Source: Hymenobacter wooponensis (GTDB lineage: Bacteria > Bacteroidota > Bacteroidia > Cytophagales > Hymenobacteraceae). Taken from it: a stretch of 64,000 nt of DNA. Location of the stretch: NCBI RefSeq assembly GCF_004745865.1, contig NZ_SRKZ01000003.1, positions 682,001 through 746,000 of the forward strand, written 5' to 3'. Under the pieces are notes generated by a model. It saw only the letters and a list, made by a program, of their open reading frames with translations, made no database searches and had not been told where the DNA came from. The position numbers and the translations under genes are program-made. Positions 1 to 64,000 of this stretch are shown here, one piece after another. Numbering within the stretch: the first letter of the stretch is position 1; each line of letters opens with the position of its first letter.

Positions 1-73
1 CGCGTGCTGACGTGCAGTAGTAATCTGACATTAGCGAGCGAGATGTCTCGACAGGCTCGACATGACGTTCACG
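1..73. repeat. REP-like palindromic intergenic repeat, truncated by window edge
   Basis: The segment opens with CGCGTGCTGACG and ends with the arm GCGAGATGTCTCGAC...GCTCGACATGACGTTC at about 38-71. The same arm recurs at 1532-1565 and 5839-5870. Its partner arm would lie left of the window. A 15-nt string CGTTCTAGGCCAGTC follows it at 96-110 and again at 1575-1589, after the copy there. Non-coding, function unknown; repeats of this kind are usually hairpin-forming intergenic elements. Confidence 0.65.
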
Positions 74-172
74 TGTGGGCCGTTGTTTGTACAATCGTTC
101 TAGGCCAGTCTATCACCCCCAACCCCACGCCGCTTCATGCGCGGAAGCACATTTAGGGAGCTAGTGTTCTAA

Positions 173-1252
173 TCAAGTGATTTTAAAGACGAAGGAGGAG
201 GCGGTCATGTATTGGCCGCCCTGGGAGGCGCCGAACAGGTATTCGGGTTTGCCGTTGCGCATGAGCAGTTGGGGGCGCTCTAGGCGGCCGTAGCGCTTAA
301 GCTTAGGCGGGGCGGGTGGCTCCTGTACGCCGTACTCGCGCAGGGGCAAGAAGGCAATCTTGGGGTAGGTCCACTCCTTGCCATCTTTAGATTCCAAGTA
401 GAGGCCTACTTCCTGGTTATACACGCCCATGTCGCGGGCCAGCAGGTGCAATTTGCCCTGCTGCTCCCACACGTAGGCATCCTCAAACTGTTTGTTGTTG
501 CCGAGACGGGAGAAGTCAATGACGGGGTTACCGGCGTACTTCACGTAGGGCCCCTCCAAGCGGTCGGCAATGGCTAGGCCGTACTTGCGGTTACCCCGGA
601 TGACGGGATCCTTAGACGTCACGTAGTCCTGGGTATTCCAAGATTTGTAGTAGAGCCAGTATTTGCCCTGGTGCTTTACAAAGGCCGGATTGGTGGTGCA
701 GTGGTCGTCCCAGGCGCCCGTTTCGCCAGGCAGCAGCAGGGGCTGGTCGGGCCGGGTCCAGGGGCCTTCGAGGCGGTCGGCGGTAGCCAGGCCGATGCGC
801 TTGGTGTCGGTCTTACCGTTGAAGGTGCCCATGAAAAACAAGCAGTACTTGCCATCCACCAGCTGAATGTGGGGGTTGTGGCAGGTGGTGGCATCCCAGA
901 AGCCGGGGCCGCGCGGGGCCAGCACCGTTTCCTGGTACACGAAAGGCCCCTCGGGCGTGTCGGCCACGGCGCGGGCAATTTCACAGCTGTTCAGCCAACC
1001 ACCCATGCCCTTAGCAGCGGGCCAGCGCGAGAAGAATACGTGTACCCGGCCGTCGGGCCCGTAAATGGGGCTGTTGCACCACACGTAGTAGCCCTCCTGC
1101 TCCAGCATGCGGCCGACGGGCTTCAAATGCTTGCTGAACTTAGAAAAGTCAGCTTTCGGAAAATCCAGCAACCGCCCCGCCCCAAAGCCGGCAGCCACTC
1201 GGGCCAGCGGAGCAAAGGTTAGAGTTGCCAGGAAAGCGCGGCGGGAAAGCAT
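173..1252 (-). CDS. Secreted glycoside hydrolase, GH43/GH117-like five-bladed propeller
   Basis: Predicted secreted glycosidase of about 359 residues. I chose the ATG at 1252 because it gives a compact Tat-like signal (SRRAFLATL followed by a hydrophobic stretch and AAG); an ATG 24 nt upstream at 1276 is also in frame. The mature part has the pattern of GH43/GH117-type propellers: DGRVHVFFSRWP, CHNPHIQLVDGKYCLFFMG, TNPAFVKHQGKYWLYYKSW and QFEDAYVWEQQGKLHLLARD, each an acidic or polar loop followed by a beta strand. It is the last gene of a minus-strand pectin/rhamnogalacturonan cluster, so a side-chain or terminal-residue glycosidase is likely. The exact substrate cannot be read from the sequence. 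Confidence 0.75.
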   Translation of the reverse strand: MLSRRAFLATLTFAPLARVAAGFGAGRLLDFPKADFSKFSKHLKPVGRMLEQEGYYVWCNSPIYGPDGRVHVFFSRWPAAKGMGGWLNSCEIARAVADTPEGPFVYQETVLAPRGPGFWDATTCHNPHIQLVDGKYCLFFMGTFNGKTDTKRIGLATADRLEGPWTRPDQPLLLPGETGAWDDHCTTNPAFVKHQGKYWLYYKSWNTQDYVTSKDPVIRGNRKYGLAIADRLEGPYVKYAGNPVIDFSRLGNNKQFEDAYVWEQQGKLHLLARDMGVYNQEVGLYLESKDGKEWTYPKIAFLPLREYGVQEPPAPPKLKRYGRLERPQLLMRNGKPEYLFGASQGGQYMTASSFVFKIT

Positions 1253-1343
1253 GAAGGGTAGGTTGTAGAGACGCAAGATTTTGCGTCTCGTAGTTGCTGA
1301 TGTTGTTTAGGCAAATCGTGTATAGACGCAGGCTTCTGAAACT

Positions 1344-1565
1344 ATCATGCTGAGCTTGACGATTCATCTCGTGTGCTAACTCTGCTTATTACTTCGCACG
1401 TCATCCTGACGAAGGAAGGATTTTACCACGCAGGAACGACTGGCCTAGCGCATCGTGCTGACGTGAGAAAATCCTTCGCCCTGATCAGGATGTCGTGCTG
1501 TTGTGGTGAGTTACCATGGCAACGTCAGCACGCGAGATGTCTCGACTCCGCTCGACATGACGTTC
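1344..1565. repeat. Composite nested REP-like palindrome
   Basis: Outer arms: ATCATGCTGAGCTTGACG (1344-1361) through ATCTCGTGTGCT, and the inverted partner GCGAGATGTCTCGAC (1532-1546) through GCTCGACATGACGTTC (1550-1565). Inside lies a second inverted pair: CGTCATCCTGACGAAGG (1399-1415) running to GGATTTT, against AAAATCCTTCGCC...ATCAGGATG (1468-1492). It fills most of the 360-nt gap between the GH43-like and GH106 genes. No gene is visible here. It could form a long hairpin and separate the transcription of its neighbours. Confidence 0.7.
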
Positions 1566-1616
1566 TCTTTAGTTCGTTCTAGGCCAGTCGTTGCAGCGGC
1601 GCGGCTTTAACCACCT

Positions 1617-4487
1617 CTACTGCACTTTGGCAGCAGCGGCACTGGTGGAAACTGGCGTTAGGGTGACGGGGCCTAGCAGGCCTGACTCCTTGGGCTGCCA
1701 CTTTTCGGCGGTGAAAAGGCCCTGCTCGTTGCGGTTTTCCTTCAGCTTGGCGGCCATGTTGATGTTGTAGAATTTCTTCCACTCCACGTGGTTGCGGTCT
1801 AGGTCGATGATGCGGTTGGCCATGCTGTTACTCACGCTCACCGTTAGGCTATTGCTGGCTTGTAGTTGCTCCTGGGGGATGAATACTTGGTACACCGGGC
1901 CGATGAGGGTGCCCAGTTCCTTACCGTTCAGCTGCACGCGGGCGCTTTCACCCACCCGGCCCAAGTTCAGCATCCAGCCCTCTCCCCCGCCTTGAGGCTT
2001 AGGGAAGAAAATAGTGTAGGCCGCCGTGCCGGAAAACTTCTTCACGGCATCCCCACTCAACGCGGTCCAGGAGCCCAGTTGGGGCGTCTGGACCGGGGCG
2101 GGCAGTTGCGGCCCACCCGATACGAAGCGAATGTTCCAAGTGCCCTGCACCGGCTGAGGCGCCCCACTCGGCTTTAGATAGGCATAGGCCGCGCCAGTGC
2201 GAGTAGTTTCACTGGTTTCCAGCACGCACGACTCGCCTGGGGCAAGCTGCACATACACCTCAGGCAAACCGGAGGCCGCCGTGCGCACCTGGCCTAGGCC
2301 GAGCATTTCGGTCATGGGGTTGTACAGAGCCACCGATTTAGCGGCCGTTTGCAGAGGCACCCAGGTTTCCACGGGCTTCTCGCCCCAGTTAGCTACAAAG
2401 TACACGTACCCGTTGCCCTGCCGGCGGCGCACGAACTCCAGGCCACTGTCTACCATTGTTTCGCGCTTGAGGCCGGCGTAGGTCAGCAACTGGTCCACGT
2501 CTTTGCCCACCAGCACCCGGCCTTTGCCCAGCGGCGCCTGCTCAATGCCCGCTAGGCCACTCGGCTTGAACTTCAGCTGGGCCAGCTGCTTCTTGAATGC
2601 GGCGCGGCGGCTGGCTAACTGGCCTAGCCCTGGCACATCGGCGGGCAACTGGTCTTGAAACACAATGGTTGCGCCATTTTGGGCCAGCTTCAGTAGCTGC
2701 TCCCAGGTAGCCAGGGGTATTAGCTTAGCGGCCGGCACCAGAATGGTCTGGTAGGCCACTCCCCCGCCAGTTTGCAGGGTTTTGCCCGTAGCCTTGACTT
2801 GCAGGAGTTGCTTGTCGGAAATGAAGTCGAAGCCATAGCCACGCTTGAGCAAGGTTTCGCCGGTGGCACCTACCGGCATGCCCTTAAAGCCGTGGTCGAT
2901 ACCGTCGAAGTGCTGGAGCAGCACTTTGCCGGGCCGGGCGTAGGCATCGTACATGGGCAGATACACCAGCACATCGTTGGCTGGCTCACCGGCTTGCAGG
3001 AAGCTCTGGCAATGGGCCACGTAGCGGTTCAGCTGCCCGAAATCCTGCCAGAACGGGTTGTTGGGGTTGAAGTGCACGGCCGCGTAAAACAGCCAGCCCG
3101 GCCATGCCGCCGCCTGGGGCGAGTAGTTGGTGCCGTGGTAAAAGGTGTGGTTGATGCCGCCCAGCAGCATGCGGTCCATGGCCTTCTTCACATCACTGAG
3201 CTTGGAAAGAAAATGGTCATTCTCCCAGGTCGCCGACTCCGACGAGGCGAGTTTTTTGCCTGTAACGTGGGCCGCGGAGGAGGCAAATTTTAGCCGTAGC
3301 AAGTCCTCGCCTTCGGTTTCGGGAATGTCGGTGACGGCGTACAAATCCAGGATGTTAGCCGGGGAACCGTGGGCCTGGTTGCGAATCAGGGCGCCGTGAG
3401 TTTTGGCCCAGGTGCTCCAGGTTTGGGTGTAGTTTTCCAGCAGCAGCTCCGAAATGGTTTCGCGGTAGTCGCTAAGCACGCGCTGGTGCTGCTCGTTCTC
3501 GGCTTCCTTACTGAACAGGGCCGGCAGGTGCTGGCGCAGGTCGTAGCCGCGGCGCTTCTGAAACTCCGCGAACATCTGCGGGGTCCAGTTGGCCTCGCCC
3601 TGGGCGTCGTCTACCTCGTAGGAGTCGTTGAAGAAGGCCCGGATGGGCTGCACGTTGCGGCCCTTAAAGGCTTCGTCGAACCGCTGCAGGTAGTGCTGGG
3701 TGGCGGTTTTGGAGAAGTGGTCAATCACGTCGCCCTCTCCGCCGGGGCCGGCGCGCTCCACTTGCTTGCCGTGCCAGCCCTCGAACACGGCGTAGAGCGT
3801 CCAAGAGCCAGCCGGGGCCGTCCAGATGAGCTTGCCACTGGCATCTACCTTGCTGGTCAGGTCTAGGGTTTGGCCTTTGTCAGAGTAGGCCATCAGGGCT
3901 TGCAAGGGCAGCGGCTTCTCAAAGCGCACCTGGTCGAAGGCATGCAACTGCAGATCGGGGTTTTTCGCCACCGGCTCCACCATCTGCTTGAAATCCATGG
4001 GCTGGCCTACGGCGCGCATAATGGGCTTCTGGGTAAAGCTCACGGCTTCTTTCAATTGCTCGCCGCCTTTTACGGTGTAGGTCTGGTAGGCCACGTACTT
4101 GCAGGCATCTGCCGGTGTCACCCACGGCCCCCCAAACGGCCATCCCGAGGCCTGGGCCATATCTACCCCAATACCTAAGCGCCCTGCTTCGGTGAGCGTG
4201 TGCTGGAGCATGTCCATCCAACGGGGTGTCAGGAAAGGAATGAACTGACTTTCCGTGCCCTTCACCCCGTAAATGGGCGTAATCTCCACCCCGCCCAAGC
4301 CGGCCTGCTGGTACTGGGTGAGCAAGCGGGTCAGGTCCTGCTCATTCACGGCACTTCCCTCCCACCACCAGCGCGTCCAGGGCTTGGCTTGCTGAGTGAT
4401 TTCGGGCCAGCGCAACGCCTGCGCCGAAGCGGTAGAATGGCCTAGCGCGGCCGTGAGGAGCAGGGAAAGGGCAAGGGTGGTTTTCAT
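1617..4487 (-). CDS. GH106 alpha-L-rhamnosidase
   Basis: A 956-residue periplasmic or surface enzyme with a signal peptide (MKTTLALSLLLTAALGHSTASAQ). The N-terminal WPEITQQAKPWTRWWWEGSAV and the GLGGVEITPIYGVKG stretch are the start of the (beta/alpha)8 barrel of the GH106 family. GVDMAQASGWPFGGPWV and AFFNDSYEVDDAQGEANWTP are further family-typical segments. The C-terminal third (NIRFVSGGPQLP onward) reads as beta-sandwich domains. The family releases L-rhamnose from rhamnogalacturonan side chains or backbone ends. The length fits the family. It lies 46 nt downstream of the GH105 gene on the same strand, so co-transcription is likely. Confidence 0.88.
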   Translation of the reverse strand: MKTTLALSLLLTAALGHSTASAQALRWPEITQQAKPWTRWWWEGSAVNEQDLTRLLTQYQQAGLGGVEITPIYGVKGTESQFIPFLTPRWMDMLQHTLTEAGRLGIGVDMAQASGWPFGGPWVTPADACKYVAYQTYTVKGGEQLKEAVSFTQKPIMRAVGQPMDFKQMVEPVAKNPDLQLHAFDQVRFEKPLPLQALMAYSDKGQTLDLTSKVDASGKLIWTAPAGSWTLYAVFEGWHGKQVERAGPGGEGDVIDHFSKTATQHYLQRFDEAFKGRNVQPIRAFFNDSYEVDDAQGEANWTPQMFAEFQKRRGYDLRQHLPALFSKEAENEQHQRVLSDYRETISELLLENYTQTWSTWAKTHGALIRNQAHGSPANILDLYAVTDIPETEGEDLLRLKFASSAAHVTGKKLASSESATWENDHFLSKLSDVKKAMDRMLLGGINHTFYHGTNYSPQAAAWPGWLFYAAVHFNPNNPFWQDFGQLNRYVAHCQSFLQAGEPANDVLVYLPMYDAYARPGKVLLQHFDGIDHGFKGMPVGATGETLLKRGYGFDFISDKQLLQVKATGKTLQTGGGVAYQTILVPAAKLIPLATWEQLLKLAQNGATIVFQDQLPADVPGLGQLASRRAAFKKQLAQLKFKPSGLAGIEQAPLGKGRVLVGKDVDQLLTYAGLKRETMVDSGLEFVRRRQGNGYVYFVANWGEKPVETWVPLQTAAKSVALYNPMTEMLGLGQVRTAASGLPEVYVQLAPGESCVLETSETTRTGAAYAYLKPSGAPQPVQGTWNIRFVSGGPQLPAPVQTPQLGSWTALSGDAVKKFSGTAAYTIFFPKPQGGGEGWMLNLGRVGESARVQLNGKELGTLIGPVYQVFIPQEQLQASNSLTVSVSNSMANRIIDLDRNHVEWKKFYNINMAAKLKENRNEQGLFTAEKWQPKESGLLGPVTLTPVSTSAAAAKVQ

Positions 4488-4533
4488 AGGGCGGAAAGAG
4501 CAGTGAAAGGAAGCAGGCCTAGCCTTTGGCTAC

Positions 4534-5691
4534 TTAGTTTTTTGCGGTGGTTTTGGCGGGCGGCGCATCCTGCAGTTTCACCAGCTCGGTGCCGGCCAGC
4601 AGGAAGCAGCCGAGGCCGTAATCCTCGAAGTCGGGTTTGCTGGTGTAGCTCACCGGCTGCCCGTCTTTGGGCTCTTTGCCGGTACCCTGCACGTAGCCCA
4701 GGAAGCCGTCCTTGTGCACGCACTCCTTCTGCATGGCGTTCCAGGCTTTGGCGATGATGGGCTGGTATTGCTGCTTATCCAGCAGGCCGTGGTTGATGCC
4801 CCAGGCCATGCCGTAGGTAAACAGGGCCGTGCCGGTCAGCTCCTTGCCGCCGAAGTGGGTAGGATCGTGCAGACTCACGTTCCAGTACCCATCGGGGCGC
4901 TGCAGGGGCGGCAGGTCCTTCATCATGCTCAGATACATCTGCTCGTACTCCTCCCGGTGCGGAGCACCCTTGGGCATGATGTCCAGCACCCGCACCATGG
5001 CGGCTACCACCCAGCCGTTGCCTCGGCTCCAGTAGCAGTCTTCGCCGTTGGGCTCCTTATAGGGCGGCACGAAATCCTTGTCGCGCCACCAGAGCTGGTC
5101 CTGGGGGTTGTAGAGCCCTTCACCGCCGTGCTGGTTTTTCGAGTAGGTATAGATGCGGTGCATCTTGCCGTAGTAGGCCGTATCCTGGGTCATGGCGCCC
5201 AACTTGGCGTAGATGGGCATGGCCATCTGCAGGGCATCAATCCACCACCAATCATCTACCTGGGGGCTGTTCACCATCAGGTCAATGCTGGCCTTGATGT
5301 CGCGCATGCGCTCGGGCTGCGGGTCAATTTCGTAGAGGGCCAGGTAGGTTTGGCCGGCGCACTGGTTGTCGGCATTGCGGGTTTCAACGCCGCGGTTCAG
5401 GCCCCACTTGTGCTTCTGGCCCCAGTCCACGGCGTAGTCGTAGTAGCGTTGCTGCTTATCTACGCCGTAGAGCGCCATCAGGCCCTCGTAGTACACGGCG
5501 CGCGTCCAGATGTTGCTGGGGCGGGCCTTGTTCGTCACGATTTCCTTGCCCGTATCCGGCCACTTCTTCATGAAGTAGTCGTTGGCGCGGGTCATCGTTT
5601 TGAGGATAGCCTTCTTCTTGGGCAGCTGCTGAGCGTGGGTTGGCAGGGTCAACAGGGCTAGCAGGCCGGCAGTCAGGATGGGTTTGAGCAT
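4534..5691 (-). CDS. GH105 unsaturated rhamnogalacturonyl/galacturonyl hydrolase
   Basis: A 385-residue secreted (alpha/alpha)6-barrel enzyme with signal MLKPILTAGLLALLTLPTHAQ. SNIWTRAVYYEGLMALY near residues 59-75 and DDWWWIDALQMAMPIYAKLG near 146-165 are characteristic of the YteR/GH105 family; the Asp in WIDALQM (about 152) matches the family general acid. YWSRGNGWVVAAMVRVLD lines the cleft. The family hydrates the 4,5-unsaturated uronic acid left at the non-reducing end by pectate or rhamnogalacturonan lyases. It sits between GH106 and PL22, consistent with the sequential breakdown of pectin oligomers. Confidence 0.9.
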   Translation of the reverse strand: MLKPILTAGLLALLTLPTHAQQLPKKKAILKTMTRANDYFMKKWPDTGKEIVTNKARPSNIWTRAVYYEGLMALYGVDKQQRYYDYAVDWGQKHKWGLNRGVETRNADNQCAGQTYLALYEIDPQPERMRDIKASIDLMVNSPQVDDWWWIDALQMAMPIYAKLGAMTQDTAYYGKMHRIYTYSKNQHGGEGLYNPQDQLWWRDKDFVPPYKEPNGEDCYWSRGNGWVVAAMVRVLDIMPKGAPHREEYEQMYLSMMKDLPPLQRPDGYWNVSLHDPTHFGGKELTGTALFTYGMAWGINHGLLDKQQYQPIIAKAWNAMQKECVHKDGFLGYVQGTGKEPKDGQPVSYTSKPDFEDYGLGCFLLAGTELVKLQDAPPAKTTAKN

Positions 5692-5774
5692 AAGGGCAGG
5701 ATTGGGAGCTTCGTTGTTATTGCCGGTTCGTCAAGTGGAGCGAAGCCGAAACATATAGCATGTATTTCTAGCCC

Positions 5775-5870
5775 GTCATCCCGAGCGTAGTCGAGGTATC
5801 TCGCGTGCTGATGTTGGTGTGCTAGACCAACGATTCGAGCGAGATGTCTCGACAAGCTCGACATGACGTT
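5775..5870. repeat. REP-like palindromic intergenic repeat
   Basis: Inverted arms GTCATCCCGAGCGTAGTCGA (from 5775, continuing to ATCTCGC at about 5804) and GCGAGATGTCTCGACAAGCT (from 5839, continuing to CGACATGAC at 5867). It lies in the 202-nt gap between the GH105 and PL22 genes. Same family as the repeats at 1-73 and 1344-1565. Confidence 0.75.
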
Positions 5871-5893
5871 CCGTTTTTAGCGTTTCACTGCTG

Positions 5894-7126
5894 CTAAGAA
5901 GCCGCCTTTGCTATTTCCACGGCGTACACCTGGTTTTCGCCCTCGAAATTGGCCCGGAAAATAAGCCATTTGCCATCGGGCGAGAAGTGCACGTTGGGCT
6001 CCAGGTGGTAGTTGTGCTTAGCTAGGTTCACCAGCTTCTCAGCCTGAAATTTATCGCCATCCGGGCGGAATAGGTAAATCCATTGGCCGTTGGGCGAGTG
6101 GGCTACCGAACTGGGGTAGCCACCGTCGCCGGCAAATACCTTCTGGTCGGGCGAAATCGTGTAGTGCACCGACCACTCGTCGCGGCTCAGCTCGCACTTT
6201 TTTTCCTTGCCGCTTTTCAGGTCGGTGCCCGTCACGAAGAACGTGGCCCCGCGGGGCAGCTGGTGGTCAAACCAGATGGTTTTGCCGTCGGGTGCAAACC
6301 ACTCGTGCCCGAAGATTTCGCGGTCCATGGTGCGCTGATGGACTTTTGTCACCTTTTTGCTCTTGGTGTCGATGGTCCAGATACGGTCTACCAGTTCCCA
6401 GGGCCCCTCATGGCAGAACATGAGCAGGTTGGGGTCAGTAGGCGAAAACTGTACGTGGTTCAGCCAGGCCGTATCGGTGAAGAGCTTGGTGAGCTTGCCA
6501 CCTTGGGCACTCACGGTGAAAAGCGTACGCGGTAGCTTGGAGTCATAGATGCGCCGGAAGTAATCCTTCTTCTCGGGGTACTGGCGAGAGATTTCCTTTT
6601 CGGCGTCGGAGGACCAGGCCCCACCCAGTTGGGTTTCGTCGGCGTTAAGCGTAGTGATGCTGGCCCGAAAGTCCTGTGGGAACACGTACACCAGCCGGGT
6701 TTTGCGGGTGTCTACATGAGTAGCGTACACTGAGTCGCCGGTCTGGTAGAATACCTCGCGCCGCTTGGGCGCCACAATCTCCCCTCCCACCTGCTTGAAG
6801 TAGCGCGTGAGCGGCACTACCTGCCGGGTTTTCAGGTCAATAGTGCGCAACTGCTTGCCCTGCGCATCGGAATGATAGAATACCATCCGCTCGCCGTTGC
6901 CGCCCGAGGCCGCCAGGAAAGGCCGGTTGTGGAAGTAAAAGCTGTTGTTGTTGCCGTCCATGGGTGTCAGACGCACCACCCGGTGTCCCGTGTCCTGGTC
7001 AATCCACTCAGAGGCCGGCATAGGAGTTTGGGAACCAGTAACCAGCTTGGTTTGCGCCTGGGCTAGGCCAGTGCCGGAGAGCAACTGACAACCGCTGAGC
7101 ACAGCGAAGATGAAGGATGTTTTCAT
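5894..7126 (-). CDS. PL22 oligogalacturonate lyase
   Basis: A 410-residue secreted seven-bladed propeller enzyme (signal MKTSFIFAVLSGCQLLSGTGLAQAQ). The mature start WIDQDTGHRVVRLT, the tract NNNSFYFHNRPFL, and the histidine-bearing loops FCHEGPWELVDRIW, GHEWFAPDGKTIWFDHQ and the late PNVHFSPDGKWLIFRANFEG are family-typical. PL22 enzymes use a metal held by His/Gln residues to beta-eliminate oligogalacturonides, giving unsaturated products that the neighbouring GH105 would take further. It begins only 30 nt after the CE4-type gene ends, so the two probably share a transcript. Confidence 0.9.
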   Translation of the reverse strand: MKTSFIFAVLSGCQLLSGTGLAQAQTKLVTGSQTPMPASEWIDQDTGHRVVRLTPMDGNNNSFYFHNRPFLAASGGNGERMVFYHSDAQGKQLRTIDLKTRQVVPLTRYFKQVGGEIVAPKRREVFYQTGDSVYATHVDTRKTRLVYVFPQDFRASITTLNADETQLGGAWSSDAEKEISRQYPEKKDYFRRIYDSKLPRTLFTVSAQGGKLTKLFTDTAWLNHVQFSPTDPNLLMFCHEGPWELVDRIWTIDTKSKKVTKVHQRTMDREIFGHEWFAPDGKTIWFDHQLPRGATFFVTGTDLKSGKEKKCELSRDEWSVHYTISPDQKVFAGDGGYPSSVAHSPNGQWIYLFRPDGDKFQAEKLVNLAKHNYHLEPNVHFSPDGKWLIFRANFEGENQVYAVEIAKAAS

Positions 7127-7156
7127 GGGCGGGACAAGGAAGGTAGGTCGGAAGGG

Positions 7157-7969
7157 TTATTTCAGGTTTTCGTAGCGGGGCTGAATGGTACGCTGGGCTT
7201 CGGCTACGTTCACGTAGCGGGCTATATCGCGCAGGGCAATGACCTTATAGTGCTGCTCGTGCAGGTAGCGCAGGTACTCCTCAAAAAGCGCGGGCGGCGT
7301 AGTTACCCAATCGTGGGCCAGGTCAGGTACGCCGTGCACTGTGAGTACCACTATGCGCCCTTCGCGGGCCTGCTGCAGGGCATCCAGCACCTGCTGCTTA
7401 TTGGTGCCCGACGTGCTGAAGCTGGGTATGAGCAGCGGATGATCGGTGGTGGGGTCATAGGCACGGCTGCCCCCGGCGCGGGCCAGTTGGTAGCCGCGGG
7501 CGGGCAACAAGGTCGTAGCCGTGGGGGCCGTATCGTAGCCGGGATAGGCGAACGTGACTGGCCTAGGAATGTGGTAAGCCTGGCAGCGCGTTTCCACTGA
7601 GTCCAGCTCGGCGGTGAGCTGCTCCCGGCTCATGCGGTTCACGTGCTTATGCGTGAGCGTGTGGTTACCTATCTCGAAGCCCCTGCGGTGCAGCTGCCGG
7701 ATCTGGGCCCAGCTCATGTATTTGGTTTTATCGACAAAAGCCGGCTCCCGGAATTCACACACAAAAAAGGTGGCTCCGAAGCCATACTTTCTGAGCAACG
7801 GTGCCACGTAGGTAGCGTGGCTTACTACTGCATCATCGAAGGTGAGCACCACCAGTTTATCTGGGAGTGGCCTACGTAGCACCTGCGCTTCCGCATCTGG
7901 CACGGCTAGGCCAGTCGCCCCCAGCCAGAGGGCTACTGTGCAACGCCTGAAAGTGCGGCTACATATCAC
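7157..7969 (-). CDS. CE4-type polysaccharide deacetylase
   Basis: A 270-residue secreted NodB-homology protein starting from GTG (no nearby in-frame ATG). Motif 1 is LTFDDA (Asp45-Asp46), motif 2 is HTLTH (His103 and His107, metal ligands), and FAYPGYDT corresponds to motif 3. Family members remove N- or O-acetyl groups from polysaccharides. Its position at the head of the pectin cluster suggests that it de-esterifies acetylated pectin or an attached side chain rather than chitin or peptidoglycan, but this is inferred from neighbours only. Confidence 0.85.
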   Translation of the reverse strand: MICSRTFRRCTVALWLGATGLAVPDAEAQVLRRPLPDKLVVLTFDDAVVSHATYVAPLLRKYGFGATFFVCEFREPAFVDKTKYMSWAQIRQLHRRGFEIGNHTLTHKHVNRMSREQLTAELDSVETRCQAYHIPRPVTFAYPGYDTAPTATTLLPARGYQLARAGGSRAYDPTTDHPLLIPSFSTSGTNKQQVLDALQQAREGRIVVLTVHGVPDLAHDWVTTPPALFEEYLRYLHEQHYKVIALRDIARYVNVAEAQRTIQPRYENLK

Positions 7970-8508
7970 GGCAGTGGGAGCTACTTAGTACGGATGGTAC
8001 CCCAAGGAAGCAGGACCTACCCGGCTAACTCTCCTGTACTGTGCGGTGCACGTACTTTTTGGCTGCGTTCAGCTAGGCCTATACGCCAGTGCGATACAAT
8101 AGCCGTTAGCTACCGCCTGACGCATATAAGAAACGGCTTGTAACCAGCTATTAGCAATTTTTAACTGTCTGCTAAACAATAAAAAAAGCCCTGGCCACCA
8201 CAAATGGCCAAGGCTTTCATATTTAGGTATACTTCAAGAATGTAGAGCAGCTGGAAGCTGGCGACAGTTAATGCTATTTTACCAGCAAGGCTAAGTTTGC
8301 CCTAGCTCCGTTCTGAATATTCATTTACCTACGCCAGCAGTCGTGATAGACCTCCGCAAATAGGCCTGGCTATGTAGTAGGCTGCAAAAGACCACATCAC
8401 TCTAATCAGGCCTAGTAGTTTCAGAGAAGGAAAGTGTAGCCATTAGCATACTAAGGAACCAGCTCAATCCCCTAGTAGACCGGTCTAACGCTCGACTACT
8501 TACTTGCC
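7970..8508. other. Gene-poor spacer between pectin cluster and accessory region
   Basis: About 540 nt without a convincing gene on either strand. The right part is AT-richer than the cluster to its left. The only clear structure is a terminator-like hairpin at 8181-8217, listed separately. It marks the boundary of the accessory region. Confidence 0.6.
8181..8217 (-). terminator. Hairpin terminator
   Basis: Arms AAAGCCCTGGCCA (8185-8197) and TGGCCAAGGCTTT (8205-8217) pair with one mismatch. The run of A at 8181-8187 becomes a U-run in minus-strand RNA, so it would terminate transcription coming from the 8509-9075 gene. Confidence 0.6.
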
Positions 8509-9075
8509 CTAGACCGCAGCTGCTTTACGACGTTCTGATTCAGCCTTTACTTCAGCCTTGAAATCTTCATTCCCATGAAGATCTGGGTAGGCTTTCCAGA
8601 CGGCACCGGGTGCATCACCACCACGCAAGCGATTAAGCGCGTCCTTAAGCAAATCGGCTTCTACAGGTTGTTGTGGGGCAGCTTTTGCTTCCGCAGTCAA
8701 CTGCTCTGATTCTTCCTCTCCAAAGAAGCCGTGCTGATAGAGCCCTGTGAGTTTCAACACCGCCCGGCTGAGCGCTCGTTTTTCTGCTGTCTCCGCGAAA
8801 TAGCTGTTTTTACAATTCTCAGGAACTGCACTCCCATACGTTTCTACCGTGGCCTCGTCCATCTTCGCCACCGCCTTGATAACCGCATACTTGGGTTCAA
8901 GCTTCAAGGCTTTATAGCTAACCTGAATTCCGTAGTGGGCTTGCACCTTCTCAATGCCGGACCGGGTGAGGATGGTGTAATGTTGGTGCTGAAACACATC
9001 TTCCTTGATAAGTCCGCACTCCTTATAAAGACTATTGAGCTTGTCGGCTTTCGTGGCGGGAGCTTGTTTTGCCAT
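8509..9075 (-). CDS. Phage-like protein, possibly recombination/annealing related
   Basis: A soluble 188-residue protein with no signal peptide. The stretch KYAVIKAVAKMDEATVETYG followed by SYFAETAEKRALSRAVLKLTGLYQHGFFGEEES resembles the segment AE(T/K)RAxxRAxLxxTG found in several phage-encoded single-strand annealing or Rad52-like proteins, where a charged helix follows beta strands. A mixed-charge tail (about 130-188) ends in EVKAESERRKAAAV. I cannot assign it firmly; it could be an unrelated conserved hypothetical. No phage neighbours are present, so it is either an orphan or the remnant of an element. Confidence 0.55.
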   Translation of the reverse strand: MAKQAPATKADKLNSLYKECGLIKEDVFQHQHYTILTRSGIEKVQAHYGIQVSYKALKLEPKYAVIKAVAKMDEATVETYGSAVPENCKNSYFAETAEKRALSRAVLKLTGLYQHGFFGEEESEQLTAEAKAAPQQPVEADLLKDALNRLRGGDAPGAVWKAYPDLHGNEDFKAEVKAESERRKAAAV

Positions 9076-9111
9076 AGCGGTCTACTGAGTAGGGAAGTAA
9101 AGGGAAGAGGC

Positions 9112-9303
9112 CTACGTGTTGATGATAGTCTGTTTTCTACGGTCTAACTCTCCATCTGTTATACTAAGCATAGTAAAATCAGAGAAACCGGTACCATTGG
9201 GATACGCACGAAATACAGCAATAGAGTTTCTACGAGGCAAGACTTTGCGATAGTATTTATTTAAGTTGTAAAGTCTGGATAAGTCTACCCTATTGCTGGG
9301 CAT
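9112..9303 (-). CDS. Small hypothetical protein (uncertain)
   Basis: An ATG-initiated 63-residue reading frame starting MPSNRVDLSRLYNLNKYYRK, basic in its first third, with no recognisable domain. It ends 36 nt before the 8509-9075 gene starts, on the same strand, and could be its operon partner. It could also be chance, since this area is AT-rich with few competing stops. Confidence 0.3.
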   Translation of the reverse strand: MPSNRVDLSRLYNLNKYYRKVLPRRNSIAVFRAYPNGTGFSDFTMLSITDGELDRRKQTIINT

Positions 9304-9318
9304 TCATATTCATATCCC

Positions 9319-9578
9319 ATGATAAAAAAGCCACTTATTTCCTTTGGCCTGCTAACTGCATTAGGCAATGCTATATTAACAACCATAGTCCCCGGTCCGT
9401 ATTCACGCTATTGAGGCTACCACACCACAATCCGCAGTATACGTCTGCATGAGTAAGAGCAGTGTTGTGTATCACAGCTCGGACCGTTGCGCGGGATTGA
9501 ATCGCTGCAACCACGGGGGCTACTACCTGGAACCAGGCCTAAGCATTGGAAAAAAGGTAATGTATGAAGTGCTGTTAG
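9319..9578 (+). pseudogene. Frameshifted small secreted Cys/His-motif protein
   Basis: The frame opens with a signal-like peptide MIKKPLISFGLLTALGNA but stops at 9414. One base out of phase, the sequence continues in the +1 frame as ATTPQSAVYVC then YHSSDRCAGLNRCNHGG. That matches a recurrent short Bacteroidetes motif of the form VYxC-x(n)-YHxxxxCxGLxxCxH. A second phase change gives ALEKR and CMKCC, which resembles the expected C-terminal CxxC. The first shift lies near a CCCC run at about 9394. I read this as a decayed gene with at least two frameshifts; a sequencing error could explain one of them. Confidence 0.45.
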
Positions 9579-9597
9579 GCCATATAAGAGGCAAATA

Positions 9598-11043
9598 CTA
9601 TTCACTCCAAAGCTGGACGATGGTGTCGTATATCTCTAGATTATGATGTCTACTGGAGGAAGTTTTGCAGGTGAAATCAAAGGTCGGCACCGTCACGTTG
9701 AATGCGCCGTAACTAGTGACCAAACTTTGCAGAATCGGCCGCTGTTCCAACGGAAGTGAAGAAGCCGGATCGTGCTCTGTAATTGGCCTTCTCAACGGCA
9801 TCGCTAAATGCCCATTCGCTAGCTCCTTAACTTTATGATACGCGTAGTTGAGCCATCGATTTTGGTATGGGGTTGACTGCTTGGTAAACCACGTGATTTC
9901 GTCCCACCCCCACGGAAAGCATGCGTCGAGTATATTCTGTTGCGGGGCAATCGAAGAGCTGGCCGTCGTTGCCCAGGGTTGAGGTCCTGTATTATCAAAC
10001 TCAAAGAATATAGGCACCTGAGCCGTACTGCCAAAGTATGCTGTCCTTCCGCCATAGCGGGCTGTATAGTCCGGGGCGCTTTCGCAGATGCGCCCCCCGT
10101 AGTCATGAGCCGTCGTATCTCCGCCCTTTTGGGGAACATAGCCCTCCGACTGAATTCTGAGGGGAGCCGAAACGACGTCAAAGACACAGATGGAATCTTG
10201 ATAGTACACACGTCCTCCGTTAAAGAGCACATGGCTTCTGCGAGCATGCGTCTTGGCATACTCCCGAATAATTCTGGTTAGCCTGTATGTTTTGCTGTGG
10301 TTCGAATCGTTTTTCCCTGTTAAATCGACCTGTCCGAACCGGAGCATCTCATATCCTGCCTCAATGTAGTTCTTGGCTAAAAAGAAGTACCACAACTGCG
10401 CCATATCCTTGTTGATGTCTACCAGTTTATTGGACGTAGTCATCATGATATCAGCACTGTTAAAGAGTAATGGGTACTCCTCATCATCTTTTGTAGGATA
10501 CGCCAGATTTGGGAAAGCTGGATTACCATCAAATAACTGTTGGTTATATCTGTTAAACTCAGCTAGTAGTCCTGCCGGTATACTAATATGTGTTCCGCTA
10601 GGCTTGATATTAGATGAAATCACCTCATCCAAGCTCGCACCAAGAATTATATCTTCGCAACCCTCTTTAGCATGAATTGTCGCCGCAAATTCCTGGCATA
10701 TTTTCATGTGCCAGTTCCGGCAGTCGTTGCCCATCAAATATTGGCTTACGTCCCAGCATCCAACGCCAGCAATAACCTTCGGCTTTGCATGTTCTACAAA
10801 CTTCAGCAGGCTTGTGCGTTCAGCATGCATCTTTAACACCTGCTCAGGGCACTCCTGAGCATAACAGCTCCCTGGGTATAATTCATTGATATCTGTGACA
10901 ATGGCTGAGCGGTCCAGATACGCATGCACCATGTCCAGGGTAATGGGTTTGGCAGCAGAGAAAGTATAGTCAACCTGCTGAGCAAGCAAAGAAGAAGTGC
11001 TTCCTAGTAACAGTAGGAACAGGAGAACGGTGAGCTTTTGCAT
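9598..11043 (-). CDS. Secreted protein of unknown function
   Basis: About 481 residues from the ATG at 11043, which begins the signal peptide MQKLTVLLFLLLLGSTSSLLAQQ; an in-frame ATG at 11061 adds six residues. I do not recognise the family. It is cysteine-bearing (YPGSCYAQECPEQ, GVGCWDVSQYLMGNDCRNW, KICQEFAATIHAKEGCED), which suggests disulfides after export. AQLWYFFLAKNYIEAGYEMLRFG and the late ACFPWGWDEITWFT look like barrel strands and an aromatic substrate cleft, so a glycoside-hydrolase-like TIM barrel is possible but unproven. It follows a 78-residue gene by 24 nt. Confidence 0.75.
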   Translation of the reverse strand: MQKLTVLLFLLLLGSTSSLLAQQVDYTFSAAKPITLDMVHAYLDRSAIVTDINELYPGSCYAQECPEQVLKMHAERTSLLKFVEHAKPKVIAGVGCWDVSQYLMGNDCRNWHMKICQEFAATIHAKEGCEDIILGASLDEVISSNIKPSGTHISIPAGLLAEFNRYNQQLFDGNPAFPNLAYPTKDDEEYPLLFNSADIMMTTSNKLVDINKDMAQLWYFFLAKNYIEAGYEMLRFGQVDLTGKNDSNHSKTYRLTRIIREYAKTHARRSHVLFNGGRVYYQDSICVFDVVSAPLRIQSEGYVPQKGGDTTAHDYGGRICESAPDYTARYGGRTAYFGSTAQVPIFFEFDNTGPQPWATTASSSIAPQQNILDACFPWGWDEITWFTKQSTPYQNRWLNYAYHKVKELANGHLAMPLRRPITEHDPASSLPLEQRPILQSLVTSYGAFNVTVPTFDFTCKTSSSRHHNLEIYDTIVQLWSE

Positions 11044-11067
11044 ACGCGAATGACACGCCACTAGAAT

Positions 11068-11304
11068 TTACCCGGTTAACTTCTTCAGTTGAATGTACGG
11101 GGTGTAGTCTTCAAGAAAAGCTAGACTAGTAAACGTTCGGGTGCGCTCCACTATTCGATTACTTACGTGGTCATAGTACAGCTCGACAAAAAAGCTATCC
11201 ATGTGGTACAGGCCTACCGTATCCTCTTCTTCATACCGAGTAGCTAGGTACGTGCCTTCCTCCCAGATGAGAATAACCTGCTTTGAGAAAGGATCGGAAA
11301 GCAT
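11068..11304 (-). CDS. Small hypothetical cytoplasmic protein
   Basis: A 78-residue acidic protein with alternating beta-like strands (QVILIWEEGTYLATRYEEED, DSFFVELYYDHVSNRIVERT). It has no signal or membrane segment. It lies 21 nt downstream of the nuclease gene and 24 nt upstream of the unknown secreted protein, all on one strand, which supports it being a real gene in a three-gene operon. Function unknown. Confidence 0.6.
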   Translation of the reverse strand: MLSDPFSKQVILIWEEGTYLATRYEEEDTVGLYHMDSFFVELYYDHVSNRIVERTRTFTSLAFLEDYTPYIQLKKLTG

Positions 11305-11325
11305 AGTGAGAAGCAGACACGGCTT

Positions 11326-12186
11326 TTACTGAGTAGGCCCAGTATCCACTTTAGCCTCTACACTAGCCTGCACAGAGGTAGGAACAGCTGAGAGCAGGTC
11401 TAAGCCGGTGGCCGCCTCAATAGCATCCACAGTAGTCCGGTAATGGCCCAAGGTGGAGCTAACCGTATTCTCATTGGGCGTATCAACCGCAATGACTCGG
11501 GTGGCACTTGTGAATCGGCTAGCATCGTTGTCGCCCACAGGTAATACAACTAATACCTTCCAGATACGGGCTGGCACTGTTACCCGGCCCTGGTCAATGG
11601 TGGTAGCCGCCCCGTTTGAGCCAGTGCCACCCTTGCCGTAGCTGCCCATAATGACATACACTTCCTGCGTGGCGCTGACCAGAGTTCGGGTATAGTTCTC
11701 CAAGTTGGCCCATGTCCGCTGGTTGTTGTTCGGGGCCTGCGGAATCATATTGGTCATAAGGAAGGTAGCCGAGTTGTCGGCCACCGTGGCTGTGCGGTCG
11801 GTGCTGGGACAGTTATGGCCTCGGTCAAATCCAGAGCCTGGATAGCTGGTAGCCTGCACTTGATACCAGCCAGTAGGCAGAGTGTTGTCGGGTGCGAAGT
11901 TATCCTGTCGGCTAGCGGAGCCTAAATCGGCCGCTTCTAAGTGCCAGCTCACCCAATTGGGCGTGCCCCGGTCCCGATGATAGGACAAGGCATACTGAGG
12001 CTTCATGAGCAGGTAATTCATTGGCTGATTTACGTCCGTCAGGGCTCCACTGGGATTGCCCAGCGTCAGGTGCTGGCTTTCAGGCAGAACGGAGGCGGGA
12101 GCAGGCTCGTCGCCTGTATCAGTGCCGCAACTAGTCGCCAGAGCAAGCAAGATTAGTAGATAACGAGAAGTAGGCAGTAGGGGCAT
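11326..12186 (-). CDS. DNA/RNA non-specific endonuclease, lipoprotein
   Basis: A 286-residue NUC1-family nuclease. The N-terminus has a lipobox, LLALATSC, with Cys20 as the acylation site, so it is probably anchored in the outer or inner membrane. The catalytic motif DRGHNCPSTD lies at residues 121-130 (general base His124) and the metal-binding NNNQRTWANLE follows at about 153-163. This beta-beta-alpha metal nuclease cuts DNA and RNA without sequence preference. Roles could include nutrient scavenging or degradation of incoming DNA at the cell surface. It heads a likely operon with the two genes to its left. Confidence 0.88.
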   Translation of the reverse strand: MPLLPTSRYLLILLALATSCGTDTGDEPAPASVLPESQHLTLGNPSGALTDVNQPMNYLLMKPQYALSYHRDRGTPNWVSWHLEAADLGSASRQDNFAPDNTLPTGWYQVQATSYPGSGFDRGHNCPSTDRTATVADNSATFLMTNMIPQAPNNNQRTWANLENYTRTLVSATQEVYVIMGSYGKGGTGSNGAATTIDQGRVTVPARIWKVLVVLPVGDNDASRFTSATRVIAVDTPNENTVSSTLGHYRTTVDAIEAATGLDLLSAVPTSVQASVEAKVDTGPTQ

Positions 12187-12332
12187 TTACTTTTCCCAAA
12201 TGAGACTTTTATATCGAAAGAAAGGACCTTCCATTAAGTAATTAAGCTGTATATATTCATCCTATCCGGTTCAAGCGTGCCTACTCATGCCTAGTGGAAT
12301 AATAAGACTTTGATCAGTGCCTGAAGTATAAA

Positions 12333-15300
12333 TTATTCTACTACTAAACGAACTGCATGGTCTGCGGCACGCACTGTATATACGCCGGCTGGTAGGCTGG
12401 AAGGTAAATGTGCGGTGCCAAAAGAGTCAGCCGTCGTACGTGCGATAACTCTGCCAAGGATATCAACCACCTGAACGGCCGCACCAGCGGACGCACCTTG
12501 TAAGGTAGCTGACGAGTGAGTCGGATTGGGAAACACTTGCAGTTTGGCCGTTATTACTGATTGACGCGTTGCTAAGACAGTAGCATCAGTAATATGGCCA
12601 AGGAAATTAATACGGCCGCTTGTGTTATTTAGAGCGTGTAAGCCTTGGTTGGCAGTACGAAAGTGGGCTTCATCCTCTACGCATCCAGCTACAAATACAT
12701 TGTTCCCTTGCACCGCTAAGCCATAGCTAATTGCCCCTGCACCACCTCCGTTGGCGGCCCACCCGTTGCGAAAGCTATTTCCCTCATCCACGTACTTAGC
12801 TACGAACATGCCATTCTTTTCAAAAAAGCTAGTGCCTGCAATTACAGGGTAAGCGGTGTTATAATTTGCATCATCTGTGTAGCCCGCTACATACACATTA
12901 CGCCCGGAAACGACGACACTTTTGCCGCCATCAGCGGCGCTAAAAACTCCATTTGTAGCCCAACTATTCCCCGCTGTGCTGCCTTGGTCGACATATTTGG
13001 CTATGAACATGTCAGGACGGGACGCCGAACCAAAAGCTTGTGGCAGCAAGGTGCCTCCCACAAGTACATTACTCATAGCAGTAACTTCCCCCGTAACATA
13101 AATAGTCTGACCGTTTACAGCTAAATCATACCCATGGTCGTTCCCGGACCCTCCTCCACTGGTCGCCCAGCCCGTTCGTACGCTGGCCCCTTCATCGATG
13201 TATTTAGCAAGGAACATGTCCGTACTACCCGTTCCGTTGAGCTTGGTGCCTGATATAAGGGCATTAGTACTACTAGTAAACTCACCTGTTATGTATAGGT
13301 TAGCGCCGCTCACTGCCACGGCGTGACTGCTATCATTACGAGTACCACCGCCGCTGATAGCCCAGCCCTTTTGGACACTTAAACCAGTGTCGATGTACTT
13401 CGCTACAAACATATCTTGTTTACCTGCTCCGGTGAGAGCTTGTCCAGCAAAGTTGGCGTTGCTACCACTAGCAAAATATCCCGTTACATACACGTTGCTA
13501 CCGCTGACGGCGAGGCCTTGGCCTGCATCGTTGCCGCGGCTCCCTTCGCTGATGGCCCAGCCACTACTTATAGTAGTCCCATTATCAATGTACTTCGCAA
13601 GGAATACATCTGTGCTATCTACGGCTTGCAGCAACGCGCCGGCAATGCTAGCGTGGGTAGTGAAGCGACCAGTGACATATACGTTATCCTGCTCGCGTAC
13701 TACCTTATATCCATTATCATTGGTTGGACCACCTGCTCTGGTGGCCCACACCCATGTAGCAGTTGGGGCATGCCATTTTGCCAAGAACATATCGGATCCA
13801 CCCGCACTGGTTAAACGGAAAGTGCCAAAGCCTACCGTGCCCCGAAAGGAGCCTGTAATATAAACGTTGCCACTATTATCAGCTGTGGTACTATAGGCAG
13901 TGGAGGTCCCCCCTTGAAAAGGCCCCTCAACCTGTCGCCAAGAACCAGTTCCAGTATCCAAGCACCCAAGCATAGCCGAATTACGTGGCGCTAGAAGTTC
14001 AGGGGTTGTGCCATAGTTGGCCACACCCGAGCCTGTTCCTCCCACCACATATACCTTCCCTTGGCTTACACCGATCCCCGAGCCTACATCGGGAAAATGA
14101 AAAAAAGAGCCAAAAGGATTTGTAGAAGAAACATGAGTACCCCCTCCATTAGCAGCCCAGCCGTTGCTAAAACTCATACCATTATCAATGTACTTCGCTA
14201 CGTACAAACCAGGGTTGTTATGCCCAGTCAGAAGCGTGCCAGCAAACCGCGCATTTTGGCGACCATCAAATAGACCCGTCACGTACACATTGCCCTGATT
14301 AGCGGCAACAGCAAAGCCTACGTCGCTACTATACCCCCCCCCACTGGTAGCCCATCCGGCACGTATGTTGGGACCTTCATCGATATATTTGGCCAAGAAC
14401 ATGTCATCCAACCCGCTGGGGGAAAGCCAGGTACCCGCTATGCTGATTTCTTTATCAAAGCCTCCCGTGACATATATATTAGCACCGCTCACAGCTATGT
14501 CGTGTCCGACATCGTTTCCCAGACCGCCTTCCGCAATCGCCCACCCGTTGCTGACACTAGCCCCCATGTCAATGTACTTGGCGATAAAGAGGTTGTTGCT
14601 CTGAGCTAGTGGTAAATTCAGTAAAGTGCCAGCTATACGGAAGTTATTAACACACGAGCCAGCCACATAGATATTGTTACCATTTACTGCGATACCAGCA
14701 GTTTGCCCGTAGCCGATGACCCCTGCGCCGCTAGTAGCCCAGCCATTTCTCACACTTTGGCCGGCATCGGTATATTTAGCGACAAATACGTCTCTAATAA
14801 AATGATTAGTGCCTCCATTTGTCAGCGTCGTACCTGCAATGGAGATGCTAGGCACATTGTTAGTAGGATCCGTATAAAAAAAGCCAGTAACGTACACATT
14901 GTCCCCGTTCGCTGCTACCCCAGTACCTTCATCATTCAGAGGCCCCCCTTGGCTGATGGCCCAGCCATTGCTTACACTAGTCCCATTATCAATGTACTTC
15001 GCAAGGAATATATCTTTATTGCCTGCGCCAATTAGGGTTGTGCCGGCGTAACGTGGCTTGCTCCCTGATGGGAAAGACCCTGTTATATAAACGTTGTTGC
15101 CACTTACGGCAATCCCGTTCACGATATCATCATCCGTCCCATCATAACCGCCGCCGCTAACAGCCCAAGCCCATTTTTGAGCAGCTACATCCCATTTGGC
15201 AACGAATACATCCTCGGCATATCGAGCCATCCAGTAGCCGCCATCAGACAGGCGCGTATTACCGAAGGTGATCGTTCCTCTGAATTTGCCAGTTACAAAA

Positions 15301-15551
15301 ACGTTACCTCGGGCGTCGACTGCGGTTTTGCACGCCCATGAACTGCTGGGGTTATCCGGATCATAGCTTGTAACATTGTCGTTGGGCTGGTAACTGTTAC
15401 CATTCAACGCTTGTTGCCACGTTTGTGCCTGAATGGATTTTGGTAGCGCGAACAGCAGAAATGTGATATATAGAAACAGGGTTCGCTTAAACCGAGTGCA
15501 ACGAAGGTAACAACGGCAACAGGCCAAAAGCGAAGAGTAGCGAAAAGTCAT
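12333..15551 (-). CDS. Large secreted SBBP-type repeat protein with T9SS sorting domain
   Basis: A 1072-residue protein with a signal-anchor region ending near SIQAQ (about 42). It consists mostly of tandem units of roughly 65 residues built on NVYVTGxF...IAGTxL...DMFLAKYIDxGxSVxxGWAxSxGG, about a dozen copies, as in SBBP / beta-propeller proteins. The last 80 residues (KLQVFPNPTHSSATL, VVDILGRVIA, LPAGVYTVRA) form a type A T9SS C-terminal domain, so it should be exported through the type IX system and attached at or released from the surface. The repeats contain IDxG loops that might bind calcium. Ligand unknown. Confidence 0.85.
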   Translation of the reverse strand: MTFRYSSLLACCRCYLRCTRFKRTLFLYITFLLFALPKSIQAQTWQQALNGNSYQPNDNVTSYDPDNPSSSWACKTAVDARGNVFVTGKFRGTITFGNTRLSDGGYWMARYAEDVFVAKWDVAAQKWAWAVSGGGYDGTDDDIVNGIAVSGNNVYITGSFPSGSKPRYAGTTLIGAGNKDIFLAKYIDNGTSVSNGWAISQGGPLNDEGTGVAANGDNVYVTGFFYTDPTNNVPSISIAGTTLTNGGTNHFIRDVFVAKYTDAGQSVRNGWATSGAGVIGYGQTAGIAVNGNNIYVAGSCVNNFRIAGTLLNLPLAQSNNLFIAKYIDMGASVSNGWAIAEGGLGNDVGHDIAVSGANIYVTGGFDKEISIAGTWLSPSGLDDMFLAKYIDEGPNIRAGWATSGGGYSSDVGFAVAANQGNVYVTGLFDGRQNARFAGTLLTGHNNPGLYVAKYIDNGMSFSNGWAANGGGTHVSSTNPFGSFFHFPDVGSGIGVSQGKVYVVGGTGSGVANYGTTPELLAPRNSAMLGCLDTGTGSWRQVEGPFQGGTSTAYSTTADNSGNVYITGSFRGTVGFGTFRLTSAGGSDMFLAKWHAPTATWVWATRAGGPTNDNGYKVVREQDNVYVTGRFTTHASIAGALLQAVDSTDVFLAKYIDNGTTISSGWAISEGSRGNDAGQGLAVSGSNVYVTGYFASGSNANFAGQALTGAGKQDMFVAKYIDTGLSVQKGWAISGGGTRNDSSHAVAVSGANLYITGEFTSSTNALISGTKLNGTGSTDMFLAKYIDEGASVRTGWATSGGGSGNDHGYDLAVNGQTIYVTGEVTAMSNVLVGGTLLPQAFGSASRPDMFIAKYVDQGSTAGNSWATNGVFSAADGGKSVVVSGRNVYVAGYTDDANYNTAYPVIAGTSFFEKNGMFVAKYVDEGNSFRNGWAANGGGAGAISYGLAVQGNNVFVAGCVEDEAHFRTANQGLHALNNTSGRINFLGHITDATVLATRQSVITAKLQVFPNPTHSSATLQGASAGAAVQVVDILGRVIARTTADSFGTAHLPSSLPAGVYTVRAADHAVRLVVE

Positions 15552-15719
15552 CCAGAGAATAATAGACAGATGAAGAGGTGGTTTGTCGGCCAGTATAATC
15601 AGTGAACCGGCAGAATTTATACAATACTAGCTAATCAATCGTTGGATTACCTATTCTTCTCTATAGTTTGCACTATTCGAGGCTGGCACGAGAAATACAG
15701 GGCATCTTATGCCATGCTC

Positions 15720-15731
15720 TGGCCCCGATTG
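15720..15731 (+). repeat. 12-bp direct repeat matching tRNA-Arg 3' end (putative att-like scar)
   Basis: TGGCCCCGATTG here is identical, in the same orientation, to 19115-19126, the 3' end of the tRNA-Arg gene (discriminator plus acceptor and the start of the T arm, read on the plus strand). The truncated umuC frame begins directly after it, and the in-frame stop TGA at 15730-15732 spans its edge. Consistent with an integration or deletion junction; no integrase is visible. Confidence 0.5.
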
Positions 15732-15732
15732 A

Positions 15733-16272
15733 AGAAGGCACCTTGGGGCTCCGTTGTCTGAGTTCCACGACGTGCTGGGTGCCGTAGGAGCCTTTACCTC
15801 ACGGGCAGCGGAGAAGCTACGGCGGCAAGGCTCTGCGGTGAGTATGCTGCCCGTGTTTGTGAGCAAGAATCGCTATGGCTTAGCCCCACCTCCGCATAAC
15901 TACTCGGCCACCATCACCTTGCCGATAGCTACCAGCGACACAAGCGAATTACTGCGCTATGCCCGTGCGGTCCTGAAGCGACTCTGGCAGCCGGATCCTG
16001 TCTACAAGAAGGCTGGGGTGCTGTTTGATGGCCTTGAGGTAGCAGGCCAGCAACAGCTACTACTATTCGAGCCTAATGAGCAAGCAGAACGCCGGGCAAA
16101 ACTCATGGCCGACTTGGATAGACTTAATGAGCGCTACGTCTCGGGTACAGTGCGCTTTGCTACCGTGCAGGCTACCGTAGGTCGCCAGCCTGCTTCTTAC
16201 ACGGGCCAGCGGCAGTGGCAGAGCCCAGCTTATACTACTAATTGGGATGACCTCTTACAGAAACGCGCATAA
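15733..16272 (+). pseudogene. umuC: 5'-truncated umuC (Y-family DNA polymerase, C-terminal half only)
   Basis: The frame encodes only the last ~180 residues of a UmuC-type translesion polymerase, normally about 420. LSEFHDVLGAVGAFTSRAAEKLRRQ, then LPVFVSKNRYG, is the little-finger region; ERRAKLMADLDRLNERYVSGTVRFA...SPAYTTNWDDLLQKRA is the C-terminal DUF4113-type tail. The palm and finger domains with the catalytic acidic residues are absent, so it cannot polymerise. Similarity appears to reach back to about 15733, immediately after the 12-bp repeat at 15720-15731 (RRHLG aligning with the family's xRSFG). A TTG at 15754 could act as a start but gives only a fragment. No umuD lies nearby. Confidence 0.8.
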
Positions 16273-16561
16273 CTATTCCTCTATAAAATTACTGCCTTTG
16301 TCTCGACCGCTACTGGGCACCTATTTGCAGGATGCAACACCCAACCCCCTCGTTTTTGAATTTCAACGCAACGCGAGTAATGCTCACCCTGCCTACATTT
16401 CGATCACCCGTTCTGCTTGGCAAGTACTGGGACCCTCTCAAGCCGTTAAATACATCGTTGATCGCTATTTAATTGAGCACCCCGAAGAAGAGCAGCGAGT
16501 AGGCAGAGGGCTCGTGCTGTATGGTGTCCGGTATACGCTTGGATTTGCTGATAAGGAATAG
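16247..16561 (+). CDS. Hypothetical protein downstream of umuC remnant
   Basis: A 104-residue frame whose ATG overlaps the last 26 nt of the umuC remnant. It has no signal peptide. YISITRSAWQVLGPSQAVKYIVDRYLIEHP looks like a small alpha/beta domain. I do not recognise the family. It converges on the HEPN gene to its right. The overlap suggests translational coupling with the former umuC, so it may be a relic of that operon. Confidence 0.5.
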   Translation: MTSYRNAHNYSSIKLLPLSRPLLGTYLQDATPNPLVFEFQRNASNAHPAYISITRSAWQVLGPSQAVKYIVDRYLIEHPEEEQRVGRGLVLYGVRYTLGFADKE

Positions 16562-16703
16562 CATACGCCGGACTCTTCACTAGCTGCATAAAGCCGAAGC
16601 CCTAATTAAATACTGTCAATAGAGAGGGTTTATGTAGCGTGTGCATACCTATTCTATAACTTACTAATCAATTGTGAGCTAAAAAGCGCCTGGCATAACT
16701 TGG

Positions 16704-17747
16704 CTATTCATTCAAATTGTCAACGTTACCCTTTATAAGGCTATTAGGACTTGTCAGATAATCAAACTGAACATGACCGATGCTAGGATCATAAGGTGAA
16801 CCTGCTACTTGGGGAGCTTCTTTGTAACCTTCAGGCCAATATATTTCTCTACCACAAGTTAAACAGCATTCGCTTTCATCTGTGTTAAGTAAAACAGTGC
16901 CCTTGCAATCTTCATACGGACAATTCTGTCTAACTATCTCTGTTTCATTAGCACAGTTCAAGCATTGAACTATAGTAGAAACTTTCCTACTAGCCTTGAG
17001 GAAAGCCCAGCGATGTGTGTACTCATCACCTGCCTCGGCCTCATACCACCCTTTACAAACGGGACATAAATAACGTCTGCCTTTTATATTGAAGGTAAAA
17101 TTTGCGGCTAACTTAGACTTGCCTATTTGTGCCTCGACATAGTCTAGACGCTCTGCAAATCTGGCAAACTCAAAAGTGGCATCATAATACTGAGCCAAAG
17201 GGTGGTTGAAATGAGATTCAATTTGACTGTCCCACCAAGAGTCTTTGGATCTGAAAAACAGATGGGTTTCTAGTACTTTCAGTATAAGATATTTAGGCTC
17301 AAGCTTCTTCTTCGGTATTCCATGCACGATCTGATTGCGAAGCCTGCGTATCTCATCAATGTGATTCACAAGAGCCTCATCAATCTTTCTAGACAAAGTC
17401 GCTACATAGGTATATAACAGTGACTCTGATGGCGTCGTATAGAAATCATTGAAATCCTTATCCTTTTGCTTAGGCATCACTGGCCATTCCGTTCTCTTTC
17501 CTTCAAGCAGTAGCAATGGACTTGTAAGGCAGATGCTGGCCTTCATAAATGCCTCTATAGCTTGATGAATAAGTACCACAGCAGTATTAAGTTTACCCTG
17601 TGAATATTCCCACACCTCACTTTGTAAGGCCTCTTCATAGAATTCGTATACGTGCTTATCAGTATCGAAAATAACGTCAAATGCTTGATTTAAGCAGTCT
17701 TGAGCCAGTTTACCGAAGTCTTCAGGTGTAGGAAAATTTTTGATCAT
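16704..17747 (-). CDS. HEPN-like domain protein with C-terminal zinc ribbons
   Basis: A 347-residue cytoplasmic protein. The N-terminal all-helical half (about 40-150) carries LNTAVVLIHQAIEAFMKASI and then RRLRNQIVH, whose Arg137-Asn-x3-His142 matches the Rx4-6H catalytic motif of HEPN RNases. The C-terminal half holds paired cysteines: CPVC (228-231), CLNC (262-265), NCPYEDC (276-281) and CCLTC (294-298), which read as two zinc ribbons that could bind nucleic acid. HEPN proteins often act as toxins or in anti-phage systems. It is separated from the TIR gene by a long hairpin. Specific function unknown; the HEPN call rests on motif and helix pattern only. Confidence 0.65.
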   Translation of the reverse strand: MIKNFPTPEDFGKLAQDCLNQAFDVIFDTDKHVYEFYEEALQSEVWEYSQGKLNTAVVLIHQAIEAFMKASICLTSPLLLLEGKRTEWPVMPKQKDKDFNDFYTTPSESLLYTYVATLSRKIDEALVNHIDEIRRLRNQIVHGIPKKKLEPKYLILKVLETHLFFRSKDSWWDSQIESHFNHPLAQYYDATFEFARFAERLDYVEAQIGKSKLAANFTFNIKGRRYLCPVCKGWYEAEAGDEYTHRWAFLKASRKVSTIVQCLNCANETEIVRQNCPYEDCKGTVLLNTDESECCLTCGREIYWPEGYKEAPQVAGSPYDPSIGHVQFDYLTSPNSLIKGNVDNLNE

Positions 17748-17824
17748 AGCATTTAACTCAAGATAGCTGAGCTGCCCCTAAAAACTGCATTCAAGATAAC
17801 AAAGACTTAAGGAAGCGTAACAAC

Positions 17825-17883
17825 TCTCAGAGGAGAACAAAGCCCTGGCAGACAATCTACCAGGGCTTTGTTCTCCTCTGAGA
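17825..17883. terminator. 24-bp perfect hairpin (terminator)
   Basis: Arms TCTCAGAGGAGAACAAAGCC (17825, continuing CTGG to 17848) and the exact inverse at 17860-17883, with an 11-nt loop. It lies between the TIR stop and the HEPN start, so it would end the TIR transcript and keep HEPN on its own promoter. Perfect pairing would also function on either strand. Confidence 0.75.
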
Positions 17884-17892
17884 AAGATAGTA

Positions 17893-18761
17893 TTAAAGGT
17901 CCTTTAGTCTGCGAAGTGCTTCAAACTGTTCCTTCTCTTGGTGTGCTCGCATGTGAAAATCGCTAGGCCAGTCTCGTGCAGCTTTCTTTCTTATCGTTAC
18001 AAAATCATCTTCCTCAATGTCAGAAGGCCTTCCTTGCTGTAGTATAAGGAGAGCTTTGCTTTGTTCTGCAATACAATGGGCGCGCATGTGGAAATCATCC
18101 GGCCATTCCTGCTTGCAGTGCTCCTTTATTTGCTCATTCGCCCCCGAATACTCCTCCGAGTTACTTTCTTTTTGAGGCTGGCTACTCTGCGCTTTCACCG
18201 GTTTTTCATTTGCTCCAGTGTTTGCAAGCGACTTTATAAACTGCTTCATCTGACCGTGATAGGAGTTGGGTCCTTCCGGAACAATTCCCAATTCTTTTCC
18301 AATATCAGCTACAAATTGGAAAAGCTGTCCTTCCTCATGCGCAACCAGTGCGTTAATTCCTTGTAAGGGTCCTTTAAGTATAGAAACGCCTTTGTTATCA
18401 GTTATCAGAGGGAATAATGGCTTTTTTGCACCCCATCTCGCCCCAAGTTCAAAGAGCACATAATGCGAGTTCATACTCTCGTCAGAGATCAACCCTATCA
18501 AAACTTCACAATCAAAGCGGCCTTCAATTGATCATCAGTTAAAGCTCCTAGAGGCAGTCGGTACCCATCTACACTGGTGCACCTTATGTCTTCTGTCTTT
18601 AGGTTGAGGGCTATGCGCAATAGCTGGATTACTTCTTTAGCAATCTCTACATCCTTATTGCTATGGCTTATAAATATCCTCATAGCGCCCTTTTTAGAAG
18701 ATCGCCCTTTTGCTGAGGCTACTTTGCTTTTCCTGGGAGGGGCTGGCTTTTTGCTGTCCAT
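17893..18761 (-). pseudogene. TIR-domain protein split by a frameshift, with tandem C-terminal repeats
   Basis: The first frame (18761-18498) has a basic leader of about 26 residues, then MRIFISHSNKDVEIAKEVIQ, the first strand and helix of a TIR domain, and ends TDDQLKAALIVKF. One base back (-1 frame) the sequence continues as DCEVLIGLISDESMNSHYVL and FELGARWGAKKPLFPLI, the rest of the TIR core. Joined at TTG/GAT the product reads LKAALDCEVLIGLIS, a normal TIR segment. This points to loss of one G, or a sequencing error, near 18517. The C-terminus has two copies of a module containing WPxDFHMRAH. TIR proteins in bacteria are often NAD-consuming immune effectors; whether this one is active depends on the frameshift. 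Confidence 0.75.
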
Positions 18762-19012
18762 ATGTAATAAAAATGTTTGCCTTGTGTATTCAAGCTTACG
18801 TGCCCAAAACGGAAGGGGGCGGTGCCTAAATAGTTGAGCCTTTCAAGATACCCTTGGCTGTCTAGATAGTCTACAGCATTATTAATATCCTTTGCATCCA
18901 GTGAGGTAAAGCCAACAAGATCTTTACCATCGAATGCTAAGTTCTCGTTCGGATTATTCTCGAATAGCGCCACTAATACTTTGTTAGCGTTTACTTCAAT
19001 AGGGTTTGCCAT
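18719..19012 (-). CDS. Winged-helix-like small protein
   Basis: A 97-residue soluble protein whose end overlaps the TIR start by 43 nt. ANKVLVALFENNPNENLAFDG, then SLDAKDINNAVDYLDSQGYLERL and the strand pair FRFGHVSLNTQGKHFY, follow the helix-turn-helix-wing pattern with a C-terminal xLTxxGxxxxx wing seen in many small winged-helix proteins. The overlap implies translational coupling, so it may regulate or partner the TIR protein. The domain call is from pattern only. Confidence 0.6.
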   Translation of the reverse strand: MANPIEVNANKVLVALFENNPNENLAFDGKDLVGFTSLDAKDINNAVDYLDSQGYLERLNYLGTAPFRFGHVSLNTQGKHFYYIWTAKSQPLPGKAK

Positions 19013-19070
19013 AGCTGACTTTCTGACGAGTTATTCTTCGGTTGTATGAACCGTAGTATGAACTAACAAC

Positions 19071-19103
19071 AAAAAAGCCACCCAGCAGGTAAGCTAAGTG
19101 GCT
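19071..19103 (-). terminator. Terminator of tRNA operon
   Basis: Arms AGCCAC (19076-19081) and GTGGCT (19098-19103) with inner AGC/GCT pairing, and AAAAAA at 19071-19076, which gives a U-run on the minus strand. It is placed directly after the tRNA-Arg gene in the direction of transcription. Confidence 0.55.
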
Positions 19104-19114
19104 GATTATCACCG

Positions 19115-19188
19115 TGGCCCCGATTGGATTCGAACCAATGACCGTCTGCTTAGAAGGCAGATGCTCTATCCAGCTGAGCTACGGGGTC
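19115..19188 (-). tRNA. tRNA-Arg (anticodon TCT)
   Basis: Cloverleaf of 74 nt without encoded CCA. On the minus strand it starts GACCCCGTAGCTCAGC; the anticodon stem-loop is CTGCCTTCTAAGCAG with anticodon TCT, and the T arm is ATTGGTTCGAATCCAAT. The acceptor pairs except position 2-71, which is A opposite C (5' GACCCCG, 3' CGGGGCC). Its last 12 bases recur as a direct repeat at 15720-15731. Confidence 0.95.
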
Positions 19189-19237
19189 AAAAACAAATAG
19201 CCGCCCGCCCTCTGGTGGGCTGACGGCTATCAGTGTG

Positions 19238-19311
19238 TCGGGGTGGCAGGATTCGAACCTGCGGCCTCCTGCTCCCAAAGCAGGCGCGATACCGGGCTAC
19301 GCTACACCCCG
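19238..19311 (-). tRNA. tRNA-Pro (anticodon TGG)
   Basis: 74-nt cloverleaf; minus strand starts CGGGGTGTAGCGTAGCCCGG, anticodon stem-loop CTGCTTTGGGAGCAG with anticodon TGG, T arm GCAGGTTCGAATCCTGC, and acceptor CGGGGTG/CACCCCG fully paired. No encoded CCA. Middle gene of a three-tRNA cluster. Confidence 0.96.
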
Positions 19312-19384
19312 AAAAAAATGTTGAATTCTGAGAAGTGAAATTGAATGAACTCAGGATTCACCAATCAAAATTCAACATGCAAAG

Positions 19385-19472
19385 TGGAGAGGGGGGGATT
19401 CGAACCCCCGGTAACCTTTAGAGCTACGGCAGTTTAGCAAACTACTGGTTTAAGCCACTCACCCACCTCTCC
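19385..19472 (-). tRNA. tRNA-Ser (anticodon GCT)
   Basis: 88-nt class II tRNA with a long variable arm; minus strand starts GGAGAGGTGGGTGAGTGGCT, anticodon loop TTTGCTA (anticodon GCT), T arm GGGGGTTCGAATCCCCC, and acceptor GGAGAGG/CCTCTCC paired. First gene of the tRNA cluster. Confidence 0.95.
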
Positions 19473-19503
19473 AGTGGGAAACCCTTTCCGTCTAAAAGGT
19501 GTG

Positions 19504-19511
19504 CAAATATA
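19504..19511 (-). promoter_or_regulatory. Bacteroidetes -7 box upstream of tRNA cluster
   Basis: TATATTTG on the minus strand, matching the TAnnTTTG -7 consensus, 32 nt upstream of the tRNA-Ser gene. No good TTG is seen at the expected -33 position, so this is a partial match. Confidence 0.4.
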
Positions 19512-19599
19512 CACCTAGAATGGAAAAATAAACCCTTTTCAGAAAAAATATCTTCCTTGGCGCCTCCACTCCTGCTGCCTAGCCTTAGGCCCAGGCCCG

Positions 19600-19607
19600 T
19601 ATATTTG
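19600..19607 (+). promoter_or_regulatory. Bacteroidetes -7 box upstream of VWA gene
   Basis: TATATTTG matches TAnnTTTG and lies 58 nt before the VWA ATG, divergent from the tRNA promoter box. A TTG at the ideal spacing is lacking (CTG at 19575-19577). Confidence 0.4.
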
Positions 19608-19664
19608 TCGGGTTGCCAGGGGCAATTTTCTCGCTTTTCCTATGATTCGTAACCACTTACCGCT

Positions 19665-20642
19665 ATGCTAAACTGGGCCTACACACTGGGGTGGCCGGAG
19701 ATATTAGCCGCGGTAATTTTTTTATTTTTTTACATCGGCTACGGCTTGCGCACCCGCCGTTTGGGTGCTCCACTAGGCCAGAGGGGATGGCCGCTGAGCT
19801 GGAAGCTGGTGCTGCGGCTGCTGTATTTTGGGCTGCTGCTGGTAGCATTGTTGGGGCCGGCCTACGGATTAACCCAAAAGCCGGTGCGGACGGCGGGCAA
19901 GGACGTGTGGCTGCTCGTGGACCTTTCCCGCTCCATGGATGCACCCGACGTCTCCCCTACTCGCCTGCAAAAAACGAAAGCCGAGCTAGCCAACTTGGTT
20001 AATAGGTTTCAGGCCGACCGTTTGGGGCTGATCATTTTTGCGGGGGAAGCCTTTGTGCAATGTCCACTGACGTACGACCAGGCAGCCCTGCAGCTTTTCC
20101 TGAGTACCCTGCAGACTTCCTTAGTACCGGCCGGCAGCACTGACTTGGTGCCGCCGCTGGAGCTCGTGCTTACCAGACTAGGCAGCACTACCCCCGCGGC
20201 GGGCAGCCTGCCTCGGGCTACCGCTGTAGTACTAGTTACGGATGGGGAGGACTTCGGCGGGAATTTGGAGCCCACGGTACGGGTGCTGGCCCGCTCCGGA
20301 GCCCGCGTGTTTACTATGGGAGTGGGCACCACGGAAGGCAGCCGCATTCCGCAGGCCGGCGGGCGATACGTGCGCGATGCCCGGGGCCGGGAAGCTATTA
20401 GTCGGTTAGCCCCTACCCCCCTGCGCCGCCTAGCGGAGCAAACCGGCGGGCAGTATTTCGAACTTACTGATCGGCGCAATGAGTTTCCCTTATTGGTAAA
20501 TGCCCTCAACCGCGTGGAAGGACAGGCCGAACAGGTCCGGACGGTATCAGTAGCTGACAACCGTTACCGTTATCCGTTGGTTGTAGCTTTGCTGCTGATG
20601 GTGTTGGATGTATTGGTAACCGTGAAAGTGATTCGCCCATGA
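19665..20642 (+). CDS. VWA-domain membrane protein, Bat-like
   Basis: A 325-residue inner-membrane protein of the BatA/BatB type. Two N-terminal membrane segments (WPEILAAVIFLFFYIGYGL and WKLVLRLLYFGLLLVALLGP) are followed by a von Willebrand A domain with the MIDAS motif DLSRSMD (Asp86), a later TDLVPPLELVL and LVTDGEDFGGN, and a C-terminal membrane helix YPLVVALLLMVLDVLVTV. Bat proteins are associated with stress or oxygen tolerance in Bacteroidetes; the molecular role is unclear. The stop overlaps the next ATG (ATGA), so it is translationally coupled to the TPR gene. Confidence 0.85.
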   Translation: MLNWAYTLGWPEILAAVIFLFFYIGYGLRTRRLGAPLGQRGWPLSWKLVLRLLYFGLLLVALLGPAYGLTQKPVRTAGKDVWLLVDLSRSMDAPDVSPTRLQKTKAELANLVNRFQADRLGLIIFAGEAFVQCPLTYDQAALQLFLSTLQTSLVPAGSTDLVPPLELVLTRLGSTTPAAGSLPRATAVVLVTDGEDFGGNLEPTVRVLARSGARVFTMGVGTTEGSRIPQAGGRYVRDARGREAISRLAPTPLRRLAEQTGGQYFELTDRRNEFPLLVNALNRVEGQAEQVRTVSVADNRYRYPLVVALLLMVLDVLVTVKVIRP

Positions 20643-21631
20643 GAACCCTGTTGCTAGGTGGTGTACTGCTGCTCAGTTCCTGGGGTGGGCTCTCACGTAT
20701 TCATGACCGGAACGCCGCCATTAAACGCGGAGAACAGGCCTACGCCCAGAAAGAGTATGCCCTTGCGGCGCAGGCTTATAAAGAAGCGGCTGTGAATTTG
20801 GGCAGTCAGGAAGATGAGGTGTGGCTGAACCTGGCCCACGCCACCGCCCGCATTGGCCGTGGCGCTGAAGCGCGGGGCTACTACGGGCACTTGCTTACCA
20901 GCTCTACTCCCGCCATTCGGAGCGTTGCGCTGCAGCAGCTGGCCATTCTGGCCACGCAGAAAGGTGACTATGCCCAGGCTATTGCCTTACTTCGGCAGGC
21001 CCTCATGGCAAACCCTAGTAACAAAGATGCGCGGTTCAATTATGAGGTGCTGCGCGACTATTTGGCGCGTCGGGCGACTGACCCGCAGATGCCGCCGCCC
21101 AGCACCGATGGCAGCCCCGATGTAGAGCAGCATCGCACGCCTGACCCGCAGAACCCGGAGCGCCAGCCCCGACCTAAGCCCGGCGCTGACCAGCAGGGGC
21201 AACTCAATGACCCTACACAACCGCAGGACCCACGCAATGCGCCTCAATCGCAGCCGAATGCGCAGGGGAAGCCGGCTCCTGATCAGCCTTCCAGCAACGC
21301 GGGTAGCTCTGCTCCCAATGGGTTTACGCCCGGCCGCGGGGAGCAACGAGAAGTAGCGCGCGGCAAGCAGCCAGGCTCGGTCCGGGGCCTCAGCGACGAA
21401 GAAACGGGACCCGAAGCACCGGGGGGCACCAGCTCCCGCGGCGGTACCGAGCAGGCAGCCCTGGATGAGGCCCAGCTCCAGACTCAGCGCGCCCGCCTGC
21501 AGCAGATGAACTTAAGCGCTGGCCAAGCCCGGCAGCTGCTGGAGGCCATGCACGCCGCGGAGCAGCAATACCTGCAGCAGCTACCGCGCAAGAGCACTCG
21601 CCCCGTCGACAAAACCAAACCAGGCTGGTAA
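20639..21631 (+). CDS. TPR-repeat protein, BatC/BatE-like
   Basis: A 330-residue exported or membrane-anchored protein. A short N-terminal hydrophobic segment precedes TPR units (AIKRGEQAYAQKEYALAAQAYKEA, DEVWLNLAHATARIGRGAEARGYY, LQQLAILATQKGDYAQAIALLRQAL). Then comes a long low-complexity region rich in Pro, Gln, Asn and Gly (about 160-260) and a final helical segment (LDEAQLQTQRARLQQMNLSAGQARQLLEAMHAAEQQYLQQL). Bat operons pair VWA proteins with TPR proteins, and the 4-nt overlap with the VWA gene supports that here. No BatD-like gene follows. Confidence 0.82.
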   Translation: MRTLLLGGVLLLSSWGGLSRIHDRNAAIKRGEQAYAQKEYALAAQAYKEAAVNLGSQEDEVWLNLAHATARIGRGAEARGYYGHLLTSSTPAIRSVALQQLAILATQKGDYAQAIALLRQALMANPSNKDARFNYEVLRDYLARRATDPQMPPPSTDGSPDVEQHRTPDPQNPERQPRPKPGADQQGQLNDPTQPQDPRNAPQSQPNAQGKPAPDQPSSNAGSSAPNGFTPGRGEQREVARGKQPGSVRGLSDEETGPEAPGGTSSRGGTEQAALDEAQLQTQRARLQQMNLSAGQARQLLEAMHAAEQQYLQQLPRKSTRPVDKTKPGW

Positions 21632-21843
21632 TTAGGATCCTAGGCCTATCCGAAGAGCCTAGGACAGGAGCAAACACTTGGCTGTTTGTCAGATGGCTTT
21701 TTAAACTGGAAAGCCGGTTTACTTGTATTGCCTAGCGGGCCAGGAAAGACTTGAGAGCAGGCGTGGCCAGCTCACTCTAACCTCTCAATTCTAAGTTCTA
21801 CCTTTAGGCCACAAATCCACCTAACCCACCCCACTCATTCTAT

Positions 21844-23025
21844 ATGCAAATCAAAGAAGTGGTAATTGTTGCCGCGGTGCGTACGCCCATCGGCTCTTTC
21901 GGCGGCAGCCTGTCGTCGCTTTCTGCAACTGATCTGGGCGCCATCGCCTTGAAAGGTGCCTTGGAGAAAGCCGGGGTTGACCCCAGCGAAGTTGAGCAGG
22001 TAATCATGGGCAACGTTATCTCGGCCAACCTAGGCCAGGCGCCTGCCCGCCAAGCGGCCAAGAAAGCCGGACTGCCTGATACCGTAGAGTGCACCACCGT
22101 TAATAAAGTGTGTGCTTCGGGCACGAAAGCTATCATGTTCGCCTCCCAGGCCATCATGCTAGGCCAGTCGGATGTGATTCTGGCGGGCGGCATGGAGAGC
22201 ATGTCGAACGTGCCGTACTACCTCGACAAGGCTCGCTTTGGCGCCAAGTACGGCCACGGCCAAATGATTGATGGCCTGATGAAGGACGGCCTGTGGGACC
22301 CCTACCACGATTACGCCATGGGCAACGCTGCCGACGCTACTGCCGCCCATTACGGCATTACTCGTGAGGAGCAGGACGCCTTCGCACAGCAGTCGTACGA
22401 GCGGAGCGCTCAGGCCGCTAAAGCCGGCAAGAAGAAGGACGAAATCATTCCCGTTACCATTACTGTGCGCGGCAAGAGCACCGTGGTGGAAGACGACGAG
22501 GAGTACACCAAAGCCGACTTCACAAAGTTTGCTGGCCTCAAGCCGGCCTTCACGAAGGAAGGCTCGGTAACGGCCGCTAATGCTTCTACCCTCAACGACG
22601 GCGCTGCCGCCGTGCTATTGATGAGCCGCGAAAAGGCCGAAGAGCTAGGCGTAAAGCCGATAGCCCGCATCCGGGGCTTTGCAGACGCCGAGCAAGCTCC
22701 CGAGTGGTTCACTACCACCCCTTCCCTGGCTATTCCGAAGGCGCTGAAGCACGCTGGCCTAGAGGCAAAAGACGTAGACTTCTACGAAATCAACGAGGCC
22801 TTCTCGGTGGTATCGTTGGCTAACAACAAGCTGCTGAATCTGGAAGGCACGAAAGTGAACGTGTACGGCGGTGCTGTTAGTCTAGGCCACCCCCTGGGGG
22901 CTTCTGGCGCACGCATCGTAACGACGCTGCTCAACGTGCTGAACAACGAAGGCGGCAAAATCGGGGTAACCGGTATTTGCAATGGCGGCGGCGGTGCTTC
23001 GAGCATCGTGGTTGAAAAGCTGTAA
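21844..23025 (+). CDS. Acetyl-CoA C-acetyltransferase (thiolase)
   Basis: A 393-residue thiolase of standard length. The nucleophile lies in NKVCASGTKAIM (Cys90), NEAFSVV provides the Asn, GHPLGASGARI the catalytic His, and CNGGGGASSIVVE the second Cys near the C-terminus. It condenses two acetyl-CoA to acetoacetyl-CoA or runs the reverse, linking fatty acid, ketone body or mevalonate metabolism. It stands alone with about 200 nt on its left and a hairpin terminator on its right, so it is probably monocistronic. Confidence 0.93.
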   Translation: MQIKEVVIVAAVRTPIGSFGGSLSSLSATDLGAIALKGALEKAGVDPSEVEQVIMGNVISANLGQAPARQAAKKAGLPDTVECTTVNKVCASGTKAIMFASQAIMLGQSDVILAGGMESMSNVPYYLDKARFGAKYGHGQMIDGLMKDGLWDPYHDYAMGNAADATAAHYGITREEQDAFAQQSYERSAQAAKAGKKKDEIIPVTITVRGKSTVVEDDEEYTKADFTKFAGLKPAFTKEGSVTAANASTLNDGAAAVLLMSREKAEELGVKPIARIRGFADAEQAPEWFTTTPSLAIPKALKHAGLEAKDVDFYEINEAFSVVSLANNKLLNLEGTKVNVYGGAVSLGHPLGASGARIVTTLLNVLNNEGGKIGVTGICNGGGGASSIVVEKL

Positions 23026-23067
23026 GTCACTCTGCTTCTTAAGTCGTAACCCCGACTTACCTATACT

Positions 23068-23099
23068 AAAAGCCCTGCTGCACCTGCGGCGGGGCTTTT
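23068..23099 (+). terminator. Hairpin terminator after thiolase
   Basis: Arms AAAAGCCC (23068-23075) and GGGCTTTT (23092-23099) with additional GC pairing inside, followed by a T-rich stretch. It lies 42 nt past the thiolase stop. Confidence 0.65.
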
Positions 23100-23193
23100 A
23101 CTTTTGGCCTATAGGCACGAAGGTTGCTAGCGGGGCGCCGTGCAGGCGCTTCCGCTTTGCACTATTCTAGAGCAATATTTCGTTCTTGCGGCT

Positions 23194-24669
23194 ATGAAAC
23201 GATTTTTTTTGTTGCTGCCCCTGGGGTTGTTAGCCATTACAACGGCTGAAGCCCAGAAACTTCGGCGCTTCACTACCTATTACGACTCTACAAACACCCG
23301 CAAGCACGAAGTCTACTCGGCAATAGTTGCCAGCGATACGGTGATGGAAGGTCCATACAAGCGGTTTTACCGCTCGGGCAAATTAGAGGCTCAAACCCGT
23401 TACACCGCCGGCAAACGCGACTCGGCTTACGTAGAGTTTCACCCAAATGGTGGCCGCCGCATTGAGGTTACCTATCAGGAAGGCGTGCGTCAAGGTCCTT
23501 TCAAGACCTATTATGAAAGCGGCAAAGTAGCTCAGGAAGGCACTTACGAGAACGACCAGCCCACCGGGCAACTGCGTTTTTACCACCCCAGTGGCGAAGT
23601 AAAGCTGGAAACTACCCTGCTGGGTGGGCAGCCCGCCGGTGCCGTGCGGGAGCTGTACCCATCGGGTAAAACCAAGGCGGAAATCACCTACCAGAACGGG
23701 CAAGCCAATGGCTCTGCCAAGACCTATTTCGAGAATGGCCAGCTACAAAGCGAAGGCACCTACAACCGTGGTCTGTTAGCAGGTCCGTACAAAACGTATT
23801 ACGATAACGGCCAGATAGAAACCGACGTGCAGGCCGACAAATCGGGGCGCGGAAGCTACCGCAGCTACTACCGCTCCGGCAAGCTGCGCACGGAAGGCAC
23901 CTACGTGCCGGCCACGTTAGCTGGCCGAGCCGTGAAAAACCCCTTGGCCGACGACCTGACCGCTCAGGCTAAAAGCTTAGCCGGTGGCACCAGCAATCTC
24001 GATGGACCAGCCAAGTCGTACTACGAAAATGGCGCCATCAAGAGCATGCAGACGTACCGGCAGGGCGTACTGGTAGGCACTCAGCAGGACTACTACGAGT
24101 CGGGGAAGGTAGAGCGGAAGATCGACTACGCTAACCAGGGCCGCGACCGGAAGGTCACAACGTTCTTCGAGGACGGCTTCCCGCACGAGGAGCAAGTGTA
24201 CAAGAACAACCAGCCCTCAGGGGTTTGGCGCGTGTTCCATCCGGGAGGTAAGCAGGTGCAGAAACAGGAAACTTACGTGTATGGGAAACTCACAGGGGAA
24301 CAGCTCACCTACTATCCCACGGGCACTATTCAGAGTAAGCTGGTTTATGAAAACGGACGTGCCACTGGCCTAGGCCAGGAGTTTTATCCGTCGGGCAAGC
24401 TGAAATCAGAAACTACCTACGTAAAGGGGCTGAAGATGGGCCCGTACCGCCAAGTGCGTGAGGATGGCACAGCAGAAGTTTTAGGCCTTTTCCGCAACGG
24501 CAAAGAAAGTGGCGTTTGGAGCTACTTTGAGGCCGATGGCACCACCGTGAAGGAGAAGAAGAATTTCCGCAACGGGCAACAGGTAGCGGAGGGCGCCGCC
24601 CCAGCTGCTAGACCTGGGGCCGCCAAGCCCGCGGTTAAGAAGCCAGCAGCTCCCGTGAAACGGAAGTAA
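23194..24669 (+). CDS. MORN-repeat (YwqK-type) secreted protein
   Basis: About 491 residues from the ATG at 23194, which starts a signal peptide (MKRFFLLLPLGLLAITTAEAQ); the upstream GTG at 23140 adds an unlikely leader. The body is a long run of MORN-like units of 22-24 residues on the pattern GPYKTYYESGKxxxExTYxNGxxxG, at least fifteen of them, forming an extended beta meander. A basic Ala/Pro/Lys tail ends the protein. Such proteins in Bacteroidetes are usually exported and of unknown function. It converges on the histidine kinase gene across a strong bidirectional hairpin. Confidence 0.85.
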   Translation: MKRFFLLLPLGLLAITTAEAQKLRRFTTYYDSTNTRKHEVYSAIVASDTVMEGPYKRFYRSGKLEAQTRYTAGKRDSAYVEFHPNGGRRIEVTYQEGVRQGPFKTYYESGKVAQEGTYENDQPTGQLRFYHPSGEVKLETTLLGGQPAGAVRELYPSGKTKAEITYQNGQANGSAKTYFENGQLQSEGTYNRGLLAGPYKTYYDNGQIETDVQADKSGRGSYRSYYRSGKLRTEGTYVPATLAGRAVKNPLADDLTAQAKSLAGGTSNLDGPAKSYYENGAIKSMQTYRQGVLVGTQQDYYESGKVERKIDYANQGRDRKVTTFFEDGFPHEEQVYKNNQPSGVWRVFHPGGKQVQKQETYVYGKLTGEQLTYYPTGTIQSKLVYENGRATGLGQEFYPSGKLKSETTYVKGLKMGPYRQVREDGTAEVLGLFRNGKESGVWSYFEADGTTVKEKKNFRNGQQVAEGAAPAARPGAAKPAVKKPAAPVKRK

Positions 24670-24710
24670 GCCTCTTAGGTGGCCGAAGCCTGTCTACTAG
24701 TTATCGTACA

Positions 24711-24780
24711 GTAAACAAATCCGCTCTGAGATAACCTCGTCATTAGAAAGACGAGCTTATCTCAGAGCGGATTCGTTTGC
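24711..24780. terminator. Long bidirectional hairpin terminator
   Basis: 31-nt arms (24711-24741 and 24750-24780) pair with three mismatches around a loop of 8 nt; the core AATCCGCTCTGAGATAA is exact. It sits between the convergent MORN gene (+) and histidine kinase gene (-). Confidence 0.75.
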
Positions 24781-24800
24781 TATGACTTGAAGTACCTGTC

Positions 24801-26099
24801 TTAAAACTGAATAGTGAAGGCGGTGCGGCCATTTCGCTGGGTTTCAAGGCCAAATTGAAACTCGTGTTGGAGCAGGATGTCGCGGATGAGGGTGAGCCCG
24901 ATGCCCTGCCCATCGCGCTTGGTGCTGAAGAAAGGCGTAAACAGGCGGCGCTGTACATCAGCCGGGATACCGGGCCCGTCGTTCTCGATGACGATCTGAG
25001 CCGGTTGTTGGGTAGTTCGCACCCATACGTTGCCGTTTTCGCCAATGGCTTCCAGGGCGTTTTTGCAGATGTTCAGTAGCGCCTGCTCCAGCTGCAGCGG
25101 GTCCAGATCGATCATAAGCGCCTCTGGGGCCAGCTCCCAGTGCCAGCAAATCTGGCGGCGCTCTACCTGCACGTGCAGCAGACGTTCAGTGGTGCGCAGA
25201 AGCTCGTGCACATCGGTCAGCTGGCGCTGGGGCAACGGCAGGCGCACCAGGGTGGCGAAGTTGGCAATGAAATTGGCCAGGTGTGTATTGCGATTGATGG
25301 ACACATCCAGCGCCTCCGTGAAATCGGGCTGGTCGGAGGCCTGGAGCTGAGGGGCGTAATAGTGGAAGCTCTGCAGGATGGAGTTGATAGCACCGATGGA
25401 GTTGTTGATTTCGTGCGACATCATCCGAATCAGTTTGCCGTAGGCCTGTTTCTCCTGCCGAATAAGGTCCTGGGTTAATTCTTCCAGCACGATAAACTGC
25501 CGCGTGAAGCCACGGTCTACAAACCGGGAGCAATGCGCGCGGTACGTCTGAATACCGGAGAGTTGTACCACCTGTGGCTCCTGCTCCGACAGGTCTGACA
25601 GCGCCGGCCCCCAGTCGCCGGGCAGCTGGTCGGGCCTCTCCCCTAGCAGTTGTTTCATGGACAGGCCTAGCATGTGCTCAGCGGCCGGGTTTACTCCCTC
25701 AATGCGCCCATCGAAGGTGAGCAAGAGCACGCCCGCGGGCGAGGCCTGAATCAGGCTTTCGAGCAGGTAGCTTTTCTCGTGCTGGGTTACGCGCTCCTTG
25801 CGCAGCTCATCAATCATGTGGTTGTACACGTCAATGAGCTGATCCATCTCGCGCTGGCCCACAGGCACAAACTTCATCGAAAAATCCTTGGTCCGAATAG
25901 CCTCCGTGCCTGCTGCTATCAGTTGAAAAGGCCGCACAAATCCTTTATAAAGCCGGATGGTCAGGTAAATGCTCACACCAAGCAGCACCTCCAGGCCTAC
26001 AAAAAGCGGCGCATTCGTCCGCATCACCTGGGCTGCTAGCACAATCAGGACGGCATGGATCAGAATTACGAACAGCAGAAATTGTACGCGTAGGGTCAT
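24801..26099 (-). CDS. NtrB-type sensor histidine kinase
   Basis: A 432-residue membrane kinase. Two N-terminal membrane helices (FLLFVILIHAVLIVLAAQVM and LFVGLEVLLGVSIYLTIRLY) with almost no periplasmic loop suggest that it senses within the membrane or cytoplasm. A HAMP-like linker and a PAS domain (SLIQASPAGVLLLTFDGRIEGVNPAAEHMLGLS) follow. The phosphoacceptor is His229 in RMMSHEINNSIGAI. The ATPase part has the N box (LLNICKNALEAIGENG), DGPGIP, and FFSTKRDGQGIGLTLIRDIL. It lies downstream of the NtrC-type regulator on the same strand and should be its partner. Confidence 0.9.
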   Translation of the reverse strand: MTLRVQFLLFVILIHAVLIVLAAQVMRTNAPLFVGLEVLLGVSIYLTIRLYKGFVRPFQLIAAGTEAIRTKDFSMKFVPVGQREMDQLIDVYNHMIDELRKERVTQHEKSYLLESLIQASPAGVLLLTFDGRIEGVNPAAEHMLGLSMKQLLGERPDQLPGDWGPALSDLSEQEPQVVQLSGIQTYRAHCSRFVDRGFTRQFIVLEELTQDLIRQEKQAYGKLIRMMSHEINNSIGAINSILQSFHYYAPQLQASDQPDFTEALDVSINRNTHLANFIANFATLVRLPLPQRQLTDVHELLRTTERLLHVQVERRQICWHWELAPEALMIDLDPLQLEQALLNICKNALEAIGENGNVWVRTTQQPAQIVIENDGPGIPADVQRRLFTPFFSTKRDGQGIGLTLIRDILLQHEFQFGLETQRNGRTAFTIQF

Positions 26100-26128
26100 G
26101 CGGGGAAGATAAGCGCAAGGGTATTAAC

Positions 26129-26167
26129 GGGAACGTCATGCTCATCTGATAGAAGCATGACGTTCCC
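26129..26167. repeat. Short REP-like hairpin
   Basis: Perfect 14-nt arms GGGAACGTCATGCT (26129-26142) and AGCATGACGTTCCC (26154-26167). It falls in the 91-nt gap between response regulator and kinase and may reduce read-through into the kinase gene. The same arm core, GAACGTCATGCT, recurs at 61197-61231. Confidence 0.75.
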
Positions 26168-26190
26168 TGCAAGGTAGGTATGGCTGCGTG

Positions 26191-27573
26191 CTACTCCGCA
26201 TCAAACGGAATAGCGTATTTCTCTAAGCGCCGATAGAGGGCACCGCGGCTGAGGCCTAGGGCCTTGGCTACGCGACTGATGTTGCCGCCGTAGTGCTCCA
26301 AGGTCCGCCGAATCATTTGGGCCTCTAGCTCGTCGAGGGTGATGGTACCCGGTTCGGGCAGCTCGCCGGGCTCGGGTTGCCGGGTGGGTACCTGCTGAAA
26401 CTGAGCCTGGAAATCCTCGGGCCCGAGCTCATCTTTACCACTTACCAGTACGGCGCGCTCCACCAGGTTTTTGAGCTCCCGAATGTTGCCCGGCAAAGGC
26501 TGCTCCTGTAGCCAGTGTTGGGCGCGAGTACCTACTTTCAGGGCTGGGCGATTGTAGGTGGCACGTAGGCCATCTACGAAGTGCTGCACCAGCAACGGAA
26601 TATCCTGGGGCCGCTCGCGCAGGGCGGGCAGGCGCACGGTTATTAGGTTGATGCGGTAGAACAAATCCTCGCGGAAGCGTCCTTGTTGTACCATTTCGGC
26701 CAGGTTGCGGTTGGTGGCGCAAATCACCCGAATATCGAGGCGACGGGGCTTGCTGTCGCCGAGCACCTCATAGGTACGGTCTTGTAGCACGCGCAGCAGT
26801 TTCACCTGGGAGCCCATATCCAGCTCGCCAATTTCATCCAGAAAAATGGTGCCACCGTTTGCTAGCTCAAAGCGGCCGACGCGGTCGGTTTTAGCATCGG
26901 TGAAGGCCCCGCGGCGGTGCCCAAACATCTCGCTCTCAAACAAAGAGGCTGAAATACCGCCCAGGTTCACCTTCACGAAGGGCTGGCGGCGCCGGTGGCT
27001 GTTCTGGTGCACGGCTTCGGCAATCAGCTCCTTGCCCGTCCCCGACTCGCCCTCAATCAGCACGGAGGCATCGGTGGCGGCCACCTGGCCTACGTTGCGC
27101 AGCACCTGCAGTAGGCGAGCATCCTGCCCCACGATGTCCTTGAAATTGTATTGCTTATCGAGCTGTCGGCGCGTGAGGGTGCCGGCCTCGGCTTCTGATT
27201 CCGGCTCGTGCAAGGAGAGAATGGTGCGGATGGTCTGGAGCAGAGCATCGTTGTTCCAGGGCTTGGTCACGAACTCCGCCGCCCCGGCCTTCATGCCCTC
27301 CACAGCCAGTGCAATGGATCCCCAGCCCGTAATTAAGATTACAGGCAGCGCTGGTGCCAGTCGTTTTACCTGGCCTAGCAGTTGCAACCCATCGTGGCCG
27401 CTGGTGTCGAGGGAAAAGTTCATGTCCATCAGCACCAATTGCGGCAGGCTTTCCTGCACCAGGCGCAACGCTTCTTCCGGCGTGGCTACGCCCTTGGTAG
27501 TGTACCCCGCCTGCTTCAGCAGCAGCCCCAGTGAGGTACGCACCGCTATATCGTCGTCAACAATAAGTATCAT
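26191..27573 (-). CDS. Sigma-54-dependent response regulator (NtrC family)
   Basis: A 460-residue regulator. The receiver domain has acceptor Asp50 (LVLMD) and Lys104 (FVTKP). The AAA+ domain has Walker A GESGTGKE (175-182), Walker B TIFLDE (about 242-247), and the sigma-54 contact loop reads GAFTDA (222-227) instead of GAFTGA. The Fis-type helix-turn-helix is GGNISRVAKALGLSRGALYRRLEKY at the C-terminus. It is expected to bind the palindromic sites upstream of the exporter genes and activate sigma-54 RNA polymerase. It lies directly downstream of the permease genes and upstream of its kinase. Confidence 0.93.
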   Translation of the reverse strand: MILIVDDDIAVRTSLGLLLKQAGYTTKGVATPEEALRLVQESLPQLVLMDMNFSLDTSGHDGLQLLGQVKRLAPALPVILITGWGSIALAVEGMKAGAAEFVTKPWNNDALLQTIRTILSLHEPESEAEAGTLTRRQLDKQYNFKDIVGQDARLLQVLRNVGQVAATDASVLIEGESGTGKELIAEAVHQNSHRRRQPFVKVNLGGISASLFESEMFGHRRGAFTDAKTDRVGRFELANGGTIFLDEIGELDMGSQVKLLRVLQDRTYEVLGDSKPRRLDIRVICATNRNLAEMVQQGRFREDLFYRINLITVRLPALRERPQDIPLLVQHFVDGLRATYNRPALKVGTRAQHWLQEQPLPGNIRELKNLVERAVLVSGKDELGPEDFQAQFQQVPTRQPEPGELPEPGTITLDELEAQMIRRTLEHYGGNISRVAKALGLSRGALYRRLEKYAIPFDAE

Positions 27574-27672
27574 AACTGGCTGCGAAGGACGGAAAAGCTA
27601 CAGAGAAAATTGAAGTAGCGGCGCTGCTTTCTCCCTCTACTAGTTGACAGCTGGTAGGTCAACGCGGCCATG

Positions 27673-28866
27673 TTACTCTTCTCGCAGGGAAACTGCCGGC
27701 TGAATAGCTGCCGCAATGCGACTAGGCTGAAACGCACAGATAGCCGTGAGCAAAAAGATGAGTATTGTGGCGAGCAGCATGGCCGTCAGGTAGATAGGGG
27801 TGGCGAAGCCAAATACCCCCAACAGCGGAAACTGCATAGCCAGTACTAATCCCCCCACCACTCCCAAGGTGGTTACTACAAACATTTCTCCCAGAAACTG
27901 GCGGCTAATACCATTGCTGGTGGCTCCCAGCGCCCGGCGCAGCCCAATCTCCGACTTCCGCTGGTTGATGTTGTACCAGAGCACGCCAAACAGGCCTAGG
28001 GCCACGTTAATGATCAAGAACAGGCCTACCAGCCCAAGCGCAATCAGCGGCGTGAGCATGAACTTCATCTTGTCGTGGCGGTTTTCTTCCAGCGTGTTCA
28101 CGTTGGCATCCCAGCCTTTGGTCACTTGCTTGATCTTGCGAACCAGCTGCTGCTCCAGCACGGCGCCGCTGCCGGGCAGTACCCGCACCAGCAGAATAGG
28201 CTGCTCATTGTTGCCAACCCGCGCGGTATCCTGCAGCACCCGCCGATTGAAGATGGCGGGCTCGTTGGCGGCAAAGTCGTTGCCGGAGCGGTAGGCCTCT
28301 ATCACGCCCACAACCTGCCACTGTTCATCGTGCTTGTCGTTCGTCAGCACTTTGCCCACGGCGGCCTCACCACCGAACATATCTTCGGCAAATTTTTGGT
28401 TGATAACAACGGGGTGGTGCGTTGAGGCATCATCGCGGTGGTCGAACCAGCGGCCCGCTACCACTTTTTGGTTTAGCACGCGTACCATGTCGTCGTCGGC
28501 ATCGTACTGCTCAGTCAGTGAGGCTTTTTTGTCTTTGTAGCGGAACTGGTCCGTATTCATATTGCTGAACGAAAACGGCGTGTTGGAGCTGGTCCAGGTG
28601 ACGGCCGCTACGCCGGGGGTGGCTTGCAGCTCCTGCACGAGAAGGCGCAAGGTGGCCTTGCGGTCGGTAGTGTCCTGGCCGGGGTCTACGTCAAATTCCC
28701 ACACGTTATCGGGTGAGAAGCCCATGGGCTGCCGGTAGTTGTAGTAGTTGCTGACTAGCAGCACGCTCACCACAAAGAGGACGAAAAACGACAGGAGAAT
28801 TTCGGCCATGAGCAGAAAGTTGGACCGCTTGCGGTTCCAGATCAGAGTAAACAGATGGCGTATCAT
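27673..28866 (-). CDS. ABC transporter permease (MacB/FtsX type), second subunit
   Basis: About 397 residues from the ATG at 28866 (MIRHLFTLIWNRKRSNFLL); an in-frame ATG at 28896 adds ten residues. Topology is one N-terminal helix (FLLMAEILLSFFVLFVVSVLLVS), a large periplasmic domain of about 220 residues, and three C-terminal helices of the FtsX fold (ALGLVGLFLIINVALGLFGV, GEMFVVTTLGVVGGLVLAMQ, TAMLLATILIFLLTAICAF). The segment RKSEIGLRRALGA is the cytoplasmic coupling element. It pairs with the permease just upstream and the ATPase, as in MacB-like mechanotransmission exporters. Confidence 0.88.
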   Translation of the reverse strand: MIRHLFTLIWNRKRSNFLLMAEILLSFFVLFVVSVLLVSNYYNYRQPMGFSPDNVWEFDVDPGQDTTDRKATLRLLVQELQATPGVAAVTWTSSNTPFSFSNMNTDQFRYKDKKASLTEQYDADDDMVRVLNQKVVAGRWFDHRDDASTHHPVVINQKFAEDMFGGEAAVGKVLTNDKHDEQWQVVGVIEAYRSGNDFAANEPAIFNRRVLQDTARVGNNEQPILLVRVLPGSGAVLEQQLVRKIKQVTKGWDANVNTLEENRHDKMKFMLTPLIALGLVGLFLIINVALGLFGVLWYNINQRKSEIGLRRALGATSNGISRQFLGEMFVVTTLGVVGGLVLAMQFPLLGVFGFATPIYLTAMLLATILIFLLTAICAFQPSRIAAAIQPAVSLREE

Positions 28867-28964
28867 GGTATGGCTGGATTTTCGGGCACAAGGCACCAGG
28901 GAGGCGCAAGTGCAATGAGTTTATTGCAGGAGCTCTGGCTCCGCTACCGTGAGCTTGCGGACGG

Positions 28965-30218
28965 CTACTTACTGCCTCCCTTAAGGGCCTGCACTGGCAT
29001 CAGGCGCGACATTTTGAAGGCCGGATACACTCCCGAAAGCAGCCCGAAGAGTAGGGTTACAAGCAGCGCCCAACCAAAAATTCTCAGGTTCAGCTCGAAG
29101 TGAGAGTAGGCCAGTAGTTGCGCACCGCTAATAAGCTGCAGCGCAACGTAGGCCAGTACCAGCCCCAGCAGGCCCCCAATAGTGGTCAGGAAAATGTTTT
29201 CGACCAGAAACTGCCCAATCAGGGTGCGGCTGGTGGCGCCGAAAGCCTTCCGGACCCCAATTTCGGAGGAGCGCTCCATGATGCGGCTCACGTTAATGTT
29301 TACCAGATTCAGCGCGGGCAGCATCATAAAGAGCAGCGCAATACCTGATAAAATGGAATACAGCAGAGCCGTTCCATCGGAGCTATAATCGGTAAGGGGG
29401 CTCATTATCTGCCGGGAGTAAGAGGCCAGCATCTGGTCGGCGTGTACGTCTAGGTAATCCATGCCCTTAGGATCGGGCAACGGAATCCGCTTAACCATTT
29501 GGTCGAACTCAGCCTGTACGGCGGCTTTCTCAGAGGCAGATTTAGCCAGAATTATGGCCGAATATTCGCCATCGAGCCTTACCTGGTTTAAGTTATTAGG
29601 GCTCGTAGACAGCGGCACCCACACATCGGCGTAAGAAGACAAGCGTATTACGGGCACATCCTCCACTACCCCTATCACACGGTAGGCACTCTGGTTAATC
29701 TCGATGGTACGCCCTACCACTCCTTGCTCAGTGCCGAAATACTTGCGGGCCGTGGACTGGTTGATTACGGCCACGCGAGCCGCCGACTTCATTTCTGAGT
29801 CGCTAAAGGGCTTACCGTCCCGGAAGGTGAAGTCCAGCACCTGCCAGAATACGTGGTCAGTATATTTCAGGTCTAGGTCAATGCGGTTGTTGCCCACGTA
29901 GCTGGGCGTGGCGTGAAACATGGAGTGCACGGCCACTTTTTCTGGGGTTTTGAGGTGGCGCACGTACCGATCAAGCAGGTAGTAGCTGGCCGGCGAATTC
30001 TGGTTGCCACCATTCTTGTACTTGATGTGCAGGAAATTCACGAACAGCATCCGGTTAAGGCGCGTTTCGGGGGCATGGGCACCTACCGCGTGGTCGAACA
30101 TGGCCACCACTACCAGCAGCACCATGAGGGTGAAGGAAATGCCAAACAGGCTGATGAAGGTGAAGAACTTGCGGCGCAGCAAGACTTTCCAGGCAATTTT
30201 GAGGTAGCTAAGCAACAT
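28965..30218 (-). CDS. ABC transporter permease (MacB/FtsX type), first subunit
   Basis: 417 residues from the ATG at 30218 (MLLSYLKIAWKVLLRRKFFTFISLFG); the longer open frame upstream runs out of phase through the sigma-factor gene and is not used. It has one N-terminal helix (LFGISFTLMVLLVVVAMFDHAV), a periplasmic MacB-type domain, and C-terminal helices (ILSGIALLFMMLPALNLVNI, FLTTIGGLLGLVLAYVALQL, WALLVTLLFGLLSGVYPAF), with RSSEIGVRKAFGA as coupling helix. The start overlaps the sigma-factor stop by 11 nt, so the two are translationally coupled, an uncommon arrangement. Confidence 0.88.
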   Translation of the reverse strand: MLLSYLKIAWKVLLRRKFFTFISLFGISFTLMVLLVVVAMFDHAVGAHAPETRLNRMLFVNFLHIKYKNGGNQNSPASYYLLDRYVRHLKTPEKVAVHSMFHATPSYVGNNRIDLDLKYTDHVFWQVLDFTFRDGKPFSDSEMKSAARVAVINQSTARKYFGTEQGVVGRTIEINQSAYRVIGVVEDVPVIRLSSYADVWVPLSTSPNNLNQVRLDGEYSAIILAKSASEKAAVQAEFDQMVKRIPLPDPKGMDYLDVHADQMLASYSRQIMSPLTDYSSDGTALLYSILSGIALLFMMLPALNLVNINVSRIMERSSEIGVRKAFGATSRTLIGQFLVENIFLTTIGGLLGLVLAYVALQLISGAQLLAYSHFELNLRIFGWALLVTLLFGLLSGVYPAFKMSRLMPVQALKGGSK

Positions 30219-30792
30219 GAGCGTGGGCGTAGGAAGTAGAGAAGGAAGAGTGAAGGGCGGCCACCTGCCGCTGCAGCACCGCGCGGGCCTTGCTGAGCTG
30301 CGACTTGCTTGTGCCCTCTGAGATGCCAAGCAGCTCGGCCACTTCGGGATGGGTGTAGCCCTCCAGAGCAAGATTGAACACGGCCCGGTAACCGGCGGGC
30401 AGCTCCTGCACCAGCCGGAGCAAGTCGGCGGCTTGGAGCTCCACATCGGCGCTCGGAAGCTCCGTGGCCAAGTGGCCCGTGTAACAGTCCTCAATGCTGA
30501 GTGTGAGCGACTCGCGGCGGCGAAGGCAGTTTAGGGCTTCGCGCACCATAATGCTGCGTACCCACCCTTCCAGGCTGCCCTTGCCCGCGAACTGGCCTAG
30601 GCACTGAAACACCTTCACGAAGCCGCGGGCTAGGGCATCTTCGGCGTCGAACTGGTGGCGCACATACCGCAGGCAAAGGCCTAGCATCTTGGGGGCAAAG
30701 CGGTGGTAGAGCTGCTCCTGAGCCGCGGCATTACCCTGGTAACAGGCGGCAACCAGTTCAGCATCGGCAAGAGGAAGGGCGAGCGTTTTCAT
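30208..30792 (-). CDS. ECF-type RNA polymerase sigma factor
   Basis: A 194-residue sigma-70 family factor. Region 2 covers about 25-95 (LYHRFAPKMLGLCLRYVRHQFDAEDALARGFVKVFQCLGQF and SLEGWVRSIMVREALNCLRRRE); region 4 covers about 135-185 (LPAGYRAVFNLALEGYTHPEVAELLGISEGTSKSQLSKARAVLQRQ), a normal helix-turn-helix. No anti-sigma gene is adjacent. It sits between the exporter ATPase and permease genes and overlaps the latter. It may couple exporter expression to another regulon; its target promoter is unknown. Confidence 0.9.
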   Translation of the reverse strand: MKTLALPLADAELVAACYQGNAAAQEQLYHRFAPKMLGLCLRYVRHQFDAEDALARGFVKVFQCLGQFAGKGSLEGWVRSIMVREALNCLRRRESLTLSIEDCYTGHLATELPSADVELQAADLLRLVQELPAGYRAVFNLALEGYTHPEVAELLGISEGTSKSQLSKARAVLQRQVAALHSSFSTSYAHAHVA

Positions 30793-30835
30793 AACTCAGA
30801 AGGGAAAACTGTCAACTAAATCGGGCTACTCGGGC

Positions 30836-31579
30836 TTAGCTTACTTGGCTGCCGTCGAAGAAGCGGATGAGGCGCTGCGTTTTGTGCGCCTGCTGCTCGT
30901 CGTGGGTTACCATCACGATGGTGGTGCCCTCCTGCTGATTGAGGCTGAGCAGCAAGTCCATAATTTCCTCGCCCATCACTGAGTCGAGGTTACCGGTGGG
31001 TTCGTCGGCGAGGATGATTTCAGGGCGGCCGGCCAGGGCTCTGGCAATGGCTACCCGCTGGCGCTGCCCGCCAGAAAGCTGGCTGGGGAAGTGGTTGGTG
31101 CGGGCGCTCAGGCCTACTTTGTCGAGGGCAGCATAGGCCCGCTCCCGCCGCTCCTTCCCACCTACCCCCGACCGGTACAGCAGCGGCAGCTCCACATTAT
31201 CGAGCACCGAGAGGTCGTTGATGAGGTGGTAGCTCTGGAAGACGAACCCTATTTTCTGGTTGCGCAGGTAGGCCAGTTCTTTGTCGGAGTAGGACTGCAC
31301 GGGGCGGCCATCCAGCTCAATCACGCCGCTAGTGGGCTCATCAAGCAGACCAATAATGCTGAGCAGCGTAGACTTGCCGCAGCCCGAAGGGCCCATGATG
31401 GATACAAACTCGCCCTTGTTGATGGTCAGGTTTACCCGGTTCAGCGCCACCGTCTCGATGGTTTTGGTCTGGTACACCTTCTCGATGTCCCGGAGTTGAA
31501 TAACCGGCTGGTTGGTAGCCGTCAGCGGGTTGTCATTCGTGAGGGGCCGCGCGGCCGTTTGCGTGAGCATGTTTTCCAT
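30836..31579 (-). CDS. ABC transporter ATP-binding protein (LolD/MacB type)
   Basis: A 247-residue ATPase. Walker A is GPSGCGKST (about 63-71), Q loop [10 protein letters not shown], signature LSGGQRQRV (about 168-176), Walker B IILADEP, then the D loop GNLDS and switch VTHDEQQA. A non-conserved leader of about 25 residues precedes the fold. It should energise the two permeases downstream. First gene of the second exporter transcript; a sigma-54-like promoter and palindromic operator lie upstream at 31663-31779. Confidence 0.93.
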
Positions 31580-31662
31580 GAGCGGAGAGAAGTAGAGTTG
31601 AGGAAGGCTGCGTAAGAGGTTGTCCGGTTTTGGGCACTAGGCCACTATTGCTACAGAGGATA

Positions 31663-31680
31663 AGCCAAGCGCCGTGCCAA
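31663..31680 (-). promoter_or_regulatory. Sigma-54-like -24/-12 promoter for ATPase operon
   Basis: TTGGCACGGCGCTTGGCT on the minus strand. The -24 part TTGGCAC is a perfect sigma-54 match; the -12 part reads TTGG rather than TTGC. The adaptor promoter at 36288-36305 shares 14 of 18 positions, including the same TTGG deviation. The GG of the -24 element lies 67 nt from the operator at 31745. Confidence 0.65.
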
Positions 31681-31744
31681 TCACATAAAGTCTTGTAAAT
31701 CAGTATATTACATTCATTTAGCAAAGTTGTTATTTGTTAAAACA

Positions 31745-31779
31745 TGTCCATTTCTGGACAGAGTGTTCATTCTTGGCAA
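31745..31779 (-). promoter_or_regulatory. Palindromic enhancer-type operator for NtrC-type regulator
   Basis: TGTCCATTTCTGGACA (31745-31760) is an inverted repeat of TGTCCA, followed on the plus strand by GAG and a second degenerate site TGTTCATTCTTGGCAA (31764-31779), 19 bp from the first. The same layout is found at 36370-36404. A weaker match TGTCCGGTTTTGGGCA lies at 31621-31636, between promoter and ATG. Confidence 0.65.
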
Positions 31780-31877
31780 GATGAACTGCAACTGCCGAAC
31801 AGCCTGCGTTTTCCAGTGGAGTTATCGGGCTCTTGGCTAGACAGCCGTTGCTAGCACCAGCTAGGCCTATGGAAAGT

Positions 31878-31913
31878 AAAACCGCCCCGTAGCTTTGGCT
31901 GCGGGGCGGTTTT
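31878..31913 (-). terminator. Hairpin terminator after TolC gene
   Basis: Arms AAAACCGCCCCG (31878-31889) and CGGGGCGGTTTT (31902-31913) pair perfectly; the A-run on the plus strand gives U on the minus strand. It ends the adaptor-hydrolase-TolC transcript 26 nt after the TolC stop and so separates it from the ATPase operon. Confidence 0.75.
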
Positions 31914-31939
31914 TAGGATAAGTGGTAAGGTAGAGTGGC

Positions 31940-33406
31940 CTAGTTGGCCGCTACAATGGGCACTTGGCGCTCAAAGTCATAGAGCGTAAGGGCACGTATG
32001 CGGTAATGCGCCACCCAAGCCGCTCGTAGGGCTAGAATGTAGGAGCGACGGGCCTGATCCTTTTCGTTCGAGGCGATGGTGAGGTCGGTGAGGCTAATGC
32101 GCCCTACTTTGTAGGTGGCCTGGGCAATGTCGTAGCGCTGCTGGGCCAGCGAGTCGGCGCGGGCGGCTAGGTCTAATTGCTGGCTGAGCGTGCTAAGCTG
32201 CGAGGCCTGAACCTGCACGTTTTGCTCGAACACGGCTTCCTCCTGCGCCACATCGGTTTGGGCCTGCTGGCGGGTAAGCTCCGCGGTTTTCACAATGGAT
32301 TTTTGCCGGCCCCAATCTATCAACGGCATTGAGAATGTAAGGCGCACCTGCTGCTGATTTTGCAAGGCCGCGTAGGTGTCCCAGAGGTTGCCCGCCTGGT
32401 TCACGTACCCTAAGTTGGCGGAAAGCGAGGCCTGCAAACCCGTAGTGCCACGCGCCAGCGCTACCTCCCGCTCTGCCAGCAGCAGACGCCGCTGAAAGGC
32501 CAGCACTACGCTTCGGTTCTGCCGGGCCTGGGCTAGCGCCAATTCTGCGGGCACTACCAGGCGCGGGGCCACAGCGGGGATGGTGAGGCGCAGATCGGCG
32601 GCCCGTAGGCCAGTGTAGCTCTGCAGGCTCACGGCCGCATTCTCCGCATCCAGCTGCCCTTGGGCCATAGCTTGGCGGGCGTTGAGCAGGTTCAGCTCCA
32701 GCCGCAGTAAGTCGCTTTGAGAGAGGCGCCCCAGCTGGTAGCGCTCCTTCCCTATCCGCAGCAGTTCCTCGTTGGCTCGCACGTTTTGGCTGGCTACCTC
32801 GGCGTTTACCTGTTGCTGCAGCACATCAAAATACAGCTCCGTGATGCGCTGAGCAATGCCTTCACGCTCCTCCACGTATTGGCGCTGGCTTTCCTGGTAG
32901 CGCAGGGGCTCAATTTGGCGCGCCCACTTCAGGCTATTGAACATCCCGATGGGCTGGGTCAGCCCGAGGGCCACTGGTTGGTTGTTGTAGCGTTTTAGCC
33001 GCCCGTTGAAGTCATCGAAGCGCTGCACCTCGGAGGCCACAAACACCTGCCCACCCGTGAGGCCAATGTTCTGGGTGACGGTCATGGCGAGGTTGGAGTT
33101 GTTGATGCGTACGGCCCGGAAATCAGTGGTACCATCGGGCTGCACTACCGGTGTAACGGCCCGGCTGAAGCCCGGCAACGTGCCCTGCAGGCCTAGCTGA
33201 GGACGGTAGTTGGCCTGGTAGGTTCGCCACTCCCAGTAGCTTTTGTCGCGGGTGGTTTGGGTTTGCTTGGCCACCGCCGACTGGCCTAGGGCCAGGTTGA
33301 TAACTTGCTGCAGCGTCAGGGGCGATGATGAAGGCTGGGTTTGGGCGGCAGCCGGTTGCTGGAGCCATCCTGGCAGCAGAAACAACAGGCACATGAGGGG
33401 CTTCAT
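31940..33406 (-). CDS. TolC-family outer-membrane efflux protein
   Basis: About 488 residues from the ATG at 33406 (signal MKPLMCLLFLLPGWLQQPAAAQ); an in-frame ATG at 33430 is also possible. The first half has LTLQQVINLALGQSAVAKQTQTT and QRITELYFDVLQQQVNAEVASQNVRANEELLRIGKERYQLGRLSQSDLLRLELNLLNARQ, the second half the matching repeat (LDLAARADSLAQQRYDIAQATYKVGRISLTDLTIASNEKDQARRSYI), the two-fold helical hairpin of TolC channels. It would form the outer-membrane duct for the exporter. Confidence 0.9.
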   Translation of the reverse strand: MKPLMCLLFLLPGWLQQPAAAQTQPSSSPLTLQQVINLALGQSAVAKQTQTTRDKSYWEWRTYQANYRPQLGLQGTLPGFSRAVTPVVQPDGTTDFRAVRINNSNLAMTVTQNIGLTGGQVFVASEVQRFDDFNGRLKRYNNQPVALGLTQPIGMFNSLKWARQIEPLRYQESQRQYVEEREGIAQRITELYFDVLQQQVNAEVASQNVRANEELLRIGKERYQLGRLSQSDLLRLELNLLNARQAMAQGQLDAENAAVSLQSYTGLRAADLRLTIPAVAPRLVVPAELALAQARQNRSVVLAFQRRLLLAEREVALARGTTGLQASLSANLGYVNQAGNLWDTYAALQNQQQVRLTFSMPLIDWGRQKSIVKTAELTRQQAQTDVAQEEAVFEQNVQVQASQLSTLSQQLDLAARADSLAQQRYDIAQATYKVGRISLTDLTIASNEKDQARRSYILALRAAWVAHYRIRALTLYDFERQVPIVAAN

Positions 33407-33463
33407 AGCTCGGAAATTTTTATTCAACACTTACCAGAGAGTGGCCTAGCACGCTGGGCGCGC

Positions 33464-34951
33464 TTATTTTAGTTGAGCCCGCGCGGGTAGCTCTAGCTTC
33501 AGAACTTGCTCCATCTCAGTCAGGCGGCTTTGACTGATGTTTTCATTCACCAGCAACACAATGCTCAGGTCCTGCTCGGGGTATAGCACGAAGCGCGTAT
33601 TGAAGCCAATGGACCTGCCATTGTGATAAATGCGCTGTTGGCCGTTGCTGTCCGTGTCAAGCATCCAACCCAGCCCCATGCCCACCGCCGACTCAGGGCT
33701 GCTGGTACGCTGATGAGCCAGGCGTACAGCGGCCTGCTGCTCCTTCAGGTTAGCTGCGGCGTATTTTAGCAGGTCAGCGGCCGTTGAGCTGAGGTTAGGC
33801 CCTCCCCAATAACCAGTGTAGTTGGGGTGCTGCTGGGGTTGCTGGCGGCTATCATAGCCGGTGGCATAGCGCTGGTGTTCAGTGGCCGAAAGCACACGCT
33901 TGGTGTCTGCCATGCCAAAGCGTTTCTGCACATACTTTGTCACGAGCTGCTCGTAGGGCTGTTGGTACACGCGCTCCAGAATCAGTTGGAGCACCAGCAT
34001 GGCCGTACCGTTGTAGCGGTATGTAGTGCCGGGCAGCGTAGCCAATTGAAAAGCGTGCATGTCGTGCAGGAGGCTATCGGCGGAGTACTGATTGTAGTAG
34101 GCAGTTCTTTCCACTAAGTTCAGCGCGTCTAGGCGCTCCTTCTTAGCGGTGCAATACACGCGAGGCACAGCAGGCATGCCGGAGGTATGGTTTGCCAGAT
34201 CAACTACCCGAATCGGTTGGCCCTCGTAGGCCAGGTTCGGGTACTGCCCAGGTAAGTATTGCCGAATATCATCGTTCAGCTTGAGCTTCTTATCCAGCAC
34301 GGCCTGCGCCAATAGCGTCCCCACGAAGGTTTTTGCCACCGAGCCCATGTCATAGAAGGTGTTGGCAGTGGGCAACTGTCCGGAGCCCTTTTCTACTTCC
34401 CCGTAGTTGTAGAAAGCAAGCTTGCCCTGCTGATAAATTCCAATAGACAGGCCAGCCACATCAGGATGCTGCATGTAGAGCGTGGCGGCCCGGTGCACAG
34501 CCGCATCCAGGGAGGTTTGCAGCCGGTTATCGGTCAGTGCCGGAACCGTCCGCGTGTTGGGCTGAGCAATGAAATCCGAAATCGTGTAATCATCAAGGGT
34601 ACCCGGCGTTGACGAAATCAGCGCTACCCGCAAGTTCTGCTTTTCCCCGCGCCACTCAAACTCATGGCGCTTGCCTTGCTCCTTTAGCGTAACTGTGGCC
34701 AGTATGCGGCCCGTTTTGGCCTTCAGGTCCGTCAAGTACTTGGTCATGCTTCCGGCAGGCTCCAACTGCCGCAGTGCCGCGCTACCATAAGCTTCCGATG
34801 CGGCAAAAGCGTTGCGGTTGTATTGGGCAATCAGCGTGTCATTAAACTGTTGGTAAGATGCGAAGCCAGACGCTTTGGCTTGGGCCGTTGCACCGTGTAG
34901 CAAGGAGCCAGATAGAACTACTGCGGCAGTTAAGTTGCGGAGATACAGCAT
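33464..34951 (-). CDS. Serine beta-lactamase-like hydrolase
   Basis: A 495-residue exported protein (signal ending near GATAQA). An N-terminal cap of about 130 residues with beta strands (GRILATVTLKEQGKRHEFEW) precedes a class C beta-lactamase/esterase fold: SVAK (Ser204, Lys207), Tyr313 in TTYRYNG where the usual YxN is altered to YNG, and HNG (443-445) in place of KTG. These enzymes are peptidases, esterases or lactamases. Its place between the adaptor and TolC genes, apparently in one operon, suggests a role linked to the exported substrate, for example trimming it or detoxifying it. Substrate unknown. Confidence 0.85.
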   Translation of the reverse strand: MLYLRNLTAAVVLSGSLLHGATAQAKASGFASYQQFNDTLIAQYNRNAFAASEAYGSAALRQLEPAGSMTKYLTDLKAKTGRILATVTLKEQGKRHEFEWRGEKQNLRVALISSTPGTLDDYTISDFIAQPNTRTVPALTDNRLQTSLDAAVHRAATLYMQHPDVAGLSIGIYQQGKLAFYNYGEVEKGSGQLPTANTFYDMGSVAKTFVGTLLAQAVLDKKLKLNDDIRQYLPGQYPNLAYEGQPIRVVDLANHTSGMPAVPRVYCTAKKERLDALNLVERTAYYNQYSADSLLHDMHAFQLATLPGTTYRYNGTAMLVLQLILERVYQQPYEQLVTKYVQKRFGMADTKRVLSATEHQRYATGYDSRQQPQQHPNYTGYWGGPNLSSTAADLLKYAAANLKEQQAAVRLAHQRTSSPESAVGMGLGWMLDTDSNGQQRIYHNGRSIGFNTRFVLYPEQDLSIVLLVNENISQSRLTEMEQVLKLELPARAQLK

Positions 34952-35004
34952 GATGATTAAGGAAATAGAAGTAGGAAGATGTATGGAGTAAGTGGCTGAC
35001 AGGC

Positions 35005-36252
35005 CTATTCAGAGATGGTGAGTTCGGGCGTCTCCTGGTATTCCTTGGTATCCGAGAGAATGATCTGCTCCCCGGCAGCTAGGCCACTGGTTATCTGCAC
35101 GTAGTCGAAGTTGCTGCTACCAAACTGTACCGTCCGGCGCACGGCCTTCCCTTCCTTCAGCACAAACACGGGCTGCTCTTTGCCCCCCTGGTAGAAAGGC
35201 CCATTTTTCACGCGCACCACGTTGTGTAGGGCTTTGGTCACCACAAATACATCAGCCCGCAGGTTGGAGCGCAGCGCCGGATGGTTGTCCTGGGCCAGCG
35301 CGGCATAAAACGTAACCACGCCTTTCTCCACGGCCGGGCTTACCGTGCTGATGGTTCCGCGTAGATCGGTGCCGTTGATGCGAATCACGACCGGGTCGCC
35401 GAGGTGAAAGGCATCGGCGTAGGTATCGGAAATAGTAGCACGTACCCGGAAATGGCTGAGGTCAGCCACGCGGGCCAATGGGTCGCCGGCTTGTACGGTA
35501 GTGCCCAGGTCGTCTTTTACCCAGGTAAGTACGCCGGGCTGCTGGCTGCTGATGTTGGCCTGGGCCAGCTTGCCGGCTAGCTCCGCAATGCTGCGGTCCT
35601 GAATCTGCATGGTGAAGCCCAACTCCCGAACGTCGGCGGCATTGGCGGCGCGCTGGTTGCGAATCTGCTCGCCCAGGCGCTGCAGCTCAAGCTGCGCAAC
35701 TTTCAGGTTCAACTCAGCCTGCCGCACACTCTCGGAGGTGCCACCACCAATCTTCAGCAGGTATTGCTCATCGCGCAGCGCCGACTGCAGACTCCGCACT
35801 TTCACTTGCTGCACCTGCTCCTGGGAACGAAGGTCGTTGAGGGCTTTTTCGAGCGTGAGCTGGAGCTGGCCGTTTTTATTGCGGTTCTGCTGCTGCTCGT
35901 CCTGCAGCTTGGCTAGGGCCGTATTGGTTAGCTCTTTATCCAGCTCCAGAATAGTTTGGCCCGGCTGCACTTTGCTACCTAACGCTACGGCCACCCGCCG
36001 AATAGTGCTTTGAATTGGACTGGTAATTACCGCCTCGTGAGCCGGAATAATTACGCCGGCAGCCGTGAGGGAAGCTTCTACATCGCCTTGTTCAACGGTA
36101 GCCGTCAGAATGCTGCTGCGCTCTAGGCCAGGTTGGAGCACGGTACGGAAGGCTAACAGGCCTACAACAACTAGAATAATGGCTCCCGCCCCCAACAACC
36201 AACGGCGGCGTTGGCGACTGACAAGGGTGGCGTTAGGTAGTGCTCTGTCCAT
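35005..36252 (-). CDS. HlyD/MacA-type periplasmic adaptor
   Basis: A 415-residue membrane-fusion protein with an N-terminal anchor (RRWLLGAGAIILVVVGLLAF). ASLTAAGVIIPAHEAVITSPIQ opens the barrel and lipoyl half; a long coiled coil follows (LTNTALAKLQDEQQQNRNKNGQLQLTLEKALNDLRSQEQV to LKVAQLELQRLGEQIRNQRAAN); then the second lipoyl half LAQANISSQQPGVLTWVKDDLGTTVQAGDPLARVAD and a C-terminal barrel ending in VQITSGLAAGEQIILSD. It bridges the permeases and TolC. First gene of the first exporter transcript, with a sigma-54-like promoter upstream. Confidence 0.9.
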   Translation of the reverse strand: MDRALPNATLVSRQRRRWLLGAGAIILVVVGLLAFRTVLQPGLERSSILTATVEQGDVEASLTAAGVIIPAHEAVITSPIQSTIRRVAVALGSKVQPGQTILELDKELTNTALAKLQDEQQQNRNKNGQLQLTLEKALNDLRSQEQVQQVKVRSLQSALRDEQYLLKIGGGTSESVRQAELNLKVAQLELQRLGEQIRNQRAANAADVRELGFTMQIQDRSIAELAGKLAQANISSQQPGVLTWVKDDLGTTVQAGDPLARVADLSHFRVRATISDTYADAFHLGDPVVIRINGTDLRGTISTVSPAVEKGVVTFYAALAQDNHPALRSNLRADVFVVTKALHNVVRVKNGPFYQGGKEQPVFVLKEGKAVRRTVQFGSSNFDYVQITSGLAAGEQIILSDTKEYQETPELTISE

Positions 36253-36287
36253 TTTCGTACAGGATGAATAGGGTTTCCTGTACAGTC

Positions 36288-36305
36288 AGCCAAGCAGCAT
36301 GCCAC
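36288..36305 (-). promoter_or_regulatory. Sigma-54-like -24/-12 promoter for adaptor operon
   Basis: GTGGCATGCTGCTTGGCT on the minus strand, with TGGCA at -24 and TTGG at -12, 36 nt before the adaptor ATG. The -24 GG is 67 nt from the operator at 36370, exactly the spacing seen at the ATPase promoter. Confidence 0.6.
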
Positions 36306-36369
36306 AATTATAAAATCCTTTATATCAGCAAATTAACCAACATACACTCAAATAGTGTTTTGATAAATA

Positions 36370-36404
36370 TGTCCATTAATGGACAGGCTGTTCGAAAATA
36401 AGAA
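36370..36404 (-). promoter_or_regulatory. Palindromic enhancer-type operator for NtrC-type regulator
   Basis: TGTCCATTAATGGACA (36370-36385) is a perfect 16-bp palindrome; GGC and TGTTC follow (TGTTC at 36389-36393), as at 31745-31779 where GAG and TGTTC occupy the same offsets. It is the second copy of the exporter operator. Confidence 0.65.
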
Positions 36405-36420
36405 GTCTGGGTTCAGCCAT

Positions 36421-36463
36421 AAAAAAGCACAGCCCCGATAAGCAGGTGCTTATCGGGGCTGTG
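36421..36463 (-). terminator. Hairpin terminator after GH43 gene
   Basis: Perfect 17-nt arms CACAGCCCCGATAAGCA (36428-36444) and its inverse (36447-36463) with a GG loop, and A6 at 36421-36426 giving U on the minus strand. It lies 37 nt past the GH43 stop and insulates the exporter operator. Confidence 0.78.
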
Positions 36464-36499
36464 TACGTTGCCTCCGGAGCTAGCTAATGGCTAAGTGGC

Positions 36500-38179
36500 C
36501 TAGCGCTGGTTTCGGATGGTAAAGTTGTTGAAGGCTACCATGGCCGAGGAATCACCTTGTGCCAAGAGGCCTACGCGTACTCCACGGTCCCACGGGGGTA
36601 GGTACTCGCCATTCAGGGCAAAGCTATCCAGCACCACCGGCTGCCATGCTGCGCCATCAATATTATAGGTGAAGCGGAAGCGCTGTCCACCCCAAGCTTC
36701 GAGGCGCAGGTTCAGCGTCTGGCAATCTGGGAGGTCTATCTTAGACAGCGTCTGATGCGTACCCCCTTTCACGTGCCACACTTGCAGGGAGTTGTCGCCG
36801 GTTACCAGGGCCAGGGCATTGTCAGGGTCACCAATGGCGCACAGGCCCGCGAAGGTGCCTGGTTCCAAAGAGGATGCTGCCAATGAGGTAGTAGCCTTAT
36901 ACGTAGCCGTGAAGGTGCGCTGTGCTACAATAGAGCCTAGGCCAGTAGCGCTGGCGGTCAACAGCAGTTGTCCGTCGCTCACCCCTACTTCTGGCTGACG
37001 ACCAATAGGCCACTGCCAGCTACCGGCGAGGGTATTGCCCATGAAGTTCTCCGTGATGTTGAGCACGCTCACATCCTTCAGCGGCGCAGCCTGGGGGCTG
37101 TTGCCCTCAAACTCGGGCCAGCCTTCCTCATTGAAGGTGAACTCGCTGAGGATGCCCTGACGGCCCACGAACTCATGGCTCTGGTTGTAGTAGGCGTGGT
37201 GCAGCAGGAACCAGCGGCCCTCATACTGCGCTACGGTACCATGACCAGGGCATTTCCAGGTGGCATTCTTCTTCAGAATAGGGTTCTGGGGGCACTTTTC
37301 CCAGGGGCCCAGCAGGCTCTTAGCGCGGGCCACGCCGGTAGCGTAGGTGCAGCATTTGCCGCAGCAGCCATTACCAGCGTAGAACATGTAGAAGTAGTCC
37401 TCGTGGCGGATGATGGCCGAACCTTCTACCAGGCATCCTTCCCAAGACAGAGGATCATTCCGGAAAAGCTCCACCTTCTTGCCCACCAGGGCGGTGTGCG
37501 TATCGTTGATGCGCTGAGCAAAGATGGGCGTGGGCTTTTTATAGGCGTTGCCGTCTTCCTTCCACACCAGATACAGTTTGCCATGCTCATCGCGCATCGG
37601 GAAACCGTCGATGGAGCCGTAGCGCTGTGCTACCAAGAAACCGTGGTCGGTGTACGGGCCTTCAGGGCTATCAGCACTGGCTACGCCGATGGCCAGACGG
37701 CCCTTTTTGCCCTTCTGACGGGCGGTGTAGTAAAGATAGGTCTTCCCGTTCTCGTGGAAAATCTCCGGGGCCCAGAAGTTGGTACCAGCCCACTCCGGCA
37801 ACGACTCGGTAGTCGGGAACACGTGGCTCACCAGTTCCCAGTCAACTAGGTTAGTTGACTTGAACAGCGGAAACACAGGCCCCCATTCAGCCGAAGTTGC
37901 GCTGGCCCAGTATGTATCGCCAATCTGCGCGATCGTAGGGTCAGGAAAGTCGCCGGGAAGAACAATGTTGGCGTATGATGTAAGTGGCTGCGAAGCTACA
38001 GGTGGGGCCAGGTGCACAGCCGTGTTAGTAGCTTCGGAAGCAGCAGCACAAGGAGTGCTGGTGGTGGGAGCCTGTAAATAGGCTTGGGTTTCTACTGTGA
38101 GAGACACAACAGAGGGAGTTGAGAGAACAGGGAGAGTCAATCGTCCGAAGAAGGAAATGGCTTCCAATAGGAAAGCCAA
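36500..38179 (-). CDS. GH43-family glycoside hydrolase with C-terminal beta-sandwich
   Basis: 559 residues. After an N-terminal leader (about 65 residues, weak signal) the propeller begins at NIVLPGDFPDPTIAQIGDTY. The catalytic triad is readable: base Asp80 in DFPDP, pKa modulator Asp191 in SIDGFP, acid Glu252 in VEGSAI. KSTNLVDWELVSHVF and NGKTYLYYTARQKGKKGRLAIG are family-typical. From about 375 a beta-sandwich (ITENFMGNTLAGSWQWP to NFTIRNQR) follows, like the domain attached to many arabinosidases and xylosidases. A stretch NGCCGKCCTYATG is unusually cysteine-rich. Likely cleaves alpha-L-arabinose or beta-xylose residues. Confidence 0.9.
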   Translation of the reverse strand: MAFLLEAISFFGRLTLPVLSTPSVVSLTVETQAYLQAPTTSTPCAAASEATNTAVHLAPPVASQPLTSYANIVLPGDFPDPTIAQIGDTYWASATSAEWGPVFPLFKSTNLVDWELVSHVFPTTESLPEWAGTNFWAPEIFHENGKTYLYYTARQKGKKGRLAIGVASADSPEGPYTDHGFLVAQRYGSIDGFPMRDEHGKLYLVWKEDGNAYKKPTPIFAQRINDTHTALVGKKVELFRNDPLSWEGCLVEGSAIIRHEDYFYMFYAGNGCCGKCCTYATGVARAKSLLGPWEKCPQNPILKKNATWKCPGHGTVAQYEGRWFLLHHAYYNQSHEFVGRQGILSEFTFNEEGWPEFEGNSPQAAPLKDVSVLNITENFMGNTLAGSWQWPIGRQPEVGVSDGQLLLTASATGLGSIVAQRTFTATYKATTSLAASSLEPGTFAGLCAIGDPDNALALVTGDNSLQVWHVKGGTHQTLSKIDLPDCQTLNLRLEAWGGQRFRFTYNIDGAAWQPVVLDSFALNGEYLPPWDRGVRVGLLAQGDSSAMVAFNNFTIRNQR

Positions 38180-38873
38180 CTCCTGCGCTGAAACCTATAA
38201 CTGGAAGGTATCAGAAGTGGGGAGCTTACCCAGCCGACCAGGCTGAGCTATCAGAAGAAACTTGTAATTGCAATATTCCTACATCAACCACCGTACTCGC
38301 CTGCACAGTGACCAAACCGCGTGAGGATTGTCGCTAAAGCGTAATCCTTTCTCAAAGGTGCCATTATTTCGAAAAAAATCATCGGCGTCTCCTCAATGGC
38401 AAAGCAGCCGCACACACCCTATTTAGCACATTTCGGGCCATTCCCTCGATTACGACAGATAATTAAACTTATATAAAATTATAATTTTACCTATAGAGCA
38501 TCATAAAGTAGAAGTTTTCTGCGGGCTAACTAGATTAATCGAACTCCGTGTAGCAGGCTTAGGATGAGCGGCATGCAGAATATTTTTTTCACTAAAGGCA
38601 AAATTTTATTGCCCTTAGACGTGCTCAGGCCCCATCAGTGACCCTGAATAGTAGGAATGCCCTAGCTGGTGGCCCTAATTTATTTTTCAGCGAAGGGCAG
38701 GCAACGGTTTGAGGTCAGGCACCATCTGGCTTATAGCAGCCCGAAAGTTGCTCCTTGCTTACCTACGGTTTAGCTAGCCAGCCCTCTACTCTTTTCCAAT
38801 TAGGCGGCTCTCTGTCTCTATTCACTGATTTCGCCTTTTTCAGAAGTCATCAGAAATAAATCATCAAGGTACC
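38180..38873. other. Long AT-rich intergenic region between divergent genes
   Basis: About 700 nt of non-coding sequence between the start of the GH43 gene and the promoter of the TonB receptor. 38340-38620 is clearly AT-rich, with a run of A/T around 38461-38490. I see no reading frame with coding character and no strong inverted repeat. Confidence 0.55.
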
Positions 38874-38904
38874 TTGCGTTACATAGTACCTTCACTTATA
38901 TTTG
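38874..38904 (+). promoter_or_regulatory. Bacteroidetes-type promoter for TonB receptor
   Basis: TTG at 38874-38876 and TATATTTG at 38897-38904 are separated by 20 nt, matching the TTG-N(19-21)-TAnnTTTG consensus of the primary sigma factor in Bacteroidetes. It implies a 5' leader of about 270 nt before the receptor ATG at 39181. Confidence 0.65.
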
Positions 38905-39180
38905 TCTCAGTGATTGGTTGAACTCTGGCGTTGGTCCTCGCTGGCTCTGCAACGGGCCCCGGCCAACGCCACCCCACCCCTCCCGGCACCAATCGGGTAC
39001 CGGAGCCGCCTAAGCCCAGTGTGGTACAACCCACCAGACGATAGGCAGCACGGGGTGCAAGCGGGGCAGAACACCTGCCCCCTACCTTCTGATTGATTTC
39101 CTGCAAAGAGCATCCGGCGGAACCGCGGCCACCGGACACAGCTCCCTCTTGCCCGAAACTTCCACTATTCCCTCTTCCTG

Positions 39181-41643
39181 ATGACTTCCTATCTACCTTC
39201 CAGCCGGACCCTCCAGGGCCTGGGGTTCCTCGCTATGCTCTTTCCTCTGGCCGCGGCGGCCCAGCAACAACCCGCCGGCACCGTGCAGGGCACCCTGCTC
39301 GACCAAGCTAACAGCCAGCCCGTACCCTTTGCCAACGTAGTGGTACTGCGCGCCCAGGACTCTACGTTTGTGGCCGGCGCCGAATCTGCCGAAAATGGCA
39401 CCTTCACGCTGGATAAGCTTGGCCTAGGTTCCTATATAGTTAAATTTACCGCGGTTGGCTACCAGGGCCTGCGGCGTTCTATTGCTCTAACCCCGGCTGC
39501 TCCTACCCTGCGGATGGGCGCGCTGAAACTAGCCTCTACCTCTACCCAACTGGCTGGCGTAACGGTGCAGGGCGAGCGGGCCGCAGTGCAGGAGAGCCTT
39601 GATAAAAAGGTAATTAACGTAGAAAAAGACCTCAGCAGCGTGGGCGGCACGGCCGTAAATGTGCTGCAGAATGTGCCCTCCGTTACCGTGGCCGCCGATG
39701 GCACGGTGAGCATGCGCGGCAGCTCCAACATCACCATCCTGATTGACGGCAAACCCAGCAACTCTGCCAACAGCGGGGCCGGCGGCAACCGCCTCGAGCA
39801 GATTCCGGCCAGCTCCATTGAGCGCGTAGAGGTAGTAACTAACCCCTCGGCCCGCTATGATGCCGCCGGCGCGGGTGGGGTGCTGAATATCATCCTGAAA
39901 AAGCAGAAGAAGGATGGCTGGAACGGGCAAGCTATGCTAACCGTAGGCACCCGCGACAAATACAACCCCAGCCTGAGCCTGAATCGCCGTATAGGCAAGC
40001 TTAATATGTTCGGCTCGGCCAATCTGCGCGACGATATGTACCGCAGCCGCATGTGGAGCGACCAGTTCACCGTTGTGGAAGGCCAGGAATTGCGCACGTA
40101 TCAGCAAGGCAACAACCTGCGCCACAACAAGAACTATAATGGCCGGCTGGGTTTCGACTATACATTGCCGGCCAACCAGAGCCTAACGGTAACGCTGGAG
40201 CCCAATTTCAACCGGAGCGCTAACTCTGGTACGCAGCTGGCTACCCTCACGGGAGCTACCAATGCCCGCATCGGCAGCACCTTCGGGGTTTCAGAGAATG
40301 TAGACAACATTGATGGCTCAGTTGACTACCGGCGCACCTGGGACGCCCACAAGGGCCGGGAGCTGACGGGTAGCATCAACTACACTAACCTCAATGCCGA
40401 CGTGGTAGTAGCCCAGCGCAACACCGAGGGCTCCGCTGATTTGCTGGAGTGGAAGCAAGACCTGCACGTTGACCTCAACGCCGTAGCCGGCCAGGTAGAT
40501 TACGTGCACCCGATGGGAGAAAAGGCGCGCTTCGATGCTGGGTTGAAAGGACAGTGGCAGGCTAATAATGGCACCGACGACTTCCTGCGCCAGAACACCG
40601 ATAATGCTGGCTTCTCACGCTTAGCTGACCGTTCCTACGCCTACGACTTTAAGGAGTATCTGCAGGCTGGCTACGCTACCTATCAGCAGGAAACTGGCAA
40701 GTGGACCATGCAGGGTGGCCTACGTGCGGAGTACACCAACACCAGCGGCCAGGTGCAGGGCGGCAATGGCCCCTTCAAGCTCGAATACCTGAACCTGTTC
40801 CCTTCGGCCTCAGTAGCCCGCAAGCTTTCGGGCGCCGACCAGCGCTTGCAGCTCAGCTACTCGCGGCGCCTGAACCGGCCCAACTTCATGCAACTGCTGG
40901 CCTTCCCGCTTTATCAAGACCAGCGTTCCTACCGCATTGGTAATCCCACCCTGCGCCCCGAGTACATCAACGCGCTGGAGCTAGGCCACCAGATAACCAT
41001 GGGCCAGGCTTCCCTCACCTCTACCCTCTTCTATCGCCAGACTACCAACGCCATTCAGCGCCTGGTGCGCGTAGATACCACGGCTACCCGCCTCTACGGT
41101 GCCGGCGCCGTGATTACCGCCCAGTACAACGACAATTTTGGCCAAGCCACCAGCTATGGGGCGGAGCTTTCCCTGAACCAGCCCCTCGCTAAGTGGTGGC
41201 GCCTCACGGCCAGCGGCTCTTTGTTTCAGAACACCGTAACGGCCGCCACCGGCAACGAGGCTAACCGCCGGGTAGTGTCGGGTACGGCTCGTCTAATGAA
41301 CTCCTTCACTCCCACCCCCAAGCTTGATATTCAGGTGACGGGCAACTACCGCGCGGCGGCCGTTACGGCGCAGGGTCGGATTTCGCCGGTGGGGTCTATG
41401 GACGTGGCCTTGCGCCAGCGCCTGTTCAACGACCGGGGTGCCGTTACCCTCCGCGTGTCTGACGTCTTCAACACCCAGCGTAACCGCACTGAAACCTACA
41501 CGGAGGGCTTCCGGGCCACCTACTACAATAAGTGGGAGTCGCGGGTTGGCTACCTGGGCTTCTCCTGGTACCTGGGCTCCAACAAACCCCCGAAGAAAAT
41601 AGAAAGCCAGCCTCAGGGTGGCGGTGGGGGCTTTGGCGGCTAA
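39181..41643 (+). CDS. TonB-dependent outer-membrane receptor (carboxypeptidase-like N-domain)
   Basis: An 820-residue outer-membrane protein with signal (MTSYLPSSRTLQGLGFLAML...AAAQQ). Residues about 30-115 form a carboxypeptidase-like regulatory domain (GTVQGTLLDQANSQPVPFANVVVLRA), about 125-235 a plug (VINVEKDLSSVGGTAVNVLQNVPSVTVAADGTVSMRGSSNITILIDGKP), and the rest a beta barrel ending in SRVGYLGFSWYLGSN followed by a Gly-rich tail GGGGGFGG. It lacks the SusC signature and a SusD partner, so it belongs to the stand-alone receptor group. Ligand unknown. Confidence 0.88.
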   Translation: MTSYLPSSRTLQGLGFLAMLFPLAAAAQQQPAGTVQGTLLDQANSQPVPFANVVVLRAQDSTFVAGAESAENGTFTLDKLGLGSYIVKFTAVGYQGLRRSIALTPAAPTLRMGALKLASTSTQLAGVTVQGERAAVQESLDKKVINVEKDLSSVGGTAVNVLQNVPSVTVAADGTVSMRGSSNITILIDGKPSNSANSGAGGNRLEQIPASSIERVEVVTNPSARYDAAGAGGVLNIILKKQKKDGWNGQAMLTVGTRDKYNPSLSLNRRIGKLNMFGSANLRDDMYRSRMWSDQFTVVEGQELRTYQQGNNLRHNKNYNGRLGFDYTLPANQSLTVTLEPNFNRSANSGTQLATLTGATNARIGSTFGVSENVDNIDGSVDYRRTWDAHKGRELTGSINYTNLNADVVVAQRNTEGSADLLEWKQDLHVDLNAVAGQVDYVHPMGEKARFDAGLKGQWQANNGTDDFLRQNTDNAGFSRLADRSYAYDFKEYLQAGYATYQQETGKWTMQGGLRAEYTNTSGQVQGGNGPFKLEYLNLFPSASVARKLSGADQRLQLSYSRRLNRPNFMQLLAFPLYQDQRSYRIGNPTLRPEYINALELGHQITMGQASLTSTLFYRQTTNAIQRLVRVDTTATRLYGAGAVITAQYNDNFGQATSYGAELSLNQPLAKWWRLTASGSLFQNTVTAATGNEANRRVVSGTARLMNSFTPTPKLDIQVTGNYRAAAVTAQGRISPVGSMDVALRQRLFNDRGAVTLRVSDVFNTQRNRTETYTEGFRATYYNKWESRVGYLGFSWYLGSNKPPKKIESQPQGGGGGFGG

Positions 41644-42115
41644 GCTCTGCTAGGCCACTCGCAAAATAAATTTTTGAGCCGCTGTAACTTTTTGCAAAAA
41701 ACGCGGTGTCCACATCAGAAGCAGCGCTTTAGAGCTGTTCTACTTGCCCACTAGGATATCAGGTATCGGCTATAAAAAATATTTTTTCACCCTTAAGCAT
41801 CTATTTACCTGCGGCTCTCATCTACTAGATAGCTGCAGTTCTTCCGGCAGACAGGTAGCTACTTCTGCTGTTGTTTACCGCTCCTGCTTCGGCCCGCGGC
41901 GACTTCTCCTCCCGGAAAGTCATGGCCACCCGCCCGCCGAACGTGCTCCGCTCAGTTGCGGCGGAGCTGCCCAGAGTTGCTGGTGTGCGCACAGGCCTTA
42001 CGTGCCAAAGCTAGCGGCTCTATCCTTCGTTTTCTAGTTGTGTTTTTTCGGTTTGCCTGCGAGTGCGGGCAGGTCGGCTGGTCTCTCTTTGCCCAAATTC
42101 TTTCCCTAAAAAACC
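41644..42115. other. Intergenic spacer after TonB receptor
   Basis: About 470 nt. It holds an AT-rich patch (TATAAAAAATATTTTTTCACC around 41772) that may contain a promoter for the next gene. No frame here has plausible coding character, and no clear terminator follows the receptor. Confidence 0.5.
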
Positions 42116-42496
42116 ATGAAAACTTCCCTGATTTCTCGCCTGAGTGCTTTGTGCCTTACCCTGGTTTGCTCCACCACCCTGGCAATGGCTGATCCAGTGA
42201 TATATACCGAAAGCCCCATTGTGGCCAAGAGTGGCTACTGGACCATCGTAACCGATCCACAACTCCGCGACCATTCAACGGTGCGGTTCTACAATGACCA
42301 GCATGAGCTACTGTACGAGGAGCAACTGAACGGAGTATACCTCGACCCCTCCAAGAGCCTTGCCGCCCATCATCGTATTTCCAAGATGCTCGGCACTACG
42401 TTGCAGCAAGTGCAGCGGCTTAATACGAAATGCGCTGTTTCTTCCAACATGGTAGCCCTCAACCGCCACACTCAGCGCCTGTACGCCGTGCGGTAG
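42116..42496 (+). CDS. Small secreted protein, unknown
   Basis: A 126-residue protein with a clear signal peptide (MKTSLISRLSALCLTLVCSTTLAMA). The mature part starts with YTESPIVAKSGYWTIVTDPQLRDHSTVRFYNDQHELLYEEQLNGVYLD, a short beta-sheet typical of small exported Bacteroidetes proteins, and ends in a helical segment (RISKMLGTTLQQVQRLN). No domain recognised. Its first eight codons resemble those of the 42823 gene, which suggests related export leaders. Confidence 0.65.
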   Translation: MKTSLISRLSALCLTLVCSTTLAMADPVIYTESPIVAKSGYWTIVTDPQLRDHSTVRFYNDQHELLYEEQLNGVYLDPSKSLAAHHRISKMLGTTLQQVQRLNTKCAVSSNMVALNRHTQRLYAVR

Positions 42497-42822
42497 CAGT
42501 ACCTGGCCTAGAGCCAGCGGCCCCATCGCCCCTTCCATTATCCTAGCTAGTAAATACCGCGTGTTGCAAGCGCTAGGCCTATTGCCAGCCTTGTCTGATA
42601 CTTATAGTACATTTTACCGAGTGGCCTAGCGAGGCCCTCCGCTACCCGGCCTCCGCCCTTGCGGCGGGGCCCCGCCCCACCTAGCCAGTGGCCTACCACT
42701 GCTCCTCTGGGCTCGACTCCAACTACTTTTCTGACCATCGCCGGGTATAGTCCGGTCCCTGCTGCGGGTGCCTGTTGAGCGCCGGAGATGGCCACGCCTT
42801 TGTCTTTCATTTTTGCATTGCC

Positions 42823-43284
42823 ATGAAAACTTCCTTTGCCTCCTGCACCCTGTTGGGCCTTTCTCTTCTCTTCACTGCAAGCGTGCTACCCGCCCAGGCT
42901 CAATCGGGGCAACGGGGCTCGCTCACTGGGCGCCTCTTCGACGGCCAGACCCAGGAACCCATTCCGCACGCCAACGTGGTACTCCTGCGAGCCTCCGACA
43001 ATTTCTTTGTAAAGTCGGTGGAAACGGACGCCAAAGGCGTTTTCCGGGCGGGCAACCTGCCGCTAGGCCAGTACAAGTTTCGTACTACGGTACTGGGCTA
43101 CCAAGCGGTCAACCCCAAGGTAGCTTTTCATGCTCGTCAAACTCACGTGGCGCTGGGCTCAGTTGTGATGGTACCCCTAAACACGCCCCGCGTTACGCAG
43201 GCCAGCAAGCTCGCGTGGGCCCAGCGAAGCAGCGCAGTGGCCGGACTGGAACCTCTGCGCCCCGCCCTGCGGGTGCGGTCGTAA
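42823..43284 (+). CDS. Secreted stand-alone carboxypeptidase-like regulatory domain
   Basis: 153 residues from the ATG at 42823 (signal MKTSFASCTLLGLSLLFTASVLPAQAQ). One domain, GSLTGRLFDGQTQEPIPHANVVLLRASDNFFVKSVETDAKGVFRAGNLPLGQYKFRTTVLGYQ, closely parallels the N-terminal domain of the TonB receptor at 39181 (same strand order and spacing), but no plug or barrel follows. A basic tail ends the protein. It may be a duplicated fragment of a receptor gene or a small binding protein. Confidence 0.7.
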   Translation: MKTSFASCTLLGLSLLFTASVLPAQAQSGQRGSLTGRLFDGQTQEPIPHANVVLLRASDNFFVKSVETDAKGVFRAGNLPLGQYKFRTTVLGYQAVNPKVAFHARQTHVALGSVVMVPLNTPRVTQASKLAWAQRSSAVAGLEPLRPALRVRS

Positions 43285-43426
43285 CGGCCCCACGGCCCCC
43301 TAGGCCAGTGCGCTTAGCTTACTAGAGCGCGGTGGTTAGCTAGTGAAGGAGCTTTTTTCGCTAGCTAACCTCAGTCGTCTGATTGCACTCTAGGCAAGCA
43401 TTATCCTTGCTGATTATATGGCCGGG

Positions 43427-43762
43427 TTAGTTCGATAAAGAGCCTATTGAGTCGTAGATGACCACTTTCTCCCAGTAGCGAGCATACTCATTGCGAAACT
43501 CATCGTGAATTGGGTGCTGCTGATACTCCTCCTCCGCGGCTGCATTCTCGAAAAGGCACAGCCACGAGTAAGTGTAGGTTCGTTCAATCACGTCGCGGTT
43601 TGTTGGGGCTGGGGTGCCGATATGGGACATCTTAATGACGGAAATACCGGCCAGCTTTTGCAGTCCTTCCAGCAGTGTGGCATTGTCGGCCTCGCTGGCA
43701 GTTGCAGGTGTGTAAAACAAAACGTGGTGTACGAAGCGGTCTGATGAGGAAGGAATAGTCAT
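43427..43762 (-). CDS. Dabb-family (stress-responsive alpha/beta barrel) protein
   Basis: 111 residues from the ATG at 43762 (MTIPSSSDRFVHHVLFYTPA); a longer frame to 43846 adds an unlikely leader. RFVHHVLFYTPATASEADNATLLEGLQKLAGISVIKMSHIGTPA and YTYSWLCLFENAAAEEEYQQHPIHDEFRNEYARYWEKVVIYDSI follow the Dabb ferredoxin-like fold, including the C-terminal HxxF helix. These dimeric proteins are of mixed or unknown function. It stands alone. Confidence 0.8.
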   Translation of the reverse strand: MTIPSSSDRFVHHVLFYTPATASEADNATLLEGLQKLAGISVIKMSHIGTPAPTNRDVIERTYTYSWLCLFENAAAEEEYQQHPIHDEFRNEYARYWEKVVIYDSIGSLSN

Positions 43763-43857
43763 AGGGTCAGGATAATCTGGGGTAAACGTGACTTTGAGTT
43801 TAGTTGAAAGTGTTTGTGCCCAACGGCAGTAATACTTGGTGAACATACTCTACTTCT

Positions 43858-43909
43858 GGCTTACTGCGAAAAGCCTCAACCAAATGGTTGAGGCTTTTCG
43901 CAGTAAGCC
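43858..43909. terminator. 25-bp perfect hairpin
   Basis: Arms begin GGCTTACTGCGAAAAGCC (43858) and continue to CTCAACCA (43882); the exact inverse occupies 43885-43909 with a 2-nt AA loop. It lies just upstream of the Dabb gene and could be a terminator for minus-strand transcription entering from the right. Confidence 0.65.
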
Positions 43910-44616
43910 GCAGCTTTTACTAAGTAATTCCCTCTTTTCAGGCAGTGCTCCTTTTCCTAAGTACTGTAGGTGCCAGAACCGGGTTCGATGTGGCTGATGC
44001 TACTAGGCCACCTCCCTAAGCTTTCTTCTTGAGCCAATACAGGCACTACATAAGGCCTTTAGCCGTCTAGCTCGGCGGCAATGGTAGAGAGCAGCAACAG
44101 GCGAGTAAGAATGCGCTACTGCTGGGCTTTGTATCGTTAGATGCGGGTGTTGCCGCTGGGGGTGATACGTTCTGGCTGCACTAGCTCTTTTAGTTGCGCC
44201 AGTACCCCGGCCGCGTTGGCTAGCAGCAAACTACGCCGCGAGAATTGTGTGGTCAACGCGTACTGTCACGCACCAGAGAACTAGCGTTGGCCAGGGGCAA
44301 GAAAGCGGGATCGTCGGCTACCAGGGCAGGCGTATCGCAGTAGCCTGCTTCCACACGGAGCGACTGTGCCAGCTGACGGCTGCCTACGCAAGAACACAGT
44401 AGCACAGCCACCACTACAGGTTACCTCAACGCCTAGAACACGGAAAGACAGACCATACGCTTATCAGCTACATGCTAAGCAACCCAGAGCTAGGAACACT
44501 GCTGCTGCTTGGTTAGCGGGCAAAACTACCGCTGCGGCAGCCAACCTTCGCCCAAACAGCCTATTCTGCTACGGTGCCTGAGCCGTTTTGCACTAGTCAC
44601 GAGTGTTTCGAGCACG
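43910..44616. other. Intergenic region with a degraded coding-like stretch
   Basis: About 700 nt with no intact gene. On the minus strand two adjacent frames look coding-like: 44400-44253 (RQLAQSLRVEAGYCDTPALV and DDPAFLPLANAS) and 44255-44137 (SRRSLLLANAAGVLAQLKEL and ERITPSGNTRI). Each is stopped or out of phase with the other, so they may be remnants of one gene. I do not recognise the family. Confidence 0.3.
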
Positions 44617-45681
44617 TTAGGTTTTAGTGCGCGAAGCTCTGGGCCGCGCTTTCTGCGGAACACGAATGGAAGACTCACGCACGATGAGTTGAGGCGCCAG
44701 CTGCAGTTGGGTAATGCGGCCCGTTTCCTGTGAGCCTTCTAGCGCACTCAGAAGGGTGCTAATGATGCTTTCAGCCATAGCCTCCAGGGGTTGGGCCACT
44801 ACGGTAATGGAGGGGGAATACAACCGAAACAGGTCATTGTCATCAAAAGAAACAATGGCCAAGTCCTCGGGGATGCGTCGCCCCAGACCGTTGACGGCTT
44901 CTAGGCCATACACGCCCAAGTAGTTGGTGGCAAACAGCAGGGCATTGCACGTTGGGTTGGCTTGGCAAAACGCCTGCATCTGGTGTATTATCTGCTCACG
45001 CTCCTGCTGAAACTCTAGCTCCAGCACCATTTCGGGCAGTTGCCACTCCTGCATGGCCTGCGAGTACCCCTGCAGGCGTGCCTGCATCTGCGCTTGTCCC
45101 GCTTGCAGCGTCACCATAGCCACCGACGTAAATCCCTGTTCCAGCAGGTGTTGGGTTGCCTCGTACATGCCTTTCTCACCGTCCACTACCACCGCATTCG
45201 CGAGTACGCCGGCCAGCTCCCTATCAAAGAGTATCAAAGGCTTACCGCTGCGCACGAGGGTGCGCACGTCAGACTCTACCCCATCGGGCAACGCCAGAAT
45301 GTAGCCGTCCACGTGGCGCTCCTGGAACATGGTGAGCAAGTCCCGCGTCTTGGCTGTGTCGCCGTTGGTGCTGCAGTAAATAATGCGGTACCCCCGAGCC
45401 AGGAGCTTTTTCTCAATCAGAGCGGCTACGGTAGCAAAGAAGGGGTTGGCAATGTCTTCCACTACTAGGCCAATTACGTGGGTTTTGCCGGTACGCAGGC
45501 TCTTGGCGAGTTGGTTGGGCTTGTAGCCCACTTCCTCCACGTACTTGAGCACCTTTTCGGCCAGACTATCACTTATGCGCTTCTCCTTGGCCTTGCCGTT
45601 GAGCACCAAGGATACAGTCGCAATGGATACGTCCAAGTGCTTGGCGATGTCGTGAATCAGGATTTTCTTTTTCAACTTCAA
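44617..45681 (-). CDS. LacI-family transcriptional regulator
   Basis: About 354 residues from a TTG at 45681 (M/LKLKKKILIHDIAKHLDVS), chosen because Bacteroidetes LacI proteins begin KKxxIHDIA; the open frame extends to 45762, overlapping the GH92 gene. The helix-turn-helix IHDIAKHLDVSIATVSLVLNG and hinge NQLAKSLRTGKTHVIGLVV are followed by a periplasmic-binding-protein-like sensor (ANPFFATVAALIEKKLLARGYRIIYC, DGYILALPDGVES, LVVDGEKGMYEATQHLLEQGF). It probably represses or activates the mannan locus in response to a sugar; a candidate operator is at 48461-48480. Confidence 0.88.
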   Translation of the reverse strand: MKLKKKILIHDIAKHLDVSIATVSLVLNGKAKEKRISDSLAEKVLKYVEEVGYKPNQLAKSLRTGKTHVIGLVVEDIANPFFATVAALIEKKLLARGYRIIYCSTNGDTAKTRDLLTMFQERHVDGYILALPDGVESDVRTLVRSGKPLILFDRELAGVLANAVVVDGEKGMYEATQHLLEQGFTSVAMVTLQAGQAQMQARLQGYSQAMQEWQLPEMVLELEFQQEREQIIHQMQAFCQANPTCNALLFATNYLGVYGLEAVNGLGRRIPEDLAIVSFDDNDLFRLYSPSITVVAQPLEAMAESIISTLLSALEGSQETGRITQLQLAPQLIVRESSIRVPQKARPRASRTKT

Positions 45682-45718
45682 TTTAATTGCGGGTGGCGGA
45701 CTCAACTGCCCTAGCGCA

Positions 45719-47998
45719 TTAGGGATACACTTCGCGCGGACGGGCAGCAGGATCTGCACCAAACTGCCGGTTTGGCTGTGGCCCCATGGTTAGTTCTAGC
45801 GTACCACCAGCCACAATATCGCGGTGCAGCAGGTAGCTGTTAGAGTAGCTCTTACCATTCAGGCGGATGGTCTGAATGTACACGTTTTGAGGACCATTAT
45901 TCTTCACGTCGATGACAAAGGTTTTTCCCTTGGGCAAGCGCAGCGTGGCTTTGTCGACCAGAGGGCTACCAAAGACGTAGGCCCCACTGCTCGGGCTGAC
46001 GGGGTAAAAGCCCATTGCCGAAAGAATATACCAGGCCGACATCTGCCCGCAGTCCTCGTTGCCACTGATGCCATCGGGCTTGTCTTTGTACATCTCGCGC
46101 AGCACCTGCCGCACCTTTTCTGCCGTTTTCCACTGCTGCCCGGCGTAGGGGTACAAGTAGACCGTGGCATGGCTGGGCTCGTTGCCGTGGGCATACATCC
46201 CAATCAGTCCCGAAATATCCGGCGAAGCACTCTCCCCCAAACTTCCTTGCACAATAAACAAGCTGTCGAGCTTCTGAGTAAAGGCGGCGTCGCTGCCGAA
46301 CAGCTTTATCAGGCCCGGCACATCGTGAGGCACCAGCCAGGTATACTGCCACGCATTGCCTTCAGTGTAGTTGTTCTGGCGGTGAATCGACTGAATGGGG
46401 TCGAAGGGCACCTGAAACTTACCATCGGTGGTGAGTCCCCGCATAAAGCGGGTATGGGGGTCGTAATACTTCTGGTAGTATTTGGCGCGGGCACTGTAAG
46501 TTACGTAATCGTCTTGGCGACCCAGCTTTTTAGCTACTTGGGCAATGCTCCAGTCGTCGATAGCGTATTCCATGGCCTTAGCTACCGACTCGCTTTCCTT
46601 ATCGGCAGGAATGAAGCCTAACTCCTTGAGGTAGCGCACTCCTTGGTCGTCGCGGGTGCTGGATGCTTTCATGGCGGCCAGCACTTGGCTGCCGTCTAGG
46701 CCAGGGGTACCCTTTAGGTAAGCTTCGGCCAGCGCAGGCACGGCACTGTAGCCCACCATGGTATTGGTTTCATTCGCCATCAGGTGCCAGATGGGCAACT
46801 TCCCCTGCTGCTGCTGAATGGCCAGCATTGACTGCATCATGTCTCCCACCCGCTCGGGCTGCGCTAGCAGAAATAAAGAGTGCGCGGTGCGGTAGGTATC
46901 CCAGAGCGAGAAGGTAGTGTAGTTTACGAACGGCGCTTTCGGATACACCTTCTTATCGGTGCCACGGTAGTCCCCATTTGCATCATTAAATAAGGCCGGG
47001 GCGAAGAGAGCGTGGTACATAGAAGTGTAGAAAATTCGCCGCGCGGCCGGGTCGCGGGTCTCAATAGTCACCTTGCTTAACTCTTGGTTCCACTGTGCAT
47101 CGGCGGCGCCCTGTACCAGAGCAAAGTCCCAGCCGGGAATTTCGGCCTGAATGTTAGCCAACGCGTTCTGGCTGCTCACAGGCGAGATGCCCACTTTTAG
47201 CAGGAGCGTGCCCGGCGATTTGGCAAAGTTGAACAGGCCCTTAATGGCAAGGCCCTGGCCCTTCTTGCCCGAGAGCTGCTGTGCTTCATTATACACGGCA
47301 AACTCCGGAATAGGCACCGATGTCTTGATAGCAAAGTACAGGCGCTGATCGTTAGCCCACCCTTTAGAGAAGCGGTAGCCTATGTACGTCTGCGGGTCTA
47401 TTTGCTCGAGGTAGGTATCGGTGGCTTTATCATCAATACCTTCCTTCAGATCAATGATAACGTGAGCAGGCCTGGCACCCGCCGGGAAGGTATACTTATG
47501 CATACCTACGCGCGCCGTGCTGGTCAGCTCCGCCCGAATACCGTAATCATCGAGCGTAACGGCATAGTAGCCGGGCTTAGCCGTTTCACGCTGGTGCGAG
47601 AAGCGCGATAAGTAGCCCTGATGCGGCGCCTGCTGCCGCCCTTTGTCAGTTTTTACGGCCCCAGTGTAGGGCATGATGAGCACATCACCCAAGTCGGAGG
47701 CGCCCGTGCCACTTAGGTGCGTGTGCGAGAAACCCGTGATAAGACTGTCGGAGTAATGGTAGCCGGAGCACCAGTCCCACCCTTTAAAGATGTTCTGGGG
47801 GCCAAGCTGCACGGCTCCAAATGGCACATTGGCCCCTAGAAATACGTGCCCGTGCCCACCCGTACCAATCATGGGGTCCACGTGAGTAGTTAGGCTTTGA
47901 GCGGGAGCCTGTAGGCCACCAAGCAGCAAGCCAGCCGTGAGCAGCCACGCGCACCAAGAAGCCGCCCTAAAGGGCCAGCGAAGGGAAAAAGCAACCAT
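45719..47998 (-). CDS. GH92 alpha-mannosidase (alpha-1,2-type motif)
   Basis: A 759-residue exported enzyme (signal ending near APAQS). The family start VDPMIGTGGHGHVFLGANVPFGAVQLGPQN and ITGFSHTHLSGTGASDLGD are clear. The catalytic acid should be the Glu in YTEGNAWQYTWLVPHD (about 546) and the base Asp in GNEDCGQMSAWY (about 649). HGNEPSH (about 604-610) matches the HxNEPxHH signature that, as I recall, marks alpha-1,2 specificity. It is transcribed together with or just before the LacI gene, divergently from SusC. Calcium-dependent exo-alpha-mannosidase. Confidence 0.92.
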   Translation of the reverse strand: MVAFSLRWPFRAASWCAWLLTAGLLLGGLQAPAQSLTTHVDPMIGTGGHGHVFLGANVPFGAVQLGPQNIFKGWDWCSGYHYSDSLITGFSHTHLSGTGASDLGDVLIMPYTGAVKTDKGRQQAPHQGYLSRFSHQRETAKPGYYAVTLDDYGIRAELTSTARVGMHKYTFPAGARPAHVIIDLKEGIDDKATDTYLEQIDPQTYIGYRFSKGWANDQRLYFAIKTSVPIPEFAVYNEAQQLSGKKGQGLAIKGLFNFAKSPGTLLLKVGISPVSSQNALANIQAEIPGWDFALVQGAADAQWNQELSKVTIETRDPAARRIFYTSMYHALFAPALFNDANGDYRGTDKKVYPKAPFVNYTTFSLWDTYRTAHSLFLLAQPERVGDMMQSMLAIQQQQGKLPIWHLMANETNTMVGYSAVPALAEAYLKGTPGLDGSQVLAAMKASSTRDDQGVRYLKELGFIPADKESESVAKAMEYAIDDWSIAQVAKKLGRQDDYVTYSARAKYYQKYYDPHTRFMRGLTTDGKFQVPFDPIQSIHRQNNYTEGNAWQYTWLVPHDVPGLIKLFGSDAAFTQKLDSLFIVQGSLGESASPDISGLIGMYAHGNEPSHATVYLYPYAGQQWKTAEKVRQVLREMYKDKPDGISGNEDCGQMSAWYILSAMGFYPVSPSSGAYVFGSPLVDKATLRLPKGKTFVIDVKNNGPQNVYIQTIRLNGKSYSNSYLLHRDIVAGGTLELTMGPQPNRQFGADPAARPREVYP

Positions 47999-48115
47999 AA
48001 AAAGCAGAAAGGAATGGATGGGAATCAGGTGGGAGGAGCAGGAGTGCTCAGGCGCTTTGCCTTTTGTGGGCCTGAGTGCTTCGGGCTATGCCTATAGGGC
48101 TCAGAGCCAGGATGG

Positions 48116-48150
48116 TGTTTAAGCAAATATGCTAAAATGTTTAAGCAAAT
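48116..48150. promoter_or_regulatory. Tandem 13-bp direct repeats upstream of GH92
   Basis: TGTTTAAGCAAAT at 48116-48128 and again at 48138-48150, 22 bp apart (two helical turns), 118-152 nt upstream of the GH92 ATG. They may be binding sites for a regulator of the divergent mannan operons. Similarity to the AAACGTTTA site at 48467 is slight. Confidence 0.4.
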
Positions 48151-48460
48151 TTTGGTTTATCAGTTTTAATCCTCCATCTTTTCGGCAGATACACCCTTAA
48201 CAAGCTCTGTTCACTAGGTTGGAAGCAGATCTTTTCGCAGTTGGTTCTGAGCGCCTTTCAGGCGATAAGCTGGAATACTTACCAGCACATAGCAACAGTT
48301 TTAGCAGCACAGCATAGTAAATATCACCATAACAGATATTTACTAGGAATACCGAAACCACTCCTGTAGGCCACCTCACGCCTATGCAGGATTTATCTCT
48401 GTAGCGTTTCGTTTCTGTTTCTCATCGTCTACCTTTTATAACAACTAACCACAAGCACAT

Positions 48461-48480
48461 TTGCCAAAACGTTTAACTAA
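48461..48480. promoter_or_regulatory. Candidate LacI-family operator upstream of SusC
   Basis: The core AAACGTTT (48467-48474) is palindromic, embedded in CCAAAACGTTTAAC, close to the CAAAACGTTTTG-like consensus of LacI regulators. It lies about 115 nt before the SusC ATG in the divergent region. Assignment to the adjacent LacI protein is inference. Confidence 0.4.
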
Positions 48481-48587
48481 GGCTTTATCTACTAGGCCAG
48501 CTTATTCTACTACTTAACTCTTCTGCTGCATTTCCCACCCGCCTTTCCTGCGGCTAAGTGTTTTTTCATCCCACAACCTCATCCTTT

Positions 48588-51500
48588 ATGCTTACACCTC
48601 TAGGTATTCGACAATGGCGTGGCGCCTCTCTACTTCTGCTGGGTTCCGCTGTGGCCCTTCCCCTCACGCCGGCCTGGGCCAGCAGTAATGTAAACGCTGC
48701 CGCCGCCTGCGTGGACGTGACGGTGCAAGGGCGCGTTACTGACGATAAGGGAGCCCCCCTGCCCGGCGCAACTATAATTGTTAAAGGAGCCGCGGGAGTA
48801 GGAGCCAGCACGGATGCCGAAGGCAACTTCTCGTTGACCCTGCCCACGGGAAACGAAACGATAGTTGTTTCCTCCATTGGCTTTGTGGCTCAGGAGCTTA
48901 GCGTAGCTGGCCGTACGTCGCTTACTATTCAGATGGTAACCGATAGCAAAGCCCTGGACGAAGTAGTGGTGGTGGGCTACGGCACCCAGAAGCGCTCCGA
49001 TATTACGGGGGCCGTGGGCAGCGTGAGCAGCACGGAGATTATGGAGCGGCCCGCCGTGAACATTGCCCAATCATTGCAGGGCCGGGTAGCGGGGGTTGAT
49101 GTAAACCTGAACTCGGGCCAGCCCGGTAGCAGCCCCATCATTCGGGTGCGGGGGTACGGCTCTATTAATGCCGGCAACAACCCGTTGTACGTGGTGGATG
49201 GCGTGTTTTGGGATGCGGGTATCACCTCTCTCAACCCCAACGATATTGAGAGCATTGAAGTCCTGAAGGACGCCTCGGCCACGGCTATCTACGGGGCCCA
49301 GGGCAGTAATGGCGTAATCCTAGTGACGACCAAGCGGGGCAAGAAAGGCGCCAGGGTTAGCTACGATACCTTCGTTAGCCTGAGCAAGATTGCTCGGAAG
49401 CTGAATCTGCTGGATTCGCGCCAGTTTTTGGCCGCGGAGGACCTGGCCTACCAGAACCTGCAAAAGTTTGATCCAACTGGCTGGGCCGCCGGCAACTACA
49501 CCAACCGTGACCCCAAGCTAAAGCGGCGTGCCCTGGCCAACCCCAATGACCCCAAGCGGTTGTTTGATGATAGTCTGAACCCGCTGTACGATACTGACTG
49601 GCAGGATGAGACTACCAGGACTGGCGTCACCCAAAGCCACAACCTATCGTTTTCGGGGGGCGGTGACCAGCTCACGTATGGGCTGTTTCTGAACTATACC
49701 AATGCGCAGGGTACTATCCAGAACACCTATCAAAAGCGCTACAATGCCCGCCTAGTGGTAGACAACCAGGTGAAAAAATGGTTGAAAATTGGGGCCACCA
49801 TCAATTACGCGAACATTGAAGACCGCGTTGGCAATGACTTCGTGGGGGGCAATAACATCCCGCGCATGATGATTGAGATGATTCCCATCATGCCTGTGAA
49901 GTACCCCAACGGCACCTACGCCAAGCGCCAGGACTACCCCGATATGGAAAGCGGGGACAACCCCGTGGCGATTGCCACGGAGGATGAGGAACTGCGCCGC
50001 CGACAGGTATTCTCCGCCAATGGCTACGGCGACTTCACCATTCTGCCGGGCTTGAACTTCCGGACCGTGCTGGGCGCCAATATTGAGTCGCGGATGTATC
50101 CCTCATTTGCCAGCAACTTAATTCAGCTGCGCGCGCAGCAGAGCTTCGCCAGTATTAGTGCGTATGACGGGAAAGGGCTGCAGTGGCAGAACTACCTGAC
50201 CTACACCAAACAGTTCGGGCAAAACCACTCCTTGAATGCCGTAGTGGGCGTGGATACCCGTCGCTTCCGCAGCTTGGCCGCAGGAGTTGAAACGCGGGGC
50301 TTGATTGATAATGGCTTTGGGTTTTACAACCTGGGGGTGGGCTCTACTCCTTCGCCGCCCACGTCTGATTATCAGGCCGACCAGTTCTTTTCAATTTTCG
50401 GGCGCATCAACTACGGATTCAAGGACCGGTACCTCCTGACGCTGACAACTCGCCGGGACGGTTCTTCCCGCTTTGGCCAGGATAACAAGAACGCCATCTT
50501 CCCCTCGGCAGCCATTGCCTGGCGCATTTCGGAAGAAGACTTTCTGCGGGGCAACAGCCTGATTTCCGACTTGAAGCTGCGTTTCGGCTACGGCCGGACG
50601 GGCAACAGCGGCCCTGATTTCGGTAACTATGTTTCGCAGACTCTACTGAGCACCAACAGCTACGTTATCAGTGGCAACCGCATCAATGGTATCCGACTGG
50701 GCACGCTCGGCAACCCTACCCTACGGTGGGAAACGGCCGACCAGTTTGACCTAGGCCTGAACGTAGGCTTGCTGCAAAACCGCGTCACGTTTGAGGGCGA
50801 CGTGTACCAGCGCACCACCAAGGACCTGCTCCTGCAGGCGCCCGTGCCGCGCAGCAGTGGGTACGGCAGCTACCCAAGCAACATTGGGAGCGTGCGCAAC
50901 CGCGGGCTGGAGCTAGCGCTGAACACGGTGAACGTCCAAACCACGGATTTCACCTGGTCAACTACGTTCAACATCTCCTTCCTGCAAAACCGCATTCTGG
51001 CGCTGGGCGCCGCCGGCGACGATATCTTCCCCGGACCAAACTTCCTGAACGAAACCAACGTGCTTCGGGTAGGCCAGCCGGTAGGCTCCTTTTTCGGCCT
51101 GGAGCGCCTGGGCACCTGGAGCACCGCCGAGGCGGACCAAGCCCTTCGCTATAACCGCTTGCCCGGCGACCTGAAGTTTAAAGACCAGAACAACGACGGG
51201 CAAATCAATGACCAGGACCGCGTGATTCTGGGCAAGAATATTCCCACGGGGTATGGCTCCTTTATCAATACGCTGCGCTACCGGGGCTTTGACCTGATGC
51301 TGGACCTGCAGTTCACGTACGGTAATGACGTGATGAACCTCACGCACCACTCGGCCCTGGACCGTACCGGCCAAGCCAACAGCTACGAGCGGGCGCTGAC
51401 CGAGGCGTGGACGCCGGAAAATCAGAACACCAGCATTGCGCAGGTGCGTCCCTCCTACCTGCGGTACGACTCCCGCATTGACTCTTACAAGGTAGAGGAT

Positions 51501-51743
51501 GGATCCTTCATTCGCGGCCGTAACCTGGTGCTGGGCTACAACTTCTCGGCGGGCCTGACGGAGAAGCTCAAGCTGTCCCGGTTGCGCGTGTACGCATCGG
51601 CCCAGAACTTCTTCCTGTTCACCAAATATAAAGGCTACGACCCGGAAACGTCGACCTTCACCAACGCCTTCTCGCAGGGGATTCAATTCTTCGACTACCC
51701 CAAGGCGCGCACTATCACGGCTGGTCTCAACGTGTCTTTCTAA
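48588..51743 (+). CDS. SusC/RagA-family TonB-linked outer-membrane protein
   Basis: 1051 residues from the ATG at 48588 (the frame extends upstream from a GTG at 48558). After the signal (about 1-35), VTVQGRVTDDKGAPLPGATIIVKG is the carboxypeptidase-like domain (about 45-130). The TonB box/plug begins DEVVVVGYGTQKRSDITGAVGSVSSTEI with RPAVNIAQSLQGRVAGVDV and ILVTTKRGKKGARVSYDTFVSLS. The remainder is a beta barrel ending in ARTITAGLNVSF. It imports mannan-derived oligosaccharides, presumably with the SusD protein as lid. Confidence 0.95.
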   Translation: MLTPLGIRQWRGASLLLLGSAVALPLTPAWASSNVNAAAACVDVTVQGRVTDDKGAPLPGATIIVKGAAGVGASTDAEGNFSLTLPTGNETIVVSSIGFVAQELSVAGRTSLTIQMVTDSKALDEVVVVGYGTQKRSDITGAVGSVSSTEIMERPAVNIAQSLQGRVAGVDVNLNSGQPGSSPIIRVRGYGSINAGNNPLYVVDGVFWDAGITSLNPNDIESIEVLKDASATAIYGAQGSNGVILVTTKRGKKGARVSYDTFVSLSKIARKLNLLDSRQFLAAEDLAYQNLQKFDPTGWAAGNYTNRDPKLKRRALANPNDPKRLFDDSLNPLYDTDWQDETTRTGVTQSHNLSFSGGGDQLTYGLFLNYTNAQGTIQNTYQKRYNARLVVDNQVKKWLKIGATINYANIEDRVGNDFVGGNNIPRMMIEMIPIMPVKYPNGTYAKRQDYPDMESGDNPVAIATEDEELRRRQVFSANGYGDFTILPGLNFRTVLGANIESRMYPSFASNLIQLRAQQSFASISAYDGKGLQWQNYLTYTKQFGQNHSLNAVVGVDTRRFRSLAAGVETRGLIDNGFGFYNLGVGSTPSPPTSDYQADQFFSIFGRINYGFKDRYLLTLTTRRDGSSRFGQDNKNAIFPSAAIAWRISEEDFLRGNSLISDLKLRFGYGRTGNSGPDFGNYVSQTLLSTNSYVISGNRINGIRLGTLGNPTLRWETADQFDLGLNVGLLQNRVTFEGDVYQRTTKDLLLQAPVPRSSGYGSYPSNIGSVRNRGLELALNTVNVQTTDFTWSTTFNISFLQNRILALGAAGDDIFPGPNFLNETNVLRVGQPVGSFFGLERLGTWSTAEADQALRYNRLPGDLKFKDQNNDGQINDQDRVILGKNIPTGYGSFINTLRYRGFDLMLDLQFTYGNDVMNLTHHSALDRTGQANSYERALTEAWTPENQNTSIAQVRPSYLRYDSRIDSYKVEDGSFIRGRNLVLGYNFSAGLTEKLKLSRLRVYASAQNFFLFTKYKGYDPETSTFTNAFSQGIQFFDYPKARTITAGLNVSF

Positions 51744-51817
51744 CCAATTGCGGAGGGTGCCGTGACGGGAATATACCCTGGCGCTTGCCCCTCCTGCTCT
51801 TTTTCAACGCTACTATT

Positions 51818-53347
51818 ATGTTTCCGACGATACAACGCTTAACCCGAACCGTAGCAATGTGCTCGGGCCTGCTGCTCGCCACTACTGGCTGTGACAGCTT
51901 TCTCGACGTAGATAGCCGCTCCAACATCCGCCCGGATGACTTCTACGCAACGGCGGGGCAGGCTCAAACGGGCATCGATGGTTTATACCCCAGCCTGCGC
52001 ATAGTTCAAAATGAAACCGGCTACGGGGAGGCCATCTGGGTGACGCTGGAGCTCATGGCGCTACACGCTACTTCCCTCGGCCAGAGCTTCAACAACAACC
52101 AGTTCATCAATCAGAGCATCGACCCGGCTAACCCTTCCTTCTCCAGCGTCTGGAACAGTGCCTATAACGGCATCGGGGCTGCCAACCTGGCCATTACCAA
52201 GATTCCGGCTATTGAGATGGATGAGGCGCAGAAAAAGGTGTTGCTGGGACAGGCCTACTTCATCCGCGCCTACCTGTATAATCTGCTCGTACGGCTCTAC
52301 GGCGACGTGCCACTGATTACGGCCCCGACCACTGGCCCCGGCCCGGACCTGTACCCTAGCCGGGCTCCCAAGATGGAGGTGTATCAATTAATCATTTCGG
52401 ACCTGCAGGCCGCGGAGACCTCTGGCCTACCCGTAGTGGACCGGAGCGGCCGCATTTCCCAGTCGGCGGTGAAGGCCCTGCTGGCCGACGTGTATTTGAC
52501 TACTGCTGGCTACCCCCTGCAGCTCAAGGAGAACTATCAGAAAGCCGCCGACAAGGCGGCGGAGCTCATTGATGCGGGCAACTACCCCTTGTTTGTAGAT
52601 CCCCTAACCGGCGAAGCGCAGTACATCAATCTGCACAACAACGCCAGCAAGAACCAGGGCGAGTTAATTTTGCAAGCGCAGTATGCCAATGGTATTGCTA
52701 CCAACGCCATTAGCCCTCTGATTGTGCCCTATTTTGCGGGTGTCTCGGTGTACAATGACGAGTTTGGCGCCCTCATCCCCACGGAGGAATTTTATAAAAG
52801 CTATGAAAGCGGCGACCTGCGCGCGCAGGAGCGGCAATTCTATTTCTCCAGCTACCCGTCTATTAAGAACTCCGCTGAAATTGTTCAGTTCAAACGGCAC
52901 GCGCTCTACAAGTACTTTCATCTGGAAAGCGCCCTTAACCGGAACGTGTCGAACGATGAGAACTGGACGTTGATTCGGATGCCCGAGGTCATGCTGATTT
53001 ACGCCGAGGCTAGCAATGAGGCCAGCGCCACCCCGCCCAAGGCCTACGCCCAGATCAATGCTATTCGTAAGCGCGCCAAGCTGCCCGAGCTAAGGGGCCT
53101 CAGCAAAGAGCAGTTTCGCGAGGCCGTCTGGAAGGAGCGCTACCACGAGCTGGCCTACGAAAACAAAGCGTACTTCGACATCCAACGCACCCGCAAAGCC
53201 TACGATGTGGTGAACAATCGTTTTGTTGATGTAGTCGGATTCAAGAGTGAAGTAGGTACAACTTTCCAGGAGAAGTACTTGCTGTGGGGACTTCCTTCCG
53301 CAGAAATAAACCGCAACAAAAACCTCACGCAGAACCCTGGGTGGTAA
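51818..53347 (+). CDS. SusD/RagB-family surface glycan-binding lipoprotein
   Basis: 509 residues from the ATG at 51818 (MFPTIQRLTRTVAMCSGLLLATTGC); the lipobox LATTGC gives the acylated Cys. TPR-like helices carry FLDVDSRSNIRPDDFY, AANLAITKIPAIEMDEAQKKVLLGQAYFIRAYLYNLLVRLYGDVPLI and the C-terminal YAQINAIRKRAKLPELRGLSKEQFREAVWKERYHELAYENKAYFDIQRT. It binds the glycan at the cell surface and forms a complex with the SusC protein encoded 74 nt upstream. Confidence 0.94.
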   Translation: MFPTIQRLTRTVAMCSGLLLATTGCDSFLDVDSRSNIRPDDFYATAGQAQTGIDGLYPSLRIVQNETGYGEAIWVTLELMALHATSLGQSFNNNQFINQSIDPANPSFSSVWNSAYNGIGAANLAITKIPAIEMDEAQKKVLLGQAYFIRAYLYNLLVRLYGDVPLITAPTTGPGPDLYPSRAPKMEVYQLIISDLQAAETSGLPVVDRSGRISQSAVKALLADVYLTTAGYPLQLKENYQKAADKAAELIDAGNYPLFVDPLTGEAQYINLHNNASKNQGELILQAQYANGIATNAISPLIVPYFAGVSVYNDEFGALIPTEEFYKSYESGDLRAQERQFYFSSYPSIKNSAEIVQFKRHALYKYFHLESALNRNVSNDENWTLIRMPEVMLIYAEASNEASATPPKAYAQINAIRKRAKLPELRGLSKEQFREAVWKERYHELAYENKAYFDIQRTRKAYDVVNNRFVDVVGFKSEVGTTFQEKYLLWGLPSAEINRNKNLTQNPGW

Positions 53348-53559
53348 ATCCGGTGTCGCTGGGCCTGGTGAGAAAGCTTGCAGGCGGTAGTTTGTGGGAA
53401 TTTCTGCTGCTTGCGGTACTCGCCTGGCCTAGCGCTTTACCACCAGGGCCTGCTTATCTGGGCAAGTTCTGGTGGTAATTTCCGGGCAGTTGTCTACTAC
53501 TATCAATACTTGCCTATTTTTAAGTACTAAAACCTTTTTGCTGTCCCTAACACGTGCCT

Positions 53560-54291
53560 ATGATGAGCAGTGCTTCCATTGCCTTTCTTACCTCTCTACT
53601 GTCGTTCATGGCAAGTGGCGGGGAAAGTATCTGCCACTCTGGCCCCACTAACTCGGTAGAACGGAAGTACTACGAAAAAGAGACTATCACCCGGCAGGGC
53701 TACACGCTCACGTTTATTTCTAAAGACTCGGCCTTCAGCGCCAACACGAAGCAGAAGATGATTAACACCTTCTTCGACGTGTACCCGCGCGAGGCCAAAC
53801 GGTTTAACCCGAAAACGCGCAAGCAAATCACTTTCGTCATCGACCCGGCCTATGCTGGCGTAGCTGCTACCGATGCCGGCGTAGCCACCTACAGCCCCAA
53901 GTGGCTGCGTGAGCACCCGGAGGACCTCGACGTGGTAACCCATGAAGTAATGCACGTGGTACAGGCCTACCCGCCTAACTCAGTGGGGTGGCTTACGGAA
54001 GGCATTGCCGATTACGTCCGCTACACCTACGGAGTAAATAATGTGAAGGCAAACTGGACCTTACCTGCTTATAAAGAAGGCCAGAGCTACACCAACAGCT
54101 ACCGAATTACGGCCCGGTTCTTTGTGTGGCTGGAGAAAAACGTCCGCAGCACGCTTATTAATGAGCTGGATAATGCCGCCCGGACGCACACCTATACTCC
54201 CGATATCTGGAAGCAGAAAACCGGTAAAACAGTAGACGAGCTATGGGCTGCATACGCCCAAAATCCGGCCCTTGACTTAACCTACCGCTAA
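53560..54291 (+). CDS. Basic-secretory-protein (BSP) type metallopeptidase
   Basis: About 243 residues; I start at the ATG at 53560 rather than the GTG at 53554. A hydrophobic leader (MMSSASIAFLTSLLSFMASGG) may direct export. The zinc motif HEVMHVVQ and downstream glutamate in GWLTEGIADYVRYTYG match the BSP family, with AYKEGQSYTNSYRITARFFVWLEKN following. These proteins, best known from plants, also occur in Bacteroidetes glycan loci. Lying between SusD and two mannosidases, it may cleave the protein part of mannoproteins or glycopeptides. Confidence 0.88.
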   Translation: MMSSASIAFLTSLLSFMASGGESICHSGPTNSVERKYYEKETITRQGYTLTFISKDSAFSANTKQKMINTFFDVYPREAKRFNPKTRKQITFVIDPAYAGVAATDAGVATYSPKWLREHPEDLDVVTHEVMHVVQAYPPNSVGWLTEGIADYVRYTYGVNNVKANWTLPAYKEGQSYTNSYRITARFFVWLEKNVRSTLINELDNAARTHTYTPDIWKQKTGKTVDELWAAYAQNPALDLTYR

Positions 54292-54454
54292 AGTACCGCC
54301 GCATGCAGCATGAATTTGGCCAGCGTGCAACGCCTACTTTTCATCCACTGCAGCTACAATAGACTGTGTAATAGCTAGGTAAATAGTATTCTTGCTTCGG
54401 GCTCACGCTCACCACGCATTGCTTTCCCTGCGCTTCCTCACCTTTCCTAACCGA

Positions 54455-56746
54455 ATGTCTAAACGTCTTTCCGCGCTTGCGGCTCTGTTTCTGCTGGCGG
54501 CCCACCTGGCCCCGGCCCAAGTAGCAACCACCGATAAGGACCCCGTGCAATGGGTAAACCCGTTGATTGGCACTGATTCTAAGCCTAGCCTCTCCAACGG
54601 TAACACCTACCCCGCGGTAGCTCTGCCCTGGGGCATGAACTTCTGGATGCCGCAGACCGGCAAGATGGGTAACGGATGGGCCTACCAATACTCAGCCGAT
54701 AAGATGCGGGGCTTTAAGCAGACGCACCAGCCCTCGCCCTGGATGAACGACTACGGGCAGTTTGCCCTCATGCCCATCACGGGCAAGCGCGTGTTTGATG
54801 AGGATGAGCGGGCCAGCTGGTTTTCGCACAAGGCGGAAGTGGCCGAGCCCAACTACTACCGTGTGTACCTAGCCGACCACGACGTAGTGACGGAAATTGC
54901 GCCCACGGAGCGGGCTGCCCGCTTCCGATTCACCTTCCCCAAAACGGATAGTGCCTACGTGGTGCTCGACGCCCTGGATAAAGGCTCTTACGTGAAGGTG
55001 CTGCCAGAGCAGCGCAAAATCATTGGGTACACTACCCGCAATAGTGGTGGCGTACCCAAAAACTTCAAGAATTTCTTTGTGCTGGAGTTCGATCACGACT
55101 TTACCAGCACGGCCCTCTACCAAGACAAGAAGCTGGCGAATGGGGTGATGGAGGTGACGGCCAACCACGCCGGCGCCGTAGTGGGCTTCAAAACGCGCAA
55201 AGGGGAGCAGGTGAATGCTCGAGTGGCCTCCTCGTTTATCAGCCCCGAGCAGGCCGAGCTAAACCTACGCGAAATTGGCACCAACAACTTCGACGCCATC
55301 CGCCAGCAGGGGCGGGCAGCTTGGAACAAGGCCCTAGGCCGCATCGACATTGAGGGCGGTACTCCCGACCAGCGCCGCACGTTTTATTCTTGCCTATATC
55401 GCTCATTGCTGTTTCCGCGCAAGCTGTATGAGCTGGATGCTACCGGCAAGGTGATGCACTATAGCCCCTTCAACGGGGAAGTGCTGCCAGGCTATATGTA
55501 CACCGATACCGGCTTCTGGGACACCTTCCGGGCTCTGTTTCCCTTTCTCAACCTGCTCTACCCCGACGTAAACGCCGAGATTCAGCAGGGCCTCGCCAAC
55601 GACTATAAGGAGGGCGGGTGGCTGCCGGAATGGGCCAGCCCTGGCTTGCGCAACGTGATGGTGGGCAACAACTCCGCCTCCGTAGTGGCCGATGCTTACC
55701 TGAAAGGAATCCGGGGGCAAGATATGAACGTGCTGTACGAAGCCCTGACGCACGGCGCCAACAATGCGGGCCCGATGGAGGCCGTAGGCCGGGCCGGAGT
55801 GGCCTACTACAATAAGCTGGGCTACGTGCCTTATGACGTGAAGATCAACGAAAACGCGGCCCGCACCCTGGAGTACGCCTACGACGACTTCACGATTTAC
55901 CAGCTAGCTAAGGCCTTAAAGCGGCCGAAAAAGGAAATTAATCTGTACGCCAAGCGCAGCCAGAACTACCGCAACCTGTTTGACAAGGAAACGGGGCTGA
56001 TGCGGGGTAAAAACCAGGATGGCACGTTCCAGAAGCCCTTTAATCCCTTCAAGTGGGGCGATGCCTTCACCGAGGGCAACAGCTGGCACTACACCTGGTC
56101 GGTGTTTCATGACGTGCAGGGGCTGATGGACCTGATGGGCGGTAAGGAGAAGTTTGTGGCTCAGCTGGACACCGTCTTTACCCTGCCCCCCGTGTTCGAC
56201 GATTCTTACTACGGGCAGGTAATCCACGAAATCCGGGAGATGCAGATTGCCAACATGGGTAACTACGCCCACGGCAACCAGCCCATTCAGCACATGCCTT
56301 ACCTGTATAACTACGCCGGGCAGCCCTGGAAAACGCAGTACTGGGTGCGCGAGGTGCTGAACCGTCTTTACCTACCTACTTCCGACGGCTACTGCGGCGA
56401 CGAAGACAACGGCCAGACCTCGGCGTGGTACGTTTTTTCAGCGCTGGGCTTCTACCCCGTCTGCCCCGGCACCGACCAGTACGTTTTGGGCGCGCCCCTC
56501 TTCCCGAAGGCCACCTTGCATTTACCCTCGGGCAAGGATATTGTGCTCAACGCCAGCAAGAACTCCAGCGAGAACCGCTACGTGAACCAGCTGACGATGA
56601 ACGGCAAGACCTACGACAAAAACTACCTCAGCCACGAGGAGCTGCTGAAAGGTGCTACCCTCGACTTTGACATGAGCGCGACCCCCAACAAGAGTCGCGG
56701 CACGAAAGCCGACGCTGCCCCTTTTTCCGTGTCGAAAGCGAAATAA
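54455..56746 (+). CDS. GH92 alpha-mannosidase (lacking the alpha-1,2 signature)
   Basis: 763 residues from the ATG at 54455 (signal MSKRLSALAALFLLAAHLAPAQ). It has the family start WVNPLIGTDSKPSLSNGNTYPAVALPWGMNFW, catalytic Glu in FTEGNSWHYTWSVFHD and base Asp region GDEDNGQTSAWYVFSALGFYP. The signature that is HGNEPSH in the first GH92 reads HGNQPIQH here, so a different linkage preference (alpha-1,3, alpha-1,4 or alpha-1,6) is likely. It is followed by the GH125 gene, giving a set of complementary exo-mannosidases. Confidence 0.92.
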   Translation: MSKRLSALAALFLLAAHLAPAQVATTDKDPVQWVNPLIGTDSKPSLSNGNTYPAVALPWGMNFWMPQTGKMGNGWAYQYSADKMRGFKQTHQPSPWMNDYGQFALMPITGKRVFDEDERASWFSHKAEVAEPNYYRVYLADHDVVTEIAPTERAARFRFTFPKTDSAYVVLDALDKGSYVKVLPEQRKIIGYTTRNSGGVPKNFKNFFVLEFDHDFTSTALYQDKKLANGVMEVTANHAGAVVGFKTRKGEQVNARVASSFISPEQAELNLREIGTNNFDAIRQQGRAAWNKALGRIDIEGGTPDQRRTFYSCLYRSLLFPRKLYELDATGKVMHYSPFNGEVLPGYMYTDTGFWDTFRALFPFLNLLYPDVNAEIQQGLANDYKEGGWLPEWASPGLRNVMVGNNSASVVADAYLKGIRGQDMNVLYEALTHGANNAGPMEAVGRAGVAYYNKLGYVPYDVKINENAARTLEYAYDDFTIYQLAKALKRPKKEINLYAKRSQNYRNLFDKETGLMRGKNQDGTFQKPFNPFKWGDAFTEGNSWHYTWSVFHDVQGLMDLMGGKEKFVAQLDTVFTLPPVFDDSYYGQVIHEIREMQIANMGNYAHGNQPIQHMPYLYNYAGQPWKTQYWVREVLNRLYLPTSDGYCGDEDNGQTSAWYVFSALGFYPVCPGTDQYVLGAPLFPKATLHLPSGKDIVLNASKNSSENRYVNQLTMNGKTYDKNYLSHEELLKGATLDFDMSATPNKSRGTKADAAPFSVSKAK

Positions 56747-56846
56747 CCCGCCGCATGGCTGCTCGGGGCGCTGGTCACCCATGTGGGAGGCTGGGCGGCC
56801 CGGGCAGCTGTATGTTGTGCATTCCATCTCCCATCCTACCCACCGC

Positions 56847-58265
56847 ATGAACCGCAGATCCTTCGTCCAGGGTGTTTCCCTGCTTACCGCCAGCGTATTT
56901 TTCAAGCAGTACTCCTTTGCCAGTACGGCCCCGGCCTTCCCGGTGGTGCGGCCGGCAGTGGAGAAACGGCGCTTTCGGAGCCGTTCGGTTGAAGCAGCCA
57001 TTGCGGAGTTCAACAAGAAGGTGAAAGACAAGGAGCTAGGGTGGCTGTTTGCTAACTGCTTCCCCAGCACCCTGGATACCACCGTCACTCACACTACCCT
57101 GCAGGGCCGCCCCGATACGTACGTCATTACCGGCGACATTGACGCCATGTGGCTGCGCGACAGCTCGGCCCAGGTGTGGCCCTACCTGCAGTTTGTAAAC
57201 AAAGATGCCGAGCTGCGGCAGCTGATTGCCGGGGTTATCAACCGGCAGACGCGCTGCATCATCAAGGACCCTTATGCTAACGCGTTCTATGGCGATGATA
57301 CGAAGGTAGGCGAATGGAAGTCGGACCTGACAAAAATGCAGCCGGGCGTGCACGAGCGGAAGTGGGAAATTGACTCCCTGTGCTATCCCATCCGACTGGC
57401 CTACCACTACTGGAAAACCACCAACGATGCCGCTCCTTTTGATGCGCAGTGGCAGCAGGCCATAAAAAAGACGTTGCAGACGTTTCGGGAGCAACAGCGC
57501 AAGGATGGCCTAGGCCCCTACAAGTTTCAGCGTCAGACGGCTACGTCTACCGACACCCAGCCCATGAGCGGCTACGGTTACCCCGTGCGGCCCGTAGGGC
57601 TCATCTGCTCCTCCTTCCGCCCCAGCGACGACGCTTCCCTCTACTCCTTCTTGGTACCCAGCAACTTCTTCGCGGTGGTAAGCTTGCGCCAGGCCAGTGA
57701 GATGATGACGGCTCTGGCCAAGGATGCCGCTACCGCCCAAGAGTTAACGGCCCTCGCCAACGAAGTAGAAGCCGCCCTGCGCCAGTACGCCGTGGTGAAG
57801 CACCCTCAGCACGGCGACCTATACGCCTATGAGGTAGACGGCTTCGGCAGCCACGTGCTCATGGACGACGCCAACGTGCCTAGCCTAGTAGCCCTGCCCT
57901 ACCTGGGTGCCGTGCCCCTCACTGACGCCGTGTATCAGAATACCCGCAAGTTTTTGCTATCCACCGCTAATCCCTTTTTTTTCAAGGGCAGTGCCGCTGA
58001 GGGCATTGGCGGGCCGCACGTGGGGCAAGACATGATTTGGCCCATTGCCATTACTACCCGCGGCCTTACCAGCACCAACGATGCCGAAATCAGGGCCTGC
58101 GTGCAGAGCCTGAAGGCCACCCACGCGGGCACGGGCTACATGCACGAGTCCTTTCATAAGGACGACGCCAGCAAGTTTACCCGGTCGTGGTTTGCCTGGG
58201 CCAACACCATTTTTGGCGAGTTCCTCTGGAAAGTGTACCAAGAAAAGCCTCAGTTATTAGCCTGA
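56847..58265 (+). CDS. GH125 exo-alpha-1,6-mannosidase
   Basis: 472 residues from the ATG at 56847, whose N-terminus MNRRSFVQGVSLLTASVFF is Tat-like (RRSF). The (alpha/alpha)6 core shows family motifs TGDIDAMWLRDSSAQVWPYLQ, RQTRCIIKDPYANAFY, HERKWEIDSLCYPIRLAYHYWK, GFGSHVLMDDANVPSLVALPYLG and TGYMHESFHKDDASKFTRSWFAWANTIFGEF, the Glu in HESF being the likely catalytic base. The family removes terminal alpha-1,6-mannose from N-glycans or mannan. Last gene of the mannan operon. Confidence 0.93.
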   Translation: MNRRSFVQGVSLLTASVFFKQYSFASTAPAFPVVRPAVEKRRFRSRSVEAAIAEFNKKVKDKELGWLFANCFPSTLDTTVTHTTLQGRPDTYVITGDIDAMWLRDSSAQVWPYLQFVNKDAELRQLIAGVINRQTRCIIKDPYANAFYGDDTKVGEWKSDLTKMQPGVHERKWEIDSLCYPIRLAYHYWKTTNDAAPFDAQWQQAIKKTLQTFREQQRKDGLGPYKFQRQTATSTDTQPMSGYGYPVRPVGLICSSFRPSDDASLYSFLVPSNFFAVVSLRQASEMMTALAKDAATAQELTALANEVEAALRQYAVVKHPQHGDLYAYEVDGFGSHVLMDDANVPSLVALPYLGAVPLTDAVYQNTRKFLLSTANPFFFKGSAAEGIGGPHVGQDMIWPIAITTRGLTSTNDAEIRACVQSLKATHAGTGYMHESFHKDDASKFTRSWFAWANTIFGEFLWKVYQEKPQLLA

Positions 58266-58364
58266 AGTGGCCTAGCGAGTTTTTCTTCTTCTGTGCTCGT
58301 TGTTTTGGACCGGAGTTGCGCAACTCTCTGTGTCTAGGCCACTAAGCTGCGCCTATTCTTCTCT

Positions 58365-58402
58365 CGCCCGCTGGGCTGCTCTACATCGCAGCTCAGCGGG
58401 CG
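58365..58402 (+). terminator. Hairpin terminator after mannan operon
   Basis: Arms CGCCCGCTGGGCTGC (58365-58379) and GCAGCTCAGCGGGCG (58388-58402) pair with one mismatch, 100 nt past the GH125 stop, followed by a T-containing stretch (TTGTTTTAGG). Confidence 0.55.
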
Positions 58403-58495
58403 AAGGTTGTTTTAGGGCTGGTGAGTAAGCCAGCGGGTTACACTTAAGCTGCAGAAAGTATTCAGAGTAACTTGCCTTAGCAAGGCTACCATCTG

Positions 58496-59197
58496 ATGGT
58501 CTCCTTCCGCCGTATCAGCTCTAGATGTATGCAGGCCTTGGTCGCGTTGGTTGTGTTTATAATGATGGGCAGTTTGGTGCCCATAAACCGCGACTTTCGC
58601 CAGACGCCCGATGGCATTCCCATCTTTGTGGTCTCCAACGGGCTGCACACTGATGTAGTGCTGCCCTTGCGGGAAGCCCGTACCGGTCAGGATTGGTTAC
58701 AGGAGCTGCACCAGCCTGCCCTCACGGCCCAATTTCGCCAGTACCAATACGTGGCGTTTGGCTGGGGCAACGAAGGATTTTATCTGGGCTCCATGGGCCA
58801 TAAATTTCCGGGGCCGAAAGCCGTGCTGGGGGCGCTGTTTCCCTCCAAAACGCTGATGCACGTTGATTTCTATCGTGGCACCCCTAAAGCCGGCGAGCTA
58901 GTAGTGCCCTTGCGTATATCTCCCACGGAATATCAGCGCCTTACAGCGTACGTACGCAACTCTTTCCAAGCTCCGGACAGCCTAGGCCAGTACCAGTTGC
59001 GCCTTCCCAAAGGGTATGCCTCAGAAGACTTTTTCTTCCTGGCCCGGGGCCGCTACTCTGCCTGGCGTACTTGCAACGACTGGACCAATCAAGGCCTGAA
59101 AAACTCTGGAATCAGAGCGGCGCTGAAGGCACCATTTGCCGCCAGCGTTCTGTTCCAAGCTCGACAGTCATTGTACCGTGTTGATAAAAATTATTAA
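58496..59197 (+). CDS. TIGR02117-family membrane-anchored protein
   Basis: 233 residues with one N-terminal membrane helix (MQALVALVVFIMMGSLV). The body has IPIFVVSNGLHTDVVLPL, YVAFGWGNEGFYLG, KTLMHVDFYRG and YSAWRTCNDWTNQGLKNSGI, matching the DUF2459/TIGR02117 family, which has a papain-like (NlpC/P60-related) arrangement of His and Cys residues. Function of the family is unknown; a hydrolase role is possible from the fold. Stands alone between the mannan locus and the STAS gene. Confidence 0.82.
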   Translation: MVSFRRISSRCMQALVALVVFIMMGSLVPINRDFRQTPDGIPIFVVSNGLHTDVVLPLREARTGQDWLQELHQPALTAQFRQYQYVAFGWGNEGFYLGSMGHKFPGPKAVLGALFPSKTLMHVDFYRGTPKAGELVVPLRISPTEYQRLTAYVRNSFQAPDSLGQYQLRLPKGYASEDFFFLARGRYSAWRTCNDWTNQGLKNSGIRAALKAPFAASVLFQARQSLYRVDKNY

Positions 59198-59313
59198 CAA
59201 GAAACCTTTTTCAGTATTATTTCATATTTATACTTATTTCCTTTACACAACCTTGGTGCGATTTCTGCGCTATTAGAAAAGTATAACAAGCTTTTCATTT
59301 TACAGTTTGGGCG

Positions 59314-59706
59314 ATGTTGGACGTATACCGGGAAGTACTGCCAAATGGATTCCTGTTGATCTTGTCTCCGGAGGCGTCTTCTTCTGATGAAGTAAAGCTT
59401 AGCCGAGCGCTGCACCGCGCTACTAGAAGCGACAAACAGGCAATTTTGATTGATTTCAGCTTAGTTGAGAGTATTTCTGACGAAGCTATTGACTTACTGC
59501 TGGCGTATGCATTCATGCTGCATGCCCAGGACCGCCGTTTAATCCTGTGCCATGTACCCCAACCAGTGCAGCACCATTTCATTTATCTGGATGCGGCATC
59601 TCAACCGTTGTTAGTGCCTTCTTTGTTAGATGCTATTCACGAAATTGAGGTCAATCTCGGCAGGAACCTGATCCAGGACCCCGAGCAATCCAATCGGCTG
59701 CGTTAA
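59314..59706 (+). CDS. STAS-like domain protein
   Basis: A 130-residue cytoplasmic protein. LSRALHRATRSDKQAILIDFSLVESISDEAIDLLLAYAFMLHAQDRRLILCHVPQPVQHHFIYLDAAS has the strand-helix order of STAS (anti-sigma antagonist) domains. The usual phosphorylatable Ser/Thr may be one of the serines in VESISDE. No partner kinase lies nearby. The DNA between it and the TIGR02117 gene is AT-rich. Confidence 0.6.
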   Translation: MLDVYREVLPNGFLLILSPEASSSDEVKLSRALHRATRSDKQAILIDFSLVESISDEAIDLLLAYAFMLHAQDRRLILCHVPQPVQHHFIYLDAASQPLLVPSLLDAIHEIEVNLGRNLIQDPEQSNRLR

Positions 59707-59778
59707 GCAACAAGGCTCAGAATTCCCAGGGGTTCGGCGTACCTTCGCGGCCGTATTTCTGCACCCCCTGACGATCTG

Positions 59779-61176
59779 ATGAGCGCACAGAAGCCTAGCA
59801 TCCCCCGTGGCACCCGCGACTTCGGCCCGGCCGTAGTAGCCCGCCGCAACTATATATTCGGTATCATCCGCCGCACCTTCGAGAAGTTTGGCTACGCCCC
59901 GCTCGAAACGCCTACGTTGGAGAACTTGTCGGTGCTTACTGGCAAGTACGGCGAAGAAGGCGACCAGCTGCTATTCAAGGTGTTGAACTCTGGTGACTTC
60001 GCGAAGGATGTGACTCCAGAAGACCTTGCAGCTGAGAACCGGAGCAAGCGCATCCTGCCCAAAGTAGCCGAGAAAGGTCTGCGTTACGACCTGACGGTGC
60101 CCTTTGCGCGCTACGTGGTAATGAACCGCAACACGCTCGTTTTCCCCTTCAAGCGCTACCAGATTCAGCCAGTATGGCGCGCCGACCGCCCCCAGCGTGG
60201 CCGCTACCGTGAGTTTTACCAGTGCGACGCCGACGTAGTAGGCACCGACTCGCTGCTGTGCGAGGCAGAAATTGTGCTGATGATGTCGGAGGTGCTTACC
60301 CAGTTAGGCCTTACCGAGCACACTATCAAGATCAATCACCGGCGCGTGTTGGGGGCTTTTTATCAGGCCCTGGGCGGCGAAGGCACTGAGGTAGACCTGT
60401 TCACGGCCATTGACAAGCTCGATAAGATTGGCCGCGAGGGCGTGGAGAAGGAGCTTGCCGGGCGGGGCTTCTCCCCAGCTGCTACGGAGCGCCTATTCGA
60501 CCTGCTGGGCGTGGGCGGCGACTTTGCTGAGAAGCTGGAGCGCCTACTGGCGGCCTTCGTGACGGCCGGAGTAGAGCCTGAAAATGCCGATGGCTACAAA
60601 GGCCTGCAGGATCTGAAGCGCGTGTACGACTACCTGGTCAGCTTTGGGTTTGACAAATTTGAGAACCTGGAGTTTGACGTAACGCTGGCCCGCGGCCTGA
60701 GCTACTACACGGGCTGCATCTTCGAAATCAAGATTAATAACGTGAACATGGGCAGCGTGTCGGGCGGTGGCCGCTACGACAACCTCACCGGCGCCTTCGG
60801 GCTACCCGGCGTGTCGGGCGTGGGCTTCTCCTTCGGCGTCGACCGGCTCTACGACTGCCTGGATGAGCTGAACCTGTTCCCACCCGATGCCGCTACCACC
60901 ACGCGCTGCTTGGTAGCCAACTTTGATGCGGAGAGCGAGGCCGCCGTGCTGCCCGTACTGCGCCAGCTGCGGGAAGCCGGCATTCCGAGTGAGCTATTCC
61001 CGGAGGCGGGCAAGCTGAAAAAGCAGTTCCAGTACGCCGACCAGAAGGGCATTCCGTACGTGTTGCTGCAGGGCTCGGAGGAACGCGCCGCCGGACAATT
61101 CAAGCTCAAAAACCTGGGCACTGGCGAAGAGCGTACAGTTTCGCTGGAGGAAGTACTGGCTGAGCTGGCCAAGTAG
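59779..61176 (+). CDS. hisS: Histidyl-tRNA synthetase
   Basis: A 465-residue class II aminoacyl-tRNA synthetase. Motif 1 lies near the start (RNYIFGIIRRTFEKFGYAPLETP), motif 2 is RYREFYQCDADVVG, the HisA1 loop is ARGLSYYTGCIFE and motif 3 is GVGFSFGVDRLYD; GGGRYDNL is also present. The C-terminal anticodon-binding domain (about 375-465) follows. Essential enzyme. It is preceded by a non-coding gap of 70 nt and followed by a REP-like hairpin. Confidence 0.96.
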   Translation: MSAQKPSIPRGTRDFGPAVVARRNYIFGIIRRTFEKFGYAPLETPTLENLSVLTGKYGEEGDQLLFKVLNSGDFAKDVTPEDLAAENRSKRILPKVAEKGLRYDLTVPFARYVVMNRNTLVFPFKRYQIQPVWRADRPQRGRYREFYQCDADVVGTDSLLCEAEIVLMMSEVLTQLGLTEHTIKINHRRVLGAFYQALGGEGTEVDLFTAIDKLDKIGREGVEKELAGRGFSPAATERLFDLLGVGGDFAEKLERLLAAFVTAGVEPENADGYKGLQDLKRVYDYLVSFGFDKFENLEFDVTLARGLSYYTGCIFEIKINNVNMGSVSGGGRYDNLTGAFGLPGVSGVGFSFGVDRLYDCLDELNLFPPDAATTTRCLVANFDAESEAAVLPVLRQLREAGIPSELFPEAGKLKKQFQYADQKGIPYVLLQGSEERAAGQFKLKNLGTGEERTVSLEEVLAELAK

Positions 61177-61196
61177 AGCAACCGGATTAGTAGTTG

Positions 61197-61231
61197 GAAC
61201 GTCATGCTGCGCTAGCCGGAGCATGACGTTC
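61197..61231. repeat. Short REP-like hairpin
   Basis: Arms GAACGTCATGCT (61197-61208) and AGCATGACGTTC (61220-61231), separated by 11 nt. Identical arm core to 26129-26167. It lies between hisS and hutH, 20 nt past the hisS stop. Confidence 0.75.
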
Positions 61232-61312
61232 TATTTTTTGGTTACGCCGGAAACACTCACTTTTGGCAATTCCTGCGGCTCCACCCGCCGTTTCCCCACC
61301 ACTCTCCACCCC

Positions 61313-62812
61313 ATGGCTCAGGATTTCGCCCTCACCCCTTCCACCCATCTTGATCTGGCTACGCTAGGCCACTTGATTCGCACCAACGCCCGCGTGGTGC
61401 TTAGTGACGAAGCCACCCAGCGGATCATGGCTTGCCACCAGTACCTGCACAACCGCCTAGAAACCACGCCCGATGCCCCCATTTATGGCATCAACACCGG
61501 GTTTGGCGCTCTGTGCGACAAGGCTATTGCCCCCGAGCAACGCCAGCAGCTGCAGGTGAACCTGATGATGTCGCACGCCTGCGGCACTGGTGAGGAGGTA
61601 CCGGCGGAGCTGGTGCGGCTGATGCTGTTGCTGAAAGCCCAGAGCCTGAGCTACGGCCACAGCGGCGTGCAGCTCAGCACCGTACAGCGCCTGCTTGATT
61701 TTTATAACCGCGAGATGCTGCCGGTGGTGTATCAGCAGGGCTCCCTGGGGGCCAGCGGCGACCTGGCCCCATTGGCGCACTTGTGCCTGCCGCTGCTAGG
61801 CCTAGGTGAGGTAAACTATATGGGCTACCGATTGTCGGCGGCCGACGCGCAGAGCTTGTTTAGCTGGGCACCGCTCACCCTGCAGGCCAAAGAAGGACTG
61901 GCTCTGCTGAACGGCACGCAGTTTATGCTGGCCTACGCGGTGCATAGCCTGCTGCGGGTGCAACGCCTGCTGGCTGCCGCCGACGTTATCGGGGCCTTAT
62001 CCCTGGAAGCATTTGGTGGGCGCAGTGAGCCATTTGATGAGCGGCTTCACCGCATTCGGCCCCACGCCGGGCAGCTCACGGTAGCGCAGCGGGTGCGGGA
62101 GTTGCTGGCGGGCAGCGAGCTGCAGCAGCTCCCTCGCCACGCCGTGCAAGACCCCTACTCTTTCCGGTGCATGCCCCAGGTGCACGGCGCCTCCCGCGAT
62201 GCCCTGGCCTACGTGCAGCAGGTAGTAGAAACCGAGTGCAATGCCGTAACCGACAACCCCAACATCTTCCCCGATGACGACGCTATTCTCAGCGGGGGTA
62301 ACTTTCATGGGCAGCCGCTGGCGCTGGCACTGGATATGCTGGCCATAGCCGTGGCTGAGCTGGGCAGCATCTCGGAGCGCCGCACCTACCAACTCATCAG
62401 TGGGCAGCGTGGGCTCCCTCCCTTCCTGGTAGCCGAGCCGGGCCTGAACTCGGGCCTGATGATTCCGCAATACACCGCCGCGGGCATTGTGAGCCAGAAC
62501 AAGCAACTGTGCACGCCGGCTTCTGTGGATAGCATTGTGAGCAGCAACGGGCAGGAAGACCACGTGAGCATGGGTGCCAATGCTGCCACCAAAGCCCGCC
62601 GTGTGGTAGAAAATGTGGAGCAGTTGCTGGGCATTGAACTCTTCAACGCCGCCCAAGCTCTGGCTTTCCGGCGGCCGGCCCGCACGTCGGAGGCGCTAGA
62701 GCAGGTGGCAACGGCTTTCCGTGAGAAGGTGACGTTTGTAAGCCAAGACCGGATACTATATCCCGACCTGCACGCTGCGGCGGCTTTCGTGCGGACGTAT
62801 GCCTGGGAGTAA
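61313..62812 (+). CDS. hutH: Histidine ammonia-lyase
   Basis: 499 residues from the ATG at 61313 (MAQDFALTPSTHLDLATLG); the open frame extends further upstream through the REP hairpin and is not credible. The MIO prosthetic group forms from Ala147-Ser-Gly149 in QQGSLGASGDLAP. The active-site Tyr lies in YGINTGFG (about 58), and later segments NGTQFMLAYA, YSFRCMPQVHGASRD and SNGQEDHVSMG are typical. It converts histidine to urocanate and ammonia. No other hut gene is visible in the window. Confidence 0.93.
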   Translation: MAQDFALTPSTHLDLATLGHLIRTNARVVLSDEATQRIMACHQYLHNRLETTPDAPIYGINTGFGALCDKAIAPEQRQQLQVNLMMSHACGTGEEVPAELVRLMLLLKAQSLSYGHSGVQLSTVQRLLDFYNREMLPVVYQQGSLGASGDLAPLAHLCLPLLGLGEVNYMGYRLSAADAQSLFSWAPLTLQAKEGLALLNGTQFMLAYAVHSLLRVQRLLAAADVIGALSLEAFGGRSEPFDERLHRIRPHAGQLTVAQRVRELLAGSELQQLPRHAVQDPYSFRCMPQVHGASRDALAYVQQVVETECNAVTDNPNIFPDDDAILSGGNFHGQPLALALDMLAIAVAELGSISERRTYQLISGQRGLPPFLVAEPGLNSGLMIPQYTAAGIVSQNKQLCTPASVDSIVSSNGQEDHVSMGANAATKARRVVENVEQLLGIELFNAAQALAFRRPARTSEALEQVATAFREKVTFVSQDRILYPDLHAAAAFVRTYAWE

Positions 62813-62862
62813 CAGCTACCGACAGCCGACAAGGAAGCTATTTTAGCGGCGGCACAAACGCA

Positions 62863-64000
62863 ATGATCTCAGTTTACCGTTATGGCATGGTGAATAAACG
62901 CTTACTGTCCTTTTTGCTGTGCTGGGCCTTTATCCTGGTACCGTCTGCCGTCGTCTGGGCCCAGTGCGTAGCTACGCCCAATTCTGGGGCCAACTTTCGA
63001 GTGTTTGACGTAGCCACCAAGCAAGAGGTGCAGGCGCTGTGCGTAGGCCGGCAAGTACGCTTAAAGGATGCCAGCGGCCGGCAGCTCGACCCAGCGCAGG
63101 TGTATTACCAGAAAACAGCGGCCATTGTGTGCAGCGGGTTTCAGGATACTAGCACCTTTTATACCCCCACGGCGGCGGGCAGCATAACTATCTCCCAGAA
63201 CACCCAAAACCCGCAGCCCAATAGCTCAGGGCTCATCTTCGCCCGTACCTTTCCGGTAAAAGCCACCCCTCCACCGACCTTCGACCTCGTAGCTTGCTCA
63301 GCAGGCCTCGTGCAGATTACGGTGACGGACCAAACCTATGACCAATATACTGTAACGATAGGCGGGCAGGTGGTACAGCCCAACCCGCGGCCTAACGCAC
63401 CAGTTACCTACACTACCAACGGGGCAACCTCCGTCACGCTCACGGGCTCTTACAACTCGCCCACGCTCTGCACCAACAACTTAACCAAGACTTTCACCCC
63501 CCTACCAGCCCCTCAGCGGCCCACTATTCAGCGGCTTACGGTGCAGACAGGAGGCAATGCGCTGTTTCAGTTTGGCCCGCTGCAAACCCAATATCAGTAC
63601 AGCTTACAGGTGAATGACGCGGCGGTAGGAGGCTTCCGGACTGTAGCTACTATTGACCCCGCTTCTACTAGCTACACATTAGCTAACGCCACGCTACCTG
63701 GCTGCTATCGGCTGCTGTTGCGGGATGCCTGCCAAACGTCCGCGCCCCTGCCTTCCTTGACGGAAGTATGCTCGGTGACGCTGACCGCCACTTCACTGGA
63801 AGCCCGCAACCGCCTGACGTGGGTTACCAGCCAGCAGGGCACCGTTGAAATTACCCGCAATGGCCAGCCACTAGTGCAGTTGCCTGCTGGCACCCGGCAA
63901 TACGAAGACACCGCCGTTACCTGCGGAGTGGCCTACACCTACCGGATTAGTGCCACGGCGGGTGGCAGCACCTCCGTTTCTAATGAGTCGGCGGTTACAA
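62863..64000 (+). CDS. Secreted multi-domain protein, cut by window edge
   Basis: An open frame from the ATG at 62863 runs without stop to the end of the window (379 codons so far). It starts MISVYRYGMVNKRLLSFLLC and continues with a hydrophobic signal ending near VVWAQ. The mature part has cysteine pairs and Ig-like beta strands (FDLVACSAGLVQITVTDQTYDQYTV, GCYRLLLRDACQT, CGVAYTYRISATAGG). Proteins of this type in Bacteroidetes usually carry a T9SS sorting domain at the missing C-terminus. An upstream start cannot be excluded. Confidence 0.75.
   Translation, partial: MISVYRYGMVNKRLLSFLLCWAFILVPSAVVWAQCVATPNSGANFRVFDVATKQEVQALCVGRQVRLKDASGRQLDPAQVYYQKTAAIVCSGFQDTSTFYTPTAAGSITISQNTQNPQPNSSGLIFARTFPVKATPPPTFDLVACSAGLVQITVTDQTYDQYTVTIGGQVVQPNPRPNAPVTYTTNGATSVTLTGSYNSPTLCTNNLTKTFTPLPAPQRPTIQRLTVQTGGNALFQFGPLQTQYQYSLQVNDAAVGGFRTVATIDPASTSYTLANATLPGCYRLLLRDACQTSAPLPSLTEVCSVTLTATSLEARNRLTWVTSQQGTVEITRNGQPLVQLPAGTRQYEDTAVTCGVAYTYRISATAGGSTSVSNESAVT

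Follow-up and report, generated by a model that had tools for sequence, protein, structure and literature searches.

Both halves of a drug-exporter-like machine in Hymenobacter wooponensis appear, from their sequence, to be switched on jointly by one sensor-regulator pair. A single enhancer-promoter module occurs twice, once on each half of a MacAB-TolC-like exporter, and this duplication is confirmed. We think that the two copies probably form a positive-feedback sigma-54 regulon, in which the feedback would arise because the regulator gene sits in the second operon.

The exporter locus and its two modules

The window is the whole stretch of DNA that was analysed, 64,000 nt of Hymenobacter wooponensis assembly GCF_004745865.1 (contig NZ_SRKZ01000003.1, positions 682,001-746,000, forward strand). 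The locus contains the following features, assigned by domain match unless otherwise described:

35005..36252, minus strand, HlyD/MacA-type adaptor
33464..34951, minus strand, PF00144 serine hydrolase, a passenger gene present in 6/89 loci
31940..33430, minus strand, TolC-like outer-membrane efflux protein (OEP)
31878..31913, minus strand, possible terminator separating TolC from the ATPase enhancer: a strong hairpin (-26.5 kcal/mol, z -6.7) with four U at its end
30836..31579, minus strand, ABC ATPase
30208..30792, minus strand, ECF-type sigma factor gene within the operon, matched in 33/89 loci
28965..30218, minus strand, MacB_PCD/FtsX permease 1 (start is an ATG chosen on reading; the listed open reading frame is longer)
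27673..28896, minus strand, MacB_PCD/FtsX permease 2 (open frame; the real start is possibly later)
26191..27573, minus strand, NtrC-type response regulator: receiver, AAA+ with a GAFTDA loop, Fis-type helix-turn-helix with recognition helix SRGALYRRL
24801..26099, minus strand, histidine kinase with PAS and HATPase_c (HAMP match slightly below cut-off)

These matches agree with the gene order of the initial annotation (adaptor-hydrolase-TolC, then ATPase-sigma-two permeases-NtrC-kinase), and also with its NtrC-type activator carrying a Fis-type helix-turn-helix in the second operon; the regulator domains are all above cut-off (PF00072 receiver, PF00158 AAA+, PF02954 HTH_8). The locus is likely read as two transcripts. 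A consensus terminator scan of the hairpin at 31878..31913 lists a terminator-like site for the plus strand only. As in MacAB-TolC, an HlyD/MacA adaptor, an ABC ATPase, MacB_PCD/FtsX permeases and TolC are found in one cluster. Unlike MacAB-TolC, the ATPase and the two permeases are separate genes, the locus is divided into two operons, and the operon includes the regulator and the kinase, joined in some species by an ECF sigma factor.

The sites, promoters, spacing and conservation described here are read from sequence. Each module comprises an enhancer-like dyad (O1), a second dyad (O2), an IHF-like site, a -24/-12 element and a third dyad (O3):

31764..31779, minus strand, TTGCCAAGAATGAACA, degenerate dyad O2 of the ATPase promoter, in tandem with O1, which follows 19 bp downstream
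31745..31760, minus strand, O1 of the ATPase promoter, perfect dyad TGTCCAGAAATGGACA, candidate enhancer (direct reading and genome search)
31698..31710, minus strand, IHF-like site TAATATACTGATT between enhancer and ATPase promoter
31663..31679, minus strand, -24/-12 element of the ATPase operon, TGGCAC-N5-TTGGCT TGGCACGGCGCTTGGCT, start predicted by geometry near 31653
31621..31636, minus strand, TGCCCAAAACCGGACA, degenerate dyad O3, third in the ATPase promoter, lying at about +18..+33 with O1 exactly 124 bp away
36389..36404, minus strand, O2 of the adaptor promoter, weak tandem dyad TTCTTATTTTCGAACA, 6/12 letters by eye (statistic from orthologues)
36370..36385, minus strand, O1 of the adaptor promoter, perfect dyad TGTCCATTAATGGACA (direct reading and genome search)
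36323..36335, minus strand, IHF-like site TAATTTGCTGATA of the adaptor promoter, letters read directly (statistic from orthologues)
36288..36304, minus strand, -24/-12 element of the adaptor operon, TGGCAT-N5-TTGGCT TGGCATGCTGCTTGGCT, start predicted by geometry near 36278
36246..36261, minus strand, TGTACGAAAATGGACA, O3 of the adaptor promoter, which shares bases with the start codon of the adaptor gene

The duplicated TGTCCA-N4-TGGACA block was found at 31745 and 36370, where it had first been placed. The plus strand reads TGTCCATTTCTGGACA at 31745-31760, then GAG TGTTC, and TGTCCATTAATGGACA at 36370-36385, then GGC TGTTC; the TGTTC already noted beside the ATPase operator falls inside O2. 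The reported equality of spacing also holds, with the operator edge 67 nt from the first G of the -24 GG in both copies (31745-31678 and 36370-36303) as a coordinate difference, or 66 intervening bases. The initial annotation had overlooked O2, the IHF-like site and O3, and its outer limits fall on two of these dyads, 31621 on O3 of the ATPase promoter and 36404 on that promoter's counterpart side, the adaptor O2.

Inside the 64-kb window alone, the chance test is modest evidence for the operator: four matches with at most two mismatches were found against 1.66 expected, and 11 of 100 shuffles reach four. Across the 6.01-Mb genome, the exact TGTCCA-N4-TGGACA occurs at two places, both here (none for a reversed-pattern control), and the composite of operator, spacing and promoter is likewise restricted to these two places. 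The composite is present in 88 of 204 genomes of the host's family; the reversed control gives 0 in all 204. The regulon had been predicted to be closed. This stands in the present genome, with its two places only, but in the neighbouring genus g6 a third copy lies elsewhere in 3/8 genomes.

Conservation across orthologues and genera

The proposal of one sigma-54-like module on both exporter halves is supported by the orthologues as well as the sequence, and orthologous loci do conserve operator and spacing. With O1 counted at 9/12 letters or more, its distance to the -24 GG downstream is 65-67 nt in 83/85 adaptor and 57/57 ATPase promoters of Hymenobacter and g6, while the mean pairwise identity of the spacer between O1 and the promoter has fallen to 42-47%. 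The spacing in three other genera is 54 nt (7 loci), 56 nt (4) and 66 nt (8). The two shorter classes fall about one helical turn below 66 nt, as would be expected for looping enhancers, since sigma-54 enhancers are described in the accessible text of PMC4740811 as tolerating indels of 10-11 bp, and should be sensitive to those of 5-6 bp. The dyads upstream, at about -100 and helically phased, have the placement expected for sites of an NtrC-type enhancer-binding regulator.

The other two upstream elements are carried statistically by the orthologues. The mean O2 dyad score is 6.9/12 at offset 19; elsewhere between offsets 14 and 25 it does not exceed 3.3. A relaxed IHF consensus occurs in 63 of 132 orthologue spacers, 57 of the matches sharing one offset, whereas 200 shuffles gave a mean of 3.4 and a maximum of 11.

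Among genomes of the same genus, the strict composite occurs at any position in 79 of the 109 that have a regulator orthologue versus 1 of the 11 that do not (Fisher p 6e-5, for a split made by hand on best E-value and a test that ignores relatedness). One genome, G062, has two modules and no regulator orthologue detected; the eight g6 loci chosen by operator all have the regulator. The second (ATPase) promoter requires four changes on the regulator tree, which may represent a single gain and three losses. At loci without it, the TolC and ATPase matches are at most 205 bp apart in 30/31 cases.

The -12 element and the activator loop

The exporter promoters have a non-consensus -24/-12 element, because TTGG or TTGA replaces TTGC while the GG-N10-G(G/A) geometry is retained. 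TGGCAC/T at -24 is found in 131 of 143 promoter rows, with GG kept; one of these rows (L127 ATPase) was a false match and was later dropped. Of the remaining 142 g1/g6 promoters, 140 have TTGG, 2 TTGA and none TTGC at -12, in a set whose template was TTGG-shaped and thus biased to TTGG; a separate scan permitting TTGC found only TTGG. By operon, TTGG is present in 57/57 ATPase promoters and 83 of 85 adaptor promoters (TTGA in 2), and the adaptor ATG is 52 nt away in 83/85.

Could TTGG simply be what a sigma-54 promoter looks like in this lineage, as the initial annotation proposed? Genome-wide counts against the control are 28 versus 36 for TTGG and 20 versus 26 for TTGC; neither form is enriched, and therefore the question rests on conserved promoters. 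Every orthologous exporter promoter read (g1, g2, g4, g5, g6) is TTGG or TTGA, and a similar module in the distant Bacteroidota genome G384 has TTGC, so the purine would be limited to some lineages. Against this, Hymenobacter also keeps a TGGCAY-N5-TTG(C/T) before a DUF4890-like gene, whose 30 best loci from 61 genomes comprise 16 TTGC, 6 TTGT, 8 without a site and no TTGG. Since canonical-looking TTGC or TTGT precedes another gene in 22 of these 30 best loci, TTGG is not a lineage-wide rule, and the original proposal is unlikely. What survives is narrower: the exporter modules of the host's family carry a -12 purine, which there accompanies GAFTDA activators.

We regard it as very improbable that the -12 element is instead a TGGC displaced by one base (GG-N11-GC). 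The base that follows is C in 136/142 g1/g6 promoters, 8/8 in g5, 1/5 in g2 and 7/9 paralogous exporter promoters, as a displaced element would require. However, C is not retained and -12 stays G or A in g4 (TTGGAT in five, TTGGGT in one), in 4/5 g2 promoters (TTGGAA or TTGAAA) and in two paralogues (TTGAAA).

Only one rpoN is present in the genome, and its RpoN box (ARRTVAKYRE) is intact. The loop of the activator reads GAFTDA instead of GAFTGA, and D occupies position 5 in 106/106 orthologous loops read (L233, unread, and L243, with no regulator, are omitted). The recognition helix is SRG in the genera with GGACA operators (68 of 69 read in g1, where 11 are unread; 5 in g2, 6 in g4, 8 in g6). 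In g5 it is SRA in 8/8, and O1 is mostly TGTTCA-N4-TGAACA. Exceptions are the O2 of SRG species, which ends in GAACA, several g1 O1 sites with one TGTTC half, one g5 locus with a mixed operator and one g1 helix SRP, so that a helix-operator code would not be strict and the co-variation is partial.

GAFTDA raises the question of whether another regulator binds the operators, or whether this regulator works by a route other than sigma-54. One survey treats GAFTGA as invariant in its accessible portion (PMC12316311), and VfmH of Dickeya dadantii, likewise a Fis-family response regulator with GAFTDA, recovered no RpoN in the pull-down described in the part of PMC10714721 available. In contrast to VfmH, the GAFTDA regulators here adjoin conserved -24/-12 elements at a fixed enhancer distance; regulator and operator co-occur, with partial helix-operator co-variation, and available text of PMC4641369 places GAFTDA among permissive variants that would retain activity. 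We therefore consider this alternative quite improbable. The GAFTDA loop, VfmH without RpoN contact in that excerpt, and G for the consensus C at -12 are nevertheless counted against the sigma-54 regulon.

The same survey (PMC12316311) predicts, at COG level, that sigma-54 controls FtsX/ABC permeases of the antimicrobial-peptide type in Bacteroidia, and thus resembles the present case in gene class, phylum and predicted sigma factor. Its stated consensus is TGGCACN5-7TTGCT, and GAFTDA activators fall outside its filter because only enhancer-binding proteins with GAFTGA were kept. The accessible portion notes no operators, spacing, O2 or O3.

The downstream dyad and the proposed circuit

The right half of O3, GGACA, is present at +124 from O1 (within 1 nt) in 85/85 adaptor and 57/57 ATPase leaders with a promoter. 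Its motif, position and conservation are those of a putative weak site of the governor type, and O3 is perhaps a governor-like brake on the exporter promoters. It is also possible, though we doubt it, that O3 is a relic, the ATPase promoter having been copied from the adaptor promoter along with its start region (AAAATGGACA), or a signal acting in the RNA leader. The adaptor O3 overlaps the start codon and the Met-Asp codons, its left half is weak, GGACA was not found at the O3 position in g4 and g5 leaders, and the adaptor leader holds a partial inverted repeat. However, GGACA is kept in all 57 non-coding ATPase leaders at a fixed promoter distance, while the ATG lies at an estimated distance of anywhere between 69 and 142 nt and the spacer is only 47% identical. 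Most ATPase leaders also keep T, G, C and A of the TGnnCA left half, and CGGACA recurs at exactly +124 in 3/3 cases of a third g6 target, before outer-membrane loci.

One of the closest known arrangements is that of E. coli glnAp2 (Atkinson et al. 2002, as cited in PMC3870243 and PMC4740811), where weak NtrC governor sites lie 'further downstream' of the tandem high-affinity enhancer sites (PMC3870243, accessible text). Both would combine an NtrC-type activator, tandem enhancer dyads, a regulator gene in the controlled operon and weaker same-motif sites proposed to cap output. Unlike those described for glnAp2, the Hymenobacter O3 is downstream of the predicted start and keeps a fixed distance of 124 bp from O1; the module, moreover, is on two promoters (up to three in g6).

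For the braked positive-feedback regulon, we infer sigma-54 dependence, the identity of the binding protein, DNA looping, braking at O3 and the signal. In this scenario, the kinase would sense envelope or export stress and phosphorylate the NtrC-type regulator, whose dimers would occupy the strong O1, centred near -100, aided by the weak tandem O2. A bend at the IHF-like site would carry the hexamer to the RpoN polymerase waiting on TGGCAY-N5-TTGG, after which both promoters would be opened by ATP hydrolysis. The weak O3, at the polymerase leading edge, would be filled only at high levels of phosphorylated regulator, and would then slow promoter escape. O3 is thus the element that would make possible the self-tuning first ascribed to the regulon.

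More broadly, GAFTDA activators and promoters with a -12 purine (TTGG/TTGA) might form a separate sigma-54 specificity class, in which the Asp of the L1 loop, a neighbour of region I of sigma-54 and of the DNA around -12, would match the purine and insulate exporter regulons from GAFTGA activators of the same cell, with O3 as a built-in brake. We hold this to be decidedly unlikely: G384 has a GSFTDA activator beside its TTGC sites, which weakens any general pairing of the purine with GAFTDA and makes the specificity class less probable.

If such a class existed, the activator loop and the -12 position would not be constants but would be matched to each other, at least in the host's family. This could help explain how cells with many parallel NtrC-type systems avoid cross-talk, and surveys demanding GAFTGA and a TTGC-type consensus could miss such regulons. 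It also bears on the question, posed in available text of PMC10714721, of whether sigma-54 contact is abolished when the second G of GAFTGA is replaced by D. The invariant downstream dyad, if its reading is correct, would allow positive feedback to be given a ceiling in a compact layout.

The duplicated module and its conservation

The initial annotation reported the same palindrome and sigma-54-like promoter, equally spaced, before both halves of an exporter locus, and both copies match the minus-strand sequence in every letter. Each joins a strong enhancer dyad (O1, TGTCCA-N4-TGGACA) to a -24/-12 element (TGGCAY-N5-TTGG), one before the adaptor operon and one before the ATPase operon. A search of the 6.01 Mb genome finds two exact copies of the palindrome, both at this locus (reversed-pattern control, 0), and the palindrome followed after 64-67 nt by TGGCAYN5TTGS is likewise confined to these two places.

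Pfam matches, in transcription order, assign the first gene set to an HlyD/MacA adaptor, a PF00144 hydrolase and TolC, and the second to an ABC ATPase, an ECF sigma factor, two MacB/FtsX permeases, an NtrC-type response regulator (hereafter the regulator) and a histidine kinase. Nearly all named adaptor homologues (57/58; 63-91% identity) are Hymenobacter records. The exporter genes likely form two transcripts, as judged from the sequence. There is a strong hairpin between TolC and the ATPase enhancer; a consensus scan rates it as terminator-like only on the opposite strand. That scan also gave the following site:

36463-36428, minus strand: terminator-like site upstream of the adaptor enhancer

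Two genes vary among the loci compared. The ECF-type sigma factor gene (30208-30792), which forms part of the ATPase operon and runs into the start of the permease gene, has a match in 33/89 loci, and a sigma-54 to ECF cascade is possible. The PF00144 serine hydrolase (33464-34951) is present, as a passenger gene between those for the adaptor and TolC, in 6/89 loci; elsewhere the TolC-ATPase gap reaches about 5.8 kb.

An orthologue of the regulator was found in 109 of 120 same-genus genomes (best E-value, counted by hand). We took loci for 80 of these 109 and for all 8/8 genomes of a neighbouring genus (g6), and scored 89 loci including the window. For further genera of the family, 19 regulator-bearing loci from g2, g4 and g5 were used, out of 32 orthologues in 42 sampled g2-g5 genomes; a 20th stretch (L243) lacks the regulator. 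Uncountable were one locus at a contig end (L114), two stretches without the adaptor (L076, L082) and one with a truncated adaptor (L090). The adaptor promoter is present in 85/85 readable Hymenobacter and g6 loci, and the ATPase promoter is present in 57, absent in 31 and unreadable in 1 of the 89, a count that leaves out a false template match at L127. Operator and spacing are kept in the orthologous loci, with O1 (at least 9/12 letters) lying 65-67 nt from 83/85 adaptor and 57/57 ATPase promoters. Mean pairwise identity is 77-82% in O1 and promoter versus 42-47% in the spacer between them, and the ATG follows the adaptor promoter by exactly 52 nt in 83/85. Among the named loci, a sample that overlaps the main set and is not independent of it, 55/57 examined have the promoter and 54 have O1 at 66-67 nt.

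Spacing, additional dyads and the probable binding protein

The O1-promoter spacing shifts between genera by about one helical turn, not half a turn: it is 54 nt in g4 (6/6) and one g2 locus, 56 nt in four g2 loci and 66 nt in g5 (8/8). PMC4740811 describes sigma-54 enhancers as tolerant of whole-helical-turn spacing changes.

A weak, degenerate dyad (O2) lies in tandem 19 bp upstream of O1, with a mean score of 6.9/12 versus at most 3.3 at other offsets from 14 to 25; the TGTTC motif singled out in the initial annotation is half of it. A relaxed IHF-like consensus is present in 63/132 spacers, with 57 matches at one offset (shuffles: mean 3.4, maximum 11).

A third dyad (O3) follows downstream at a distance of exactly 124 bp from O1, which puts it at about +18 to +33 of the predicted transcript. 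Its GGACA half is found within 1 nt in 85/85 adaptor and 57/57 ATPase leaders, and its other half, TGnnCA, is mostly kept in the ATPase leaders. O3 overlaps the start codon of the adaptor gene, so coding constraint could maintain it there. In the ATPase leaders it is clear of the start codon, and its distance from the promoter is constant, while that to the ATG is estimated at anything from 69 to 142 nt. Separately, a partial inverted repeat at 36256-36285 (CTGTACAGG ... CCTGTACG) spans the point at which the adaptor transcript is predicted to begin; over 82 distinct leaders, about 72% of cells in its best 5-pair stretch are paired, and some of the changes are two-sided.

As to which protein binds, the Hymenobacter and g2-g5 loci were picked by the regulator, so that its linkage to the operator there is by construction. 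The g6 loci were picked by the operator, and the regulator is present in 8/8. Counting a match anywhere in the genome and uncorrected for relatedness, the strict composite pattern occurs in 79/109 Hymenobacter genomes with the regulator versus 1/11 without. The exception, G062, has both modules (locus L036; C2:3985600 and 3989139) and an adaptor at 69% identity; a regulator orthologue was not detected in that genome.

The recognition helix reads SRG in Hymenobacter (68/69 read, 1 SRP, 11 unread), g2, g4 and g6. It reads SRA in g5 (8/8), where the operator is mostly TGTTCA-N4-TGAACA, and SRA is also found in a paralogous exporter system (L247, L252) whose operators carry TGTTCA. Helix and operator do not correspond strictly: GAACA/TGTTC also occurs in O2 and in some O1 halves of SRG species.

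The -12 letter and the activator loop

The -12 element of exporter promoters is TTGG in 140 and TTGA in 2 of the Hymenobacter and g6 cases (n=142), and TTGG in 18 and TTGA in 1 of those in other genera (n=19). We also took 20 paralogous activator loci (12 from other genera, 3 same-genus, 5 own-genome). Among the 12, nine have a promoter upstream of exporter genes (TTGG in 6, TTGA in 3) and three have none; a usable promoter was not found at the same-genus and own-genome loci. A shifted register is improbable: the C that comes next is missing from g4 promoters and from most of those in g2.

In its simple form, the proposal of TTGG as a variant of the lineage does not hold, given that the predicted promoter of a DUF4890-like gene keeps TTGC/TTGT. 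This gene was reached through one of the few TTGC sites that are intergenic in the present genome. Here TGGCAY-N5-TTGC (16) or TTGT (6) was found at 22 of the 30 best loci (61 genomes). Seven of the 8 loci without the promoter are <48% identical, and such low-identity loci are probably paralogues. The gene encodes a small exported protein, which we take to be 'Spy-like'; its DUF4890 match (29.3 bits) is just under the cut-off. At loci L265-L287 (own genome, C13:842853) the predicted sigma-54 promoter is canonical-looking, e.g., TGGCACCGGAGTTGCA, and lies 75-103 nt upstream of this gene.

Genome-wide enrichment was not found for TGGCAYN5TTGG (28 versus 36 for the reversed control) or its TTGC form (20 versus 26), and these counts favour neither -12 form. 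Three intergenic sites occur in this genome besides the two modules (L154, L159, L164), and the promoter at L164 was examined for conservation. L154 (C18:297861) is of the TTGG type, TGGCATAATACTTGG, and is followed after 68 nt by an open frame of 280 aa.

The exporter regulators have D in every loop read. Two of the ten strong activators in this genome have GAFTDA, and the others GAFTGA, GSFTGA, GSYTGA or GSFTSA. The second GAFTDA-type activator (L260, C19:145219) has no TGGCA-N6-TTG site in the surrounding 16 kb. Within the family the -12 purine accompanies GAFTDA activators; a pairing of loop and -12 letter is a hypothesis drawn from few independent cases. PMC7057263 places the activator loop beside DNA near -12, which makes a loop/-12 pairing physically plausible. 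PMC4641369 lists GAFTDA among variants expected to retain activity, PMC10714721 states the effect of the G-to-D change as unknown, and PMC12316311 restricts activators to GAFTGA and predicts that FtsX-type permeases of Bacteroidia are under sigma-54 control.

A looser composite pattern matched 6/395 phylum genomes: four same-genus genomes, G391 and G384. We take the G391 site to be a chance match, as it has neither the regulator (20 kb, one side) nor an exporter-like module. In G384, a distant Bacteroidota genome, two TGTCCG-N4-CGGACA dyads (L220 and L224 on contig C4) lie 62-63 nt before TGGCAC-N5-TTGC. One of the two sites adjoins a GSFTDA activator, and these TTGC sites count against a general GAFTDA/purine pairing.

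Spread of the module and its possible working

In g2, g4 and g5 the module stands before the adaptor only. On a quick regulator tree the second promoter requires 4 changes; many branches are weak, and three Hymenobacter rows fall within the g6 clade. We read these as a probable single gain at the base of Hymenobacter and g6, with three losses. The TolC and ATPase matches are at most 205 bp apart in 30/31 loci without the second promoter, and copying of the module may have permitted the operon to split, which fits this arrangement.

Three g6 genomes (L207, L208, L209) carry a third copy of the module, O3 included, with CGGACA at exactly +124 in 3/3. Its predicted target is a TonB-dependent-receptor-like outer-membrane barrel gene (OMP_b-brl_3), which directly adjoins in L208; in L207 and L209 a short gene, MarR-like from its letters alone, lies between.

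Our literature search found no paper on the exporter locus or on sigma-54 in Hymenobacter. The parts and their geometry are conserved in the sequence, and from them we infer each functional step. A signal would act through the kinase to phosphorylate the regulator, whose dimers would occupy O1 and O2. An IHF-like bend may assist looping, so that RpoN polymerase would be remodelled at both promoters and the regulator would boost its own operon. O3 may then limit output; the nearest precedent for such a brake, as described in PMC3870243, is the governor sites of glnAp2.

At the level of sequence, the regulatory module at the exporter locus is real, conserved and well defined, and we class it as a predicted variant of sigma-54/NtrC control. 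What makes it interesting is the dyad at a fixed downstream position, together with the purine that this family's exporter promoters carry at -12.
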